A DNA stretch of 61,087 nucleotides from Ignavibacteriota bacterium (GTDB lineage Bacteria > Bacteroidota > Ignavibacteria > UBA10030). Of this stretch, positions 1 to 61,087 are shown piece after piece; positions within the stretch are counted from its first letter, which is position 1, and every line of letters begins with the position of its first letter. A program made the position numbers and the translations under genes. The stretch lies in contig PMZI01000050.1 in NCBI GenBank assembly GCA_003170475.1, positions 1-61,087 of the forward strand, written 5' to 3'. The notes below the pieces were generated by a model. That model saw only the letters and a program-made list of their open reading frames with translations. It was not told the origin of the DNA and did not search any database.

Positions 1-2601
1 TTGACGCTGCAGGCCGGCATTGAGCAAGGAAGCGACGGTATCATCATCCGCGGCGGCGGGACGAACCAGACCATCTTCGTCGTCGACGGTTTCGTCCTCA
101 ACGACGAGAGGTCGAATATACCTTACACGGGAGTCGGACTCTCTGCCACCAAGGAAATGCAGGTTCAGACGGGCGGGTTCAACGCTGAGTACGGCAACGT
201 ACGGTCCGGCGTCGTCAACGTCGTAACGAAAGAAGGAGACCGCGGGCACTACAACGGGACATTCAACGTGCAGTATCGCCCAGCGGCCCCGAAACAATTT
301 GGCATCTCTCCATACGACCCCAACTCCTATTTCAACAAGCCGTACACAGACCCAGCCGTCTGCTGGACAGGCACGCACAATGGCGCCTGGGATGCGAATA
401 CGCAGAAACAGTATCCGTACTTCCAGGGTTGGAATGCGATCGCTCTTGCGACGCTGCAAGACAAGGATCCAACAAACGACCTCACGCCCGAAGGGGCCAA
501 GAGGCTCTGGGAATTTCAGCGGCGCAGGCAGGGAGACATTCAGAAGCCGGACTACACCATCGATCTCGGGTTCGGCGGACCGGTCCCCATGCTGAACGAT
601 ATGCTCGGGAATCTCCGTTTCTACATTTCCCACGTGAGCGAACGCAGCATGTTTGTTGTTCCTCTGTCGCGCGATGCTTACACTGACAGTCATACCCAAA
701 TCAAATTTACGTCGGACATTTCTTCGACGATGAAACTCGTGGTCATGGGCCTTTATGGCGAAGATAATTCCGTTTCGCCGTACGAGTGGACGACCGCACC
801 GACCGGTTACCTCATGCGCAGCCAGGCGGAAGTTGCTGACCTCCTGAGCAGCACCGACGGCATGAACGTGCTCTATATGCCCGACCGGTACAGCCCCAGC
901 TCCGTCTACCGTTACACCGTCGGCGCCACGCTGACACAAATGCTCAGCCCGACGACATTCTACGAACTCGCGCTCCAGCGGAATCAAAGCCGCTACAATA
1001 CATTCGCTGACCCGCTCAGGGATACGTCAAGAACCATCCAGGTTGTGCCGGGATACTACACCGACCAATCCCCCTATGGTTACTGGGGCTACACATCTGC
1101 ATCGATTGACGGTGTAATGAGCATGGGTGGGTGGATGAACCTTGGGCGCGATCAGAGCGTGAACGCGACAAACACACTTCGCTTTGCGCTCACAAGTCAG
1201 CTCGACAACGCCAACCAGGTGAAGGCCGGTTTTCAGTTCACGTACGACGATCTGAATATCAACTCCGGAACGTACAGTCCTTCGATGCCGTCATGGACAC
1301 GCAGCATGATTTACCATGTGTTCCCGTATCGGCTTGGAGCGTATGTCCAGGACAAGCTGGAGTTCAACGGCTTCATCGCAAACCTTGGTGTTCGTCTCGA
1401 CTATTCCAATCCCAATTCCGATATGTACGATTTCACTCCGTACGATGCGCTGTTGGGGCAGGTTGTCGGCAATACGATCGAACAGGTCGCACCCAAGGAA
1501 AAAGCGAAATCGCAGATGTACATCAGCCCGCGCGTCGGCATCTCACATCCGATTACGGAGGACTCGAAGCTCTATTTCAACTACGGTCACTTTGTTTCCG
1601 AGCCGTCATCATCGAACCGGTTCCGGCTGCAACGGGAGTCAAACGGACTCGTAACATACCTCGGCAATCCGAACATGGCATTCGAAAAAACGGTGTCGTA
1701 TGAACTGGGATTCGAACAGAACGCGTTCAACATGTTCCTCATCAATCTCGCCGCATACTATAAAGATGTCACCAATCAACCGGGCTGGATCTACTACCAG
1801 AACATCAACTCGTCAGTGCATTACTACGCTGCCACAAGCAATAATTATGCTGATATCAGAGGCTTCGAAGTGACACTGACAAAGGTCGGCGGGCCCTGGA
1901 TCAGCGGTTTCATCAACTATACGTATGATGTCGGTTCGTCGGGCTATTTCAATCTGACGTCATACTATCAGGACGTCAACCAGCAACGTGCGTATCTCCA
2001 GATCAACCCCTATCAATCGAAACCGCATCCGCAGCCGTTTGCACGGGCGAATGTCACGTTCAGCACTCCCACGGGATTCGGGCCTTCATTGTTCGGTTCG
2101 AAGCCGCTCGAGGGCTGGAGCCTGAATTTCCTTGCCACATGGCAGGCGGGAAGTTACGCGACGTACAATCCATTCTCCACTCCAGGAGTTGTGGACAATG
2201 TTCAGTGGAAGGACAATTCCAACGTCGACATCCGGCTCCTCAAGGACTTCCGCTTCAGCAGCTACGATGTTCAGATTTATCTGGATGTCAAGAACGTTTT
2301 CAACTTCAAAATCCTGAACTACGCCGGCTTTGCGGATTCGTATGACTATCAGGATTATCTTGCTTCGCTCTGTTTCCCCTGGATGGATGGAGACAAGAAG
2401 GGGACTGACAGAATCGGAGACTATCGCCCGAACGGGGTGGCATTTGATCCGCTCGAGCCAAATCCAAACAACGACCCGGCGATCACCGCGCGCAACAACG
2501 TCCGGAAAGCAAACAAATCGTATATCGATATGCCAAATGTCACGTCGGTGACATTCCTCAACCCGCGCGATTTCTCATTCGGCATCAGGTTCAGCTTCTG
2601 A
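1..2601 (+). CDS. TonB-dependent receptor, 5' end cut by window edge
   Basis: Outer-membrane TonB-dependent receptor of the kind that imports large nutrients or partners a secreted protein. The window opens inside the gene, so the signal peptide, any N-terminal carboxypeptidase-like domain and the start of the plug are missing. Residues about 10-80 are plug domain: an RGGG turn followed by a VVDG strand, then a GGFNAEYG / SGVVNVVTK segment typical of SusC/CirA-like plugs. The remaining ~780 residues alternate aromatic-rich strands with long polar loops and end in FGIRFSF, a C-terminal aromatic OMP signature. The next gene starts 36 nt downstream with a good ribosome site, so the two are probably one operon. 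Substrate cannot be told. Family assignment is from motifs seen; role is family knowledge. Confidence 0.9.
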   Translation: MTLQAGIEQGSDGIIIRGGGTNQTIFVVDGFVLNDERSNIPYTGVGLSATKEMQVQTGGFNAEYGNVRSGVVNVVTKEGDRGHYNGTFNVQYRPAAPKQFGISPYDPNSYFNKPYTDPAVCWTGTHNGAWDANTQKQYPYFQGWNAIALATLQDKDPTNDLTPEGAKRLWEFQRRRQGDIQKPDYTIDLGFGGPVPMLNDMLGNLRFYISHVSERSMFVVPLSRDAYTDSHTQIKFTSDISSTMKLVVMGLYGEDNSVSPYEWTTAPTGYLMRSQAEVADLLSSTDGMNVLYMPDRYSPSSVYRYTVGATLTQMLSPTTFYELALQRNQSRYNTFADPLRDTSRTIQVVPGYYTDQSPYGYWGYTSASIDGVMSMGGWMNLGRDQSVNATNTLRFALTSQLDNANQVKAGFQFTYDDLNINSGTYSPSMPSWTRSMIYHVFPYRLGAYVQDKLEFNGFIANLGVRLDYSNPNSDMYDFTPYDALLGQVVGNTIEQVAPKEKAKSQMYISPRVGISHPITEDSKLYFNYGHFVSEPSSSNRFRLQRESNGLVTYLGNPNMAFEKTVSYELGFEQNAFNMFLINLAAYYKDVTNQPGWIYYQNINSSVHYYAATSNNYADIRGFEVTLTKVGGPWISGFINYTYDVGSSGYFNLTSYYQDVNQQRAYLQINPYQSKPHPQPFARANVTFSTPTGFGPSLFGSKPLEGWSLNFLATWQAGSYATYNPFSTPGVVDNVQWKDNSNVDIRLLKDFRFSSYDVQIYLDVKNVFNFKILNYAGFADSYDYQDYLASLCFPWMDGDKKGTDRIGDYRPNGVAFDPLEPNPNNDPAITARNNVRKANKSYIDMPNVTSVTFLNPRDFSFGIRFSF

Positions 2602-2637
2602 TGAAGTTTTTAACGACTCGACTATAGGAGAATTACG

Positions 2638-4788
2638 ATGTTTGTCAATCGTACACCCAACTATGTATCAGCGGTTGTCGCAGGCATTCTGCTCATGCTT
2701 TCATATGCGACGGCACAGGTTCCGGAAACGGACAAACGCTACGTGCGTGTGGGCACGCTCCAGACCAAGATCAACGCTTATGGCTCAGAACGCGCCTACA
2801 ACGAGATCTACTACGAAGGACTGCAGTGGCCCGCCGACTATCTATATACCGACAACTCCGTCATCGAGCGACAGCATTTTGGCTGCCAGGATTTCACGGA
2901 TGCTCAACACCAGCACTGGGACTATTACTGCGTTCAGTTCTCGCAAGCGATGGCCAGGGTTTCGACCTATCCCGTCGTCCACAAGCAGATATCGAAGTTC
3001 GATCTCCCCGCCGTCTATGTCGATGGAACGGATATCAACGCGCCCTACAGAGGGGATATTGACGAAATCGATCCGAATCTCATCAGTGACAGGATGGTGT
3101 ACAATGTTGTCAATACCACGATGGGCGTGACGTTGACCCGAAGAATATTCGCGTTCAGTCAGCAGTACCACGACAACTACTACATCAAAGAATACACGTT
3201 CAAGAACACCGGCTTCGTTGACTATTCATCGAATAAGGTTCTCAATGCGACTGTCAAGGGGTTCCGTTTCGGAATGGGTATCCGATATGCCGTGAGCCGC
3301 GAAGGCGCATTCAGCATCGGTGATGGTCAGGATTGGGGAAAACACAGTTGGGTCACAAAGCGCGGCGAAGACTATGCTGCGCATGCCAATGACAAGCTGA
3401 CAGAAGCAAGTCCCATTCCTCAGTGGCTTCGTGCCGGGTACTCGTGGGCTGGACAGGCAAGTGTCAATTCATTCGACAATATCGGTGGTCCCTATGTCAC
3501 TGGAACCGGCAGGTTCCGCGCACCGCAGTTCGCAGGCCACGTTGTCCTGCACGTTGACAAGAGCACAAAGGACAAGGCCGATGATCCGACTCAACCCCCT
3601 ACACTCGGCTGGCACGCAGGCGACACCTGGCCCTCAGGTCTCGGCGACATGACGCAGGGATCTGCTCCGGCTCAGGCTGATATGTACAGAATGCTGAGCG
3701 GTGTTCCCTACAAAGGGCTGGGGCATCCCACACAGCGGATGGATGAGGTATACATGAAATCCAATCCGGATCCTGAAAGCGTCCACGGTGATGTCGGCGG
3801 CACAAATATCTGGATGACATTTGGACCATGGGACATCGCCCCGGGCGACAGTATTGTCCTCGTACTTGCGGAAGGCATCTCCGGGCTGACTCACGAGAAG
3901 TGCGACACGCTTGGATGGAGATATATGCAGGCATATCGAAATTCATCCGACAAGGGTCCTTTCGTGTTGCCCGATGGTTCAACGACGACCGACAAGGACG
4001 TTTACAAGGACACCTGGATCTACACTGGCAGAGATTCGATCATGAAGACCTTCAGCCGTGCGAAGAGAAACTATGATCTCGGTTATCAGATTCCTCAGGC
4101 TCCCCTTCCACCGCCGCTGTTCACTGTGGCATCGGGCGGCGACCGGATCAGCCTTTCCTGGGATCCCAGTCCATCCAAGACCAACTCCGCTTTTGGTGGT
4201 TACATCATTTGTCGCGCCACAGGAAAGCCCGATACGACGTACCAGCGCATCGCCACACTCGGCCCCACGGCGACTTCATTCGATGATGTGACAGCGCAAC
4301 GCGGGTTCTCGTACTACTACTACATATCGGCTTTCTTCGATGGCAGCAACAACACTTCCAACGGTGCGAATCCGACCGGACAGTTGGTCAGCAGCCGGTT
4401 CTACACGAAAACAAATCAGCCCGCGTACCTCCGCAGGATAGCGGGACAGAGTCTTTCGGATATCCGCATCGTGCCGAACCCGTACAACATCGCTTCTCCC
4501 GGCATGCAATATCCCGGAGAGCCGGACAAGATCATGTTTCTGAATATCCCCGGCCATTGCCTCATCAAAATCTATACGGAGAACGGCGACCTCATCAACA
4601 CGATCGCCCACGAGAATGGGAGCGGAGACGAGCCGTGGAACTCCATCACATCGTCCCGTCAGGTGGTTGTAAGCGGGGTGTACATCGTTCACTTCACCGT
4701 GACGGCAGATTACGTCGATCCGGTATCGGGCGCATTGAAGTACGCGAAGGGCGAAACTTCCATTCAGAAGATGATCATTATTCGCTGA
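2638..4788 (+). CDS. Large secreted protein with FN3-like region and type IX-style tail
   Basis: 716 residues. Residues 1-26 form a signal peptide ending ATAQ. The start is supported by TAGGAG 7 nt before the ATG. The middle (30-480) is a hydrophilic domain I do not recognise, rich in aromatic residues and in short DxD/GG turns. Residues ~485-590 resemble a fibronectin type III domain (LSWDPSPS, then YYYYISAF). The last ~90 residues begin IRIVPNPYN and end SGVYIVHFT...QKMIIIR, the pattern of Bacteroidota C-terminal sorting domains exported by the type IX system. It follows the TonB receptor and probably works with it at the cell surface. Function unknown; the sorting-tail call is by similarity to the clearer tail at 36773-38170. 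Confidence 0.8.
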   Translation: MFVNRTPNYVSAVVAGILLMLSYATAQVPETDKRYVRVGTLQTKINAYGSERAYNEIYYEGLQWPADYLYTDNSVIERQHFGCQDFTDAQHQHWDYYCVQFSQAMARVSTYPVVHKQISKFDLPAVYVDGTDINAPYRGDIDEIDPNLISDRMVYNVVNTTMGVTLTRRIFAFSQQYHDNYYIKEYTFKNTGFVDYSSNKVLNATVKGFRFGMGIRYAVSREGAFSIGDGQDWGKHSWVTKRGEDYAAHANDKLTEASPIPQWLRAGYSWAGQASVNSFDNIGGPYVTGTGRFRAPQFAGHVVLHVDKSTKDKADDPTQPPTLGWHAGDTWPSGLGDMTQGSAPAQADMYRMLSGVPYKGLGHPTQRMDEVYMKSNPDPESVHGDVGGTNIWMTFGPWDIAPGDSIVLVLAEGISGLTHEKCDTLGWRYMQAYRNSSDKGPFVLPDGSTTTDKDVYKDTWIYTGRDSIMKTFSRAKRNYDLGYQIPQAPLPPPLFTVASGGDRISLSWDPSPSKTNSAFGGYIICRATGKPDTTYQRIATLGPTATSFDDVTAQRGFSYYYYISAFFDGSNNTSNGANPTGQLVSSRFYTKTNQPAYLRRIAGQSLSDIRIVPNPYNIASPGMQYPGEPDKIMFLNIPGHCLIKIYTENGDLINTIAHENGSGDEPWNSITSSRQVVVSGVYIVHFTVTADYVDPVSGALKYAKGETSIQKMIIIR

Positions 4789-4813
4789 TCTGAAGCACAT
4801 TGATAAGAGACAA

Positions 4814-4843
4814 AAACGCCCCCGCTTGGGGGCGTTTGCTTTT
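4814..4843 (+). terminator. Rho-independent terminator after the receptor operon
   Basis: Perfect 10-bp stem AAACGCCCCC / GGGGGCGTTT with a GCTT loop (4814-4837), followed by GCTTTT. It lies 26 nt past the stop codon at 4788 and ends the first + strand unit. Confidence 0.9.
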
Positions 4844-5054
4844 CATGGCCTTCACAGTGAAATTAACAGACCCGAGCGAGCGGCGAAATTACGGCAATGA
4901 GCGGAGGTGGCTCAGTCACGGGAGCTTAAATTCTGGACGTCTTTCACCCCACACATCTTAAGCCTGTCCGGAATTTTCGGCACGTGAGTTGGACGGATGT
5001 CCGCGCGTTTAGTATCGGGACGATCTTTCTTTTGAGGGCGTCCACAAAGCGCCG

Positions 5055-5139
5055 TTGTCATTTCGATCCCGATTCATCGGGAGAGAAATCTTTCTTCTTG
5101 TTCAGATTTCTCAGTCGCGGGGCTCCTTCGAAATGACAA
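5055..5139. repeat. 85-bp nested palindromic repeat element
   Basis: The ends are perfect 12-bp inverted repeats, TTGTCATTTCGA (5055-5066) and its complement (5128-5139). Inside lie a second inverted pair, GAGAAATCT (5083-5091) with AGATTTCTC (5104-5112), and a small 6-bp hairpin CCCGAT-TC-ATCGGG (5068-5081). I recall very similar interspersed palindromes in Bacteroidota/Ignavibacteria genomes, but cannot check copy number here; only one copy is in this window. The rest of the 4844-5266 gap shows no gene or other structure that I can see. Confidence 0.7.
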
Positions 5140-5266
5140 ATGTAGCTTGTGGGTCAGCCACACATGTCTCGCAGCTGTGATGCAGCCAACGGTGTAGTCT
5201 ATTCACATTCTGGACCCCTGCTTTCGCAAAGATGACTTGTTTCTCTTAGGATATGCTTCTGAATCC

Positions 5267-5671
5267 CTACTTCGCCCCAAGAGCTTTCGCCGTCTTCTCA
5301 ACATCCGCGGGATCAACCCACAGAATCGCACCGTAGCTCCTTCCGGCTACCACAGCCTCCGTTGCAACGATATTGACGCCGGCTTTAGAAATGGCATCCA
5401 GATCAGCCTGGAGCGCTCCGGTCTTGTCAACGCCGCTCAGGTAAAACGCCGTCCCTTCCTCTAACAGAACTCCTGCGGCCTTCCACGCCGTTCGCAGTTT
5501 GTCTGGGCTCTTTGCAACCACCAGAAGTTCGCCGTGCGTCCCCTGACCGATCCCTTTGAGGCTGAGCAGGCCAAGATCCTTCGCCTTCAAATCTTTGGCG
5601 AAATTGCACAACTCTCCCGGCTTGTCTTCGAGCTTCGCCTTGAAATAGACGACACGCTTTGCTGTTCCCAT
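5267..5671 (-). CDS. ACT-domain protein
   Basis: 134-residue soluble protein made of two ACT-like halves. Residues ~5-65 begin RVVYFKAKLEDKPGEL, the strand-helix entry of an ACT domain with the DKPGEL turn that commonly lines the ligand site. Residues ~68-130 repeat the fold more loosely. ACT domains bind amino acids and control amino-acid enzymes, but no catalytic domain is attached, so this is a stand-alone regulator or binding protein. GGAGG sits 6 nt before the ATG. It is the last gene of the long - strand block and appears to be monocistronic: 437 nt separate it from the cold-shock gene. Ligand unknown. Confidence 0.8.
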   Translation of the reverse strand: MGTAKRVVYFKAKLEDKPGELCNFAKDLKAKDLGLLSLKGIGQGTHGELLVVAKSPDKLRTAWKAAGVLLEEGTAFYLSGVDKTGALQADLDAISKAGVNIVATEAVVAGRSYGAILWVDPADVEKTAKALGAK

Positions 5672-6044
5672 ATGATCCTCCGGTCATCTTGATGATTAAG
5701 CGGTTGATGAGTGGTACAGTGTTTAGATCGTTGACTGGTTCATGTAATACTCTCTGGATTCGACAATCGAATCGAGCATCAGTTGGATCATGACATCACT
5801 GCTCTCACGTACCTTCTGAAAGCAAAAACCTCCTTCATCGCATCTGCGATTCCGGAGGCTCGTCACAATCCGTTCCCTCTTGAAGCCTTCCCCGGCTTCA
5901 GCACGCGATTATAGTACTGCGTTTCCCTGCGAGTGTCAAGCGGCCTGAAGGATTGTCACATTCGAGAGGACCTCTTCTCCACCGTCACCGCGGATCAGAG
6001 AGAGCAGTTTGAGGCTGAGTCGCTACCTGTGATGCGCTCCTCCA
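5672..6044. other. Intergenic region upstream of the ACT gene
   Basis: About 370 nt with no credible reading frame. It must hold the promoter of the ACT gene. A run of short imperfect inverted repeats (for example around 5870-5905) is visible, but nothing that I can assign. Confidence 0.4.
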
Positions 6045-6083
6045 AATACAAAACCCCGTCCCTCTTTTCAGAGAGACGGGGTT
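6045..6083 (-). terminator. Rho-independent terminator of the cold-shock gene
   Basis: On the - strand, a 14-bp stem with one mismatch (6052-6065 with 6070-6083, loop 6066-6069) is followed by TTTTGTATTT. It lies 25 nt beyond the stop codon of the cold-shock gene. Confidence 0.88.
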
Positions 6084-6108
6084 CGTTGTTACTGCTTCGA
6101 AGATCCGA

Positions 6109-6309
6109 TTAGACTACGGAGACGTTCGATGCCTGGAGGCCTTTGGGGCCTTTTTCGACATCAAATTCAACCGTGTCACCCTCGTTCAGGCTCTTGTACC
6201 CGGCGCTTGTGATCGCCTTAAAGTGAACGAATACATCTTCGCCACTAGCACGTGAAATGAACCCAAAACCCTTCGCTGCGTTGAACCATTTGACTGTTCC
6301 TTTTTCCAT
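6109..6309 (-). CDS. Cold-shock domain protein (CspA family)
   Basis: 66-residue single cold-shock domain, the usual length for the family. RNP1 (KGFGFI, residues 13-18) and RNP2 (VFVHF, 26-30) are intact, so single-stranded RNA/DNA binding is expected; these proteins act as RNA chaperones during temperature shift or growth change. An AGGA site precedes the ATG. About 420 nt of gene-free DNA lie upstream, and a strong terminator follows, so the gene is transcribed alone. A long leader is common for cold-shock genes, but I did not identify a specific thermosensor structure. Confidence 0.95.
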
Positions 6310-6733
6310 GGAACACGTCCTTTCTTATTATTTTTACAACCCGACTCAACCGTCGGGCAAGGTGTACGCCGAACATACGGACCTGAAAACTACTCCTTAC
6401 TCCTGGGGTGTAAACCCGGGAGCTTCATCTGATTAACGGCGTTCGACCTTGGAAGGTGTTCGTGCGGTTCGTCAGCGGTTCCGCTTTTCACAACCACTCG
6501 TGCTGACATAGTCGTGAACGCGGGAGGTTCCGGGAAACGTGCTCATCTTACACAATAAGTGCCGACAAGCTCTCCCGAAAGAGAATAGACGGTGTACTGT
6601 TGTTTGTCATAGATAAGATACGCAAATCCTCCATCACTTCATAGCACAATCTGAACATAATCACAGCCGGGCGTGAGACCGTCGCCCTTCTCATAAAACC
6701 CTGACCTGCGTGCTCTGGCGGGGAGGCTCCACA
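6310..6733. other. Gene-free region between radical SAM and cold-shock genes; possible gene remnant
   Basis: Probably holds the cold-shock promoter and leader. On the - strand, positions about 6545-6705 read as two protein-like blocks in one frame broken by a single TGA: one ending CDYVQIVL, then one containing GFAYLIYDKQQYTVYS and SGELVGTYCVR before a second TGA (6543-6545). The second block has no start codon. This looks like a decayed C-terminus, but it could be chance. Confidence 0.3.
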
Positions 6734-8794
6734 TCAAAACGTCTGCTTTCGGGTCAGGTGATACGGTGCCTTTGGGTCCTTCTCCATTTCGCCATTTAGG
6801 AGAACGGAGAGGAAACGGAAGCCATGCACGCATTCGAACAACCAGAGCTCGACCCACTTCAGCGGGTTCCATAGATGGAGATACCACCTCCTCCAGGTCC
6901 GCTCTACGGAGAGTCTCGTAAATGCATCGGCAAACGGATTTCGCTTCTTGAACCAGAGTTGCACGCGGGAGGGAACTTTGATCTCGGGCATATCGACGGA
7001 AAGCTTTCTATAAAATGCCGAGAGTTCGCGTGTGCTGAGATCCCGCCAATCGACAATGTTTTGCTTCTTTTTTGCGACCATCTCGTGCAGCGCTTCTTCG
7101 ATACCGCTCTTTTGGCGGCTCCGAAGCCAGACTTCCTCCAACTGGAAGAACAGTTTCACCAAACCCCACACCCGGACTGTTAGTACTTTTGTGCGATTCA
7201 ACCAGAACGGAACGGCCGCTTCTTGCGGAAATCCTGCCCGGCGATCGTTGCGCCGGCGGACGGTCCAGAATCCGCAATTCATGGGATTCAGTCCTTCGAT
7301 GCGCGAGGAGTAAAGATACCACGCAAAAAAGGAGAGCCTCTCACGATAGGCAAAGTGGTCCCGCTTCCACAGCCGAAGGACATTAATCATGTGCTCAGTG
7401 GAGTAAAACTGCTCCCATGCGTCCTTGTATGCCTGCATGAGCTCGTCACACGTCATGCGCTCCGGCTTCACGGCGACGTGGGCCGAATCATAGGTATTGA
7501 GATCTTCGTGCATCCATCGTTTCTCCTTCCACCATCGCTGGTGATCTCTTGACCCCGGGAGGGGTGAGAGAATGTAGAAGGAAGCCGAATCGAACATCAT
7601 CCGCTGGAGTTCGGCAATATCTTCCTTGAGACTCTCCGGCGTGTCGAAAGGCAATCCAAGAATATACCCTGCATGGCAGGTAATGCCGAGCGAGTGGCAG
7701 TGATCAATGAGGTTTTTGTATTCGGAAACCTGGTTCTGATACTTATCCTGAGAATGGAGATTCTCCCGGTTCACACTCTCCACGCCGAAAAACACCTGAT
7801 TACACCCTGCGCGGGCCGCAAGTTCGAAGAAATCTCCTCCGGGCATCTTCCTCGCCGCAAGATCGCTCTGCATCATAAATGTGAATGGAACGTCCTCTTC
7901 TTCGCGCAGGCGGATCAACCCGGCAAACAGTTCCCGCCATCGCGGGTTTCGCGCGGTGTTGTCGTCTGTGAAGAAGGAATGGGACACGCCTGCATCGCGA
8001 TAGCTCTGCCTCACAAAGTCGACCACCTGTTTCGGCTCCCGGCACCGCATGGTCCTTCCCTGCACGTTGATGATCGTGCAGAAATCACAGGTAAACACGC
8101 AACCTCGGCCCGTGTCAATGGTGGTAAATCGCGATGAGAAGTTTTCGAATTCATCCTTGGTGATGTGCGGAAGGGGAACATTGAGCAGGTTCGGAGTGGG
8201 GTTCAGAAGATTGTAAAGCGGCAGCTGCCGTCCCCGGAGTACATCTTCGACGATCGCAGTCAATCGCCCCTCCTCCACCTCTCCAGCCACAAGAGTAATT
8301 CCCATCGACATTGCCTTCCTGAGATCGGCTGTCACGCCAATCATGGCGACCATGCCGCTCACATGAAAACCGCCGATGAGCACCGGAATGTCATGCGCCC
8401 GGAATTTCGCAGCAATATCCAGAGCACGGGGGTACTGGTTCGATTGCACGCCGACAAGCATGACAATCGACTTTGTACCGAAGACCTGTGACTGATCTAT
8501 GATTTCTTTGTACGGTATCCACTCAATCGCTTCATCAATCTTTCGAAGTGTCAGCGACACTCCCTTCATGAAGGGGGCGTTGACGAAGTCGTTCACGAGC
8601 GTGCCGATTTGCGTTAGCGTGTTGCTGCGTATGACGCCGATTTTTGTTTTAATCGGGTACCCATCGTCCGTATAGTTCGTTGCCCGAATGAGCGTAACGT
8701 CCAGTTCCTGAACTCCATATTCTTTCAGAGTTCGGGAATCGGACGGACTGTCGTGGACCTGCTTCGCCTCGTTTCCTTCGATGAGCGCTTGCAT
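6734..8794 (-). CDS. B12-binding-domain radical SAM protein
   Basis: 686 residues from the ATG at 8794, chosen over one 11 codons upstream because AAAGGA stands 6 nt before it. Residues ~20-190 form a cobalamin-binding-type Rossmann region (IVMLVGVQSNQYPRA, then PVLIGGFHVSG). Residues ~230-420 hold the radical SAM core: GRGCVFTCDFC provides the C-x3-C-x2-C motif for the 4Fe-4S cluster, followed by FFTDDNTARN and GILGLPFDTPESL-like (YILGLPFDTPESL) strands. The C-terminal ~250 residues are rich in Trp, Arg and Tyr and match no domain that I know. Members do methylations or unusual C-C chemistry; many act in lipid or natural-product pathways. There is no pathway gene beside it. Substrate unknown. 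Confidence 0.9.
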   Translation of the reverse strand: MQALIEGNEAKQVHDSPSDSRTLKEYGVQELDVTLIRATNYTDDGYPIKTKIGVIRSNTLTQIGTLVNDFVNAPFMKGVSLTLRKIDEAIEWIPYKEIIDQSQVFGTKSIVMLVGVQSNQYPRALDIAAKFRAHDIPVLIGGFHVSGMVAMIGVTADLRKAMSMGITLVAGEVEEGRLTAIVEDVLRGRQLPLYNLLNPTPNLLNVPLPHITKDEFENFSSRFTTIDTGRGCVFTCDFCTIINVQGRTMRCREPKQVVDFVRQSYRDAGVSHSFFTDDNTARNPRWRELFAGLIRLREEEDVPFTFMMQSDLAARKMPGGDFFELAARAGCNQVFFGVESVNRENLHSQDKYQNQVSEYKNLIDHCHSLGITCHAGYILGLPFDTPESLKEDIAELQRMMFDSASFYILSPLPGSRDHQRWWKEKRWMHEDLNTYDSAHVAVKPERMTCDELMQAYKDAWEQFYSTEHMINVLRLWKRDHFAYRERLSFFAWYLYSSRIEGLNPMNCGFWTVRRRNDRRAGFPQEAAVPFWLNRTKVLTVRVWGLVKLFFQLEEVWLRSRQKSGIEEALHEMVAKKKQNIVDWRDLSTRELSAFYRKLSVDMPEIKVPSRVQLWFKKRNPFADAFTRLSVERTWRRWYLHLWNPLKWVELWLFECVHGFRFLSVLLNGEMEKDPKAPYHLTRKQTF

Positions 8795-8935
8795 GGATAA
8801 TCCTTTTGAGAGTTGGGGGGAGAGCAATAAGCGACGTTCGTCCTATGGTGCGACAACATTCCTCTAGTGATTTTCAATCAGTCAGCAGACTTGATGTTGA
8901 GTGCGTAGTGGCAAGGTCACGCACCCACAACGAGT

Positions 8936-9193
8936 TCATGGAGAAAGGCGTAAACGTGGTTTCGGTGCTAGGACCGCTCCAGCGCGCTTCTTGCTTTGGG
9001 TCCGCTTCACTTGAAATGCCGAATCAACTTCTACAACTTCGCCCTCAGGACCGTAGTGAACCATTCGGCCTGTCGTATCATAGCGATGAAATGAGAGATT
9101 TCTGATGTAGGTGTCTTGGTCGTGTGCTTTTGTCGCTGTGTGTATTTCCCCGCGAATGAAAGACCACAACCGAAAGATCGGCGATAAGTTCAT
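8936..9193 (-). CDS. Possible small hypothetical protein
   Basis: An 85-codon frame on the same strand as its neighbours. It contains a plausible soluble segment (LSFHRYDTTGRMVHYGPEGE) and a basic, proline-ended tail. No Shine-Dalgarno site is evident, the family is not recognised, and the flanking DNA on both sides (8795-8935, 9194-9275) is non-coding. It may be a decayed or spurious gene. Confidence 0.3.
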   Translation of the reverse strand: MNLSPIFRLWSFIRGEIHTATKAHDQDTYIRNLSFHRYDTTGRMVHYGPEGEVVEVDSAFQVKRTQSKKRAGAVLAPKPRLRLSP

Positions 9194-9275
9194 ACGAAGA
9201 TTTCAATGAATGTGAATGAGTGACAGATGAAACTGCAGCAATCCGGTCAGAGAGACTGAGGGCAAAGCAGCGCCT

Positions 9276-9569
9276 TCAGACCCCTCCACCGCTTTCTCCC
9301 CCATCATCCTGCCCACCGGATCCTTCGTTCAGATCCGTCGGTTTTGTGGACCTGTTTCCCGGCTGCTGGATTCGTTGATTCATCGAGGTTGTCTCATCGC
9401 GTTGGCCGATGGACTTCAGCCCGTACAACCACTTCACGAAATCCTGTTCAGGATCTTGGAAGGGGGGTGAACTGCCCCTGTGGTTTGCCTGAGTATTGTC
9501 GTTCTTCATGATCATACTCCCTGCATGAATGTGAAATCCTTCCCTCGAATTGCCCCGGTCCGAACTCAT
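9276..9569 (-). CDS. Small hydrophilic hypothetical protein
   Basis: 97 residues, strongly polar (Asp, Gln, Gly, Ser rich) and probably disordered; it ends in a Gly/Asp-rich tail. AGAGGTG precedes the ATG at 9569. A second start at 9509 (MKNDNTQANH, 77 residues) has GGGAG 7 nt upstream and is about equally likely. A short ordered stretch, PEQDFVKWLYGLKSIG, is the only folded-looking part. It lies directly downstream of the csbD-like gene and may share its stress promoter at 10075-10129. Function unknown. Confidence 0.5.
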   Translation of the reverse strand: MSSDRGNSREGFHIHAGSMIMKNDNTQANHRGSSPPFQDPEQDFVKWLYGLKSIGQRDETTSMNQRIQQPGNRSTKPTDLNEGSGGQDDGGESGGGV

Positions 9570-9599
9570 CGGAACACCTCTTCAGCCGCCCCAAGCAGA

Positions 9600-9911
9600 T
9601 CATTTTCCTTTTCTGGGCGATCCCTTTTGTTTCCGTTGACGTTTGTCAGACTGTTTTCTTCTGCTCAATTCTTTGTGCAACTCCATCAATTTGCTATTGG
9701 CTTCTTTGAGCTTTTTGACGATGATCTTGTACTCATTCACACGATGCCGGGCTTCCTCCTTGGCAATCCCGTATTTTTCTTGAAGCTTTCCAACAAGATC
9801 TTCATACTTGCCCAGGATCGCCGACAATTCGTCGTTCATTACTCTTCCCCAATGATAAACGGCTTTTCCTCTTTGCTGTTTCCATTGCCCCTCCAGACGA
9901 TCCCAGTTCAC
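9600..9911 (-). CDS. CsbD-family stress protein (copy 1)
   Basis: 103 residues starting at a GTG with AAGGAGG upstream. It opens MNWDRLEGQWKQQRGKA, the CsbD-family signature (N/I-x-W-D-x-EG-x-W-x-Q-x-KG-K), and continues with the two-helix body (GKYEDLVGKLQEKYGIAKEE). The C-terminal 30 residues are a lysine/arginine-rich tail that may contact nucleic acid or membrane. CsbD-like proteins are classic general-stress products; their biochemical role is not established. Copy A of the 55-bp motif lies 164 nt upstream in the same orientation. A paralog with the same architecture is at 43771-44079, also behind a copy of the motif. Confidence 0.9.
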   Translation of the reverse strand: MNWDRLEGQWKQQRGKAVYHWGRVMNDELSAILGKYEDLVGKLQEKYGIAKEEARHRVNEYKIIVKKLKEANSKLMELHKELSRRKQSDKRQRKQKGSPRKGK

Positions 9912-10074
9912 GGTGTCTCCTCCTTGTCATCCAAATAATTCCGCAGAAGTGCTCGTCTGCGCATGCTTCTTTGATCGGCACACGTTCATGCCTTCTTCGA
10001 TCGCTTGTTCAAGAGAGGATATGCCATTCCCCTTCAAGCACGAGATTCTCCTCTCCGAACCCGTCAAAATATTA

Positions 10075-10129
10075 CTGATGATTCTGTAAATTGGGAATAG
10101 CTCAAAAGGATGAAAAAGGGATTAATACC
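10075..10129 (-). promoter_or_regulatory. 55-bp ECF-type promoter motif, copy A
   Basis: One of five gap-free aligned copies in the window (A-E). Read on the - strand, column 2-8 is GTATTAA, 18-22 CATCC, 27-34 GAGCTATT, 40-45 TTTACA and 47-53 AATCATC. It faces the csbD-like gene at 9911. It differs from copy B at few positions. That this is a sigma-factor promoter is inference from position, orientation and the copy in front of the sigma gene. Confidence 0.7.
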
Positions 10130-10182
10130 TCACAGAGGGAGTTTTGAGGCTCTTGAATGGGACGTGGATTTACACGAAAGCC

Positions 10183-10746
10183 CTACGATGGGGACCTTTT
10201 GGGGATGTATCCATTATTTCTGGCGTAAGCGAAGAGTTTTTTCTTCAAGAGTTTCCTGCCCCTGTGCAAACGGGAACGTACGGTACCCATGGGACAACCG
10301 ACAGTCTTTGCGATTTCTTCATAGCTGAGTCCCTCAACATCACAGAGAAAAATGACATCCCTGAACGTATTCTTCATCGATTCGATGGAGCGAACAATCT
10401 CATCTTCGAATATGTCGTTGTACGTATTTGTCAGCGTGTGCTTGCCGGCGAACGATGCTTCCAATGTCATGTCATAGGGCAAATGATTTTCTTCGTAGGA
10501 CACTTTTGCCGGTTCGTTCTTCACTTTCCTGTAGCGGTTGATGTGCGAATTCTTCATGATGCGATAGAGCCACGCCTTGATGTTCGTACCTTTTTCAAAG
10601 CGACCCCAGAATCTATACGCTTTGAGATAGGTATCTTGCAGGAGATCTTTCGCATTCTCGGAGTTCATCGTCAGATGCATTGCGTAGTTCTGCAGAACAT
10701 CCATGTGTGGGAGTGCTGCCTGTTCGAAATCATCGTGATTCGTCAC
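10183..10746 (-). CDS. ECF sigma factor, RpoE/SigR-like
   Basis: 187-residue sigma-70 family factor of the extracytoplasmic-function group. Region 2 spans ~20-85: LLQDTYLKAYRFWGRF for core and -10 recognition, then TNIKAWLYRIMKNSHINRYR, a sequence close to the SigR/SigH type of ECF factors. Region 4 spans ~125-178 with the helix-turn-helix YEEIAKTVGCPMGTVRSRLH. The start is a GTG with GGAGG 11 nt upstream. Unlike typical SigR loci there is no anti-sigma gene next to it: csbD follows and a response regulator precedes. Copy B of the 55-bp motif lies 126 nt upstream, so it probably transcribes itself and the other genes carrying that motif. Confidence 0.92.
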   Translation of the reverse strand: MTNHDDFEQAALPHMDVLQNYAMHLTMNSENAKDLLQDTYLKAYRFWGRFEKGTNIKAWLYRIMKNSHINRYRKVKNEPAKVSYEENHLPYDMTLEASFAGKHTLTNTYNDIFEDEIVRSIESMKNTFRDVIFLCDVEGLSYEEIAKTVGCPMGTVRSRLHRGRKLLKKKLFAYARNNGYIPKRSPS

Positions 10747-10871
10747 AACGCGTGTTTCCTCCTTTCCTCAATTGCAGGGTCCGGTACGTGCGTTACACGT
10801 TGTTTCCCTTATCCCTGAAATCCGTCAGATTTCGGAAAGGGATCACTCCCTCTGACAGACCGAGAAACATG

Positions 10872-10926
10872 CCGATGATTCTGTTAAACAGGAATAGCTC
10901 AAAAGGATGAAAAAGGAATTAATCCC
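10872..10926 (-). promoter_or_regulatory. 55-bp ECF-type promoter motif, copy B (sigma autoregulation)
   Basis: Faces the sigma gene. Shares with the other copies GGATTAA (columns 2-8), CATCC (18-22), GAGCTATT (27-34), TTAACA (40-45) and AATCATC (47-53). GGATTAA and the GAGCTATT block are separated by 18 nt, a spacing compatible with -35 and -10 elements of an ECF promoter; the third conserved block would then lie at or after the transcription start. This assignment is inference. Confidence 0.75.
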
Positions 10927-11275
10927 TCACCACCACCGACACTGAGGCAAACGTTGGATCAGGTCCATTCCACGCTCGGGGGACTCCAGGAAGTCGAATG
11001 TCTTTACTCGAAGCAAGGTCAGATCGCAGGAGCATGAACGGCAACGACGGGGTGATCAGGGATCATGAGAAAATTACTGAGTCGCGTGAGAAGAGAGGTT
11101 CAGCGGGAATTCGTGCCGCTTCCCCACAAGTAGTCCCTGAAGGGGCCTTTGGGGATCTTTGGAGAGAAAGCAATATTGCGTTTAGAGATGGGGTTTGCTG
11201 TTGGAAGCAGGCACTAACACGTCATCGAACAAGGGGAAGAGAGGGCGTCGCCAAGAGCTCTTGTGAATAGGCGCA
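10927..11275. other. Gap between response regulator and sigma promoter
   Basis: About 350 nt. No supported gene; a 90-codon + strand frame here is basic, low in hydrophobic residues and unlike a protein. No terminator hairpin with a U tract was recognised. Confidence 0.4.
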
Positions 11276-11926
11276 CTAGGAATTGTCTTCGTGGACAAAA
11301 TTTGCAAGTTGAAGACGACTATGCAGCGCTAACTTTTCCATGATGTTATGAACGTGGCTTTTTACTGTGTGGGTCGCGATGTTGAGCCGCTGAGCAATCT
11401 CCTTGTTACTCAGACCGTCGGCAATCAGGACGATGATTTCGCGCTCGCGTTTCGTCATTTTCACTGCACTAGCGATCTTTCCTTTGCCATTCTTGAGAGC
11501 GAGGCTAACGACGTGAGTGAAAAGTGAATCCGTCAACGATGGTGGAAGGACTTTTTCCCCTTGCGTCACAGATCGTATGGTCTGAAGAAACTCTTTCACC
11601 GTTGCGTCTTTCAGGATGAAACCTGATGCGCCTGCCGACACGAACTCAAGGATGTCCGATTGTGATGGAACAAATCCCATCCCGATCACTTTCGCTTCAG
11701 GAAGGTTCTTCCTTGCCGATTCGACGACAGACAGCTCGTTGAGATTTTTCAGGCCCACGTCGAGAAGAATGACATGAGGTTTTGACTCGCGCGCTTTGAG
11801 GAGGACGTTATTACCGCTTCCTATGGTGGCCACAACGCGCATATCCGACTGTTCATTGAGCATGACGGTTAGGCCATCGCGCAATACACGATTGTCTTCA
11901 ATGATAAGTATTCGGATTTTCTTCAT
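11276..11926 (-). CDS. NarL/FixJ-type response regulator
   Basis: 216 residues. The receiver domain (1-120) starts IRILIIEDN with the acidic pair, has the phospho-acceptor Asp in VILLDVGLKN (residue ~57), and ends SAGASGFILKDAT with the conserved Lys. A LuxR-type helix-turn-helix fills 150-212 (KMTKREREIIVLIADGLSN, then TVKSHVHNIMEKL). It binds DNA as a dimer when phosphorylated by a histidine kinase, which is not in the window. It lies upstream of the ECF sigma gene on the same strand, but 530 nt and the sigma promoter separate them, so they are likely separate units. A regulatory link with the sigma factor is possible but not shown. Confidence 0.93.
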   Translation of the reverse strand: MKKIRILIIEDNRVLRDGLTVMLNEQSDMRVVATIGSGNNVLLKARESKPHVILLDVGLKNLNELSVVESARKNLPEAKVIGMGFVPSQSDILEFVSAGASGFILKDATVKEFLQTIRSVTQGEKVLPPSLTDSLFTHVVSLALKNGKGKIASAVKMTKREREIIVLIADGLSNKEIAQRLNIATHTVKSHVHNIMEKLALHSRLQLANFVHEDNS

Positions 11927-12356
11927 TTTTCGGGTGCGCCTAGGTCAGATACTCCCAACAGCGAACACAATTTAAGAGATTAATCTTGTTTTGTCAATTG
12001 AGGATTGGAGAAAGCGGAGGATGGCTTGCAGCGAGGAAGGACGTGGGCAATCATTGAGACGGAAAAGCTCGTATCCTTTTTTTGGGGGGCCAGGTCAGGG
12101 GGAGCGATTCGGCAGACTACATCTGACTGAACCAGTTTCGAAGGCTCCGGGGCAATTAGACGAAACGACTGGAGAAGATGGGGTAGAAGAGCAGACGATG
12201 AGCGTCAATACGTGTCACAATGAGAATTCCGCTTGTGTGACAAGCGACACTATTTGGGGGATGGCGAGTGAAACTCCTGCCTTACCTTGGCCCCTTCATC
12301 AGAGAAAGGATAATCCATGTGAACGAGAAAAATCCTGCAACTCCCTGAGGGACTCC
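11927..12356. other. 430-nt gap upstream of the response regulator
   Basis: No supported gene on either strand. The + strand frame that crosses it runs on as the antisense of the beta-barrel gene and has no domain-like content. It should carry the regulator's promoter. Confidence 0.4.
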
Positions 12357-13154
12357 TCACAATTTGAGATCCAACCCGAGCATCAGAGCTCCGGTCACGC
12401 TGTGCGTGGCTTGACGCTCCGTAGAATAGAAATGAATAGGGGCAGCATGGTAGTAACTGACCATCACGTCCTTATTCTCAACATCATCAAAACCGTAATC
12501 GAATCGAAAGCGAGCGGAAAGCACCAATTGAGACGAAATGTTGTACGCTGCACCGATTGCCAGGACTCCGTTGATCGTGACGGTCTTGTACAGATCTTTC
12601 GGATTAACCGTACTGTTCGGATAATCGAGATCCTCATGATTCACTTCCTGAGCAACACCCTCGAGAACGTTGAACTGTGGTCCCGCCAACAGCGTAAAAA
12701 AGAGCGGCTTGGTGTTATCAGAAGTGATTGACACCATAACCGGCAGTTTGATATAGTTCAATTCAGCCAGAGCCACATAATCTCTCACGATCAGAGTATT
12801 GTTGAGGGATATCTGGGTGCTAACGACCGAGCTATACGTCGCTGCATCGGAAGGGCGGCCGGTGAAATACCCATTGAATGCCTGTCCTTCCCTTGAGAAC
12901 AGGAGATCTGCCGCCAGACCGAAATGATGACTGATATTGTAGACAACTCCTGCGCCAAAAGAGAGATATCCGAAATGACTCGCCAATTTGAGTTCATCGC
13001 CCGCAGCATTGTCGTTCCTGTTTATCAAACCCGTGAATTCAGGATTGTACCGCAAGCCGATCTCAACCTGTTGCGCATGCAGGTTCAACGCACACACGAA
13101 AAGGAGCGCGACAATGGAGAGGCAAACGGTGCTTTTGTTTTTTGATTTTTTCAT
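12357..13154 (-). CDS. Outer-membrane beta-barrel protein (PorT-like)
   Basis: 265 residues from the ATG at 13154, which begins MKKSKNKSTVCLSIVALLFV, a proper signal peptide cleaved after LHAQ. An upstream ATG at 13190 would add 12 residues that spoil the signal peptide. The mature part reads as amphipathic strands with Tyr/Phe ends (EIGLRYNPEF, YLSFGAGVVYNISHHFGLAADLLF, LVLSARFRFDYGF) and ends MLGLDLKL. This matches the eight-stranded outer-membrane barrels common in Bacteroidota. No enzymatic motif. Neighbour at 13258 is also a surface protein. Exact role unknown. Confidence 0.82.
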   Translation of the reverse strand: MKKSKNKSTVCLSIVALLFVCALNLHAQQVEIGLRYNPEFTGLINRNDNAAGDELKLASHFGYLSFGAGVVYNISHHFGLAADLLFSREGQAFNGYFTGRPSDAATYSSVVSTQISLNNTLIVRDYVALAELNYIKLPVMVSITSDNTKPLFFTLLAGPQFNVLEGVAQEVNHEDLDYPNSTVNPKDLYKTVTINGVLAIGAAYNISSQLVLSARFRFDYGFDDVENKDVMVSYYHAAPIHFYSTERQATHSVTGALMLGLDLKL

Positions 13155-13257
13155 TTCGAATGTCCGTCCCGGTGTAGTGAAAGTGATCACCGCAATTGTT
13201 TTCCTGACAAAAGCATAACGAACTCATTCCCTCTATCTCACAAATTGCAGCTGTCTG

Positions 13258-14469
13258 TCAAAACGTAAAGCCCGCCTGTGCAACAAAGAGGAGGCGCCCT
13301 TTTCTTCCAATCGGCAAAAACGGGTCTATTTCCAGACCAAAGTTTATTTTTTTGGTGAAACCGATATTAACTATTCGTATCATCTCCGCCATATCCAGAA
13401 ACATCGACAGGGCAAATCCGCCCCGACCGGTTCCAACATCCACCGGTGAATTCACGCCGAACATTCCTATCCCCCCGCTGACAGGGAATCGATTTCCTGA
13501 TCCCGGATCAACATAATAGAACCGTACCATCGCGCTGGAGTTGCCATATTCAACCGAGTCCTGGGCTCGCGTATCGAACAACACCTTAGGGACGGCGAGT
13601 GCAAACCCCACTTCGATGATTGAACCTTTCACCCGATAATATTGTGTCATGCTGTTGGAGCGATCCACTGCACCGATCTTGATGGTGTAATCGGGTTCGA
13701 TATGGATACCGAGAATAGCCCAATCAGGCAGTGAATCTACCGGCACCAGCACTTGTTCAAGTTCTTCCGGACGGATGTTGGCATACGGACCATAGGCGGT
13801 GCGATACTGAATGAACATTGCGCGATCTTTGTTCCGATCGCCATGACTTCGAAACGTTACCACACGTCGTTCATACGATGAAGCCGCCACGCCATCCCTT
13901 AACAGTACCGTTGTTGTTATTCTCACGAACTGAGGTCCCATGTAGGACCGAATGCTATCGCGTTGAAAATGCACCGCGAGATTTCGAATCTGCTCGCGAT
14001 CCAGTGTCACTGCCGTCCGGATGTCGCTGCTTCCGGCTTCGGGAACAATCGTGACATATCGAGTGAGCTGTTCGACGTCCTGGTACTCTTCCACCGTTAC
14101 AACACAATCTGTCACATACCAAAATCGCCGTCCCATGGCGTCCGTGACGCGAAGCCTGATGGGATACAATCCCGGTGTTACATTCTTCGGAATGACGGTA
14201 ACGTATCTCAGTCGTCCAACGGTTTTGAACGTTGTTCCTTCGATAAGCAGAATCGGAGTAATGATTCCGGCTGGCGCGGTATTGTCGTTCCTGCTAATGA
14301 CAAAGAGAACCGTGTCACCAGGAAAGTAGATCGACTTGTCAACGGAGACATCGATCCTCTCATCCTCGTCCGTAGACTGGATGAGTACCGAAGTTTTTGA
14401 TTGTGCACAGGTGCTGAGTATTCCGAAAACACAAAGCAGAATGCACTCAATGATTCTTGATTTCAACAT
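13258..14469 (-). CDS. Secreted hypothetical protein with barrel-like C-terminus
   Basis: 403 residues with a signal peptide (1-22, ending STCAQ). Residues ~30-130 look like an immunoglobulin-type beta-sandwich: VDKSIYFPGDTVLFVISR, then GLYPIRLRVTD, the pattern of macroglobulin-like or bacterial Ig strands. The middle is not recognised. Residues ~290-403 alternate hydrophobic strands (VGFALAVPKVLF, GGFALSMFLD, RLLFVAQAGFTF) and end in Phe, as outer-membrane barrels do. It sits 76 nt downstream of the metallophosphoesterase-like gene and is probably cotranscribed. Function unknown. Confidence 0.75.
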   Translation of the reverse strand: MLKSRIIECILLCVFGILSTCAQSKTSVLIQSTDEDERIDVSVDKSIYFPGDTVLFVISRNDNTAPAGIITPILLIEGTTFKTVGRLRYVTVIPKNVTPGLYPIRLRVTDAMGRRFWYVTDCVVTVEEYQDVEQLTRYVTIVPEAGSSDIRTAVTLDREQIRNLAVHFQRDSIRSYMGPQFVRITTTVLLRDGVAASSYERRVVTFRSHGDRNKDRAMFIQYRTAYGPYANIRPEELEQVLVPVDSLPDWAILGIHIEPDYTIKIGAVDRSNSMTQYYRVKGSIIEVGFALAVPKVLFDTRAQDSVEYGNSSAMVRFYYVDPGSGNRFPVSGGIGMFGVNSPVDVGTGRGGFALSMFLDMAEMIRIVNIGFTKKINFGLEIDPFLPIGRKGRLLFVAQAGFTF

Positions 14470-14545
14470 TTTGTCTCTTTGCCGATCATTATAACTTTCT
14501 CACTCGGAGTATCGCCTAACTCTCCCCGCCTTTGCTCCTGCTGAC

Positions 14546-15784
14546 TTAGTGCTTCACATCCTTCACTGCCTTTTCAGGAAAACCAGACGTCGTCGTGTGA
14601 GTGCCAAGCAGTCCTTTTTCACTGTAAGCGCCAACAGAGTTACCCTGTGGGCCAAACGGCCGAGGCGCTTGCGGGACACTGCCCGTCTGGTTCACCGTTA
14701 CGGTAATCACGTCCTGGTCCGTGTTGCCCCCCACGCCCATCACTTTCACGTTGATTCTGTGGTCACCGTCGGAAACTTTCGTCGCGTCAAAGTGTGCGCT
14801 CCACATTTGTGTCTGACCGATGCGATCCATCGGCACTGCCTGCCCACCGTCGATCTGCATGATCGCCGAAGTGATACCTTTGTCATCCCAGACCTTTGCA
14901 CGAATATCTACTGTATCCTTGATGACTTGTGAACCACCGATCATTAGCAATTTGTCCGCCGGGTAAGTGATCATCACAAACGGCCAACTCCCTATCTCCT
15001 TGAACTTCCAACTGACCACACCGTTATCGAGGTTGCTGACTGAAAATCCTACGGGCCCTTCGCTCACGAGGCCGGTTGAGCGCGTGGTAGCATAGATCGT
15101 GTATCCGTCGTTACACACATCGTTAAAGTGCGTGTATCCAGCTTCCACCATGATCACCTTGTCCCGCCGGATCACGTCCTGCAATTCCGATACCTGGGTG
15201 TAGCTGTGCATGAAGATCACACTCTTGAGTCCGGCCTTCGCCGCCAGATCCAAATCGTTGATGAGCCACGAGTTTTGAGCGTCGCTGATGCCGCTCATCA
15301 CATCCAGAAACACGAAGTGGTACCTATCTGCTGAAAAGCTCTGGTAGTTCACAGGCTCCAAATATTTGTTGTAAAGGACGGTCCCACCTTTGTGATCGCG
15401 ACCACCCAGAATGGCGTACAATGGCACCTGCAGTTCGTCCGTCGCTTGCTTGATGAGCTTGTATTCGCTCTCCGTATTGTCATAAGCGTTGTCGCCCGGC
15501 AGGAGAGCAAAATTGACGCCGTTCTTGAGATAACGATTCACGCAATTGATAATACTCTTGAAATCGGTGTAATTCTGCTGATTTTCCGTGGTGATAAGCA
15601 AGTCACCGAAGTGAATCCAGCTAACCACTCCAGGATTAAGGATCGTCGTGGTAGCATTGAGAGAGCCGGGATTGACCGGGGTTGACCCCGATGCGGTTGA
15701 CAATTGGGCGGTCGATGTGAAGGTGACAAACAAAGCGGCCACCATCGCGACGAACGCAAGGGTACACACTGCTTTCGGTTTCAT
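14546..15784 (-). CDS. Secreted degenerate metallophosphoesterase with Ig-like tail
   Basis: 412 residues from the ATG at 15784 (GGAGG 7 nt upstream; an ATG 7 codons earlier lies before that site). Signal peptide 1-26. Residues ~50-260 follow the calcineurin-like phosphoesterase order: HFGDLL where D-x-H is expected, LLPGDNAYDN for the GD-x2 motif, ILGGRDHKGG where GNHD is expected, FMHSYT for the first His, and AGYTHFND for the G-H-x-H motif. Several metal ligands are replaced, so activity is doubtful. Residues ~275-370 resemble an Ig-like domain (VDIRAKVWDDKG, DGDHRINVKVMG). The last 40 residues are Pro/Gly/Thr rich. Possibly a binding protein derived from an enzyme. Confidence 0.8.
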   Translation of the reverse strand: MKPKAVCTLAFVAMVAALFVTFTSTAQLSTASGSTPVNPGSLNATTTILNPGVVSWIHFGDLLITTENQQNYTDFKSIINCVNRYLKNGVNFALLPGDNAYDNTESEYKLIKQATDELQVPLYAILGGRDHKGGTVLYNKYLEPVNYQSFSADRYHFVFLDVMSGISDAQNSWLINDLDLAAKAGLKSVIFMHSYTQVSELQDVIRRDKVIMVEAGYTHFNDVCNDGYTIYATTRSTGLVSEGPVGFSVSNLDNGVVSWKFKEIGSWPFVMITYPADKLLMIGGSQVIKDTVDIRAKVWDDKGITSAIMQIDGGQAVPMDRIGQTQMWSAHFDATKVSDGDHRINVKVMGVGGNTDQDVITVTVNQTGSVPQAPRPFGPQGNSVGAYSEKGLLGTHTTTSGFPEKAVKDVKH

Positions 15785-15912
15785 TCTCCTACCTCCTGTT
15801 TTCATTTAGATGTCTCGTCTCTTCGGCATTCGTCATGATCATTATCTCCGGCACGGTGGTCTCGCTTGTTTGTGAATCAGTCGAGTCAATGCACAGAGTT
15901 GGAGCTCCTTGT

Positions 15913-17400
15913 TTAACCTATTTTCCGGAAATCGATGTATCCCCGATCAACATCTGTGTGCTGCAATTGTACGCGGAGCTGGTGACCGACATCGAGGCCT
16001 TCAAAGCCACTCACGAGTTTCCCTTCAACGGGCGGCTGCAGAAGACGGACCCATGTCCCTTTGACAGATGCGCCAGTGACGATCGCATCGAACTGTTCTC
16101 CAATTCTCGTTTGCAGCAGAATGGCAGCGGCGGATTTTGTGACCTGCCGTTCGACCTTTTTCGCCGCATCCTCATTCTCTGTGCAGTGTTTTGCGAGCGC
16201 CGTCAATTCATCGGTCGTATAGGGCATCGGACTGCCAGCCATCGCAGCATTCAGTAGCCGCTGCGTGATCAAGTCGGGATACCGGCGGTTCGGTGCTGTG
16301 GAGTGAGCATAGTCCTTGACCGCAAGACCGAAGTGTCCGGCAGAACTCCCGCCCGGAAGTTCAACCACATATTCGCCGGCACCTAACAGTTTAATGACAC
16401 TGAGAGAAAGATCGGGAAAGCGGAGAGGATCGGCAGCTTTTCTCGCTATCAGAAATTCATCCAGCGCCTTTGAATCGGGTTCTTGAGGAAGTTTGAAACC
16501 CTGCTCTGCGGCAAGCGCGACGATTCGATCCCAGCGTTTTGGTGTCCGCACAACTCGCCGAAGCGACGGTAATTTCTTGCCGGCGAGGTATCGTGCCGTC
16601 ACGCCATTTGCCGAGATCATGAAGTCCTCGATAATATCTTTGGCCTCGTTCCTTTTTTCGGCTTTGAGGTCTTTGATCTCGTCTCCGTCGAAGACAGGGT
16701 TGGCCTCGATTGTTTCGAGATCAAGCGCACCGTGCTGGTGCCGCAGGGATTTCAGCTTTTGGGCTACGCGATCCTGCTGTCGGAGATTCTCCTCGAGGCC
16801 CTTGACGATGCCGATTTCCTGAGGCATCGGCCCGGTGCCTTCCAACCAGTCGGCAACGCTGTTGTAGGCAAGCTTGGCATGATTCCGAACCGTCGCTCTG
16901 TAAATATCTGAGCTTTGAAGCGACCCATTGCCGGCCATGACCATCTCAACGACGAGGGCAAGCCGATCTGATTCTAGGTTGAGCGAAGTGAGATCGGTCG
17001 AGAGCTTTTCTGGCAGCATCGGAAATATTTGGGCGGCGGTATAGACCGAGGTCGTGTTGTGCCTCGCATGATCGTCCAGGGCCGATCGATTCTTGACGAC
17101 AGCTTCGACGTCGGCTACAGCAACAAGGACTTTTACGGCCCCATCGGGCATGGCTTCGGCCACGCTCAGTTGGTCCAGATCTCGCGAATCATCATTATCG
17201 ATGGAGCACCATACAAGATTTCTCAAATCACGCGTCGAGGTCTCAGCGTTGGTGGCGGCCTCATGAATTCCGTTCAACTCGTTCATGGCCTGAGCGGAAA
17301 AATCCGGAAGCAGCCCTCTTTCTATCATCGCCCGACGGGCAATTCTCTGCAGGATGGAACGGTGTTGTTTGTCTTCTGTATTGGTCACGCTCGTGCTCAT
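15913..17400 (-). CDS. RNB-domain exoribonuclease (RNase II/R type)
   Basis: 495 residues. The RNB catalytic domain spans ~50-390; the acidic cluster that holds the metals is IDNDDSRDLDQ (residues ~67-77), followed by VAVADVEAVV. A substrate-channel segment, STAPNRRYPDLITQRLL, is near 365-385. The last ~80 residues form a small S1/OB-like domain (GTWVRLL, then GHQLRVQLQHTDVDRGYIDF). Full RNase R has two cold-shock domains at the N-terminus; here they are absent, so this is a short form, about 495 against 640-800 residues. It degrades RNA 3' to 5'. AAGGAC precedes the ATG. Confidence 0.92.
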   Translation of the reverse strand: MSTSVTNTEDKQHRSILQRIARRAMIERGLLPDFSAQAMNELNGIHEAATNAETSTRDLRNLVWCSIDNDDSRDLDQLSVAEAMPDGAVKVLVAVADVEAVVKNRSALDDHARHNTTSVYTAAQIFPMLPEKLSTDLTSLNLESDRLALVVEMVMAGNGSLQSSDIYRATVRNHAKLAYNSVADWLEGTGPMPQEIGIVKGLEENLRQQDRVAQKLKSLRHQHGALDLETIEANPVFDGDEIKDLKAEKRNEAKDIIEDFMISANGVTARYLAGKKLPSLRRVVRTPKRWDRIVALAAEQGFKLPQEPDSKALDEFLIARKAADPLRFPDLSLSVIKLLGAGEYVVELPGGSSAGHFGLAVKDYAHSTAPNRRYPDLITQRLLNAAMAGSPMPYTTDELTALAKHCTENEDAAKKVERQVTKSAAAILLQTRIGEQFDAIVTGASVKGTWVRLLQPPVEGKLVSGFEGLDVGHQLRVQLQHTDVDRGYIDFRKIG

Positions 17401-17572
17401 AGAGATTTCCAGTCCTTATAGTTTCTTGATGATTTCGATTTGCTATGCCAACATGGTTCCGTGGTGTCGTGTTACGAGCTTCTGTGGTTTATCACACAAG
17501 CAGGAGAACACCCGAGCTGCATCCGTGCTGCTCGTGCCACTTCTCATAAGAGACCTTGTATTCAGTAAGGCA

Positions 17573-17992
17573 CTAGTTGCTATCATTGAAGAGATCCTTC
17601 ATGCTCTTTCCTATGCCATCCATATCCTGACTGAAGTCTGTCTTGAACTGTACCCAGTTGCCTCTTCCCTCGTCCTTATAACCTTCTAACTTCTTCCTGA
17701 GTTCGCGGTTTTTCTGTTCCAACGCTGCTAGATCTTCATTGTATTTTGCCTTGGTGTCTGCACCGGCAATCTCCATTTTCTCCTTGAATGCATCAATCCT
17801 CTTTTCATTCGCCTCGATGATCCGTCCAGACTCGTTCCTGAATGACTGCCATTCCGTTCGATATGCACCTCGATCGTCTCTTAGCTCTTGCCTTGTATTG
17901 GCAGCGCTTTGTTCAGACGTTGCTGCGCAACCCGAAATGGATGTTCCCGCGATGAATCCTGTGACAACAAGCGCGGCAAAAGTATTGTTCAC
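17573..17992 (-). CDS. Coiled-coil lipoprotein (paralog of 28812-29252)
   Basis: 139 residues from the GTG at 17992. This start is chosen because the protein then opens MNNTFAALVVTGFIAGTSISGC, matching the paralog at 28812-29252 (MKNNTFTFAVLGILAGTLLAGC) and placing the lipobox cysteine at residue ~22. A longer in-frame ATG at 18079 would bury the signal sequence. After the cysteine the protein is a charged helical coiled coil (EANEKRIDAFKEKMEIAG, LEQKNRELRKKLEGY) ending in a short MKDLFND tail. Probably a periplasmic outer- or inner-membrane-anchored structural or stress lipoprotein; no enzymatic motif. Confidence 0.75.
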   Translation of the reverse strand: MNNTFAALVVTGFIAGTSISGCAATSEQSAANTRQELRDDRGAYRTEWQSFRNESGRIIEANEKRIDAFKEKMEIAGADTKAKYNEDLAALEQKNRELRKKLEGYKDEGRGNWVQFKTDFSQDMDGIGKSMKDLFNDSN

Positions 17993-18079
17993 GATTTTCT
18001 CATCTGAGTCGTGAGGAAGTGCATTGATCTTTGTGGCCAATAGGAACCCAGTCGTTGCTCCTGTCGCTAGCATTCTCAC

Positions 18080-19477
18080 TCACAATCCAAGAACATCCCT
18101 CACTCCGGTTCGAAGTGCGAACCAATCATATTGGAAGAACGGGTCATCCCGTAGTTGCAGATAATTCACAGCGCCGATCTTCATTGATCCCGGCACATTG
18201 TTTTTGCGGATCGTGAGGACATTGGCAATGAACGAAGTGATGGCGTTGGACAATCCCTTTTCGCTTCCGGTCTCCTTGTCAATCGCGCCAAGCGTCAGGT
18301 CTCGGTAAACACCCTGTACGGTGCCGCTGGCGAGCCCTGAGACGACACTGATCTCGTATGTTGCCTTTTCAAGGACACCCGACTTGATACGGACATGATC
18401 GGATACTTCAAGAAATGAATTGAGCGCACTGAGATTCATTCCACTCAGGGAGCCCGAGTATCGGAATGAGCACTCCTTCGATGCGACAGGAATCGTTATG
18501 TTCAGCTTCATCATACCGGCCTTCACAAACTTTGTTTGTGCGTGGATAACAACTGCGGATCCACGAGGGCCATGATTAGCAATTCCTTCCGCCAACACCT
18601 GCATGCTATCAAACGTCACAACGGCCGGCTTTGCGCCCACTGCAAACCTCTCAGCGTACTGCAGCCGTCCGTCTATGATGCTCAGGCGATCGACCTGCAG
18701 GTTTCCTTTTATGGAAGAAAGAATCTCGTTTGGCATAAGGAGACCGGAAGTATCTCTGCTGTCGGGCTTGTCCTGGTTCAGCAGAATGTCGAGGGACGCA
18801 CCGTCGATTTGAACGGAGCGGGCACGGTAGTTCTTCCCGTGCAGCAATTCGAGACATGCCAATCCCATGACCCTGGCCTGCGGGACAAGGAGGCGCAACC
18901 GGTTATTTCTGAATTTGCTTCGTGCAAAGAACTGTTCATCATCGCCCAGAGGTTGAAGCTTCACGGCTTCAACGACCACCTCGGAATCCCGCGCGGATAC
19001 ACTCAGTCGTTTGAACCGAAGTTCATAGTGCGACGGCGGGAAGGTCAGCACAACATCATGTGCAATCACGACCGACTTGACAAAGTCACCGGGTGCAAGA
19101 CTCCCTCCCCAGAGAAGGTGCATCCAGCTGATCCCGCTTACAGAGAACGAACCCACATTGCTTGAGAGTGTACTATCGGCTGAACGCACCTCACCGCCCT
19201 CAAATCCAAAGCGATTCTGGAAAACGCTGTAGTTCATTGCAGAGAGGCGAATCGAGTACGCGGGATACGCCTCAGCAAGAGCCTTTGTAATTTGGGGTTT
19301 GATGAACCAGTTTACCAGAGGATCAGGGAACAGCACACAGACAAGGAAAAGTGCTCCGGCGACAAAGCCCGCATACGCCGCTATCTTCAGCGGCGATCGT
19401 TTTCGTCGGTTCGTCGGTGGATGCTCATTGTTCATATCTTCCGTCACTCTGCTTTCTCTCTTACGATCGCAATGCAT
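18080..19477 (-). CDS. AsmA/DUF748-like membrane-anchored periplasmic protein
   Basis: 465 residues from the ATG at 19477 (GGAA 6 nt upstream). Starts at 19447 (GTG) and 19435 (ATG) are alternatives; all remove a non-protein-like N-terminal extension that would run into the LysE gene. One membrane helix at ~30-55 (IAAYAGFVAGALFLVCVL) is followed by a long beta-rich region with repeated DxxSxxDGRLxY-type strands (LSIIDGRLQYAERF, LDILLNQDKP), as in AsmA-like lipid-transfer proteins. Such proteins bridge the periplasm or affect outer-membrane lipid balance. Next to lipid-related genes, that role is sensible but inferred. Confidence 0.65.
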   Translation of the reverse strand: MHCDRKRESRVTEDMNNEHPPTNRRKRSPLKIAAYAGFVAGALFLVCVLFPDPLVNWFIKPQITKALAEAYPAYSIRLSAMNYSVFQNRFGFEGGEVRSADSTLSSNVGSFSVSGISWMHLLWGGSLAPGDFVKSVVIAHDVVLTFPPSHYELRFKRLSVSARDSEVVVEAVKLQPLGDDEQFFARSKFRNNRLRLLVPQARVMGLACLELLHGKNYRARSVQIDGASLDILLNQDKPDSRDTSGLLMPNEILSSIKGNLQVDRLSIIDGRLQYAERFAVGAKPAVVTFDSMQVLAEGIANHGPRGSAVVIHAQTKFVKAGMMKLNITIPVASKECSFRYSGSLSGMNLSALNSFLEVSDHVRIKSGVLEKATYEISVVSGLASGTVQGVYRDLTLGAIDKETGSEKGLSNAITSFIANVLTIRKNNVPGSMKIGAVNYLQLRDDPFFQYDWFALRTGVRDVLGL

Positions 19478-19521
19478 GTTCTTTTCCGAAGAACTTGGAG
19501 AAAGAACCCGGACTGCAAAAA

Positions 19522-20133
19522 TCAAATCAAACTCACGAAGGCAGCAAGCCCAGATAACACGATCAATGCGCCTGAAATCCTGTTGACCCATCTGAGCCCG
19601 CCTGCGTCCAGCTTCTTTCTGAAGAGGGTGACAACCCAACCAAGAGTCAGAAACCAAAGAGCCGAACCTGAAAATACTCCGATAACAAGTATACACGCTG
19701 AAATGAAAAAAAGCTCATGTCCCAACCCAAAAGCAGCGAACACGGCAACAAAAGCAAAGATGGTCAATGGATTGGTAAGTGCGAGGAAGAAGGCGGAAAC
19801 GTACGATCCCCAAAATCCCTTTTTGTCGAACGGGACGATGGCATCCTTGCGCTTGGCACGAAACGTCCTTATTCCAAGGAACACGAGCAGTCCCCCTCCA
19901 GCCAGACTCAGCCAAAAATGCTGACCGGCGATCAAATTCGAGACGAACGTGAGACCGAACGCAGCCAACCCGCCGTACAGCGAATCTGCGGTCGCCGCCC
20001 CAAAGCCGATGATCAAGCCGCGCGAGTGTCCCTCAGCCAGTGTCTTGCGAATGCACATGATTCCTATCGGGCCGATGGGCACCGCCATCGCAAATCCAAT
20101 AATCAGCCCCTTGAGGAAAAAAATCGGTTCCAT
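19522..20133 (-). CDS. LysE-family exporter
   Basis: 203 residues from the ATG at 20133 (GGAAC upstream); a GTG at 20172 just after the previous stop codon is possible. Six hydrophobic helices. The N-terminus MEPIFFLKGLIIGFAMAVPI-GPIG contains the PxGP turn of the LysE/RhtB superfamily, and ALTNPLTIFAF is the second conserved NP motif. These are small secondary exporters of amino acids or related solutes. It lies 45 nt after the PAP2 gene and is likely cotranscribed with it. Substrate not deducible. Confidence 0.88.
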   Translation of the reverse strand: MEPIFFLKGLIIGFAMAVPIGPIGIMCIRKTLAEGHSRGLIIGFGAATADSLYGGLAAFGLTFVSNLIAGQHFWLSLAGGGLLVFLGIRTFRAKRKDAIVPFDKKGFWGSYVSAFFLALTNPLTIFAFVAVFAAFGLGHELFFISACILVIGVFSGSALWFLTLGWVVTLFRKKLDAGGLRWVNRISGALIVLSGLAAFVSLI

Positions 20134-20178
20134 ACTAGAATGTTCCGATTCAAATTGAGTTACACGATTCACACATTT

Positions 20179-21039
20179 CTATTTCAAAAACTCCGGTTGC
20201 CATTTCATCGTTATCCCTGTGGCTTCGGATGAAGAATACAATCCGAATGAGATGTTTTTGTCCTGGAAACGATGCAGTTCGGGAATAAGTATGCCGCACA
20301 GCGCCCCTACTCCGATGCCAACCATGATATCGGAAGGAAAATGCTGGAGCGCTCTCACTCTAAAATATCCCAAAATAAGAGGAGGAATGGTCGCGGCTCC
20401 ATACAAAAGATACTTGTTGTCCCCTATTTCAGGATGGTAATCACTGTAGACTTTCACCAAAAAGAACGTGGAAGCCGCGACAACGGCGACATGGCCGCTG
20501 TAAAACGAATTCCGGTTATTGCCTGTTTGTCTCTGGGCATTCGTAAGTTGATCATAGTAAGCCGCTGGACGGATTCTGTTTTGGAACGTAGGCCCGAGAG
20601 GACTCCATTCATAAATATTCGGTGTGATAGACATGGTTTCCATATACATGAGGAGCACGTCAGACCAATCCTGCCTGATCCGTTTATCAAACAGAAGCAA
20701 AACCGGAAGAACGACACTCGTCGCAACGGTGTAATCTGAATAATTGGCGAAGGAATTGAAGTTGGAGACGTCTTGCCTCAACGCCCAGCTATCGATACCG
20801 TTGATAATACCTCTGTTCAACGCCTGTAGTTCCAAAAGAGATACCTCTTCTTTGCCCAACACCCTTGTCACACCCAGGTAATTTGTCGTTAATCCAACGC
20901 CGATGATAGTCCCTGTCACCCAATAATTGATGTGATAGGGATGAAACGAAGAATCATTTGCAGGCTGGGGATACGCGAGTTGGGCTACACAGATGCCCAG
21001 GAGAGCAAGGATGACGAATTTGCGCCGATAAGTTTTCAT
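20179..21039 (-). CDS. PAP2-family phosphatase (divergent fourth copy)
   Basis: 286 residues with an N-terminal signal/anchor (1-24) and several hydrophobic helices. The three PAP2 motifs are present: NRIRPAAYY (Arg-Pro of motif 1), NSFYSGH (motif 2 with the SGH histidine) and FRVRALQHFPSD (motif 3, His and Asp kept; the residue before Arg is Phe instead of Ser). PAP2 enzymes remove phosphate from lipid pyrophosphates and phosphatidates on the outer face of the membrane. It differs clearly from the three tandem copies at 24046-26842. It probably forms a unit with the LysE gene. Confidence 0.88.
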   Translation of the reverse strand: MKTYRRKFVILALLGICVAQLAYPQPANDSSFHPYHINYWVTGTIIGVGLTTNYLGVTRVLGKEEVSLLELQALNRGIINGIDSWALRQDVSNFNSFANYSDYTVATSVVLPVLLLFDKRIRQDWSDVLLMYMETMSITPNIYEWSPLGPTFQNRIRPAAYYDQLTNAQRQTGNNRNSFYSGHVAVVAASTFFLVKVYSDYHPEIGDNKYLLYGAATIPPLILGYFRVRALQHFPSDIMVGIGVGALCGILIPELHRFQDKNISFGLYSSSEATGITMKWQPEFLK

Positions 21040-21135
21040 GATGCCGAACTCAAATTAGTTGAGATCCATTAGATCTTGACTAGGGCAAAGCTCGTGATGA
21101 TGTTTCTCTCGAGAGTTTCTTGAGCGTGAACCGCT

Positions 21136-22242
21136 TCACTTTTTCTTTGGCCTCGCAGGATGTATTCCTTCTTCCGACACTTCGAGAATACTCTCAGGGG
21201 ACTTTTCCGACCCGAGTAAGACCGCTATCCAAAGGGTGCTTTCATTGCTTTCAAAGGCAAACTTCAGACTCATGGTGATGGGTACGCAAAGAACCACACC
21301 GATCGGACCAAGCAGGCCACCCCAAAGCATGAGGGAGAGAAAGACAACCAACGTCGACAGTCCGAGTTCGCGCCCCATGAGCCGCGGTTCAATCATGTTT
21401 CCGAGCGTGAAACCAACGACAAGATAACCGGCAGCGGCAAGCGCGGCGGTTCCCGGGCCAAGTTGAAGGAGCGCCAGCAGCACTGCAGGGATGGCAGCCA
21501 GGATCTGACCCAGATTGGGTATGTAGTGAAGCAGAAAGGCTACGAAACCCCAGAGAATGGGAAAATCCACGCCGAGGAAGTACAACCATAATCCTATAAT
21601 TGTCCCCGCCATGAGACTGATGATGGTCTTGATGATCATGTACCGTCTGATATCATTGACGAACTTTGTGACCTGGGGAAAGTTGCGCTGAGGATCACCC
21701 AGTACAGAACGGAGCTTGATGGGGAAGCTCGAGGCCTCGAGCAAAATGAATGTCACTGTGAGCAAGACGAGGATGATATCCGAAAGCACTGAGCCCAGTC
21801 CAGCGAAGAAGCCAGCGACTATGCTGATCACCGAGCCGGGATTGAGATATTCGGCCAAGACTTTTTCGGTGACGAGCACATGCTTCGTTGCCAACAGGGA
21901 CTTCAGGGCTAACACTTGCTCGTGCATGCGGGCCTGATAGAAAGGCAAGACCTCGGAAAAGGTGTTGAGAGATGATCCTATGACTGCCGCAATCACCAAC
22001 AGAAAAGTAATCATGACTCCTACAACGATCATCACTGCTGCAAAAGAAGGAACGTGTTTCCGTTCCAAAAAGAGTACCGGTGGCGTTCCAATGAGGGCGA
22101 GAAAAATCGAGACAAGGCACAATGCAACGACCGACTGGGACAGACTGATGCCATAGATGATGATCGCGATCGACGCCGCAACGACGAGGAGGCGCGTTCC
22201 GCGAAAAGAACTGCTTGGTAAACTCAGAATTGTCTTGATCAT
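21136..22242 (-). CDS. AI-2E-family transporter
   Basis: 368 residues with about seven membrane helices in the AI-2E (TqsA/PerM) arrangement: two N-terminal pairs, a soluble insert (~95-150, FYQARMHEQVLALKSLL), and a C-terminal block with GFTLGNMIEPRLMGRELGLS, the family's most conserved segment, followed by GGLLGPIGVVLCVPI. Members export small molecules or act as Na+/H+ exchangers; the family name reflects one member only. The ATG overlaps the TGA of the upstream CDP-alcohol phosphatidyltransferase in an ATGA tetranucleotide, so the two are translationally coupled. Confidence 0.93.
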   Translation of the reverse strand: MIKTILSLPSSSFRGTRLLVVAASIAIIIYGISLSQSVVALCLVSIFLALIGTPPVLFLERKHVPSFAAVMIVVGVMITFLLVIAAVIGSSLNTFSEVLPFYQARMHEQVLALKSLLATKHVLVTEKVLAEYLNPGSVISIVAGFFAGLGSVLSDIILVLLTVTFILLEASSFPIKLRSVLGDPQRNFPQVTKFVNDIRRYMIIKTIISLMAGTIIGLWLYFLGVDFPILWGFVAFLLHYIPNLGQILAAIPAVLLALLQLGPGTAALAAAGYLVVGFTLGNMIEPRLMGRELGLSTLVVFLSLMLWGGLLGPIGVVLCVPITMSLKFAFESNESTLWIAVLLGSEKSPESILEVSEEGIHPARPKKK

Positions 22243-22841
22243 AACTTTTTCAGTTTCAAATCAGAAATCATTGCAACCGCCGAGACAAAATAGAAGATCA
22301 CAAACCAAACGAGATGTTCCTGAACGAAGAGATATCCAAGGAATGCAATCGTCGATACGGCTGAGGCAGCTAAGACGGTCGGAATGCCCGTGAAGCCCTT
22401 TTGTTTGTATGCTGTGAAATACGCCAGTCGGATTGACGCTGCGCCGACATTCATAAACCCTGCGACGAGCATGGCAATACTGTTTATCCCTACAAACCAT
22501 CCGAATACCACCGACGCAGCCACTGCCATGAAATCCGTAAAACTATCGAGGTAGACACCCAACGCTCCTCCGCCGATTGCTCTCGCCAGCCTCCCGTCAA
22601 AATAGTCCAGGAGGAATTGCGTAAGGATAAGAACGTATGCAACAACCAGAACTCCTTCGAACGAAAAATAGACCGAGAAAGAAACGCACAGAAGGCCCAC
22701 AAGAGTAAGCAGATCCGGCCAGCGTCGCGTGCGGAGTTGTTTGAACATCAAGCTCTTCCCGGGATTGGTTTCCACAACCGCAGGTTGCTCAAGCGCATTT
22801 CTGTTCTTGTCAACCTGCGGATTCAATCCATGTTCCAGCAT
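22239..22841 (-). CDS. CDP-alcohol phosphatidyltransferase
   Basis: 200 residues, six membrane helices. The catalytic signature is intact: DYFDGRLAR followed by GVYLDSFTD, giving DGx2AR, G, D and D that bind the CDP-alcohol and divalent metals. It makes a phospholipid head group (phosphatidylserine, phosphatidylglycerophosphate, or a related ester); the acceptor cannot be told from sequence alone. First gene of a coupled pair with the AI-2E transporter. Upstream sequence GGTACGGAA weakly supports the ATG at 22841. The first ~30 residues are soluble and may be an artefact if a later start (MFKQLRTRRW, residue 32) is used. Confidence 0.9.
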   Translation of the reverse strand: MLEHGLNPQVDKNRNALEQPAVVETNPGKSLMFKQLRTRRWPDLLTLVGLLCVSFSVYFSFEGVLVVAYVLILTQFLLDYFDGRLARAIGGGALGVYLDSFTDFMAVAASVVFGWFVGINSIAMLVAGFMNVGAASIRLAYFTAYKQKGFTGIPTVLAASAVSTIAFLGYLFVQEHLVWFVIFYFVSAVAMISDLKLKKL

Positions 22842-22870
22842 TTCCGTACCGATCGCATTGTGCGTGTCAG

Positions 22871-23407
22871 TTAGTTCTTATCGGATTTGTTGTTGCGCCC
22901 CTTATCTTTGCCATTGCCATTACCGTTTCCATTGCCGTTGTCATTACCATTATGTTTGCCATTGTCATGCTTCTGTTGCTTCACCCAGTTGTTGTGCTCG
23001 GGGTGATTCTTGTTGACAAAGTACTTCTCCTCGCGGCTGTCGCGGATCGACTGCTGATCGTGACGTCCTTTGAATGAGGCGTACTGAGCCCTGTACTTTT
23101 CAGCATTTCGATACGGTGTCCGCTCATTCACCACTACCTTGTAAGAGTTATACATGTCAAAACCACGATACCGTGAAGGCAACGATGATCCGCTCACCCA
23201 ACGTCCTCCAGAACTGTAGAAATACCTCTGCTGAGGAACATTGTAGTAAACATCAATGTCAGGCATGTAGTAATACTCAACATGATCATAACCAGTCGGA
23301 CCCCAGACTGGTTGACGATCTACATTGAAACCAAGACTAATACTCAACTGTGCATTCAAAGTGCTTGACAACAGCACTCCCGCAATCAAAATAAGTAGAT
23401 AGCGCAT
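22871..23407 (-). CDS. Small secreted protein with Asn/Gly/Lys-rich tail (tandem paralog 2)
   Basis: 178 residues from the ATG at 23407, which follows AAGGAG and opens a clean signal peptide, MRYLLILIAGVLLSSTLNAQ. Mature core ~25-145 contains PVWGPTGYDHVEYYYMP and VYYNVPQQRYFY, then SSLPSRYRGFDMYNSYKVVV. After HPEHNNWVK comes a low-complexity Asn/Gly/Lys tail. About 65% identical by eye to the next gene, so a recent tandem duplication; the tail distinguishes them. Family not recognised, probably periplasmic or outer-membrane associated. Confidence 0.8.
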   Translation of the reverse strand: MRYLLILIAGVLLSSTLNAQLSISLGFNVDRQPVWGPTGYDHVEYYYMPDIDVYYNVPQQRYFYSSGGRWVSGSSLPSRYRGFDMYNSYKVVVNERTPYRNAEKYRAQYASFKGRHDQQSIRDSREEKYFVNKNHPEHNNWVKQQKHDNGKHNGNDNGNGNGNGNGKDKGRNNKSDKN

Positions 23408-23477
23408 ACTGTTTCTCCTTCTGTTTTGAACGTGATCATAATGAACCCGATCCCGACTTGTCGGGATTGCGACCATT

Positions 23478-23975
23478 TCAGTTCTTTCGTTCAGGTTGGT
23501 TATCGCGATTCGTTTTTTTGCTGTTCCGCTTCTCCTGCTCTTGCTGCCGCACCCAGTTATTATGCTCGGGGTGGTATCTGTTTACGTAGTACTTTGTATC
23601 ACGGCTGTCGCGAATGACCTCCTGATCGTGGCGCCCTTTGAACTGGAGATATTGTTCTCTGTGAGCTCTATTGTGTTCATACGCCCGAGGTTCATTCACG
23701 ACCACTTTGTACGAATTATACATATCAGCACCGCGGTAGCGGGAAGGAAGCGATGCCCTGCTGATCCAGCGTCCTCGTTCATTGTAGTAATACCTCTGCT
23801 GAGGTACATTGTAGTAGACGTCCATGTCAGGCATGTAATAGTATTCGACATGATCATAACCAGTCGGACCCCAAGCCGGTTGACGATCCAGATTGAAGCC
23901 AAGATTGATACGCACCTGTGCATCAGCAGTGCTCAAGAAGAGCACTCCCAAGATCAAGACAAGTAAATAACGCAT
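23478..23975 (-). CDS. Small secreted protein (tandem paralog 1)
   Basis: 165 residues from the ATG at 23975 (AAGGAG upstream, signal peptide ending TADAQ). The core repeats its neighbour: GPTGYDHVEYYYMPDMDVYY, LPSRYRGADMYNSYKVVV, FKGRHDQEVIRDSRDTKYYV, HPEHNNWVRQQ. The C-terminus is a short charged tail (EKRNSKKTNRDNQPERKN) instead of the Asn/Gly repeat. Both paralogs have their own ribosome site and 70 nt between them, and lie next to the PAP2 array. Function unknown. Confidence 0.8.
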   Translation of the reverse strand: MRYLLVLILGVLFLSTADAQVRINLGFNLDRQPAWGPTGYDHVEYYYMPDMDVYYNVPQQRYYYNERGRWISRASLPSRYRGADMYNSYKVVVNEPRAYEHNRAHREQYLQFKGRHDQEVIRDSRDTKYYVNRYHPEHNNWVRQQEQEKRNSKKTNRDNQPERKN

Positions 23976-24045
23976 GATGGTTCTCCTTCGATAGTGAACA
24001 TGATTGTGGTTGACGTCTTTATGTTTTCTGTGCATGAGTTTTGCG

Positions 24046-24882
24046 TTAGTCCAGTGCAATGCTGATGGTCAATGGAAAGAGGGAAGATACCTGGATCCGG
24101 CGTTCCACTTGTTCATGTTGATCCACCACCCAGGTGGCAGTACAATAACCGAGTGCTGCACCGAGAAAATCATCGGATGTCCAATGACGATCTTGGTACA
24201 CTCGAGAGACGAATGTGAGTGAGGCTGGTACGTAGGCCAGTATTTTGAGCCAAGTCGGCCCGGCGTTCCTTGACAAAGCGGTGGACAAGGCGAATGCGAT
24301 GACATTGTGTCCTCCGGGCAGCGACTGATAGTCTTGTTGAAAAGAGAACGAAGAGGCTGAAAATGAATGAAACGACTTGGGTCCCTCATTCATGTACGGT
24401 TTGGCCCTGCCAATGGCGATATTCATGAGTTTGTCAACCGCTCCGGCATAGAGCAACGACTGGCCGACTTCGTAAGCTGTTTTCCTCGCCCCCCTGTCCC
24501 CTGTTATCAGGGAATAAGTGGCGAAACCGGCGAAGATCAGTACCGGCGGAGGGAGTTCTGCCCACATCCTGCCGCCTTCGATCGGAACGCTCAAGTAGTA
24601 TCTCTGATCCTTGGTTATCCAATTGCGAATTGGCTGATCGACTTGCATGAGAAGAAAGGTCCCGGCGCCAACGGCGCCGAGTTTCAGCCAATCATTCCCC
24701 TCCCATCTGATCGGTTGCGTGAAGAATTCAACGGTCTCACGTCCAAACTGGGCAAAGTTATACCTGTTCCCCCGTACCACTTCCGGTGAATCGAGATCCT
24801 GCGCGACAAGGCCGGAAACTCCATAGGGAGAAAGGACGCATATCAAAGTGAGAAGGAGTGATGGAAGAAATCTATGCCGCAT
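24046..24882 (-). CDS. PAP2-family protein, tandem copy 3 (motif 1 altered)
   Basis: 278 residues with signal peptide (ending LVAQ) and the same architecture as its two upstream neighbours: NRYNFAQFGRETVEFF, then a helical PAP2 core. Motif 2 is LPGGHN, and motif 3, SRVYQDRHWTSDD, is complete with the His and Asp. Motif 1 reads NIAIGRAKP, where the paralogs read KSAFGRARP or KSIIGRARP: both the Lys and the Arg that hold the phosphate are replaced. It may have altered specificity or reduced activity. Ends with SSLFPLTISIALD, a tail shared with the copy at 26033. Last gene of the array. Confidence 0.88.
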   Translation of the reverse strand: MRHRFLPSLLLTLICVLSPYGVSGLVAQDLDSPEVVRGNRYNFAQFGRETVEFFTQPIRWEGNDWLKLGAVGAGTFLLMQVDQPIRNWITKDQRYYLSVPIEGGRMWAELPPPVLIFAGFATYSLITGDRGARKTAYEVGQSLLYAGAVDKLMNIAIGRAKPYMNEGPKSFHSFSASSFSFQQDYQSLPGGHNVIAFALSTALSRNAGPTWLKILAYVPASLTFVSRVYQDRHWTSDDFLGAALGYCTATWVVDQHEQVERRIQVSSLFPLTISIALD

Positions 24883-24932
24883 GAGGATATCCTCTTTTTC
24901 TGTTCATTCCGTGCTGAAGCAGCGACGATGAT

Positions 24933-25154
24933 CTATTTACGCATCAAGATGAAAATGCCGGCGGCGATGGCCAGTATCCCAAGAATCGCTCCCAGGCCGT
25001 TGAAATACACAGCTGGGACAAGTGCTACGAGACCCGAGACGACGAGCCAGATGCCCAGCAGCAACATCCCTGTGTTCTTTGTGATTTCCATGGATATGTT
25101 CCTTTCGTTGTGAGTTGGTTGTGACTCTTTTTTTTCGTTTGGTGTTTCCGTCAT
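24933..25154 (-). CDS. Small two-helix membrane protein
   Basis: 73 residues from the ATG at 25154, with AAGGAG 8 nt upstream. A second start at 25091 (MEITKNTGML, 52 residues) also has AAAGGA upstream, so two forms are conceivable. The first 21 residues are polar; the remainder is two hydrophobic helices, TGMLLLGIWLVVSGLVALV and GLGAILGILAIAAGIFILM. It lies between two PAP2 genes on the same strand. Family resembles small DUF3185/DUF-type envelope peptides, but I do not recognise it with confidence. Confidence 0.65.
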   Translation of the reverse strand: MTETPNEKKESQPTHNERNISMEITKNTGMLLLGIWLVVSGLVALVPAVYFNGLGAILGILAIAAGIFILMRK

Positions 25155-25172
25155 GATTCATACTCCTTAGCT

Positions 25173-26027
25173 TCAGTTAATGACAAAACTAATACTCAAG
25201 AGAGGTGTGCTTGACGTGCTTGGATCCAGCTTATCGCCTTTCTCGTGCGTATCGACAACCCATTTGGCGACAAAGTAGCCGAGCGTCGCGCCGACGAAGT
25301 TACTCGAAACCCAGTGTTTGTCTTCATACACTCGGGAGACCGGAGTAATTGCGGCAGGCAAGTACGCCAGAATTTTCAACCATGTTGGACCGGCATTCCT
25401 GGAGAGAACAGTGGAGATAAGAAACGCAGTGGCCGTATGTCCACCGGGAAAAGAATGATAATCGTCATCAAATGTGAATGGGTGATAGCTGTCTGAACCT
25501 TCGTTCATGAATGGTCTCGCCCTGCCGAACGCGCTCTTCAATACGTAGGTAATTGCACCCGTATAGAGTGCGGCCTGTCCGATTTCATAACCGATTTTCC
25601 TCGTCGTCATATTATGCGTGATCAAAGAATGAGCAGCAAAGCCGGCAAACAGCACAATTGGGGAATAGATCTCTCCATATATTCTCCCCGCCTCAATCGG
25701 TATGCTGTTGAGATAACTTTTGTCCTGCTGAGAGAAATCTCGCACTGGTTGGTCAACAGCTTCCATAAGGACAAATGACCCCACACTCACTATCCCAAGC
25801 TTGATCCAATCGTTTCTGTCCCATTTCGACGGTTGCTTTATGAAACTCCCGGTCTCATCTCGGAACTGAGCGAAATCGTATTTGTTCTGTGCGAGAAGAG
25901 GAGATCCACAGATGATCACTACGGAGAATGACAGGAGAATCATCCGGCACGTAGTGTTCCAGCACCCTCTGCCACAGAAGAACATCTGTTTTGAGATTTT
26001 ATGCAATGTCGAGCTTGGAGTCATCAT
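25173..26027 (-). CDS. PAP2-family protein, tandem copy 2 (motif 3 Asp lost)
   Basis: 284 residues as annotated. The N-terminus is uncertain: the ATG at 26027 is used here, but starts at residue 15 or 28 would give a more regular signal peptide ending PLLAQ. Motif 1 (KSAFGRARP) is intact and motif 2 is FPGGHT. Motif 3 reads SRVYEDKHWVSSN: the His is kept but the Asp of the His-Asp relay (present as SD in both sister genes) is Ser. The copy is therefore predicted to be impaired or altered in the phosphoryl-transfer step. Starts 5 nt after the stop codon of the copy at 26033. Confidence 0.85.
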   Translation of the reverse strand: MMTPSSTLHKISKQMFFCGRGCWNTTCRMILLSFSVVIICGSPLLAQNKYDFAQFRDETGSFIKQPSKWDRNDWIKLGIVSVGSFVLMEAVDQPVRDFSQQDKSYLNSIPIEAGRIYGEIYSPIVLFAGFAAHSLITHNMTTRKIGYEIGQAALYTGAITYVLKSAFGRARPFMNEGSDSYHPFTFDDDYHSFPGGHTATAFLISTVLSRNAGPTWLKILAYLPAAITPVSRVYEDKHWVSSNFVGATLGYFVAKWVVDTHEKGDKLDPSTSSTPLLSISFVIN

Positions 26028-26032
26028 CTTGC

Positions 26033-26842
26033 CTAGTTGAGAGCTATACTGATAGTGAGCGGGAACAGCGACGACACGTGAATTCGCGATTCCTTCTGTT
26101 CATGCATATCGACGACCCAAGTGGCAACAAAATAGCCGATTGCACCGCCGAGGACGTTATCAGATGTCCAATGCCAATCTTGATACACTCGAGAGATTGG
26201 AGTGATGACAGCTGGCAAGTACACTAGTATCTTCAACCATGTTGGCTCAACATTTCTGGAAAGAACAGTGGAAATGACAAACGCAGTGGCCGTGTGTCCT
26301 CCGGGAAGAGAATGATAATCGTCACCAGTCAGGGTGAACGAATGATAAGTCGCTCTCCCTTCGTTGTCATGTGGCCGCGCTCTGCCAATAATAGATTTCA
26401 ATGTGAGCACAATGGCGCCTGTATAGAGTGAGGCTTGTCCGATTTCATAAGCGATTTTCCTCGTCGACATATCATTTGCTATCAAAGAATGCGCAGCGAA
26501 CCCGACGAAAAACACCACCGGGGAATAGAGTTCTCCATACATTCTGGCTCCCTCAATCGGTACGCTGTAGAAGTATCTTCCATTGTCTCTCAGAACTGCA
26601 TTGCGGATTGGGTTATCCGCCTGCATCGCCAAAAATGTTGCGCCGCTCATGACCCCGAGTTTGAGCCAATCAGTGCCGTCCCATTTGGTTGGTTTTATCA
26701 GGAAGTCAACTGTCTCATGACCGAATTGAGACAAATTGTATTTATTCCTATCCACGGTATCGCGTGAAGCAAGATCTTGCGCGAAGAGAGAAGATTCACA
26801 GATGAGGATTAGAAAAAGGGCCGAATGGACGATAGACTTCAT
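26033..26842 (-). CDS. PAP2-family phosphatase, tandem copy 1 (all motifs present)
   Basis: 269 residues with signal peptide (ending SLFAQ) and a GAGGAG site before the ATG. All three motifs are present: KSIIGRARP, LPGGHT and SRVYQDWHWTSDN. The serine of the usual PSGH is Gly here, as in the two sister copies. It is the first gene of a three-gene tandem PAP2 array, all with the N-terminal NKY-x-QF-x-ETxxF signature and similar helix order. Predicted to dephosphorylate lipid or isoprenoid phosphates in the envelope; substrate unknown. Confidence 0.9.
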   Translation of the reverse strand: MKSIVHSALFLILICESSLFAQDLASRDTVDRNKYNLSQFGHETVDFLIKPTKWDGTDWLKLGVMSGATFLAMQADNPIRNAVLRDNGRYFYSVPIEGARMYGELYSPVVFFVGFAAHSLIANDMSTRKIAYEIGQASLYTGAIVLTLKSIIGRARPHDNEGRATYHSFTLTGDDYHSLPGGHTATAFVISTVLSRNVEPTWLKILVYLPAVITPISRVYQDWHWTSDNVLGGAIGYFVATWVVDMHEQKESRIHVSSLFPLTISIALN

Positions 26843-26949
26843 GTTGCAAACTCCTCTCGTTATTCACTGATGATGATTGAATCCAAGCCCATATGAGTCG
26901 TCAAAGTGATACCCCTAAACAACAGCGCCGATCCGTGGCATCAATCCGT

Positions 26950-28641
26950 TTACTTATTGTGCGCGAAGTCAGCAAAATAGAATGTCAGAAACAGTGACTG
27001 TTGCGTGTACACTCTATTCGTCGTGGGGAAATCGCGTAAATATCTGTTTTCATAATAGATTCGATGTTCAAATCCAACCCCGACAATACTGAAGAGGTGG
27101 AATTCAATCCTAGGTTTTATGATCCCCATGTAGTTATTCCCTGACAGACCGACGAACGTATTGATCCAATAATAGTATCCCAACAAGGTTGCGCTGAACA
27201 CTCCGTCGACGTTCAGCGTAATAGCACACTTCGCCTGAGCTCCGCCGCCAAAATTATAGTCTCTCACCTGGGAAGTATCCGGTCCTCTCTGTGTCGAGTT
27301 GCCCGCAAAAGGTATTGCGGCAAGATGAGCATCGACGTACAGATTCGTCCCCTTGGCGATCGGCAGCATCGAAATGATACCGCCTCCGAACGACATCGTG
27401 CACAGTTCGAAACCTTCATTGTCCCAATAATCAAAATGTTGAAAGAGCCCGACAAGCGTCTCGGCGTTCCCCACTTTGCCATTTGTGCCCGTGAGAATAC
27501 CATACCCAATGACATTGTCGACGAATTTTCTACCCAGTCCGAAATTCATGTCGGCCCGCAGTTGAAAGTAGTCGTACGGCTTCCGATATCTTTTCTCGAA
27601 CGGGTTTCCATAGTCAAAATCAGCGTTCATAACAACTCCGGTTGGTCCGGTGCCGAAGGATCTTGCGTCATTCACCACGACGCCACCGAGCGAGACAACA
27701 ACATCAAGCGGTTCCTTTTGATACACCTCTTCCGTATTAACCCTGAACATTTTCCCGTTCATAAATCTGGTCAAAGCTCTGCCAGGACTCACAAGAAGAG
27801 CGAGGAACTCCCTGCCGAGCCTTTCTGATCCGACGGTTCTTTCATCGAGAAGATTTGAAGAGACTCGATACAATACTTCGCCGGCGAACATGCCACCGAG
27901 AGTTGTAGCAATTAGATCGTTCCTCTCTGGTTGACGCGTGGGCCCGCCATTCTCTCCGAACAGCTTGTACATATATGCCCCGCCGAATACAAATATCGAC
28001 GACTCCCAGAAGTTATATCCGGTCGCGCGTGCCGAATTAAAGTAGCCCCCGCCTGTATAAGGGTGCAGGAAGAAGTTATTGCCAAATCTATCATTGTCCC
28101 ATTTCCATCCATTGTTCCAGGGGAAGCCGGATTTCAAGGCAGTGCGATTCCACGAATTGAATCCCACGACCGCCCAATCATATCCAATGACGTAGTGATC
28201 GACCAAGTTTACGAGCGTATTTTGTATCAAGACCTTCATGATCGGCTGCCACAACGGGGCTTTCTTGTTATAGATTGGGTCATCATTGAGCAGACCGCGG
28301 TACATGTTGTAAATGTGCGCAGTCGAGTCCTGGACTAGAATTTTCTTGTAGCTCGTATCCGTGGGGACAACATTCGTCTTTACATTGGTTTCCTCAATGT
28401 GCTGTTTTGTCGAATCCGGGCTCGGATTGTCTTTCTTGACCTCGTTCGTGTCCTTAAGAGCATTCTTCAACTTGGCCAGCGTATCCAGTCGGAAATGGTC
28501 CGTCGAGATCATCTGGTAGGGTTGTTGATGCTCCCCGATTGCAGAACTGGACCTCGATGGTCCATCGTCCCTCGCAAGGTCCTGCGCTTGAAGCAACCCA
28601 GAAAACACTATCGAGAGAACCATTATGTATGCAATTTTCAT
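26950..28641 (-). CDS. DUF3943-family outer-membrane protein
   Basis: 563 residues with signal peptide (1-19, ending LLQAQ). Residues ~30-110 are polar and probably unstructured. From ~180 it carries the DUF3943 pattern: WKWDNDRFGNNFFLHPYTGG, YNFWESSIFVFGGAYMYKLF, NDLIATTLGGMFAGEVLYR and LLDERTVGSERLGREF. The rest is aromatic strands of a barrel, ending FYFADFAHNK. No known enzyme activity; family members are outer-membrane proteins found with PAP2-type or lipid genes. It lies just upstream of the three PAP2 genes on the same strand. Confidence 0.85.
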   Translation of the reverse strand: MKIAYIMVLSIVFSGLLQAQDLARDDGPSRSSSAIGEHQQPYQMISTDHFRLDTLAKLKNALKDTNEVKKDNPSPDSTKQHIEETNVKTNVVPTDTSYKKILVQDSTAHIYNMYRGLLNDDPIYNKKAPLWQPIMKVLIQNTLVNLVDHYVIGYDWAVVGFNSWNRTALKSGFPWNNGWKWDNDRFGNNFFLHPYTGGGYFNSARATGYNFWESSIFVFGGAYMYKLFGENGGPTRQPERNDLIATTLGGMFAGEVLYRVSSNLLDERTVGSERLGREFLALLVSPGRALTRFMNGKMFRVNTEEVYQKEPLDVVVSLGGVVVNDARSFGTGPTGVVMNADFDYGNPFEKRYRKPYDYFQLRADMNFGLGRKFVDNVIGYGILTGTNGKVGNAETLVGLFQHFDYWDNEGFELCTMSFGGGIISMLPIAKGTNLYVDAHLAAIPFAGNSTQRGPDTSQVRDYNFGGGAQAKCAITLNVDGVFSATLLGYYYWINTFVGLSGNNYMGIIKPRIEFHLFSIVGVGFEHRIYYENRYLRDFPTTNRVYTQQSLFLTFYFADFAHNK

Positions 28642-28754
28642 CTTGTTCCTCCGTCGTCGCCCGATGGATTCTCCGGCCGACGTATTCCCAATGAGACTAG
28701 ATCCTTGACCTGCTGGTCACTGACTTGTGCGTCTGCTTTCCGAATCGTCTACAA

Positions 28755-28782
28755 GAGAACGACCACGACCCGGGTCGTTCTC
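28755..28782 (-). terminator. Hairpin after the lipoprotein gene
   Basis: Perfect 10-bp stem GAGAACGACC / GGTCGTTCTC around an 8-nt loop, 30 nt past the stop codon of the lipoprotein gene at 28812. The following sequence is T-poor (TTGTAG), so termination may be partial. Confidence 0.55.
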
Positions 28783-28811
28783 CCGTAAACTTAGAGACAT
28801 CATTCTTGCTG

Positions 28812-29252
28812 CTAATCTTTGTCTTTGAAGAGATCCTTCATGGTCTTTCCCACTGCATCCATATCAGCTTTGAAGTTTGTCTTGAATTCTTGCCATTTGG
28901 TTTGATCGCCATCTTTGTAGTCTTCCAATTTCTCCTTCAACTCGTGATTCTTCTTCTTCAACTCAACCACTTCCTTGCTGTACTTCGCTTTGGCCTTGGG
29001 ACCGGCTTTGTCCATCTTTTCCTTGTATGCATCAATCCGCTTGTCATTGTCGGCGATTTGTTGTTCAGACTCGGCCTTGAACGCCTGCCATTCCTTGGCA
29101 CGTTCAGCGCGAACGCTCGTGGAATCCTGCACAGCTTGTCCTATGGTCTCTTTGTTCGCGTCCGGTTTCTGTTCTGGTGTTTTGTCGCAGCCGGCGAGGA
29201 GCGTTCCTGCCAAAATACCCAGGACAGCAAAAGTGAATGTATTGTTTTTCAT
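28812..29252 (-). CDS. Coiled-coil lipoprotein (paralog of 17573-17992)
   Basis: 146 residues with AAGGAG before the ATG. Signal sequence ends LLAGC, placing the lipidated cysteine at residue 22. The mature protein is a Lys/Glu/Ala-rich helix with heptad character (ADNDKRIDAYKEKMDKAG, ELKKKNHELKEKLEDYKDG) ending MKDLFKDKD. It matches the protein at 17573-17992 through almost all of its length, so they are paralogs 11 kb apart. No catalytic motif; likely a periplasmic spacer or stress lipoprotein. Confidence 0.85.
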   Translation of the reverse strand: MKNNTFTFAVLGILAGTLLAGCDKTPEQKPDANKETIGQAVQDSTSVRAERAKEWQAFKAESEQQIADNDKRIDAYKEKMDKAGPKAKAKYSKEVVELKKKNHELKEKLEDYKDGDQTKWQEFKTNFKADMDAVGKTMKDLFKDKD

Positions 29253-29338
29253 GATTCTCCTTCTTGATTGGTTAGTAAGTTTCCTGATATCGACCGTCGA
29301 CCGAACCTAGGTGGACATTGTCGCAACTCGACTTTTCA

Positions 29339-30703
29339 CTATTCGTGTTTCTTATCCTTTTCGTCCTGATTTGCCTTGGACTGGGACGGTTGTTGCTCTC
29401 CATCTTTCTTTGGCGGAGTAATTCTCAGCGGTTGGTTTTCCGTCCTACGACCGTGAGAGGGATTGAGCTCCAGCGCCTGAGGCGCTTGACTCTCTCTGGG
29501 TGGAGCAATCTCTTGCGATTCGCTTCCTATTACATCGCTGCCGGCTGGACGAACAACCCTCGTTGCCTGGGTCTGACCCTTATGAGAAGGAGTCACATTC
29601 TGTGGTTGCTGTACCTTCCCTCTATTGTTGGATCGATCAACGACCCGCGGCTGCGATGATTGGCCCCTGTTGGGGGGACTGACCGTAGGCGGCTGCTGTT
29701 GCCTTCCTTTATTGTCGGATGGATTTACAGCCGGCGGCTGTGACGGTTGAACCCTGGTGGGTTGATTTACCGTACGCGGTTGTTGTTGCCTTCCCTTATT
29801 GCCAGATGGAGTAACTGCTCGCGGCGGTTGTTGTTGACCCGTGCTGGACGTATTCACCGCACGCGGTTGCTGTTGCCGATTGCCCGCGTTTCTTTCGGAT
29901 ACCGGCTTCACATCGTTCAATTTCATCACTTTGGATGGCGCAGGATTTCGTCCATTACCATTCCCTTTTTGCACTTGTGGCCTGTAGATCTGCAGCTCGC
30001 CATTGCTGAGGCGATGACCCGGCTGATTGTTGTCCCGAATAGCGACCGAATTGACTGGTGTACGCGTGGCCTTTTGAACGTCAGCTCTGTTGGGACCCGT
30101 TATATAGGTAGCGTTGCGCCCGTCGTCTTTTCGTGAATTCACTATTACCGTCGATCTGTTGATGATCGAAACGTTGTTGGCTCGATTGACATAATAACGA
30201 CCGATGTCGGGCCTGGTAATGTCCCTGTCTCTTACAAATATCCAGCGTTCGTTTCGTTCGTGGTAACCGCTGCCGAAAGCAACATTAACGCTTATGCCAG
30301 GTCTTAAAGGTGCCCAACCATAGTAACCGGGTGAGCTTCTCCATGATACCCAGGCAGGACCCCACACATTATCGGGAACCCAAAACCAACCGTAGACATT
30401 ATCGTAGTCCCATCGACCATAATGGAAAGCCGCCCATCCCCAGGGATAATCGGAAACCCAGGTCCAGCCGTCATCGGTAAATACCCAGTGGCCGGCAGTT
30501 TCATAAGGACTGAACCCAGGGTCTCGGTCCGGTATCCAAACGTATCCATAGTTCGGATAGTCTACCCACATCCCGTAGGGGCTCAGCTGATCGTAGAAGA
30601 GTTGAAAACTCGCTGAAACCTGTTGAGCACATGCTTTTTGCGGCGTGAGCCATGCACCCCCGCTCAATGCTATGAGCAGGGCACAAATCTTCAGAGATCT
30701 CAT
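29339..30703 (-). CDS. DUF6600-type secreted Trp/Tyr-rich protein with QQQP repeats
   Basis: 454 residues. Signal peptide 1-26 (ending KACAQ). Residues ~30-170 are a Trp/Tyr/Gly-rich domain with repeated WVxD, GYVWIPD, GHWVFTDDGWTWVSDYPWGW elements, as in the DUF6600/YXWGXW group of surface proteins. From ~270 to 440 the protein becomes low complexity: at least six units of the type QQQPxxVxPSxxxG with Arg and Ser. This part is probably disordered and could bind peptidoglycan or polyanions. Function unknown. First gene upstream of the lipoprotein gene on the same strand. Confidence 0.8.
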   Translation of the reverse strand: MRSLKICALLIALSGGAWLTPQKACAQQVSASFQLFYDQLSPYGMWVDYPNYGYVWIPDRDPGFSPYETAGHWVFTDDGWTWVSDYPWGWAAFHYGRWDYDNVYGWFWVPDNVWGPAWVSWRSSPGYYGWAPLRPGISVNVAFGSGYHERNERWIFVRDRDITRPDIGRYYVNRANNVSIINRSTVIVNSRKDDGRNATYITGPNRADVQKATRTPVNSVAIRDNNQPGHRLSNGELQIYRPQVQKGNGNGRNPAPSKVMKLNDVKPVSERNAGNRQQQPRAVNTSSTGQQQPPRAVTPSGNKGRQQQPRTVNQPTRVQPSQPPAVNPSDNKGRQQQPPTVSPPNRGQSSQPRVVDRSNNRGKVQQPQNVTPSHKGQTQATRVVRPAGSDVIGSESQEIAPPRESQAPQALELNPSHGRRTENQPLRITPPKKDGEQQPSQSKANQDEKDKKHE

Positions 30704-30773
30704 TGTTACATCCTTTCATTATCCCGTACCGAACAAAGAAATAACTCCTTGGTTTTCTATCTCCTTGCAGAGG

Positions 30774-30986
30774 CTACCCTCGATTTCTCCTCGACACGCG
30801 CAACAGCCCCCCCAACCCGATTGCTGCCCCCACAAGGCCGCCGACAAACAACCATACCGACCTATCGACGGCTGAGCCACTGACAAATCGAGATACGTCT
30901 GAGCTGGATGAGTCATACGCAATGACGCCAAAGATCAGAAGAAGCATGCCGGCGGCAACAAGAGCGAGCGAGATTGTTTTGCTCAT
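30774..30986 (-). CDS. DUF3185-family small membrane protein
   Basis: 70 residues. Opens MSKTISLALVAAGMLLLIFG, followed by the conserved AYDSSSSDVSRFVSGSAVD loop and a second helix WLFVGGLVGAAIGLGGLL. The loop is the family signature. Two-helix inner-membrane protein of unknown function, common in stress-related clusters. AAAG-type site before the ATG at 30986. Confidence 0.85.
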   Translation of the reverse strand: MSKTISLALVAAGMLLLIFGVIAYDSSSSDVSRFVSGSAVDRSVWLFVGGLVGAAIGLGGLLRVSRRNRG

Positions 30987-31026
30987 AGAGAAACTTTCTT
31001 TTCCATTTCATGTTCGCGCGCCCTTT

Positions 31027-31176
31027 TCACAGCGCTCTTCGTCCGTTAATGACGTTGACTAGGACGACGATGATGGCGATAACCAGAAGAACGTGAATGA
31101 ATCCACCCATGGTGTAAGAAGAGACCAAACCCACAAGCCACAACACGACGAGAATAACAGCGATAGTATAGAGCAT
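31027..31176 (-). CDS. lmo0937-family (DUF5670) small membrane protein
   Basis: 49 residues: MLYTIAVILVVLWLVGLVSS then YTMGGFIHVLLVIAIIVVLV and a short NGRRAL tail. This is the recognisable lmo0937/DUF5670 fold of two hydrophobic helices around a YTxGGFIH turn. AAAGGA lies 8 nt before the ATG. These peptides are widespread and often stress-induced, without known activity. A truncated relative is at 35925-36017. Confidence 0.88.
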   Translation of the reverse strand: MLYTIAVILVVLWLVGLVSSYTMGGFIHVLLVIAIIVVLVNVINGRRAL

Positions 31177-31224
31177 GGCAAATATCCTTTCATGTTTGAA
31201 GAAGTAGTTAACACAGCGGCGACC

Positions 31225-31557
31225 CTACGGCCGAGCGCTTTTCACTCGCTCCGCTTCGCTCTCCATCACGGCGAGTCGCGTATAGTAGTCGGGGAATTCA
31301 TTGAGGTGTGCCAATGCGATCTTACCCGTCACTATCGGATTGTCATGAGTGACATCTGTTGCTGGAGCTTTTCTCCCATGTTCAAGCTCGACATTGAGAC
31401 CCATGGTGAATTGGTCAATGTCAAATCTGTCCCAGGAGATGCCCAAGGCATCTCCAATTTGCTTTCCTTCAATGGAGCTAAACCGTTTCTTTTCGTTTAC
31501 TGATTTTGGATCTTGAACACGTTCCATGGCTTCTTTACTTTCTTTTCTTGAGAGCAT
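31225..31557 (-). CDS. DUF5661-family protein
   Basis: 110 residues from the ATG at 31557 (AGGTGG upstream). The body carries the DUF5661 signature: IGDALGISWDRFDIDQFTMG, LNVELEHG, then TGKIALAHLNEFPDYYTRL and an acidic ending. An internal start at 31527 is possible. A small helical, soluble protein; function unknown. Family members occur in many environmental genomes and in some viruses. Cotranscription with the BON-domain gene (77 nt apart) is plausible. Confidence 0.85.
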   Translation of the reverse strand: MLSRKESKEAMERVQDPKSVNEKKRFSSIEGKQIGDALGISWDRFDIDQFTMGLNVELEHGRKAPATDVTHDNPIVTGKIALAHLNEFPDYYTRLAVMESEAERVKSARP

Positions 31558-31635
31558 CTGACACCACCTACCTGATACAAGTCCAGATCCGGGGGTGGCC
31601 CAACACGGAAAAGGGGCCACCCACGACGTCTGCGA

Positions 31636-32385
31636 CTACTCAATGGTCATCAGGTTCTTTATACTCTTCACACCATCGATGTCTCCAACGAGTTTTGTGA
31701 CCAACTCCCTTTCGGCATTATTCTTGGCCTTGCCGCCCAGCGTGACCACGCCACGATTCGTCTCGACCTTGGTGTTGACGACGCTCGTCGACCGATGAGT
31801 CCACAATGCCATCTTCACTTGAGCAGTGATAGAAGCATCATCGATCTTTACAGCCACCGTGCGCTTTACTTTTCCTGAGACTTTCATATCATTGACCACG
31901 CTTTTCACCCCATCGACGTCCTTCGCATATTCGGTCGTCAGTTCTCTTTGTGCCTGGCTGGTGGCATTGCCCCGCAGGGTCACGATGCCATCCGTGACGT
32001 CGATCTCGGTATTCTCGGCACTCACGTTTCGATGGAACAGGAGCGTGGCTTTCACTTTCGTTTTGAGCCATGCATCTGAGTTTGCCGTCGGGGGGGCGCC
32101 TTTGACTTCGAGTCTGTTGTCGACGCTGATGACTCCCGGCAACGCTGCAACCGTTTCATTGGCCAATGACTTGTGAAAATCTTCGGAGACAAACCCCGTC
32201 AAGGTGACAGCCCCGTTCTTCGCCTCAATCTTGATATCATCGCCCTTGAGATACACCTGAAACACATACGAATTCCTGGCCGATGAGACGATACGGCTAT
32301 CATCCTGAAATGCGCTCAGGGGAATGGCGACCAGCAAGAGAGCGGCGATAACCGCCACGAGGATGCAACGACGCATTGTATTCAT
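31636..32385 (-). CDS. Three-BON-domain periplasmic protein
   Basis: 249 residues from the ATG at 32385 (AAAGGAG upstream). Signal peptide ends LSAFQ. Three BON domains in tandem, each ending in a strand-turn-strand with a conserved Gly: KNGAVTLTGFVSEDFHKS, TDGIVTLRGNATSQAQRE and NRGVVTLGGKAKNNAERE, each followed by a GV(K/I)S element. BON proteins bind envelope lipids and are usually induced by osmotic or envelope stress (OsmY, DolP type). This fits the surrounding envelope-stress genes. Confidence 0.93.
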   Translation of the reverse strand: MNTMRRCILVAVIAALLLVAIPLSAFQDDSRIVSSARNSYVFQVYLKGDDIKIEAKNGAVTLTGFVSEDFHKSLANETVAALPGVISVDNRLEVKGAPPTANSDAWLKTKVKATLLFHRNVSAENTEIDVTDGIVTLRGNATSQAQRELTTEYAKDVDGVKSVVNDMKVSGKVKRTVAVKIDDASITAQVKMALWTHRSTSVVNTKVETNRGVVTLGGKAKNNAERELVTKLVGDIDGVKSIKNLMTIE

Positions 32386-32481
32386 TGTGCTTTCTCCTTT
32401 TATAGTTTTTGTGACTTGAACATGTTTCATGATTTCTCCGGTTGAGATCATCAGAGAGCGATTCCCTGTTCTCTGTTCGCA

Positions 32482-32703
32482 TCAGGCGGCGAGTGATTTC
32501 TTTCTGCTTGCGACGAGAACAACGCCGCCGATGACCATCGTTGCGATTCCAACATATGGTTGCCAGCGTATGGTGTGTTCGTCGTCCCTTGTTACCTTGA
32601 GGTCCCCCACCTCCAAAACCTTTTCTTTCGTGACATAGGTGAAACCCGTATACAGGGTCATAAGCAAACCCACGATCAGGATGATCAACCCAGCTGTTTT
32701 CAT
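32482..32703 (-). CDS. Small two-helix membrane protein
   Basis: 73 residues from the ATG at 32703 (AAAGGA upstream; longer frames start in the preceding lipoprotein gene and lack a ribosome site). Two hydrophobic helices, MKTAGLIILIVGLLMTLYTG and WQPYVGIATMVIGGVVLVA, with a polar loop (TKEKVLEVGDLKVTRDDE) between them. Family not recognised. It sits between BON and lipoprotein genes on the same strand. Confidence 0.75.
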   Translation of the reverse strand: MKTAGLIILIVGLLMTLYTGFTYVTKEKVLEVGDLKVTRDDEHTIRWQPYVGIATMVIGGVVLVASRKKSLAA

Positions 32704-32719
32704 ATTGATCCTTTCTTCT

Positions 32720-33355
32720 CTATCGCCCAGAGGCGACAATACTCTGCTTTGCAAGTTCAGACAGGACGAGGCTGACGATTTCCGGCCGGACTGTTCGGAC
32801 TGAATTCGGCTCAGGCGTCTCGCTCGTGGCACTCCAAATCATTTGCCCTTCGTTCTTGGTCGCCCAAACGTCAATAGAGCGAATATCGACTTTTTCGGAA
32901 TCGATGTATGCGTCGTGGTGGATCGTTGCATAATATGTCATCAATCTGTCCGTGTGAGGATAGTATCTCATGTTCCGTTCACGCGTAACATATCCCGCCT
33001 TGTATTCAGCATTCATTTCCGCTGGAAGTCGGCGAATGATCAGCACTCCGTTGAATCCATCCGATTGTATAGTCTGCATGACCTGATTTGTATCCGGCAC
33101 CGCATCAGGATACAAGCGATATGAAGGCGTCCCAGCAACGCGATATTTTGCGAGCTCAACACTGAACGCGTCTTCCCAACTGCGGCGCTGCGTTTCGTTC
33201 TTGCTCACGGAGATAACAAGCATCTTCGTCAGAGGAGGACCTTGAAATGAAGAATCATTCCATTTGTCGACGAGCTCGGATGTTGCGCAACCGACCATCA
33301 AGATCAGGGAGCAAGAGAGCACTGCTCCAAGAACGAACACTTTCAACTTTTTCAT
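32720..33355 (-). CDS. Lipoprotein of unknown function
   Basis: 211 residues. Signal sequence with lipobox LMVGC (Cys at 23). The mature part, with KMLVISVSKNETQRRSWEDA and GFNGVLIIRRLP, looks like a Rossmann-like or DUF4136-like alpha/beta fold and ends with a helix. No catalytic motif I can name. Located between the small membrane protein and the mini-DoxX gene. Confidence 0.75.
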   Translation of the reverse strand: MKKLKVFVLGAVLSCSLILMVGCATSELVDKWNDSSFQGPPLTKMLVISVSKNETQRRSWEDAFSVELAKYRVAGTPSYRLYPDAVPDTNQVMQTIQSDGFNGVLIIRRLPAEMNAEYKAGYVTRERNMRYYPHTDRLMTYYATIHHDAYIDSEKVDIRSIDVWATKNEGQMIWSATSETPEPNSVRTVRPEIVSLVLSELAKQSIVASGR

Positions 33356-33370
33356 AAAGAGACCCTTTTG

Positions 33371-33541
33371 CTAATTCGTGAGAATGACTTTGAGCGCTTT
33401 TTCTTTTGCGGCATTTCCAAACGTGTCGTACGCCTGCTTGGCATATTGAGTCATCACTCCAAATTCAATGAAATGGTTCACCCAGCTGTGGATGAAGAAT
33501 CCACCGAGAATAATCCTACCGATGAGAAGGGGACTGTCCAT
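33371..33541 (-). CDS. DoxX-like mini-protein (56 residues), overlapping upstream gene
   Basis: 56 codons. Opens MDSPLLIGRIILGGFFIHSW then VNHFIEFGVMTQYAKQ, the first transmembrane unit of DoxX-family proteins (normally ~130 residues), then a polar tail and a TAG. GAGGA precedes the ATG at a good distance, inside the end of the response-regulator gene; the two overlap by 26 nt. Either a truncated DoxX or a separate single-helix family. Confidence 0.65.
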   Translation of the reverse strand: MDSPLLIGRIILGGFFIHSWVNHFIEFGVMTQYAKQAYDTFGNAAKEKALKVILTN

Positions 33542-34304
33542 GGGATTGATCCTCTGTAAGTTGGGTTATGCTCGAAAGCCAGAGGAGGGCATCTTCAAAC
33601 ACCGTGAAAGTCTTGACTTCGAACCCCCGGTTTTGTGCAGCATTTTCAAAGAACGCCGCCCGGGAATGATCTTCACCAGCCCGGGTGAGCACAGCGGTCT
33701 TCCTTCGGAAGGTATCGCCGTATTCTCCAAGGTGAGAGGCAAGGTCGTATATGTCAACAATCGACATCTTTGAATCCACCTCTCGAAGGTCGATGAGTAT
33801 TGTGTAAACTTGAAGTTCATTGCCGGCAGCATCGATTTGCGCGAACGTCTGCTTGATGACCGTCATATCAAGCTCCCCGGTTGGAGTGCTTTTTATGAAT
33901 TCTCCGGCTTTGATGATGTGCAGCTTGAGATTTGCCGGAGATCGGTCAGAGAGGACATGCTCGATGGACTTCAAAAGATCGGCCGGAGCAAATGGTTTTG
34001 TGACTTGCTCTTGCGCCCCAGGAGCGGCACTCGTGACCACATTGGCAAGACCTACCGTTCCCGTTACGACCATCACCTTGCTGGCTATATGATTCTTCTC
34101 GAGAAACTCCAGGACCCCGAAACCACTCTTGTCTGGAAATGTAATGTCGAGCAGCACCAAGTCGAACTTCTCGCTCGCAAGCAAGGAGAGAGCCTTCTCA
34201 TGATCAGCCGCTTCAACGACCAGATAGCCGCTTGGCTTCAGAAGCTCTTGAACGGAATCTCTCCGCTCCCTGTCGTTCTCAACGAGCAATATTCTTGCGG
34301 CCAT
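33516..34304 (-). CDS. Response regulator with C-terminal STAS/SpoIIAA-like domain
   Basis: 262 residues from the ATG at 34304; longer starts add a low-complexity, Ser/Arg-rich segment. Receiver domain 1-120: ILLVENDRERRD, phospho-acceptor in LVLLDITFPDKSGFG, conserved Thr (VVTGT) and the Lys in QVTKPFAP. Residues ~135-250 are a second alpha/beta domain (TYTILIDLREVDSKMS-like: VYTILIDLREVD, then LGEYGDTFRRKTAVLTRAGE) resembling SpoIIAA/STAS-like lipid- or anti-sigma-partner folds. No DNA-binding domain, so output is by protein interaction. Unusual fusion. Confidence 0.8.
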   Translation of the reverse strand: MAARILLVENDRERRDSVQELLKPSGYLVVEAADHEKALSLLASEKFDLVLLDITFPDKSGFGVLEFLEKNHIASKVMVVTGTVGLANVVTSAAPGAQEQVTKPFAPADLLKSIEHVLSDRSPANLKLHIIKAGEFIKSTPTGELDMTVIKQTFAQIDAAGNELQVYTILIDLREVDSKMSIVDIYDLASHLGEYGDTFRRKTAVLTRAGEDHSRAAFFENAAQNRGFEVKTFTVFEDALLWLSSITQLTEDQSHGQSPSHR

Positions 34305-34501
34305 AATGCCTCGGTAACCATTCTTGGAAGATCGAGACTCTGTTGATCTCGTCTCCTCCCTCTTCGCGACACTTGTAACCATGTCACACATTATTGAGGA
34401 AGCAGAGCGCCTGGAACTTGCCGATTCAACTTGTGCAGACTCTTATCAGCAACAGCAGAACCAGGCGATAGATACACTGCTTCTCGCTTTTCATTTACGG
34501 G

Positions 34502-35650
34502 CTATTTCTCGACAAAGAACTCGATGCGTCGATTTTCTGCCCGGCCTGCATCTGTGTCGTTCGAGGCTACGGTCTCGTTTTCACCTCGCCCAACAGTTCT
34601 CATGCGGTTCGAAGTAATGCCTTTTGCGACGAGCCAATTCCTCACTGTTTGTGCGCGTTCCAGCGAGAGCACCTGATTATATTCCTTGGTCCCGATGTTG
34701 TCCGTATGGCCGGTAATAACTACTTCCACAGCGCCATTCGCGACCATCGCGTTGTACGCTCTCCACAGAATTTTCTCGGAATCTTTCATGAGTGTCGCCT
34801 TGTCAAAATCGAAATTGACACCCCTCAGAATGACGGTCGAGCCTTTGATGAAAACGAATACGGTATCGCGGCTCTTCTGGTCCGCCAACCGACGCGCTTC
34901 CGCATCAGCCAAATCTTTAACCCGCTGTGCTTCGGCATCGGCATACAGCTTTACCCGCTGCGCTTCAGCATCGGCCTGAAGCTTCACACGCTGCGCTTCG
35001 GCGTCGGCTTGCAGCTTGACTCGCTGTGCCTCTGCATCGGAAAACTCTCTGTCTTTTGATGCGTTGAAGTTGCTTCCACCGATCGTAAACGCCAGTCCGG
35101 CAGAAAAGCCATAAAATCCGTCCTTTTTCGAGTTGGTAAGAGGGTTCAGGGAAGTACTCGATCGTGTTTGTCCATCCATGTTGTCGGACAGGGACAGATT
35201 ATATCCGCCATTAATCGAAAGGATGACTCCCCTGGAGATACCGGTTTGCATACCTACGCCAAATGGAATCATACCATAGTAATCACTGCCGCTCTTGTCG
35301 AGGTTTTTCGATATGCCGACACCGGCATAGAGGTACGGATTCAGATTCGGCAATGAAAAAGGGGTGAACATTAGTCGAACATCGGCCATGCCAGTTGCCG
35401 CCGAGTACACCCCGGGGGCGTAGAGGTCAGTGTAACCTAGACCAACCTGGCCAATGAGCAGGGAAGGAATAACGTCGTGCTGCAGGTATCCACGATACTG
35501 CATCACCCACGTGTCTCCTCCGGCATTATTTCCCTGGGCGCCGCCGAGTGATAAACCCCATGCGAACTCAGAAGTTGTGAATTGTGCCTGGGCGTGGTTG
35601 AAGACACCAAACGCCGCGACCAAGAATGTAACTACGATGAAACGCTTCAT
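34502..35650 (-). CDS. OmpA-family protein with 11-residue tandem repeat
   Basis: 382 residues from the ATG at 35650 (AGAGAGG upstream, signal peptide ending AQAQ). N-terminal ~180 residues are a barrel domain. Residues ~205-259 are five tandem copies of DAEAQRVKLQA, a charged coiled-coil spacer. The C-terminal OmpA domain (~265-382) has LRGVNFDFDKATLM, VITGHTDNIGTKEYN and NRMRTVGRGENE, the peptidoglycan-binding set. It bridges outer membrane and cell wall, with the repeat setting the distance. Confidence 0.92.
   Translation of the reverse strand: MKRFIVVTFLVAAFGVFNHAQAQFTTSEFAWGLSLGGAQGNNAGGDTWVMQYRGYLQHDVIPSLLIGQVGLGYTDLYAPGVYSAATGMADVRLMFTPFSLPNLNPYLYAGVGISKNLDKSGSDYYGMIPFGVGMQTGISRGVILSINGGYNLSLSDNMDGQTRSSTSLNPLTNSKKDGFYGFSAGLAFTIGGSNFNASKDREFSDAEAQRVKLQADAEAQRVKLQADAEAQRVKLYADAEAQRVKDLADAEARRLADQKSRDTVFVFIKGSTVILRGVNFDFDKATLMKDSEKILWRAYNAMVANGAVEVVITGHTDNIGTKEYNQVLSLERAQTVRNWLVAKGITSNRMRTVGRGENETVASNDTDAGRAENRRIEFFVEK
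34874..35038 (-). repeat. 33-bp in-gene tandem repeat (five copies)
   Basis: Five imperfect 33-bp units encode DAEAQRVKLQA-type 11-mers of the OmpA-family protein; the first four are nearly identical at the protein level, and the last (DAEARRLADQK) is the most diverged. Such a repeat can expand or contract by slippage, changing spacer length in 11-residue steps. Confidence 0.85.
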
Positions 35651-35697
35651 GATAAGCCTCTCTATGGTTTTGAATGCTTTCTGTAACCATTGCGTTA

Positions 35698-35742
35698 TAA
35701 GAAGAAAACCGGCTTCCGTTGTTCCCCGCACGAAAGCCGGGT
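35698..35742 (-). terminator. Hairpin upstream of the OmpA gene
   Basis: Stem CCGGCTT / AAGCCGG (35709-35715 with 35734-35740) followed on the - strand by TTTTCTTCTTAT. A candidate terminator for transcripts arriving from the short lmo0937-like gene, which would uncouple the OmpA gene from it. Confidence 0.65.
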
Positions 35743-35924
35743 GGGGATCCGCTACGCCACAACTATCGCACCGTATACGGTGTACCCCAAAACCCACTCA
35801 ATGCAGGCGCCTCCATCTCGCCCCAACAATCGCATGCAACAACACCGGAACAATGATTTGTTTTTCTTGATCCTAAACTTCTTTCTCTGCGAACGACACT
35901 CAACACGAACATGTGAATGAACTC

Positions 35925-36017
35925 TCAAATTGTGGATGTGAGAATCCCCACCAGCCACAGGATCAAGAGAGCGATTGCGACAACATACAGGACCTTCCTC
36001 TCGTCCTCTTTGGTCAT
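35925..36017 (-). pseudogene. Truncated lmo0937-like gene
   Basis: 30 codons: MTKEDERKVLYVVAIALLIL then WLVGILTSTI and TGA. It aligns with the first helix of the 49-residue protein at 31027 (LYTIAVILVVLWLVGLVSS). Reading past the TGA in the same frame continues EFIHMFVLSVV, where the intact protein has GGFIHVLLVIAIIVV, so a single in-frame stop appears to have cut the gene. It may still make a single-helix peptide. No clear ribosome site. Confidence 0.55.
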
Positions 36018-36054
36018 AAGTTCTTAACTGGTCGCACGCAACCCTCCGTTGAAA

Positions 36055-36447
36055 TCAAGGGCGGAAACCCAACGCCGCAGGAATCACTGACTGGCGCTTG
36101 GGCGGTTTGATCGCAATCGTGAACCTCGAATCGATATCCCTGACGCTCTTTCGGCCGCCAAGAAGCGCGTGCAGCTTGTAGACCCGTTCATCTAACTGCT
36201 TCGCCTGCACTTCCAGCTCGTCTACCCGGGGTGAAATCAGACTCAATTGTCGTCTCAAAAGGTCATTCTCTACCGCCAGCGTATTCAACGCGCGAGACCT
36301 GACCGCACTATCAACGGATGCATTCAATTTGATGACGCCAAAGAGAATGACGACCCCCAGGAGAACCCCTCCGATGGCGAACTTCGCCATGATCCACTTC
36401 GCTTCTACGAACGTTTGCAGTTTATCCGAATAAGAATACAGTCTCAC
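36055..36447 (-). CDS. Membrane-anchored coiled-coil protein resembling M23-peptidase N-terminus
   Basis: 130 residues from a GTG with AAGGAG 5 nt upstream. A short N-terminal segment, one membrane helix (FAIGGVLLGVVILFGVI) and then a coiled coil, NTLAVENDLLRRQLSLISPR-VDELEVQAKQLDERVYKL. This matches the N-terminal part of membrane-anchored M23 metallopeptidases of this group, but the LytM catalytic domain is absent and the protein ends in a short basic tail. It could be a shortened regulator of cell-wall hydrolases or a decayed gene. Confidence 0.65.
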   Translation of the reverse strand: MRLYSYSDKLQTFVEAKWIMAKFAIGGVLLGVVILFGVIKLNASVDSAVRSRALNTLAVENDLLRRQLSLISPRVDELEVQAKQLDERVYKLHALLGGRKSVRDIDSRFTIAIKPPKRQSVIPAALGFRP

Positions 36448-36552
36448 ATTGCTCCTTCATTGTTCTACACATGGGCGATGGTTCTTCGACGAGGGCAAGC
36501 ATTCACACGCACGAAGCCTTGTGCCTGCCCTTTCTTCAGAAGTACCGCACCC

Positions 36553-36714
36553 CTACACAAAGATATCTGCATCGTACTCTTTCACAGCATAGCGGAGTGA
36601 ATACCTGGCGTTCTTCGCCGCATGATAGATCCCGAGAATTGCCGCTCCACCTCCGATGAAGATGAAGCCAAACATCATTCTCAGCAGTTTCTTGTTGATG
36701 ATTGATTCTTTCAT
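36553..36714 (-). CDS. Small membrane protein
   Basis: 53 residues from the ATG at 36714 (GAGGGA 7 nt upstream). One hydrophobic helix (LLRMMFGFIFIGGGAAILGIY) between charged ends. Family not recognised. Confidence 0.55.
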   Translation of the reverse strand: MKESIINKKLLRMMFGFIFIGGGAAILGIYHAAKNARYSLRYAVKEYDADIFV

Positions 36715-36772
36715 TTCACAGTTCCCTCGATTCTTGTATATGGAGCCGAATCCACTTGTCACTCCTTGGTGC

Positions 36773-38170
36773 TCACTTCACAAGGATCAACTTCTTCGTC
36801 GATACGAACGACCCGGCTTCGAGGCGGTAGAAGTATACGCCGCTCATAAGATCGATCGGTTCTTTGCCGGTCCCAAAAGGCACCGTGTAGCTGCCGGCTT
36901 CCTGATAGCCGTTCACGAGCGTGGCGACTTCATTGCCGAGGATATTGTACACTTTGAGGGAAACCTGACCAGCCTTCGCAAGACCATATTGGATCCTCGT
37001 GGATGGATTGAACGGGTTCGGATAATTCTGATCCAATTCAAACGCAACTGGCACAGTCGATGAAGTCTGCTCGACAAACGTCGCAATTCCAGTGCCGACG
37101 GTAAATCCCGACGGCAATGAGGCTGATCCGCCACCCGAGGTCAAGTTGGTTACTGTGACCGTGCGCGCGCCAGCGATTGCCGCGGACGCTACGGTGATAT
37201 CTGCAGTGATCGATGTCGGACTGTTTACGACCGTACTGTTCACGGTAACACCAGCACCAAAATCCAACATGGTCACTCCAGTAGAAAAATTTGAACCAGT
37301 CACAACGACTTTAACACCGACACTGCCACGATTGACGGTAGTAAGTGAGACGGCCGTTATTGTCGGCATATTAAATGCAGTCGATGAGGATCCAGGATCA
37401 GTAACAGCGTTCGCGTCTAACGTGACTGCAGTCTGTGCCAATGCTCTCCCATTGAATGATGCCCCTGTGCTAATCGCGATATTTGTCTGACAGAGGACGA
37501 TTCCACTCATTGCAGCAGTCGTTCCAACAGTGACCTTGCCGGACACCTGCCAAAAGATGTTAGCAGCCTGGGCACCACCGCTAAGATTCACAGCAGCACC
37601 GTTAGCCACGACCAGATCTTGCGCTATTTGGAAGATCCAGACATCAGTGGAACTGCCAGATATGGTAACACCGCCAGCAGAGACCAGGACCCCTGTACCC
37701 CACTTGTAAACACCGCGGGTGAGGGTCTTCCCCGTAAGATCTCCGGCATACAATTCAACAAAATTTGATGATCGTCCAGCTGCGTCTGTAAATGCAGTCC
37801 CCATGTCACCGATGGCCGTAGTCATCTTCGCCGGAGTTGGAGTTGTATAGTCAGAAGCATATGCTCTTCCAGTAACCAAAGAGGATGTAGCAAATGTGTT
37901 CGAGGCATCTTTGATCAATCCAAATCCCGTCATGTAAGTCGCGGCCACCGGACTGACGCCAATATCTCCGGTAATATGGGTGACACCAGTGGTTGAAATT
38001 CCTGATTGTGCCAAAACCACAAAACTGCCGGCTGTTCCAAGAGTCACCGGGTACGGCGACGGTTGAGACAAGGCAATGGCTGGAATCATCAAAGCAACCG
38101 TCAGAATCGCTCCGAGGAGAAGCGTCCATCGGTCTAAGGTGCCTGTTGTGTGTGTTGAACAAGTTTTCAT
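36773..38170 (-). CDS. Ice-binding-fold (DUF3494) protein with IPT domain and type IX sorting tail
   Basis: 465 residues. Signal peptide ends AIALSQ. Residues ~42-270 are a DUF3494 beta-helix: LGTAGSFVVLAQSGIS, HITGDIGVSP, GVYKWGTGV, GGAQAANIFWQVSG and IALSTGASFNGRALAQ-type turns (here IAISTGASFNGRALAQ). Residues ~275-365 are an IPT/TIG Ig-like domain (VTGSNFSTGVTMLDFG). After a linker come ELDQNYPNPFNPSTRIQYGL and an SGVYFYRLEAG tail, a clear type IX secretion sorting domain. DUF3494 members bind ice or serve as adhesins. A second copy of this fold ends the gene at 40418-43705. Confidence 0.93.
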   Translation of the reverse strand: MKTCSTHTTGTLDRWTLLLGAILTVALMIPAIALSQPSPYPVTLGTAGSFVVLAQSGISTTGVTHITGDIGVSPVAATYMTGFGLIKDASNTFATSSLVTGRAYASDYTTPTPAKMTTAIGDMGTAFTDAAGRSSNFVELYAGDLTGKTLTRGVYKWGTGVLVSAGGVTISGSSTDVWIFQIAQDLVVANGAAVNLSGGAQAANIFWQVSGKVTVGTTAAMSGIVLCQTNIAISTGASFNGRALAQTAVTLDANAVTDPGSSSTAFNMPTITAVSLTTVNRGSVGVKVVVTGSNFSTGVTMLDFGAGVTVNSTVVNSPTSITADITVASAAIAGARTVTVTNLTSGGGSASLPSGFTVGTGIATFVEQTSSTVPVAFELDQNYPNPFNPSTRIQYGLAKAGQVSLKVYNILGNEVATLVNGYQEAGSYTVPFGTGKEPIDLMSGVYFYRLEAGSFVSTKKLILVK

Positions 38171-38275
38171 ATACTCTCCTATAGTGTAAGTGAACTGTAC
38201 TGCTCACCAGCTGATCGTTGATTCCATGTTGTGATGAAACAAATCGCTACGAGCTGAATCCGTCTGCCGACGAAC

Positions 38276-40228
38276 TCAGTCGGGGACGATATCGATGATT
38301 ACTGTTCTATTGTAAAATCGTTCTTCCGGGAAGTAATTGTCGAACGGCGCATATTGGAGATTCTCGCCATACCCGAACGTTTCAAATGTGATCCCGTGTT
38401 TTCCGCTGCTGGTGATTGCGCGTTCGATGATACCACGTGCATCCTCGACTCGTTCGCGGGAGAGATTGTCGTTATATGCTTCCTCTCCTATGATGTCCGT
38501 ATGACCGTGGATAATGACTTTGCCGTTCTCCGGAATGAGCGGTGTAACAACCTCTGTGAGGAACTTCTCGTAGCTCGCTATCGTCTTCGATCGGTCGAAC
38601 TCAAAGAGAATGCTGTACCGCACAGCCTCTTTCACAGCTACTTCTCTGCGGACCAGCTGGAACGATCCATCTTTCCTCACATATTTTCCGAGTTTCGTAT
38701 CTCCCAGCATTGCGACCTTGTAGTCGCCCTGGGAACGATCACCAAGGATGGTGTTCCCCGAGATGCCTTCCTGGTCTCGTGTGAATGGTCCGTACCGCTG
38801 AACCTTTCCTTGTTCATCCGTGATTTCCAACGACCACGATGCGAGCACTTCTTTTGCCCCGGCGACATTGAAAAGAACCTGACCGTCAAGAGGGTCTTCC
38901 ACGACGGTAACGATTTGCACCGGTTTCAGCATGTAGTGTGGACCACCCCCCACCTCTATCATCATCTCAGGCGAAGTGCTCTCAATATCAACCCGGCGAT
39001 CTCCAGCCCGGACAAGAGCAAGTTCTTTTGTGGCACCCGGCACTTCTGACGGAAGTTTTGGTTTGTCTCGTCCTTCTGTCGATATCCTCGAGCCATCAAT
39101 TCCAAAGACGTCAACGAGATATTTCTTGATCGTCTCCGCCCTTGCTTTGCCGTGGGCCGGTCCGTTCTCGGACGCCCCACTAAGCATAATGGCAGTCCCG
39201 GGATTTCTTTTCATTCGATCACCGACGATATTCAGGACGTTGTAGTACACAGTCATCTGTCGCAGTGAGCGACCGGTCATGTTGATCGGCTGAACTTCCT
39301 GCAACTGTTCCTCCTTGAAGTTTGCCGCCTGGTCTTTCGTCAGCGCAACATATCGAATCGGCAACTCAGCCGATCCTGCATCGAAGAACACATAATTGCG
39401 TAGCGGGAACGTCTCCCGTACCCTTCGCTTCGCGGGTACGCCCTTTGGTGCACGAACCGAAAACTGGACGTCACGCTCGATAACGGCGGGAATTTCCGCA
39501 GGCATCACTCGCGAAACGATCGCCCCACTTCCAAACTTGATTGCGGCGCCTAAGCGCACAGTCGTTATTCCCCAGCTCTCCGTCGAGCGCGGCCCTTCCA
39601 CGTCTGGTAGGAACGAAACAAACGGCGCAACATTGATCTGAGTGGCGGCGTTTTCCGACATGAGTGGAATATCCCAGCCCATGCCAACCTGCGCCGAGAG
39701 GGTGGCCGATTGCATGTAACTCCAACTACCCTCAGCACGGTACCCTGGGTTCCCTTGGTGTGTATAGGTAAATTCATTTCCGAGATTGATGTTCAACACC
39801 GGTCCGGCATAGAGATAGAACCCGGATGAAAATGGTGCAATACGCAAGCTCGGCTCGATGGTAAGATACCTGATGTCCGTGGAGAGCCAGTCGGGACAAC
39901 TGTTGCAAGGGCTTGTCATTTTATCGAATGATCCGCTCCGGTCATCGAATCCCACCTGAAGAATGCCACCCCACACCGGGCCGGGGCGATATTCCAGGAG
40001 AAGTCCTGCATTGAGCGCTGCTCCGTCCCCATTACGAAACGGGCCTCCTGTTGTGACCGTGGAACTCAGAATCTGAACCGCTCCATTGTAGTAGTTCAGG
40101 TTCAAGCCGCCCGTTACGCCATACCACCAGACGGGCTGCGCTCTCTGAATCTCCTGCGCGAACACAGTTGTGTTGGCGCACACCAGTATCAAACCACTGA
40201 TGATGATTATTTTGAGCCAATTGTTCAT
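38276..40228 (-). CDS. OmpA-family outer-membrane protein with large N-terminal domain
   Basis: 650 residues from the ATG at 40228 (AAGGAG upstream, signal peptide ending TVFAQ). A barrel-like domain occupies ~25-250, then an unusual middle of ~260 residues that includes a second OmpA-like segment (GTAIMLSGASENGPAHGKARA, then FGIDGSRISTEGRDKP). The true C-terminal OmpA domain (~530-650) carries YSILFEFDRSKTIAS, IIHGHTDIIGEEAYN and FGYGENLQYAP. It is predicted to anchor the outer membrane to peptidoglycan. It lies between the two DUF3494 genes on the same strand. Confidence 0.9.
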   Translation of the reverse strand: MNNWLKIIIISGLILVCANTTVFAQEIQRAQPVWWYGVTGGLNLNYYNGAVQILSSTVTTGGPFRNGDGAALNAGLLLEYRPGPVWGGILQVGFDDRSGSFDKMTSPCNSCPDWLSTDIRYLTIEPSLRIAPFSSGFYLYAGPVLNINLGNEFTYTHQGNPGYRAEGSWSYMQSATLSAQVGMGWDIPLMSENAATQINVAPFVSFLPDVEGPRSTESWGITTVRLGAAIKFGSGAIVSRVMPAEIPAVIERDVQFSVRAPKGVPAKRRVRETFPLRNYVFFDAGSAELPIRYVALTKDQAANFKEEQLQEVQPINMTGRSLRQMTVYYNVLNIVGDRMKRNPGTAIMLSGASENGPAHGKARAETIKKYLVDVFGIDGSRISTEGRDKPKLPSEVPGATKELALVRAGDRRVDIESTSPEMMIEVGGGPHYMLKPVQIVTVVEDPLDGQVLFNVAGAKEVLASWSLEITDEQGKVQRYGPFTRDQEGISGNTILGDRSQGDYKVAMLGDTKLGKYVRKDGSFQLVRREVAVKEAVRYSILFEFDRSKTIASYEKFLTEVVTPLIPENGKVIIHGHTDIIGEEAYNDNLSRERVEDARGIIERAITSSGKHGITFETFGYGENLQYAPFDNYFPEERFYNRTVIIDIVPD

Positions 40229-40417
40229 GTTCGTCTCTCCTTGTGTGAACGATCGATTTTGAATCATACCCGCACTCCCTTCAACATTATTCCTGATCTT
40301 TTCCTCGTACTCGCACAACCCGGGGGGTAGCTTCTCCCCTGCAGTCACTTTCCAAGCTGACCCCCCGCGTCATGCTGCTTCGATCTCGAAGTGTGTCTGT
40401 TCCATTCACTCTCGTGA

Positions 40418-43400
40418 TTATGGAAGAACAATGATGCTGTGATCCAACGAAACCTGTCCGGCTGCTGGCCCTTGTATGAGCGCCCTGCCATCCAACCTGG
40501 CACCTGTCAGGAGCGAGATAGAGGTGCTGGCGATAATTGTTCCCTTCATCTTGGAATTAGTACCAAGAGTGACAGCAGATCCAGCTGACCAATACACATT
40601 CGCCGCCTGAGCACCATTTGTCAAAACCACCTCACTTGTGCTCTGTGTTGTGATAGAAGTTGCACTGCGAATGACAAAGACAGCATTGCTATTACCCTGT
40701 GCATCCAAGTACAAGAAACCACCCGGAGAGATTTGAAGAGAGGTCCCTGACTCATAGAGACCCGGAACCAGTGTCAGCCCGTTGATATTTCCTGAGATCG
40801 GAGTTGGGGTTCCACGTACGGCAGCAACCGCATCGAGATAGGCAGCTTGCGCATCGTTCTTCGCCGCAATCAGCATTGCAGGCGTAGGAATTGCATCGTC
40901 AGCTGCGAATATGGTTCCGGTCACTTCTGGAAGCGTGAGGCCCGTGATGGACGACCTGGCGCCTGGACTTATTCCAACATCTCCTGTAATTGCTGAAGTA
41001 GGAATGTTGGTGATCGCAGAGTTAGACAGAATTGCGAATCGTGCTGATGATCCAAGATTGACCGATGCTTGACCTACGGGCCCTGATCCTGCACCCGTGG
41101 TGAAGTTCCAGACGTAGTTGCTCGCCAGCGCATTCCCTGCAAGATCCTTGGTCCCGGTGATGCCGCCTTTGATTGTACCGGTATAGGTCGTGTTCGCTGC
41201 GAATGCACTCGCCGGTGTAAAGGTCACAGTGTTCGCGCCGTTAGCATAGCTGACTGTTCCTGTGACAGCAGCTCCGCCAAGTCCGGTCAGCGAAACGGTT
41301 GCCGTAGAGATGGTTGACTGATCCATCGCCTCACTGAAGATTGCGGTGACGATCTTGTTGAGAGCCACGCCCGTTGCAGTGTTTGCAGGGTCAGTCGAAA
41401 GCACGGTGGGTGGTATGACGTCTGCGGCAGTTGCTGTGGTAAAGGTCCAGACGTAGTTATTTGTTAATGCATTACCCGCGAGATCCTTCACGCCGGTGCT
41501 GATCGTGGCAGTATAGACTGTGTTGGCTGTAAGATTGCCTGACGGTGTAAAGTTTGCAGTCGTCCCCGCGTACGTCACAGCCCCGGGAATCGATGTAGCC
41601 CCTTGCCGCAAAGTGAATCCGGACGTGATTGTTGAAGGATCCATCACCTCACTGAAGATTGCTGCAATCTTCTTGTTGAGAGCTACGCCTGTTGCATTGT
41701 TGGCTGGGTCTGTGGAAATCACCGTCGGCGGAGTAACGTCGGCCGTTGTACCGGTGGTGAAGTTCCACACATAGTTCGTCGTTAGCGCATTACCTGTCGT
41801 GTCCATGGCTGCAGTACTCATCGTCGCAGTATAAGCGGTGTTCGCTGTGAGGCTGCTTGCCGGTGTAAAGGTTGCTGTCGTGCTGGTGTTGGTCACCGTG
41901 CCTAAGACCGACGTTGTGCCCTGCTTAAGCGTAAACGTTGTGGCGCTCAGCGTTGACTGGTTCATCGGCTCACTGAAGGTTGCGACGATCTTCTTGTTGG
42001 GAGCTACGCCTGTCGCATTGTTAACTGGGTCTGTGGAAATCACCGTCGGCGGAGTAATGTCTGCGGGTGCACCGGTGGTAAATGTCCACACATAGTTGCT
42101 CGCAAGTGCATTCCCGGCCAGATCCTTCGCCGCTGTGGTAATGGTCCCCGTGTACGTTGTGTTTGGAGCAAGAGTGTTTGTCGCTACGAACGTCGCAGTG
42201 AAACTCGCTCCGGCATACGTCACTAATCCCGCGACGGGAGTGACACCGGGCCCTGTCACCGTAAAGGTGGAGGAAATAATCGTCAGCGGATCCATCGCCT
42301 CGCTGAAGGTTGCAGTGATGATCTTGCCGGCAGCTGTCCCGCTCGTTTTCGTGAGCTTAGCACCAGAACCATTACGAGTTGAGCCGCCTGGAGTCACTTT
42401 GCTGAGTGGAACACCCGTTGCATTATTTGCAGGGTTTGTGGAAATGACTGCTGGCGGAGTAATATCTGGAGCTGCACCTGTGGTAAATGTCCATACGTAG
42501 CTACTTGCCAACGCATTTCCTGCCGTGTCCTTAGCTCCAGTGCTTATCGTCGCAGTATACGTGGTATTCGCTGCGAGACTGCTTGCCGGAGTGAAGGTCG
42601 CAGTTGTGCTGGTGTTGGTTACCGTACCTAAGACCGACGTTGAGCCTTGCTTGAGGGTAAGCGTTGTGGCATTCAGCGTTGATTGGTTCATCGCCTCACT
42701 GAAAGTCACGGCGATGTTCTTGTTGAGAGCTACACCTATCGCATTATTAGCAGGGTCTGTGGAAGCCACTGTCGGCGGAGTAATATCTGGCGCTGCACCG
42801 GTGGTAAAGCTCCACACATAGTTGCTTGCCAGTGCATTTCCTGCCAGGTCTTTCGCCCCCGTGGTAATGGTGCCTGTATAGACTGTGTTCGGCACGAGAG
42901 TATTTACTGCAATGAAGGTCGCAGCGAAGCTTGGTCCGGCATAGGTAACTAATCCCGTAACCGGAGTGACTCCGGGTCCTGTCACCGTCATGGTGGAGGA
43001 GGTGATCGTGAGAGGATCCATTGCTTCACTGAAGGTCGCCGTGATGACCTTGCCTGAAGCCGTACCGTTTATCTTGTTGAGCACAGCACGTATGACACTC
43101 TGAGCAAAGCCCGTTGGAGACACCTTGCTTAGAGAAACCCCTGTTGCATTATTTGCAGGGTTGGTGGAAATCACCGTTGGCGGAGTAATGTCTGGCGCTA
43201 CACCCGTGGTAAAGGTGCACCCATTGTTGTTTACAAGAGCGTTGCCCATCAGATCTTTCACGCCGTTCGTACCACCTTTGATGACGTATGTGTAGGTCGT
43301 GCTTGCTGCGAGACTGCTTGCGGGCGTGAAGGTTGCAATGTTTGTAGCGCGCACATAGGTGACCGTTCCTGAGACGGGCGCTCCACCTGATCCCGTCAAA

Positions 43401-43705
43401 GTAAATGTGGCCGTGGTCACAGTTGATGAGTCCATGGGTTCGCTGAAGGTCACATTGATTTTTGAGTTGAGGGTTACACCCGTGGCACCACAATTAGGAA
43501 TTACGAGGCTCACGACCGGAGGAGTGTTGTCGCACACACCGAGGACACCATCTTCGCGATCTTTGCATCCAACCATGAACACGACGAAGAGTACAGCCGC
43601 GGTCAGACCTGCTGAAATCGTAATGCCGAGGTGTCCCCGAATCATCCGAGAGAAGTGCGCCCATCGGCTCAAAGCGGTTGTTGGGTTTGTTGTTGAAGAA
43701 TTCAT
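40418..43705 (-). CDS. Giant Ig-repeat (Big_5) protein ending in an ice-binding fold
   Basis: 1095 residues from the ATG at 43705 (AGAGGGA upstream). The N-terminal hydrophobic segment ends VFMVGC and could be a lipobox, though the leader is long. Seven SbsA-like/Big_5 domains of ~100-130 residues follow; each starts (D)ITPPTVISTxPANNATGV and includes a TFSEAM-type strand and a YVWTFTTGA end. Two copies carry an insertion rich in Ser/Thr/Gly. The last ~210 residues are DUF3494: LGSSARFAILSNSAI, SAITGDVGISP, GGFLYLDAQGNSNAVF, MKGTIIASTSISLLTGAR. A surface adhesin or ice-binding protein with a stalk of repeats is likely. Confidence 0.92.
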   Translation of the reverse strand: MNSSTTNPTTALSRWAHFSRMIRGHLGITISAGLTAAVLFVVFMVGCKDREDGVLGVCDNTPPVVSLVIPNCGATGVTLNSKINVTFSEPMDSSTVTTATFTLTGSGGAPVSGTVTYVRATNIATFTPASSLAASTTYTYVIKGGTNGVKDLMGNALVNNNGCTFTTGVAPDITPPTVISTNPANNATGVSLSKVSPTGFAQSVIRAVLNKINGTASGKVITATFSEAMDPLTITSSTMTVTGPGVTPVTGLVTYAGPSFAATFIAVNTLVPNTVYTGTITTGAKDLAGNALASNYVWSFTTGAAPDITPPTVASTDPANNAIGVALNKNIAVTFSEAMNQSTLNATTLTLKQGSTSVLGTVTNTSTTATFTPASSLAANTTYTATISTGAKDTAGNALASSYVWTFTTGAAPDITPPAVISTNPANNATGVPLSKVTPGGSTRNGSGAKLTKTSGTAAGKIITATFSEAMDPLTIISSTFTVTGPGVTPVAGLVTYAGASFTATFVATNTLAPNTTYTGTITTAAKDLAGNALASNYVWTFTTGAPADITPPTVISTDPVNNATGVAPNKKIVATFSEPMNQSTLSATTFTLKQGTTSVLGTVTNTSTTATFTPASSLTANTAYTATMSTAAMDTTGNALTTNYVWNFTTGTTADVTPPTVISTDPANNATGVALNKKIAAIFSEVMDPSTITSGFTLRQGATSIPGAVTYAGTTANFTPSGNLTANTVYTATISTGVKDLAGNALTNNYVWTFTTATAADVIPPTVLSTDPANTATGVALNKIVTAIFSEAMDQSTISTATVSLTGLGGAAVTGTVSYANGANTVTFTPASAFAANTTYTGTIKGGITGTKDLAGNALASNYVWNFTTGAGSGPVGQASVNLGSSARFAILSNSAITNIPTSAITGDVGISPGARSSITGLTLPEVTGTIFAADDAIPTPAMLIAAKNDAQAAYLDAVAAVRGTPTPISGNINGLTLVPGLYESGTSLQISPGGFLYLDAQGNSNAVFVIRSATSITTQSTSEVVLTNGAQAANVYWSAGSAVTLGTNSKMKGTIIASTSISLLTGARLDGRALIQGPAAGQVSLDHSIIVLP

Positions 43706-43770
43706 GGGTCCCTCTGTAGTAAGGTGGATGGATGACAACTACATTTCTGTGTCGAGGATCGTACATCTGT

Positions 43771-44079
43771 TCAAGATCGTGGTTGTCTTCTTGATGATGT
43801 TTTTGCTTTCACCGAAACTTCGCTTGACTTCTTTTTCTTCGCCTTCATGGATTTTTGTGATCTCATGAGTTTGGCGTTGGACTTCTTAAGTTTTTTGAAC
43901 TCGGCAACATGTCTCCTGGCATCCTCCTTGGCAACACCGTATTTCTCCTGGAGAATTCCCACGAGCTGCTCGTGCTTCCCCGCGATGGCGGCAAGTTCGT
44001 CGTTCATGACTTTGCCCCAATGGTGTACCGCCTTACCTCTTCGTTGCTTCCACTGTCCTTCAACCCGATCCCAGTTCAT
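43771..44079 (-). CDS. CsbD-family stress protein (copy 2)
   Basis: 102 residues from the ATG at 44079 (GAAAGGA upstream; the first ATG in the frame, 9 codons earlier, would overlap the ribosome site). Opens MNWDRVEGQWKQRRGKAVHH, then the helical body ELAAIAGKHEQLVGILQEKY and a basic Lys/Ser tail. Same design as the copy at 9600-9911, about 60% identical by eye. Copy E of the 55-bp motif lies 93 nt upstream in the same orientation. It begins the long - strand block. Confidence 0.9.
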   Translation of the reverse strand: MNWDRVEGQWKQRRGKAVHHWGKVMNDELAAIAGKHEQLVGILQEKYGVAKEDARRHVAEFKKLKKSNAKLMRSQKSMKAKKKKSSEVSVKAKTSSRRQPRS

Positions 44080-44172
44080 TGTCCAAGTTCCTTTCATCTC
44101 AAGCATGCATCAGCAGAGGTTACGACAGATTGCTCATCAGAGGGAATCCCCTCTCAAACGTGAAAAAGTATA

Positions 44173-44227
44173 GCGATGATTATGTCGAGGCGTAATCGCC
44201 CGAAGGGATGAAAGAATAGCTAATCCT
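44173..44227 (-). promoter_or_regulatory. 55-bp ECF-type promoter motif, copy E
   Basis: Most diverged copy, but aligns end to end without gaps: GGATTAG (columns 2-8), CATCC (18-22), GGGCGATT (27-34), CGACA (41-45) and AATCATC (47-53). Faces the csbD-like gene at 44079. Confidence 0.6.
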
Positions 44228-44455
44228 TTTTCAAGGATGAAGTGCGTTTTGTTGTGCCGGGCACCTGGCCGGATGACTGTGGGAAGGTCATCCTGTTCAT
44301 CGGCAGATCGTTGTGAAACGGCCAAAGGAAGTTCTTGTGTCGCTTCTCGTTCGTACTATGAGGAAACATGATGCAATGGCGCTCAAATCACCTCTTCACC
44401 TATCATCCTTCTCTCTCCGGCAGGTTCTGAAACACAACAATTGCCCCTCTCAACA

Positions 44456-44510
44456 AGGATTAATTACTTTATCATCCTTTTGAGCTATTTCCGGTTGACA
44501 AAACCATCAG
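44456..44510 (+). promoter_or_regulatory. 55-bp ECF-type promoter motif, copy C
   Basis: GGATTAA (2-8), ATCATCC (16-22), TTTTGAGCTATT (23-34), TTGACA (40-45), CATCAG (50-55). Ends 69 nt before the ytxH-like ATG. Confidence 0.72.
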
Positions 44511-44579
44511 TAAGTTTCAATGCCTCAGGAGAGACTGTTGCTAACGGACAATTCTGATTAACAAAAGAGGAGTGAAACC

Positions 44580-44852
44580 ATGAGTGCAGGAAGAGTATTA
44601 CTCGGAGTAGTTGCGGGCGCCGCCGCCGGTGCCATAGTGGGAATGATATTTGCTCCGGCAAAAGGCTCCGCGACGAGAAAAAGGATAGCCCAGAGGGGCA
44701 CAGATTACGCGGAAGAGGCAAAGGAAAAGTTCAGCGAATACATCGATGCCCTGGCTGAGGAATATGACACCGTCAAAGAGGGCGCGATGGATTGGGCAGA
44801 GAAGGGAAAAGACAAAGCTGTCTCGGTCGCACGGTCAAAACATTTGAAATGA
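44580..44852 (+). CDS. YtxH-domain stress membrane protein
   Basis: 90 residues. Opens MSAGRVLLGVVAGAAAGAIV then GMIFAPAKGSATRKRI, the Gly/Ala-rich YtxH membrane segment and APxxG turn, followed by an amphipathic helix with an acidic/basic periodicity (EEAKEKFSEYIDALAEEYD). GAGGAG precedes the ATG. YtxH proteins are stress-induced membrane proteins without known enzymatic role. Carries copy C of the 55-bp motif upstream. Confidence 0.88.
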   Translation: MSAGRVLLGVVAGAAAGAIVGMIFAPAKGSATRKRIAQRGTDYAEEAKEKFSEYIDALAEEYDTVKEGAMDWAEKGKDKAVSVARSKHLK

Positions 44853-45184
44853 GAACAGACCGATCCATGCATGGCAAGCCGGAGCAAGAGCACAGTTCGT
44901 GGCCGGGTTGATCATCGTCACTCATTTGGCAGAAGCTGTGAATGCCAGAGAACATTGTCAAAACATCTGATCACGTGGAACTGCTGTTCTCGTTCATGCA
45001 GGCAGAATGCACATCACGACGCTCTCCAGATCGTTCGCATGTCATGAACCTTCTATTATAGAGTGGGCAGACTCTCACTTTGCTGAAGGTCGTTTCCCCC
45101 CCGTTGGTCATGCCTGCTGTTCTTTAGGCGATGCCTCGGGCGCACCCTGACTTTGGTAGGAACATATACTATGACACATGTTTG

Positions 45185-48100
45185 ATGGAGCCTAAGACCA
45201 AATCGTATGTGCGCCTCGCCATCAAAGCTGTCTCATGGGTACTCGGCGGCATACTGGTTCTGATCATCCTCACGATGGTGGCCCTGCAGTTCCCGGGAGT
45301 GCAGCGCATCATTGCACAGAAGCTGTTTTCATCGATATCACAAAAGACAAATACCCGCGTCGAGATTGGTTCTGTCACAATAGCTCTCACGCACTCGGTC
45401 GTTCTCCGGAACATATTCATTGAAAGCCGTCAGCGGGATACGTTACTATCGATTCAAACGCTGGCAGCGGACGTGAACCTCTTTAGCCTTTTCTCGAGCC
45501 ACGTCAATGTGAGAAACGTCCGGATTGACTCGCTCACTGCCCATATCACCCGCAGTTTGCCGGACAGCAGCTACAACTTCGAATTCATCATCGACGCACT
45601 CAGTTCCCCATCAACGACTCCAGATGCTCATCCTGATACGTCTGCAGGACCAGGCTGGCATATAACGTTGGGCGGAGTGAGCCTCAACGGCGTGCACGCC
45701 ACCTACGATGACGAGGTAAGCGGATTGCACGCGCATCTGCAGCTCGGCAGCCTGAAGGCTTCGATCGACAAGTTCGATCTCGACAAGAACAAGATTCACC
45801 TCGACGAATTGTCTCTTGCCAACGCAAGCGCGAGCGTCGTGCAAGGAAAAGAATCTCCGCCCGATGGATCGACATCTGCAGACTTCGACTTCGGGATCGG
45901 AAGCCTCTCGCTGTCAAAGATTCGCTTCAAGTATGAAGACGTCCTGACGAGAGAAAGCTACATCGTCGACCTTGGAACGTCTGCCCTTCTTGCCGAAACA
46001 GTCGACCTGCCATCGCACCATATAGCCGTCAAGAACTTCCTGCTTGAAAACACAAACGTTGCCATCGTACCACCGAAAGAAAACAACAACCAAACACCGA
46101 AGCCCGGTTCGACTGCTCTGCCTTGGGTGATCAGCCTCGGACGCCTGACTCTCAACAACAACAGCGTACAATACGATGTTCAAGGTGCCGCCACAACGAA
46201 AGGCCTGGATCTGAATCATCTCCGTCTGGACGGCCTGACGATGCGGGCAGGGAATATGCATTACAGTGGAAATCACATTGCGGCAGATATCCATCAGGCA
46301 TCTTTTCGGGAGCATTCCGGCATAGAGTTGCATGAACTCTCAGGCGGATTCAAGCTCGACTCTCTGCACGCGCAGCTCACGGATTTTACGGTGGCAACTG
46401 CGACCAGTCGCATTCACCAGAATACCCTTCTCAGCTACTCTTCCCTTTCCGCGCTCAGGAACTTCCCCGGCACAGTGAGCGTGAAGGCAACATTCAGTGA
46501 TTCCCACGTCGCGCTTTCGGATTTGCTCTCTTTCCTGCCGGCTCTTCCGATGAGGAACATACCTGGTGCATCGATAGTGTTCTCCTCCAAACTCTCAGGG
46601 TTTGTGCGTGATTTGCACATAGAGGAGTTCCGGGCGACCACGGGAGATTCGACTACGGTTGACCTCACCGGTTCGATCCTCGGATTGCCGGAGGTTGAAA
46701 AGACATACTATGATGTGAATCTGCGTCTCCTCTCTTCCGGTCGGAAAGACATTCAGGCACTTCTTGCCGATTCATTACTCCCGAAGAGCATCGTGTTGCC
46801 GGCGACCATGACAATGAGCGGAACCTACAAAGGAACGCTGAAGAGTTTTTCCGTTTCATCGGTCATCGAAACCAGCATTGGAAACGTGCAAGGGACTTTA
46901 GCGATGATCTCCGGGCCAGGGCCCGGCTCAAGAGACACTCAATGGAAAACAGATGTGAATGTGGAGGAGTTCAATATCGGTTCGCTTCTGAACGATCCCG
47001 AAACATTCGGTCCGGTTTCGATGAAGATTTCCGCAGCCGGCACAGGACTAAACAAAGATAACGTCGACGGTCAGATCAATGTGCTTGTAGACAAGGCGGT
47101 TGTGCTCGGGTATCCCTATCGGCACATCTTGCTCGATGGAACTGCGCGCCCGAATAGATTTGACGTGAAGTCATCGGTTCAGGATTCCAACATCGTCTTT
47201 GCGCTCACCGGCAGCGCCAGTACGAGCGGGGAGGATCCTACGTACAAATTCACGCTGGATGTGAAAGGCGCCGACCTGCGCCGTCTCAACCTCTCAGCGG
47301 ACGACATTCGTGTCGCAGGCACCATGACATCCAACCTGACCGGTCGGAACATCCAGGATCTCCTTGGCACCATCGATGTGCGCAATGTCGTGATCATCAA
47401 AGACGGCAAACATTATACTATAGACTCTGTTGTCTACGCATCGCTCCAGAAAGAAGGAAAAACTCACGTCACTCTCGAATCCACGGTCTTCGCAGGCCAA
47501 TTCGACGGGTCCATGTCTCCCGGCAATATGCCAAAAGTGCTGAAAGAACATTTTGCGCACTATTTCACCATGCAGGGAGAGCAACGCCAGAAGGATCTTC
47601 AAGGGAAGGCGTTCACGTTTCACGTCACTGTGCGAGATCCGAGCACTCTCACGAACATTTTCTTTCCGCAACTCCACCACCTCTCCGCAGGAACCATTGA
47701 AGGCAAGTACAGCGGCAATGTACCCAGCCTGAGTTTGAATATCGACATCCCCAGGCTTGACTATAACGATCTTCGGATCGACAGCCTTGCTCTCAGGGTG
47801 ACCAGTAATGCCGATCTGTTGCAGGCAACCCTAAAAATGGGTTCGATAGCTGATTCGATGTTCCGGGTCACGAATCTCCAACTCGTCGCAAAGGGCGGGC
47901 ACGATAGCATTGAGGTTGCCTTGAAGAGTACCCGCAAGGACGGCCTTACGAAGTTGCTTCTCGCCGGAGTAGTCACGAGCGTTCCGGATGGATACACGTT
48001 CCGATTCAACGAGCATGGCATCGTGTTTCAAGATCTCCCCTGGAACATTCCACCCGACAATTACCTGCTCTTTGGCAAGAACCAATTTGTTGCGCACCAT

Positions 48101-50170
48101 GTCGTGCTGCAAAGTGCGGGACAATCCGTTTCCCTCCAGAGCATGGACGAGAAGGTCCAACGTTCGCCGTTGAAGATTGAATTCAAGAGTTTTGATCTCG
48201 CCACACTTTCTCAGGTCGTGGAGCGCAGGAGCAGACTGCTCGGTGGCATTCTCACCGGGAATGTTGTCCTGCAGAACATGGAACATCAGATGGCATTCAC
48301 CTCGGACCTTGCGGCCAAAGGGTTCAGCCTGGACCAGAGGCTCATTGGTGATGTCACGCTGCACGCAAGCAACCAGACGGAAAACGTCTACGAAGTAAGC
48401 ATGGATATTGCCGGCAATGGGAATCAGATTGACATGAAGGGAACTTATCGGAGCAAAGAGGGAGGGAGCGAACTGGATCTCACCAGCGAATTCACGAACG
48501 TGAACCTTTCCAGCATTGAACCGTTCACGTTTGGCACAGTGCAACGGCTTTCGGGAACAATGACAGGGGGTTTGCACCTCACAGGTACACGGAAGAAGCC
48601 TTTTGTCACAGGGGAATTGAATTTCACCAATGCCGCATTCAGTCCGACATTCCTGAAGAGCTACCTGCATCTCAACAACGGCAAACTGGCATTTGACGGA
48701 ACGGGAGTCGAGTTCAAGGCCTTCGAGCTCCTCGACACCCTCGGCAACAAAGCTTCATTGAGCGGTCGCCTGTCGACCGAGAATTTTCGCTTTTACAGCT
48801 TCGACGTGAAGGTGCACACTGACAAGTTTCTGGTTATGAACAAGCCCGCGAGTCGCGATGCTCTCTATTATGGCACCGCCATACTCAACAGTGATATTTC
48901 TGTGAAAGGAGATCAGAGAAGACCAATCATCACTATGCGCGCAGAGTTGGACAAAGGGACGAATCTCACGCTCGTGCTCCCGGAATCAGAGCTTGCCGTG
49001 GAGGAGCGCAAGGGCATTGTAACGTTCGTCGACGTTCAACTCCCTTCCAACTCCATCATGTCCCGACAGGATCACCGGACAGAAAGAGACACCACGGAAA
49101 CGGACCTTTCGTCCTTGGACCTCACATCAAATCTCACGGTGAACAAGGATTCCAGACTCCGAATATTGATCGATCCCGTTGCGGGCGATTCGCTGGTAAT
49201 CCAGGGCGAGGCGACGTTGAGCTTCACGATTGACCCAAGCGGAAAACTCACTCTCACAGGGCGTTACGACATCCTCAAGGGATCGTACCAACTTTCGTTT
49301 GCGGACGTCATCAAGAGAGATTTCGCCATTACAGAAGGAAGCAGCCTCACCTGGTTCGGATCGCCCTATGAAGCCGACGTCGATATCACCGCCATGTATA
49401 CGGTGAAGGCCTCTGTACTGGAGTTGATTCAGGATCAACTTGCCGGAATCAGTCAGGAGGAACGCAATAAATACAAGCAGGAGCTTCCTATCCAGGTTTA
49501 CCTCATGATGAAGGGAAAACTCTTGAAGCCGGATATTCACTTTCGGCTTGACCTCCCTCCTGAACAACGAGGTGTCTTAAGTGGAAGCGTGTACGCGAAA
49601 TTGAATGAACTCAATGGCCAGGAATCCGAACTCAACAAGCAGGTATTTGCTCTTCTGGTCCTGAGCAGATTTGTCCCGGAAAACCCGCTTGCCTCCTCAG
49701 GGGGAACCGGGGGACTTTCCGATTTTGCCCGTTCAAGCGGTAGCCAAATCCTCTCATCGCAGTTGAACCGATTATCTGAACAATACATCGCAGGCGCGAA
49801 TCTCAACGTGGGCCTGGACTCCTATCAAGACTACTCGACCGGCACTGCCGAAGGACGAACCCAACTGAAACTGGCGCTTTCAAAACAACTTTTTGATGAA
49901 CGCGTGACCGTTCAGGTGGGCGGGAATGTGGACCTCGAGGGGCGTCGAAGTCAGGAGAATTCGCTCAACAATTTTGCTGGAGATCTCAAGGTGTTGTACA
50001 AACTCACCGAAGATGGCCGCTGGCAGCTGCAGGTGTTCAGACAGAACTCTTACGAGGGAGCCATCGACGGGGATATCACGAAGACAGGTGTTGGCGTTGT
50101 GTTCATGATCGATTTCGACAAACTGTTCGGCATCACGCTCCAACCGGCTCTTCCGGAGGAGAAGAAATAA
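45185..50170 (+). CDS. tamB: TamB-like translocation/assembly protein
   Basis: 1661 residues from the ATG at 45185, which starts MEPKTKSYVRLAIKAVSWVL; an upstream ATG at 45131 in the same frame adds 18 residues and cannot be excluded (neither has a strong ribosome site). One N-terminal membrane helix, then about 1500 residues of beta-rich periplasmic filament with repeated LxLxxLxVxG strands (LDLSSNLTVNKDSRLRILID region), and the TamB C-terminal domain: SLTWFGSPYEADVDITAMYT, LVLSRFVPENPLASSGG and a terminal IDFDKLFGITLQPALP. Spans the periplasm and works with the next gene in outer-membrane protein or lipid transfer. Confidence 0.93.
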   Translation: MEPKTKSYVRLAIKAVSWVLGGILVLIILTMVALQFPGVQRIIAQKLFSSISQKTNTRVEIGSVTIALTHSVVLRNIFIESRQRDTLLSIQTLAADVNLFSLFSSHVNVRNVRIDSLTAHITRSLPDSSYNFEFIIDALSSPSTTPDAHPDTSAGPGWHITLGGVSLNGVHATYDDEVSGLHAHLQLGSLKASIDKFDLDKNKIHLDELSLANASASVVQGKESPPDGSTSADFDFGIGSLSLSKIRFKYEDVLTRESYIVDLGTSALLAETVDLPSHHIAVKNFLLENTNVAIVPPKENNNQTPKPGSTALPWVISLGRLTLNNNSVQYDVQGAATTKGLDLNHLRLDGLTMRAGNMHYSGNHIAADIHQASFREHSGIELHELSGGFKLDSLHAQLTDFTVATATSRIHQNTLLSYSSLSALRNFPGTVSVKATFSDSHVALSDLLSFLPALPMRNIPGASIVFSSKLSGFVRDLHIEEFRATTGDSTTVDLTGSILGLPEVEKTYYDVNLRLLSSGRKDIQALLADSLLPKSIVLPATMTMSGTYKGTLKSFSVSSVIETSIGNVQGTLAMISGPGPGSRDTQWKTDVNVEEFNIGSLLNDPETFGPVSMKISAAGTGLNKDNVDGQINVLVDKAVVLGYPYRHILLDGTARPNRFDVKSSVQDSNIVFALTGSASTSGEDPTYKFTLDVKGADLRRLNLSADDIRVAGTMTSNLTGRNIQDLLGTIDVRNVVIIKDGKHYTIDSVVYASLQKEGKTHVTLESTVFAGQFDGSMSPGNMPKVLKEHFAHYFTMQGEQRQKDLQGKAFTFHVTVRDPSTLTNIFFPQLHHLSAGTIEGKYSGNVPSLSLNIDIPRLDYNDLRIDSLALRVTSNADLLQATLKMGSIADSMFRVTNLQLVAKGGHDSIEVALKSTRKDGLTKLLLAGVVTSVPDGYTFRFNEHGIVFQDLPWNIPPDNYLLFGKNQFVAHHVVLQSAGQSVSLQSMDEKVQRSPLKIEFKSFDLATLSQVVERRSRLLGGILTGNVVLQNMEHQMAFTSDLAAKGFSLDQRLIGDVTLHASNQTENVYEVSMDIAGNGNQIDMKGTYRSKEGGSELDLTSEFTNVNLSSIEPFTFGTVQRLSGTMTGGLHLTGTRKKPFVTGELNFTNAAFSPTFLKSYLHLNNGKLAFDGTGVEFKAFELLDTLGNKASLSGRLSTENFRFYSFDVKVHTDKFLVMNKPASRDALYYGTAILNSDISVKGDQRRPIITMRAELDKGTNLTLVLPESELAVEERKGIVTFVDVQLPSNSIMSRQDHRTERDTTETDLSSLDLTSNLTVNKDSRLRILIDPVAGDSLVIQGEATLSFTIDPSGKLTLTGRYDILKGSYQLSFADVIKRDFAITEGSSLTWFGSPYEADVDITAMYTVKASVLELIQDQLAGISQEERNKYKQELPIQVYLMMKGKLLKPDIHFRLDLPPEQRGVLSGSVYAKLNELNGQESELNKQVFALLVLSRFVPENPLASSGGTGGLSDFARSSGSQILSSQLNRLSEQYIAGANLNVGLDSYQDYSTGTAEGRTQLKLALSKQLFDERVTVQVGGNVDLEGRRSQENSLNNFAGDLKVLYKLTEDGRWQLQVFRQNSYEGAIDGDITKTGVGVVFMIDFDKLFGITLQPALPEEKK

Positions 50171-52480
50171 ATGCGAAGAGGACGTTCCCATATTGAGTCT
50201 CTTCTCCTTGTTGGCGTCGCCGTCGTGTTCGCGTCGTTCGTCGCAGGTTGCAGCAACACAGCGTATCTCACTCAAGGTGAGAAACTGTATACCGGTGCAG
50301 TGGTGCACATCGAAGAGAAAGATGCTCTCGCGAATAAAAACGATCTGGAGAACCAATTGGGATTGCTTGCCAAGCCGTCGGCGAATGGAAAACTCCTCGG
50401 GCTCTTCCGCTTCAAGTTATGGTTGTATAACATCGGCTTTTTCAAGGAGACTTTGGGTGAACCGCCGGTCCTGCTGGAATCTGTTGTCCCCGATCGGGTT
50501 GCAGACAGAATGCACACACTGTTGGAGAACCAAGGATACTTCTGGACGGATGTGCGCTTCACTGTTCATGAAGAGGAGCACACCGCGGCCATTCAATACG
50601 ATATCGAGGTCCATACCCCCTACAGAATTCATGGCATCACGGTGAAAGGCGACAGCACCACCCTGATGGAGGCAATTCGTTCCACGATGGGGACAACCCT
50701 GATCACCGCAGGCGACCAATACGATCTCGGGAAACTCAAAGCGGAGCGTGAGCGCATTGACGGAGCGCTGAAAGAGAAGGGCTATTTCTATTTCTCTCCC
50801 GACTTCATTGCGTATCAAGCGGATAGTACCGCCGGAAACAAAACGGTTGATCTTTCCCTTGAAATCAAAAAAGACATTCCTGACGAAGCAACCCGCGTGT
50901 ATGCGATCGGCAACATCTATATCTACTCCGGCTATTCACTGAATCGTGACAGTCTTGCAGTCTCTGCCGGCGACACCGTGGGTGTTGGTGGCTGCTACTA
51001 CATCAACCTGGACAAGAAGATTGAACCTGACGTGATCGTCCGCTCCATTTTCCTTAAAAAAGGTGACACATACAGCCGAAAGAATCACGATCTCACGTTG
51101 AACAGGCTCATGAACCTCGGTATTTTTAAATTCGTCAATATTCGATTTGTCGCCGCTGATTCGGCGGGCAACCCGCGTCTGGAGCCTCATATTTATCTCA
51201 CGTCGATGTCGATCAAGAACGTTCGGTTTGAGCTGGAGGGAGTTTCCAAATCCAATAACCTCGTAGGACCGGTGTTTAATTCCAGTTTTCGAAACAGAAA
51301 CTTGTTCGGCGGGGCGGAGCTCTTCACATTGAGTTTTGAGGTTGGCTACGAGACGCCTCTTGGCGGGGGACAGTCGGGGGGAAATTCGTTTGAAATCGGG
51401 ACTCGTGCGGAACTGGACCTGCCAAAGTTCGTTGCTCCGTTCAGACTTGAAAACGTATCAAGCCTCTTCGTGCCAAAAACTCGCATCATCCTCGGATTGA
51501 ATGTGCTGCAGCGAGTGCAGTACTATCAGCTGTTCTCAGTGGATGCTTCCTTTGGATACAACTGGAAGGAATCCATCAGCACGGAACATAATTTCAGTCC
51601 GCTTTCGATAACGTATGCACATCTGACCAATGCAACCCAGAAATTCGACGATCTGTTGAGTACTAATCCATTTTTGCGAAAAAGTTTCGAAGAACAGTTT
51701 ATCATCGGACAGAATTATTCTTTCACGTACAACGACCAGCTTGAGAAGGATCATAAGAACCACCTCTCCTTCAAAGGAAGTGTGGACCTGTCGGGGAACC
51801 TGCTGCAGCTTGCGCAATCACTGTTCACGAGTCACAAAGCATCACCAGAAACCCCCTACAAGATTGTCGGGGCGACATATTCAGAGTACTTCAAAGTTGA
51901 TATCGACGTGCGGAAGTACTACAATAGCCTTGATCAGACATCGTCTTTCGCCAGCAGGTTGATCGCGGGCATTGGGGTCCCGTACGCCAACTCCGCAACG
52001 ATGCCGTACGTGAAGCAGTTCTACATCGGGGGAAGCAACAGCGTGCGCGCCTTCAGCCCGCGCGGACTTGGACCCGGTTCGTATAGAACTCCCGATAGCC
52101 TTGCTGCGAATACCTTCATTGACCAGGCTGGGGATATCAAGTTAGAAGCCAACACCGAGTACAGGTTTCCCATCGTCAGTATTCTCAGGGGCGCACTCTT
52201 CATAGATGCAGGGAATATCTGGCTTCTGCGGGAAGACCCGAGCCGTCCCGGCGGTACGTTCTCCGGCAAAACATTCCTCGACGAAATGGCCGTTGGAACA
52301 GGGTTCGGCTTGCGGCTCGATCTCTCATTCTTCATTCTCCGGTTTGACCTCGCGTTTCCCTTGCGCGTCCCATATCTGCCTGCCAATGAGCGTTGGGTCC
52401 TCAGCAAGATCGATTTCGGCAATCCAACGTGGAGAAAGAACAACCTTGTGTTGAATATCGCTATTGGATATCCATATTGA
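50171..52480 (+). CDS. TamL: lipid-anchored TamA/BamA-type barrel
   Basis: 769 residues; its ATG directly follows the TAA of tamB. Signal sequence with lipobox FVAGC (Cys 27), the mark of TamL, the lipoprotein form of TamA in Bacteroidota. Three POTRA-like domains lie in ~40-385 (GYFWTDVRFTVHEEEH, GYFYFSPDF, IFLKKGDTYSRKNHDLT). The C-terminal Omp85 barrel (~390-769) includes FYIGGSNSVRAFSPRGLGPG, the conserved RGxxxG motif, and ends LVLNIAIGYPY. Together with TamB it should insert or transport envelope components. Confidence 0.93.
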   Translation: MRRGRSHIESLLLVGVAVVFASFVAGCSNTAYLTQGEKLYTGAVVHIEEKDALANKNDLENQLGLLAKPSANGKLLGLFRFKLWLYNIGFFKETLGEPPVLLESVVPDRVADRMHTLLENQGYFWTDVRFTVHEEEHTAAIQYDIEVHTPYRIHGITVKGDSTTLMEAIRSTMGTTLITAGDQYDLGKLKAERERIDGALKEKGYFYFSPDFIAYQADSTAGNKTVDLSLEIKKDIPDEATRVYAIGNIYIYSGYSLNRDSLAVSAGDTVGVGGCYYINLDKKIEPDVIVRSIFLKKGDTYSRKNHDLTLNRLMNLGIFKFVNIRFVAADSAGNPRLEPHIYLTSMSIKNVRFELEGVSKSNNLVGPVFNSSFRNRNLFGGAELFTLSFEVGYETPLGGGQSGGNSFEIGTRAELDLPKFVAPFRLENVSSLFVPKTRIILGLNVLQRVQYYQLFSVDASFGYNWKESISTEHNFSPLSITYAHLTNATQKFDDLLSTNPFLRKSFEEQFIIGQNYSFTYNDQLEKDHKNHLSFKGSVDLSGNLLQLAQSLFTSHKASPETPYKIVGATYSEYFKVDIDVRKYYNSLDQTSSFASRLIAGIGVPYANSATMPYVKQFYIGGSNSVRAFSPRGLGPGSYRTPDSLAANTFIDQAGDIKLEANTEYRFPIVSILRGALFIDAGNIWLLREDPSRPGGTFSGKTFLDEMAVGTGFGLRLDLSFFILRFDLAFPLRVPYLPANERWVLSKIDFGNPTWRKNNLVLNIAIGYPY

Positions 52481-52749
52481 TCAACGGTACCAATGCGATG
52501 GCGACTGTCACAGGTCTGGTGCTACGCGCTCTCGCCATGTTCTTCTCTCTGATTCCTCGCTGAACCCTGGTCTCGTTAATTTGTTCCTGCAGGCTAGGCA
52601 TTTATGAAGCAAAGGAATTCATCTGTTTCCTTGCCCGTCCGAATCGACAGATCGACCCGAAGCGTTTCGCAGGATCTGTATCCTTTCGGGAAACAGTCGG
52701 ACTCACAGCATGCTATTCCCTTCCGGACAGCGCGTGCTGCACGGCAAAA

Positions 52750-52804
52750 AGGATTAACTACTTTATCATCCTTTCGAGCTATTCCCGTTTGACGAATCCA
52801 TGGG
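52750..52804 (+). promoter_or_regulatory. 55-bp ECF-type promoter motif, copy D
   Basis: GGATTAA (2-8), ATCATCC (16-22), TTTCGAGCTATT (23-34), TTGACG (40-45), ATCCATG (47-53). It sits 67 nt before the preferred glycosyltransferase start and 270 nt after tamL; 52481-52749 contains no gene or structure that I see. Confidence 0.7.
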
Positions 52805-52871
52805 TATGTTTTCATGCCATGGTGAGGAGTGTGTTTTCCTCAAGAAACGGCATGAGAAGAGGAGATTCTTC

Positions 52872-55193
52872 GTGACACAATGCGTAACGAATCCAAAAGT
52901 CAACCGAATTGCCTTCGTCGGGAACTACTCTCCCAGACAATGCGGCATAGCCACCTTTACAACAGACCTCTGTGAGGCTGTCGCATCGGCGTTTGTTGAA
53001 ACATCGTGTATCGCTTTGCCGATCAATGATACCGAGGCAGGGTACGCATACCCGAGCCGGGTTCGTTTTGAACTGGCGGAGAAAGACATCCATTCGTACA
53101 GGCGGGCCGCGGACTTCCTGAATATCAACGATGTCGATCTGGTATGCCTGCAATTCGAGTATGGGATTTTCGGAGGAAAATCAGGAAGTCACATCCTGAC
53201 GCTCCTGCGCGATCTTCGAATGCCGATTGTCACAACATTGCACACCATACTCAACTCCCCATCCCCCGATCAGCGAATGGTGCTGGAAGAAGTTGCCGCT
53301 CTTTCCGACAGGTTGGTGGTCATGAGCGAGCGCGGAGCCGAATTTCTGCAATCGGTCTATCACGTTCGGCCGGAAAAAATTGATGTGATTCCGCACGGCA
53401 TTCCTGATGTGCCGTTCGTTGATCCGAGTTTCAACAAGGACCTCTTTGGCGTGGAGGGGAAGACCGTCTTGTTGAGTTTTGGTTTGCTTTCGGCGAACAA
53501 AGGAATCGAGACCGTGATCTCCGCCCTCCCCGACATTGTTGCCCGATATCCCGACACAGTGTACATCGTTGTCGGTGCGACGCACCCACATGTTCTTCAA
53601 CATGAAGGCGAATCGTATCGACTCTCCCTTCAGTGGTTAGCTCAACAGAAGGGGGTGGAAAGTCATGTCATCTTCTACAATCGCTTTGTGAGTCTGGAAG
53701 AACTGGTTGAGTTCATCGGAGCCGCTGATATCTATATCACTCCCTATCTCAACGAGGCACAGATCACCTCCGGGACACTTGCGTACACATTGGGAGCAGG
53801 GAAGGCGGTCATTTCGACACCATATTGGTACGCTCAAGAGATGCTTGCCGATAAACGAGGTGTGCTTGTCCCCTTCAGTGACCCCGCTGCCCTGGCTGAG
53901 CAAGTGATTAACCTGTTAGGCAATGAAGCGGAGCGGCACGCGATGCGCAAGCGAGCTTATATGTTTGGGCGAGCGATGATTTGGTCCGAAGTGGCGAAGC
54001 GCTACATGGAGAGCTTTGAACGCGCTCGGTCAGAACGTCGCCACTACATCCCGCCAGGGTTCATCGCAAAAGCGCTCGATCGTTATCCGAGTGAGTTGCC
54101 TCCGTTGAAATCGGATCACCTGAGGATCATGACGGACGAAACAGGGATTCTTCAGCATGCTCTCTTCACCGTGCCGAATTATTCCCACGGGTACACCACC
54201 GACGACAACGCCCGCGCTCTTCTGGTGAGCATTCTCTCCGACGAACTGGGAAACAGCGAGAGCCTGGGTTTGGCTTCCCGCTATCTCGCTTTCCTCGGAT
54301 TTGCATTCAATGTCCAGAACAAACGGTTCCGAAATGTCATGGACTATCAGCGCAACTGGGCAGAAGACACAGGTTCTGATGACAGTCATGGCCGCGCGAT
54401 TTGGGCGTTGGGAACCGTCTTGAGCCACTCGACGTCTCCGTCGTTTAATAGCATGGCAGGCTGGCTGTTTGAGCAAGCCCTTCCCTCCATCCTCGTGACG
54501 ACGAGCCCACGCGCGTGGGCATTTGCCCTCATCGGCATTTCCGAGTATTCACAAAAATACTCCGGAGACCGAATGGCCAACCAGGTCAGCGAAGAATTGG
54601 CGGGCCGACTACTAAGGTCGTACCAAACTGATCATTCGGAAGACTGGCGTTGGTTTGAGAGGACGCTGACGTACTGCAATGCAGTCCTCCCTCATGCTCT
54701 CCTTATCTGCGGCAAGTCAATTCCGAACACCGCGATGACTGATGCTGGATTGGAGTCGTTGCGTTGGCTGGCCGATTTGCAATGCGCGCCTGAAGGTCAT
54801 TTTGTCCCAATAGGCTCCAACGGATTCTATGAGTTTGGAGGCGAACGTGCCCGCTTCGATCAACAGCCGATTGAAGCACAGGCGATGGTCTCGGCGTGTC
54901 TCGAAGCATTCAGAATTACAGGGGACAATCACTGGAACAAAGAAGCCCGACGGGCGTTCGAGTGGTTTCTCGGGCGGAACGATTTGAATCTTCCGTTGTA
55001 TGATGCCACAACGGGTGGCTGCCGCGACGGTCTCCATCCCGACCGGCCAAACCAGAATCAGGGTGCAGAATCCACGCTCGCATTTCTTCAGTCCTTGTTG
55101 GAATTGCGTTTAGCCGAACAGACAGAATTATCTATGGGGGTATTATTAAAACCAACAATCAGCATCTCGAGCTCTTTCACAGAAGCAAACTGA
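52872..55193 (+). CDS. GT4-type glycosyltransferase with C-terminal toroid-like domain
   Basis: 773 residues from the GTG at 52872, chosen because GAGGAG stands 7 nt upstream and because the ATG at 52800 would lie inside the promoter motif. Residues ~10-400 are a GT-B glycosyltransferase: RQCGIATFTTDLCEAV, VCLQFEYGIFGGKSG, VLLSFGLLSANKGIETVISA, VIFYNRFVSLEELVEFIGAADIYI-like region and ITSGTLAYTLGAGKAVIST. Residues ~420-770 are an alpha/alpha helical domain (TDDNARALLV, DSHGRAIWALG, GRDDLNL-type), like that of glycoside hydrolases. Makes or trims a mannose- or glucose-containing glycan. It precedes a GH130-type gene. Confidence 0.88.
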   Translation: MTQCVTNPKVNRIAFVGNYSPRQCGIATFTTDLCEAVASAFVETSCIALPINDTEAGYAYPSRVRFELAEKDIHSYRRAADFLNINDVDLVCLQFEYGIFGGKSGSHILTLLRDLRMPIVTTLHTILNSPSPDQRMVLEEVAALSDRLVVMSERGAEFLQSVYHVRPEKIDVIPHGIPDVPFVDPSFNKDLFGVEGKTVLLSFGLLSANKGIETVISALPDIVARYPDTVYIVVGATHPHVLQHEGESYRLSLQWLAQQKGVESHVIFYNRFVSLEELVEFIGAADIYITPYLNEAQITSGTLAYTLGAGKAVISTPYWYAQEMLADKRGVLVPFSDPAALAEQVINLLGNEAERHAMRKRAYMFGRAMIWSEVAKRYMESFERARSERRHYIPPGFIAKALDRYPSELPPLKSDHLRIMTDETGILQHALFTVPNYSHGYTTDDNARALLVSILSDELGNSESLGLASRYLAFLGFAFNVQNKRFRNVMDYQRNWAEDTGSDDSHGRAIWALGTVLSHSTSPSFNSMAGWLFEQALPSILVTTSPRAWAFALIGISEYSQKYSGDRMANQVSEELAGRLLRSYQTDHSEDWRWFERTLTYCNAVLPHALLICGKSIPNTAMTDAGLESLRWLADLQCAPEGHFVPIGSNGFYEFGGERARFDQQPIEAQAMVSACLEAFRITGDNHWNKEARRAFEWFLGRNDLNLPLYDATTGGCRDGLHPDRPNQNQGAESTLAFLQSLLELRLAEQTELSMGVLLKPTISISSSFTEAN

Positions 55194-55237
55194 ATCCCAT
55201 TCTCACCGCCGAGCATTGGCCCTATCCTATCAATAGC

Positions 55238-56095
55238 GTGTTCAATGCCGGCGCCACGCTGCTTCCTGACGGGACGACATTGCTTTTGTGTCGCGTGGAG
55301 GACCGTCGGGGACTTTCCCATTTGTGCGCCGCCAGATCGGCAAACGGAATTGACGGATGGAAGATTGACGAACAACCTACCTTGCTTCCAAATCCCGATA
55401 GTTTTCCGGAAGAACTCTGGGGAATCGAAGATCCACGGATCACGTTTGTGCCGGAATTAAAAAAATACGCCGTTGTGTATACTGCTTATACGCGCGACGG
55501 ACCCGGCGTTGCCCTGGCCCTTACGGAAAGCTTCCACACGTTCGAACGCTTCGGTGTGATCATGGCACCTGAGGACAAAGACGCTGCGCTCTTTCCGAGA
55601 CGAATCAACGGAAACTGGGCTTTGATTCACCGTCCTGTCAGCGCACCGAGAGCACACATGTGGATTTCGTACTCACCGGATCTGACAAACTGGGGCGGAC
55701 ATACCCTCCTGATGGAAGCCCGGAAGGGCGCATGGTGGGATGCCAACAAGATCGGTCTTTCTCCCCCACCCATTGAGACACCTCAGGGCTGGTTGGTGAT
55801 TTACCACGGAGTAAAACAATCATGCGCTGGATGTATTTACAGGCTGGGACTTGCGCTGTTTGATTTGAACAAGCCCGAGCTTCTGCTGAAGCGCGGCGGT
55901 AATTGGGTTTTCGCTCCGGAAGAACCGTACGAACAACGCGGCGACGTGGGATATGTCGTGTTTCCGTGCGGATACACGATTGGCAAAGATGGCGATGCCA
56001 TCAATATCTATTATGGCGCTGCAGATACGAGTATTGCCCTGGCAACCAGCAGCATACGCGAGATGCTGGAGTGGCTTGGAAAGCACAGCGAATGA
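55238..56095 (+). CDS. GH130-like beta-mannoside phosphorylase; true start unclear
   Basis: At least 285 residues from the GTG at 55238. Five-bladed beta-propeller of the GH130 family: FNAGATLLPDGTTLLLCRVEDRR-type blade 1, then WGIEDPRIT, where the Asp is the catalytic acid of the family, and KGAWWDANKIG, IYYGAADTSIALA. GH130 enzymes phosphorolyse beta-1,2- or beta-1,4-mannosides. The blade starts upstream: the same frame reads NPILTAEHWPYPINSVFN from 55193, continuing open to 55136, but contains no ATG, GTG or TTG. An ATG at 55134 is one frame off, next to a GGGGG run. Overlaps the end of the glycosyltransferase. Confidence 0.85.
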   Translation: MFNAGATLLPDGTTLLLCRVEDRRGLSHLCAARSANGIDGWKIDEQPTLLPNPDSFPEELWGIEDPRITFVPELKKYAVVYTAYTRDGPGVALALTESFHTFERFGVIMAPEDKDAALFPRRINGNWALIHRPVSAPRAHMWISYSPDLTNWGGHTLLMEARKGAWWDANKIGLSPPPIETPQGWLVIYHGVKQSCAGCIYRLGLALFDLNKPELLLKRGGNWVFAPEEPYEQRGDVGYVVFPCGYTIGKDGDAINIYYGAADTSIALATSSIREMLEWLGKHSE

Positions 56096-56180
56096 CTCTA
56101 CGCTGATATTGGCGCTGCTACGAGATGGTAAGAATGCACAATTCGCTTCAAAGTATACAACCCCAGGAAGAGCAGACACT

Positions 56181-56399
56181 ATGACAGAGAAGTCAGACAC
56201 TACCATTGAAGAAAAGATTCGCAGGGACGGCTCTCTTTCAGAAGAGAGAAAAATTGCCCTTCTGAAGTTGGTTGCGACGATGAAGCCTGATATGAAGAAA
56301 TCCCACAAGTCTGACCAGAATACGAAGGGTATGATCCGATCGAGTGATCATTCAACGGATAACGCTATTCAGCAAACGAAGAAACACAAAGACTCATGA
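56181..56399 (+). CDS. Small hydrophilic hypothetical protein
   Basis: 72 residues: MTEKSDTTIEEKIRRDGSLS then EERKIALLKLVATMKPDMKK and a polar tail rich in Ser, Asp, Gln and His. AGGAAG stands upstream. Family not recognised; likely soluble, partly disordered. Confidence 0.5.
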   Translation: MTEKSDTTIEEKIRRDGSLSEERKIALLKLVATMKPDMKKSHKSDQNTKGMIRSSDHSTDNAIQQTKKHKDS

Positions 56400-56408
56400 G
56401 GTGATTAC

Positions 56409-56627
56409 GTGGAAGAAAAACAAGTAGTCGTTGGCGAATATGAAACTGAAATAGACGCTGAAATCGCAAAAGGACATCTCAAAGCGTCAGGCATCACTTC
56501 AATCATCATCAAAGACGACGGGGGTGGAATGCTTCCATCGCTGCAGAATACGGAAGGCGTTCAGTTGCTGGTTGCCGAAACTCATGAGGAGAAGGCCAGG
56601 AAAATACTCGAGTCGCATTCTCGCTGA
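56409..56627 (+). CDS. DUF2007-type signalling/degron-binding protein
   Basis: 72 residues from a GTG with GAGGTG upstream. Opens VVVGEYETEIDAEIAKGHLK, then ASGITSIIIKDDGGGML and LLVAETHEEKARKILE. This is the DUF2007 fold (a small ferredoxin-like domain), often fused to signalling proteins. Alone here. Start 10 nt after the preceding gene, so cotranscribed. Confidence 0.8.
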   Translation: MEEKQVVVGEYETEIDAEIAKGHLKASGITSIIIKDDGGGMLPSLQNTEGVQLLVAETHEEKARKILESHSR

Positions 56628-56725
56628 ATTCGTCAAGGAAACATCCTTGCGGACCCTGAAGAGCCGATGTTCGCGGCCATGGCACCGAACAGCGGGAAGA
56701 CTCTATGATAGAAGGAAGAGTGTCG

Positions 56726-57118
56726 ATGAAGAGAAATATGGGTGTGTGGATAGACCATAGGAAAGCGGTCATCGTGCGGATGACAGATCATGCTGAGGAG
56801 ATACAGACGATCCTTTCCGACATGGAGAAACATGTTCGTCATCCACGGGGAAAGCCGGAGGATCAAGAAGAGCATAGATACACTAATCATCTCCATGAGT
56901 ACTACGCGAAAGTTATCGTGTCCCTTCATGATGCCGATTCTATTTTGATCCTCGGCCCCGGCGAGGCGAAGGGCGAACTCAAGACGCTCCTGGAAAACGA
57001 AGCGCTTGGCGGGCGCATTGCTGGAATCGGAACGGTTGACAAGATGACTGATCCACAGCTTGCAGCAGAAATTAGAAAGTATTTTTCTGGAAAGCTTGAG
57101 AACACTCAGCAGATATGA
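56726..57118 (+). CDS. baeRF-like / host-attachment-type hypothetical protein
   Basis: 130 residues from the ATG at 56726 (AAGGA upstream). Opens MKRNMGVWIDHRKAVIVRMT, then HLHEYYAKVIVSLHDADSIL, ILGPGEAKGELKTLLENE and GGRIAGIGTVDKMTDPQLAA. This is the pattern of small proteins related to the archaeal/eukaryotic release-factor domain 3 (GPG-x-AK-x-E). Role uncertain; the phosphate-loop-like GPGEAKG may bind RNA. No partner subunit nearby. Confidence 0.65.
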   Translation: MKRNMGVWIDHRKAVIVRMTDHAEEIQTILSDMEKHVRHPRGKPEDQEEHRYTNHLHEYYAKVIVSLHDADSILILGPGEAKGELKTLLENEALGGRIAGIGTVDKMTDPQLAAEIRKYFSGKLENTQQI

Positions 57119-57228
57119 AGTTTTGTAAGGAATGCACCGAGGAGTTTATCGATCTGTTCGGGAAACTGCACATCAGCGGTCATCAACAATCTTCAAAGGA
57201 GCTCCATTATGATCGATTCACAGCTTAG
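57115..57228 (+). CDS. Possible CxxC mini-protein overlapping its neighbours
   Basis: 37 codons starting in an ATGA overlap with the preceding stop: MKFCKECTEEFIDLFGKLHI then SGHQQSSKELHYDRFTA. One C-x2-C and a C-terminal His pair would suit zinc binding. It overlaps the next gene's start by 20 nt and has no separate ribosome site. It may be spurious. Confidence 0.3.
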   Translation: MKFCKECTEEFIDLFGKLHISGHQQSSKELHYDRFTA

Positions 57229-57787
57229 ATCTTTTCGAACATTCGTGGTTCTCTCTCTTGGTTTGCTGCTTCCTTTGCTTTCAGGCTGCTCTGCGGGCGA
57301 CACTCCCGAGGTGCAGTCCATGAAGGCTGATTTGAAGAAGATGACACACGAGCGAGCCAAAATTGAAACGCACCTGGCGATATTTGATACACTCGACTTC
57401 ATCGTGTTCAGCAACCAGGAATGGACCCGTCTGCACGAAAGCCATTCAAAAGACATCAAGGTCTATTGGCCCGATGGGCACATGACAGAAGGCATTGATG
57501 TGCACATTGCGGACTTGAAAGCCATGTTTGTTTATGCACCCGATACGAGAATCAAAGAGCATCCGATACGATTTGGCGCGGGCAAATATACCGCTGTCAC
57601 CGGCGTGTTCGAGGGCACGTTCACGAAACCTATGCCGATTGGGAATGGAAAGTTCATTCAACCCACAGGCAAGGCATTCAAGATGCCCATGGCAACCATA
57701 GGCATTTGGGAAAACGGGATCATGATCGAAGAACATCTGTTCTGGGACAATCAAACGTACATGAAGCAAATCGGACTCGCAAAATAG
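57209..57787 (+). CDS. SnoaL/NTF2-like lipoprotein
   Basis: 192 residues with AAAGGAG before the ATG. Signal sequence ends LLSGC (lipobox). Residues ~40-190 have the SnoaL-like/NTF2 pattern: WTRLHESHSKDIKVYWPDGH, GIDVHIADLKAMF, PIRFGAGKYTAVTGVFEG, TFTKPMPIGN and IGIWENGIMIEEHLFWDN. Members are often polyketide-cyclase-like or binding proteins; here it is membrane-anchored, with no catalytic partner beside it. Confidence 0.85.
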   Translation: MIDSQLRSFRTFVVLSLGLLLPLLSGCSAGDTPEVQSMKADLKKMTHERAKIETHLAIFDTLDFIVFSNQEWTRLHESHSKDIKVYWPDGHMTEGIDVHIADLKAMFVYAPDTRIKEHPIRFGAGKYTAVTGVFEGTFTKPMPIGNGKFIQPTGKAFKMPMATIGIWENGIMIEEHLFWDNQTYMKQIGLAK

Positions 57788-57954
57788 TTTCTTCAATCAA
57801 TAGAAGAGTGATCCACAGTCTGTAGGGGATTACGACGGCACATTTCAAGATTGAATATCCCCGGAGCCAATTTCGAGCGATCTCCGGGATACTGTGACAC
57901 GGTTGGCGTTTGGCGGACTGAAGAATGAGACGCTGTTCACCAGGGAGAAACTGA

Positions 57955-59061
57955 ATGAAAAATATTGAACTCTTGAATCCTTACACCATGGGCACCATCG
58001 AGCTGAAAAATCGGATCGTCATGGCCCCCATGACCCGCTCTCGAGCCATCGGCAACATTCCCAACGACCTCATGGCTGAGTACTATGAGCAGCGTGCTGC
58101 TGCAGGACTCATTGTTACCGAGGGGACATCCCCCTCGCCGAACGGTCTTGGGTACAGCCGTATTCCAGGCATTTTCAGCGAAGCACAAGTGGAAGGTTGG
58201 AAGAAAACAACGAAGGCCGTGCATTCCAGAGGAGGGAAGATATTCGTTCAGCTCATGCACACCGGGCGCATCGGCCATCGTGCAAACATGCCGGGAGATG
58301 CAGTGATTCTTGCCCCCTCTGCTCTCAAACCGACCGGACAAGTGTGGACAGACGCTCAGGGATTGCAGGACTATCCAGTCCCGACAGCCATGATGATAGG
58401 CGAAATCCGACGAGCACAGCAGGAATACGTTGCCGCCGCTGTTCATGCAAGAGAAGCAGAATTTGATGGAGTGGAACTGCACGGTGCGAATGGATACCTC
58501 CTGGAGCAATTCTTGTCTCCCGCAAGCAATCAAAGAAATGACCAGTACGGGGGAAGCGTTGAAAACCGCTGTCGTTTCCTGTTAGAACTCATGAGAGGCG
58601 CGGCTGAAGCAATTGGAAAGGAACGGGTCGGTGTACGCTTATCGCCGTACGGCGTGGCAAGCGACATGCCTCACTATCCTGAAATCGACAGCACCTACAA
58701 ACATCTTGCTGAACAGGTCAACCGCATTGGGATATCCTATGTCCACATCGTGGACCACAGCAGCATGGGTGCACCGATCGTGCCCGTCGAAATCAAGGAA
58801 GCGATCCGCGAACGATTCAAAGGCACGATTATTCTCAGCGGCGGCTATACCAAGGAACGCGCTGAAACCGAATTGCGTGGCGGACTCGCAGATCTCATCG
58901 CATTCGGCAGGCCATTTATCAATAATCCCGATCTCGTTGAACGATTCGTTCACGGCTGGCCGCTTTCACAAGAACTCGATATGACGACATTCTATACTCC
59001 CGGCGACAAGGGATATACCGACTATCCCATGTACGCTCAACAAGCCCTTGAAATGGTCTGA
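57955..59061 (+). CDS. Old Yellow Enzyme (alkene reductase / NemA-like)
   Basis: 368 residues, full length for the family. TIM-barrel flavin protein: LKNRIVMAPMTRSR, QLMHTGRIGH and FDGVELHGANGYLLEQFLSP, with the His-x2-Asn pair that binds the substrate carbonyl and the Tyr proton donor (NGYL). The FMN phosphate loop is LIAFGRPFINNPDL. It reduces activated C=C bonds or nitro groups with NAD(P)H, in detoxification. Own transcription unit with ~165 nt upstream; GGGAGAAACTG precedes the ATG. Confidence 0.95.
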   Translation: MKNIELLNPYTMGTIELKNRIVMAPMTRSRAIGNIPNDLMAEYYEQRAAAGLIVTEGTSPSPNGLGYSRIPGIFSEAQVEGWKKTTKAVHSRGGKIFVQLMHTGRIGHRANMPGDAVILAPSALKPTGQVWTDAQGLQDYPVPTAMMIGEIRRAQQEYVAAAVHAREAEFDGVELHGANGYLLEQFLSPASNQRNDQYGGSVENRCRFLLELMRGAAEAIGKERVGVRLSPYGVASDMPHYPEIDSTYKHLAEQVNRIGISYVHIVDHSSMGAPIVPVEIKEAIRERFKGTIILSGGYTKERAETELRGGLADLIAFGRPFINNPDLVERFVHGWPLSQELDMTTFYTPGDKGYTDYPMYAQQALEMV

Positions 59062-59110
59062 CATGCCTGAGATTGTCGAAGTCGGCGAATAACCACGAAG
59101 GAGGTGCGCT

Positions 59111-59608
59111 GTGGCGATACCTATGAAAGAGCATGACCCGAACCTGCTTCCTCCAGCTGACTGGGAGGGAGAAATCGAACGATTGCAGGAGGGCCTGCGT
59201 ATTGAGCGCGATCGAACCCTTCGCACATTGGCCGATTTCAAAAACTATCGTCGCCGCATAGAACGTGACGGCAGCAAGCTTGCCGAAGAAGGCAAACGCG
59301 GTATTATACTGCCGCTCCTGGACATCGTAGACGACCTGGAGAAGGCGATGAAGTGGACCGGCGACGCGGAGAAACCTTTTGTCAAGGGAGTGCAAATCAT
59401 CCACCAGAAATTCCTCTCTCTGTTGGAAGCGCAAGGCGTTTTCCCTTTCGAAAGTGTCGGCAAGCCATTCAACCACGATCTGCACGAGGCTGTCGCGATG
59501 ACAAAACGTGCAGCAAGTGAATCGGGCATTGTGGTCGATGAGCTTCGACGCGGTTATCTCTGGAACGATGAATTGCTGCGCCCTGCGCAAGTGCGGGTTG
59601 CCGAATAA
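59111..59608 (+). CDS. grpE: GrpE nucleotide-exchange factor
   Basis: 165 residues from a GTG with AAGGAGG 7 nt upstream. N-terminal coiled coil (IERLQEGLRIERDRTLRTLA then DFKNYRRRIERD), four-helix and beta-wing domain: GIILPLLDIVDDLEKAM, KGVQIIHQKFLSLL, GKPFNHDLHEAV and YLWNDELLRPAQVRVAE, the GrpE signature. Exchanges nucleotide on DnaK. Short N-terminus compared with E. coli (197). A DnaJ gene follows at 60062, but dnaK is not in the window. Confidence 0.95.
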   Translation: MAIPMKEHDPNLLPPADWEGEIERLQEGLRIERDRTLRTLADFKNYRRRIERDGSKLAEEGKRGIILPLLDIVDDLEKAMKWTGDAEKPFVKGVQIIHQKFLSLLEAQGVFPFESVGKPFNHDLHEAVAMTKRAASESGIVVDELRRGYLWNDELLRPAQVRVAE

Positions 59609-59727
59609 CGTGCGCATCGCCTGGCGAGCCGCGGTTCTCCCTCGGCGTTCCACGGGTGCAAGAAAGTTGTGTGCCACGGCGTTGGCGGCACAATAATTAT
59701 CCATATAAAACCGAAAGGGAGGTTCAA

Positions 59728-59919
59728 ATGCCTTTAGTTCATGTCGTAATCGTTCTCATCGTGGTCGGCGTGCTCTTGTGGCTCGTGAACACCTACATAC
59801 CCATGCAGGCCACGATAAAGAAAATCCTGAACGCCGTCGTGGTGATTGCGGTCGTGCTGTGGCTGTTGAACGGATTTGGGTTGCTGGAGCCGTTGCTGAA
59901 CATTCACATCGGCAAATGA
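59728..59919 (+). CDS. Thivi_2564-family small membrane protein
   Basis: 63 residues from the ATG at 59728 (GGGAGG upstream). MPLVHVVIVLIVVGVLLWLV then NTYIPMQATIKKILNAVVVI and AVVLWLLNGFGLLEPLLN: two helices around the NTYIPM turn, the family signature. Found in many environmental bacteria; function unknown. Between grpE and dnaJ. Confidence 0.9.
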   Translation: MPLVHVVIVLIVVGVLLWLVNTYIPMQATIKKILNAVVVIAVVLWLLNGFGLLEPLLNIHIGK

Positions 59920-60061
59920 TCTCTGCACGTTCATCAGGAGAAGTGCCAGAATTGCAGCGGACAGGCTTCACAGAGGAGCCCGTCGAGAAAAGAATGCGAG
60001 TTACGCAATGGCATGCTTCCTTTCTACAGTCGTCTGGACGTGATTCGAAAGCGGTAAGACC

Positions 60062-60988
60062 ATGATCTACAAAGATTACTACAAGGATTTGGGCATTGCC
60101 AAGTCCGCTACGCCGGCTGAGATCAAGAAGGCGTATCGAATTCTTGCCAACAAGTATCATCCCGACAAAACCAACGGTGACAAAGCGGCTGAGGAAAAGT
60201 TCAAAGCCGTCAACGAAGCCAATGAAGTCCTGAGTGATCCGATAAAACGAAAGAAGTACGATCAGTTTGGTGCGGATTGGAAGCATTACGAAGAAGGCGG
60301 AGCTCAGCCGGGAGGATTCGATTGGTCGAAGTATGCGAATAGCGGCGGCGGACAATCGCGCCGGACGAGCACCAATGAATCCGACACCACGTTCACCGAC
60401 GATAACGCTAATGACCTTTTCGAGATGCTGTTTGGACAACGCGGCGGACAGCGGCCGGGCAGACGGAATGTCGTCAGCAAAGGTGAAGATCTTGAGACTG
60501 AGGCCATTCTGACGCTTGAAGAAGCGTATCACGGCACGGCGCGGCTCATCCAGCTTCATGGTCAAACGATCAAAGTGACTATCAAGCCGGGTGCTGCAGA
60601 CCAGCAAATGCTCCGAATTCCGGGTAAAGGGGCGAGCGGAATGAGCGGTGGTCCGAACGGCGACCTCTACCTCACCGTTAAGATAGCGCCGCATCCGGAA
60701 TATCATCGCAAGGGGAATGACATTCACCAGGACATCGCCGTTGACCTGTATACGGCGATCCTCGGTGGAAAAGCCCAGATCAAGACGCTGAAAGGCGCGG
60801 TTACCGTCAACATTCCCAAGGAGACGCCAAACGGAACAGAACTCAGACTTCGGGGACTAGGAATGCCCATGTATGGGAAGAAGAATAAGTTCGGAAACCT
60901 GATCGTGAGAGTCGCCATCGTGCTGCCGGAGCATCTCAGCGCTGAAGAATCAGATTTGTTCGTCAAATTGGCGGCGCTGCGGAAATAG
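60062..60988 (+). CDS. CbpA-type DnaJ co-chaperone
   Basis: 308 residues. J domain 1-70 with the HPD motif (KYHPDKTNGDKAAEEKFKAV) and DYYKDLGI start; Gly-rich linker ~75-125; then the two C-terminal substrate domains (ATLTLEEAYHGTARLI-type: AILTLEEAYHGTARLI, GGPNGDLYLTVKIAPHPEYH, TAILGGKAQIKTLKGAVTV). No zinc-finger CxxCxGxG repeats, so it is CbpA rather than classical DnaJ. Acts with a DnaK and the GrpE gene 450 nt upstream. The 99 nt after it show no feature. Confidence 0.95.
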   Translation: MIYKDYYKDLGIAKSATPAEIKKAYRILANKYHPDKTNGDKAAEEKFKAVNEANEVLSDPIKRKKYDQFGADWKHYEEGGAQPGGFDWSKYANSGGGQSRRTSTNESDTTFTDDNANDLFEMLFGQRGGQRPGRRNVVSKGEDLETEAILTLEEAYHGTARLIQLHGQTIKVTIKPGAADQQMLRIPGKGASGMSGGPNGDLYLTVKIAPHPEYHRKGNDIHQDIAVDLYTAILGGKAQIKTLKGAVTVNIPKETPNGTELRLRGLGMPMYGKKNKFGNLIVRVAIVLPEHLSAEESDLFVKLAALRK

Positions 60989-61087
60989 CTCACAGCGTTG
61001 CTGCATATGCATAAGCACTTCGCAGAACCACGTGCAATGTTTTGCTCATTGAAAGACGAGAGAACTAGTGCCGTTTCAAATTAGTTA

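Follow-up and report, generated by a model that had tools for sequence, protein, structure and literature searches.

Three tandem genes for PAP2 proteins lie on the minus strand of a 61,087-nucleotide stretch of DNA from an Ignavibacteriota bacterium (contig PMZI01000050.1; hereafter the window), together with a fourth, more distant PAP2 gene and several other genes of the same row (Table 1). In the alignment, copy 1 shares 58% identity with copy 2 and likewise with copy 3. Homologues of the 73-aa ORF also follow copy 2 in G001, G003, G030_C84 and G031, and homologues of the CDP-alcohol phosphatidyltransferase occur in the clusters of G001, G003, G013, G028 and G031. A DUF3943 homologue is the next gene upstream in 24 of the 55 runs of the family, and this arrangement is found in 17 of 23 runs that have a PGGH or PAGH copy compared with 7 of 32 PSGH-only runs. 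DUF3943 corresponds to the YfiM-Griddle lipocone, for which an outer-membrane location is given in an excerpt of PMC12419801. YfiM-Griddle operons are recognised by a DUF3943 gene beside phosphoesterase genes, which is the arrangement in the window.

Table 1. Genes of the PAP2 cluster and codons of altered active-site positions, with positions in the window.
Feature	Position	Strand	Basis or remark
PAP2 copy 1, 269 aa	26033-26842	minus	open ORF; Pfam PAP2 9.8e-19
PAP2 copy 2, 284 aa	25173-26027	minus	open ORF; Pfam PAP2 1.5e-18
PAP2 copy 3, 278 aa	24046-24882	minus	open ORF; Pfam PAP2 1.9e-13
Membrane-protein-like ORF, 73 aa, between copies 2 and 3	24933-25154	minus	weak resemblance to DUF4064/DUF308 that falls short of Pfam cut-offs
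Protein of DUF3943 (the YfiM-Griddle lipocone), immediately upstream of copy 1	26950-28641	minus	Pfam 2.7e-28
CDP-alcohol phosphatidyltransferase, same gene row	22239-22841	minus	Pfam 6.7e-11
Divergent fourth PAP2 gene in the cluster, with YSGH as motif 2 and no Lys in motif 1	20179-21039	minus	Pfam 5.9e-14
Copy 2 Ser242 codon, position of the charge-relay Asp	25302-25304	minus	sequence and alignment
Copy 2 Glu235 codon, three residues before nucleophile His238	25323-25325	minus	Gln in 65/80 family rows
Copy 3 Asn154 codon, position of the motif-1 Lys	24421-24423	minus	sequence and alignment
Copy 3 Lys161 codon, position of the motif-1 Arg	24400-24402	minus	sequence and alignment

By profile, the three copies are members of the PAP2 superfamily and putative phosphatases. 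Their PF01569 scores (67.8, 67.3 and 50.7 bits for copies 1, 2 and 3) all exceed the cut-off of 27.2, and their scores for the SepP undecaprenyl-diphosphatase family NF047884 (29, 26.2 and 29 bits) all fall below its cut-off of 250. A sequence-only PDB search with copy 1 returned a single weak match, LpxE (5.4e-05), and a search with a 23-row profile returned 7 matches up to E 10, among them LpxE (3e-08) and YodM (0.0084). Copy 2 has, as modelled (mean pLDDT 65.8), the PAP2 helical fold: the best alignments of the model are with YodM (Z 17.0), LpxE (Z 15.7) and G6PC1, and PgpB (8bm3) aligns with Z 11.2. Foldseek alone gave no match to this model at E 0.001 (best 1.2e-03). The copy 3 model has a mean pLDDT of 59.6. 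The N-terminus of copy 1 is signal-peptide-like, with a hydrophobic N-terminal peak in the hydropathy scan; membrane insertion is uncertain because later 19-residue peaks in the three copies reach only 0.67 to 1.42.

The full PAP2 motif is printed as KX6RP / PSGH / SRX5HX3D in an excerpt of PMC8800118, and each of the three copies departs from it. Copy 1 reads K-x6-RP / PGGH / SR-x5-H-x3-D in the alignment. Copy 2 reads K-x6-RP / PGGH / SRVYEDKHWVSS, with Ser in place of the Asp four residues after the nucleophile His (H+4), and copy 3 reads N-x6-KP / PGGH / SR-x5-H-x3-D, with Asn for the Lys and Lys for the Arg of motif 1. ORFs, sequence and alignment confirm the three tandem genes and the substitutions that a first-pass annotation had described. 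A further change in copy 2, overlooked there, replaces Gln by Glu at H-3, three residues ahead of the nucleophile. In copy 3, a Lys sits three residues ahead of the lost Lys, and an Arg immediately precedes the catalytic His (H-1). PGGH, also noted in that annotation for all three copies, is indeed present in each, yet it is a family-wide feature: among the 80 family rows that score 190 bits or more, 41 have it, as do 31 of the 66 that are complete for Lys, motif-2 His and Asp, and the tree shows 8 changes in this column; we therefore rejected it as a defect peculiar to the array. The copies resemble PgpB, Bacillus subtilis YodM and Aquifex LpxE in Pfam PAP2 membership, motif order and helical fold (copy 2 model), and differ from them in the signal-peptide-like N-terminus, PGGH for PSGH, tandem arrangement and Asp-less or Lys-less variants.

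The same losses recur in homologous arrays of relatives; the refuting outcome named in the first-pass annotation, random substitutions there, did not materialise, and by this recurrence the pattern exceeds chance. The tree was built without rows below 250 bits (65 of 87 kept) and without five trait columns; positions 1-30 of copy 1 were omitted from both tree and codon runs. Asp is lost in 6 of the 80 family rows, from 4 genomes and always to Ser. These six rows form a single clade (support 100/99), which corresponds to one change on the trait-free tree. Gln to Glu at H-3 accompanies the loss in 6/6 copies, also as one change, and since both changes fall on one branch their coupling lies beyond statistical test. 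Ser242, Glu235 and Leu106 are the only residues uniform in the six Asp-less rows yet absent from 52 rows that carry Lys, motif-2 His and Asp. Glu at H-3 is not tied to Asp loss, because a count by eye of 50 further PAP2 rows, several of them truncated and one with unread bases inside the gene, found it together with Asp in 8. Motif 3 is readable in 48 of these 50 rows and has Asp in 48/48. In the copy 2 model, Glu235 lies in the helix that leads up to His238 and Ser242 in the next one, and the break between them is at 237-239, so the two carboxylates would not simply trade places; a same-helix swap of Asp (H+4) for Glu (H-3) is unsupported.

Loss of the motif-1 Lys affects 5 of the 80 rows, from 4 genomes, and has two origins by parsimony over all rows or one if unlabelled rows are omitted. 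The copy 3 clade comprises four Lys-less rows (support 97/79), in which the lost position is N, N, A or G; the copy 1 clade has 9 rows (100/99). A single origin of all Lys losses is unsupported, with the G043_C18 copy being a long branch placed elsewhere. Arg at H-1 is found in the four clustered Lys-less rows and also in four Lys-bearing rows, and the G043 Lys-less copy has Tyr, so that a positive charge moved to this position is only a guess.

All 11 altered copies lie in 6 tandem runs, each of which also has a copy bearing Lys, motif-2 His and Asp. Asp-less and Lys-less types occur together in one array in three genomes (the window, G001 and G003), as could be expected if copies 2 and 3 formed a hetero-complex and filled each other's gaps in a shared active site, a role that the first-pass annotation had drawn from their seemingly complementary defects. 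However, G030 has two arrays with an Asp-less copy and none with a Lys-less copy, and in G043 a Lys-less copy stands without an Asp-less one. In excerpts of the published descriptions, the pockets of PgpB (PMC7413402, PMC11629553) and G6PC1 (PMC12264158) are each described with residues of one protein, which we read as single-chain sites that need no second chain, and dimerisation of Wunen is dispensable for activity (PMC11471602). The two losses also need not be halves of one function, because Escherichia coli PgpB can do without the Lys on two substrates (K97A: 118% of wild type on C55-PP and 298% on PGP) but depends critically on the Asp (D211A: 0.07% and 0.1%), according to the excerpted PMC7413402. 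The fourth PAP2 family of the cluster lacks the motif-1 Lys in 16/16 members (counted by eye). The description of the defects as complementary is weakly founded, and a shared site assembled from two copies is highly improbable.

Codon models gave omega values of 0.21 for the Asp-less clade and 0.29 for the Lys-less clade, against 0.18 both for copy 1 and for the Asp-bearing sisters, with constraint preferred over neutrality in 5/5 groups. The slightly higher values of the altered clades could suggest slow decay of redundant tandem copies that stay open only through recent duplication and gene conversion; the varied residues at the lost Lys position and the first copy of G001, whose unlike C-terminal tail when read by eye resembles recombination between copies, are consistent with this. 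Nevertheless, fixing omega at 1 (kappa fixed at 2.2, tree topology kept) worsened the fit by 127 log units for the Asp-less clade and 55 for the Lys-less clade, and the Asp-less ORFs are open in 6/6 cases across two genera, with dS of 0.44 to 0.99 in the four lowest-dN pairs. Motif residues are also better kept than others in the Asp-less clade, where 10 of 11 motif columns are invariant (Ser column counted) versus 51% of 239 columns (P=0.0056) and all six copies retain Lys, Arg, the second motif-2 Gly, both His and the motif-3 Arg; in the Lys-less clade, 9 of 11 motif columns are invariant versus a 55% background, which is not clearly above it (P=0.059). Decay is improbable on these grounds. 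The earlier preference for specialisation over decay is supported by the recurrence of the losses in homologous arrays, the single Asp-to-Ser clade and dN/dS well below 1 in both altered clades.

A rival explanation is that copies 2 and 3 are pseudoenzymes. They would then bind lipid phosphates without hydrolysing them, and would serve to regulate, scaffold or localise either copy 1 or the DUF3943 protein. Vertebrate PRG/LPPR proteins offer a parallel, since they too are LPP-family members that carry substitutions at catalytic residues and have active paralogues; excerpts of PMC11471602 report that catalytic-domain substitutions remove PRG enzymatic activity and that PRGs form multimers. The array differs from these in being a bacterial tandem row with most catalytic residues kept and one motif changed per copy besides PGGH. 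According to excerpts, PgpB loses about 99.9% of its activity when either the Asp or the PSGH Ser is missing (PMC7413402), so that copy 2 and even copy 1, with its PGGH, may be poor enzymes. K76N abolishes human G6PC1 activity, as does R83K (PMC12264158), and the motif-1 substitutions of copy 3 are these same two, so that copy 3 may be impaired. Tong et al., as cited in PMC7413402, instead found 50% activity on PGP for D211A and <10% on lyso substrates for K97A. The presence of a more complete copy beside 11/11 altered copies and the retention of most phosphate-pocket residues other than the lost ones would suit a binding role. Pseudoenzymes often shed further catalytic residues, but here the nucleophile His and motif-3 Arg are kept in 80/80 family rows and the motif-2 His in 11/11 altered rows. 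The dispensable Lys of PgpB, for two substrates, likewise argues against reading its loss as a loss of catalysis. Overall, we consider pseudoenzymes a credible but rather unlikely explanation.

We favour, with a probability of roughly 0.5, the interpretation that duplication gave the window an array of PAP2 lipid phosphatases of the cell envelope, in which specialised copies accompany a more complete one and each acts alone. Enzymes of the PAP2 type serve in the recycling of carrier lipids and the remodelling of membrane lipids. Working alongside the DUF3943 lipocone and the CDP-alcohol phosphatidyltransferase, the array would probably take part in the turnover of lipid head groups, with copy 1 as the general-purpose copy. 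Copy 2 would keep the phosphate pocket and nucleophile His with a rewired charge relay (Asp to Ser, Gln to Glu) in which Glu235 may take part, and such a relay leads us to expect an enzyme that is slow, restricted in substrate or apt to hold its phosphoryl intermediate. Copy 3 would keep its His/His/Asp set with an altered motif-1 grip on the phosphate or head group, and could therefore be changed in selectivity or weakly active. Each copy would be its own unit rather than one of two complementary halves. A more speculative extension, which we regard as doubtful, is that the Asp-less clade has a relocated acid (Glu at H-3 for Asp at H+4) and the clustered Lys-less copies a charge moved to Arg at H-1, giving one ordinary and two rewired sites per operon, adapted to different lipids of the envelope that the DUF3943 lipocone would make accessible.

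Among the matches listed in a search of open-licence full texts, none described a bacterial PAP2 array whose active sites are altered, which leaves the absence of such arrays from the literature unproven. PAP2 is already among the phosphoesterases listed for YfiM-Griddle operons in the excerpts of PMC12419801, and the array likewise directly follows a DUF3943 gene; those excerpts make no mention of a PAP2 array or an altered PAP2 active site. The window would add an array form to DUF3943 lipocone operons, a family named in only two of the open-licence full texts. In the published work as excerpted here, two PgpB studies disagree on how much the relay Asp matters, and PgpB and G6PC1 differ in their dependence on the motif-1 Lys. 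Neighbouring paralogues that differ in exactly this Asp and this Lys could serve as a natural test set for both residues, and the sister copies that keep the Asp in close relatives would supply controls.

Three PAP2 paralogs form a head-to-tail series on the window's minus strand, and all exceed the Pfam PAP2 cut-off. Copy 1 shares 58% identity with each of the other two. Five bases separate copy 1 from copy 2, 18 separate copy 2 from a small ORF and 50 separate that ORF from copy 3, with 107 bases between the end of the DUF3943 gene and the start of copy 1. Genome-wide, there are 11 PAP2 matches and a single DUF3943 match. The N-termini of all three copies are hydrophobic and signal-peptide-like; beyond them, listed hydropathy peaks range from 0.67 to 1.42 (19-residue scan), so membrane insertion is a prediction that family membership makes likely. 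Alignment and motif reading bear out the catalytic substitutions described in the first-pass annotation: Asp to Ser in motif 3 of copy 2, and Lys to Asn and Arg to Lys in motif 1 of copy 3. Copy 2 additionally has Glu for Gln three residues N-terminal of the catalytic His (H-3), while copy 3 has Arg directly preceding that His (H-1) and Lys three residues ahead of the lost Lys.

Features of the PAP2 array and its surroundings in the window
Feature	Coordinates	Strand	Remark
PAP2 copy 1	26033-26842	-	ORF
PAP2 copy 2	25173-26027	-	ORF
PAP2 copy 3	24046-24882	-	ORF
73-aa membrane-protein-like ORF	24933-25154		between copies 2 and 3
DUF3943 gene	26950-28641		
Fourth, divergent PAP2 gene	20179-21039	-	YSGH, without motif-1 Lys
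Short ORF	22871-23476	-	signal-peptide-like start
Short ORF	23478-24059	-	signal-peptide-like start
Ice-binding-like domain	36773-38170	-	Por secretion tail

The two short ORFs adjoin and are alike; they have no Pfam match, and homologues occur in several clusters. Motif-1 Lys is absent from 16/16 members of the YSGH family of the fourth gene, one of which is cut after motif 1.

Searches with copy 1 matched 50 of 61 genomes (E 0.001) and 68 of 391 genomes of the class (E 1e-40), and copy 2 matched 15 of 98 genomes of the order (E 1e-50), own genome counted each time; 100 stretches of related DNA were taken for comparison. Among 80 family rows scoring at least 190 bits, nucleophile His and motif-3 Arg are kept throughout. 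Asp is missing from six rows, always replaced by Ser, and motif-1 Lys from five (N, N, A, G, S); motif-1 Arg is Lys in two, and PGGH occurs in 41. Motif-2 His is altered in three rows (L110, L108 and L114, from genomes G142, G185 and G298), where Asp or Glu gives PSGD, PSGE or SSGE; alignments show PSGD likewise in Aquifex LpxE. Each of these three is the sole copy of its run, unlike the Asp- or Lys-less copies, all 11 of which lie in six runs that also contain a complete copy (defined by Lys, motif-2 His and Asp, irrespective of activity): those of the window, G001, G003, G043 and two arrays of G030. Complementary losses, as first proposed, are not required by these data: G030 has Asp-less copies but no Lys-less copy, and G043 has a Lys-less copy but no Asp-less one.

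In a 65-row tree built without the five trait columns, the six Asp-less rows (window copy 2, two each from G001 and G030, one from G003) form a single clade (support 100/99), nested in a larger clade (98/99) of 11 rows, of which the remaining five bear Asp. Four of these sisters (G013, G028, G031, G012) hold second position in two-copy runs and the fifth (G029) sits at a contig end; Asp-less and Asp-bearing forms of copy 2 were not found together in any genome of this set. Asp to Ser and Gln to Glu are each one change on the tree, carried by the same six rows. Ser242, Glu235 and Leu106 are uniform in this clade and occur in none of 52 complete rows. A further clade (97/79) joins the Lys-less rows of the window and G001 with two from G003, and the Lys-less G043 copy stands apart on a long branch. 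Arg at H-1 occurs in the four clustered Lys-less rows, but also in four Lys-bearing rows. One Asp-less G001 copy (L046:4266-5183) has an N-terminus and C-terminal tail that by eye resemble copies 1 and 3, which suggests recombination inside the array. G030 carries two arrays (contigs C70 and C84), each with a complete copy 1 and an Asp-less copy, the latter falling in different subclades.

Gene order is also shared. G001 and G003 have the same row as the window: DUF6600, sll1863-like, DUF3943, PAP2 copies, small ORF, signal-peptide-like protein, CDP-alcohol phosphatidyltransferase, AI-2E-type transporter and fourth PAP2. Of the 55 runs preceded by 1.5 kb or more of sequence, 24 have a homologue of the window's DUF3943 protein next upstream (17/23 with a PGGH or PAGH copy versus 7/32 with PSGH only). 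This association is already known, because PMC12419801, which suggests an outer-membrane role for DUF3943 (YfiM-Griddle), lists PAP2 among the phosphoesterases of such operons.

Both altered clades are constrained, as codon-model and motif-column results indicate, although less clearly around the active site in the Lys-less clade. Omega is 0.18 for copy 1 (9 rows) and Asp-bearing copy 2 (5 rows), 0.21 for Asp-less (6), 0.29 for Lys-less (4) and 0.078 for single PSGH copies (5); fixing omega at 1 (kappa 2.2) worsens the fit by 231, 102, 127, 55 and 296 log units, respectively. Motif columns are invariant in 10/11 cases against 51% of 239 columns in the Asp-less clade (P=0.0056) and in 9/11 against 55% in the Lys-less clade (P=0.059), assuming independent columns and scoring Ser as invariant.

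Mutants of known enzymes bear on the substitutions. In PgpB, activities on C55-PP and PGP (% of wild type) are 118 and 298 for K97A, 2.0 and 0.4 for R104A, 0.14 and 0.03 for S161A, 27 and 0.09 for H163A, 25 and 0.3 for R201A, 0.07 and 0.1 for D211A, and none for H207A (PMC7413402). By these reported values, the Asp loss of copy 2 would therefore be the heavier. Tong et al., as cited there, give D211A 50% on PGP and K97A <10% on lyso substrates, the latter fitting a possible selectivity role for motif-1 Lys. G6PC1 activity is reportedly abolished by K76N, S117A and R170Q; R83K and K76R eliminate hydrolysis and also lower expression (PMC12264158). Judged by PgpB, the Lys loss of copy 3 would thus be neutral or affect selectivity; judged by G6PC1, it would be fatal. 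Both enzymes suggest that PGGH would be harmful in copy 1 as well. Because PGGH is widespread in the family, its pocket is probably adapted, and PgpB residue tables would transfer only in part.

The strongest rival reading gives the altered copies a pseudoenzyme role, for which the vertebrate PRGs, described as LPP relatives without enzymatic activity (PMC11471602), are the precedent. A rewired active site through Glu235 is an attractive candidate but unproven: the change is confined to a single clade, and 8/50 further PAP2 rows combine Glu at H-3 with Asp. AlphaFold2 models (23 sequences each) have mean pLDDT of 65.8 for copy 2 and 59.6 for copy 3. The copy 2 model matches YodM (Z 17.0, 3.3 A, 185 residues) and LpxE (Z 15.7), and Foldseek alone found no match at E 0.001. 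Its helices 215-236 and 240-267 flank His238, which would place Glu235 and Ser242 on separate helices.

The three-copy pattern is real and recurrent, a known type with a detail that is new within the searches made. We argue that the altered PAP2 copies have a predicted specialised function, because their changes are recurrent in related arrays, constrained and bound to lineages, which favours the specialisation first proposed.
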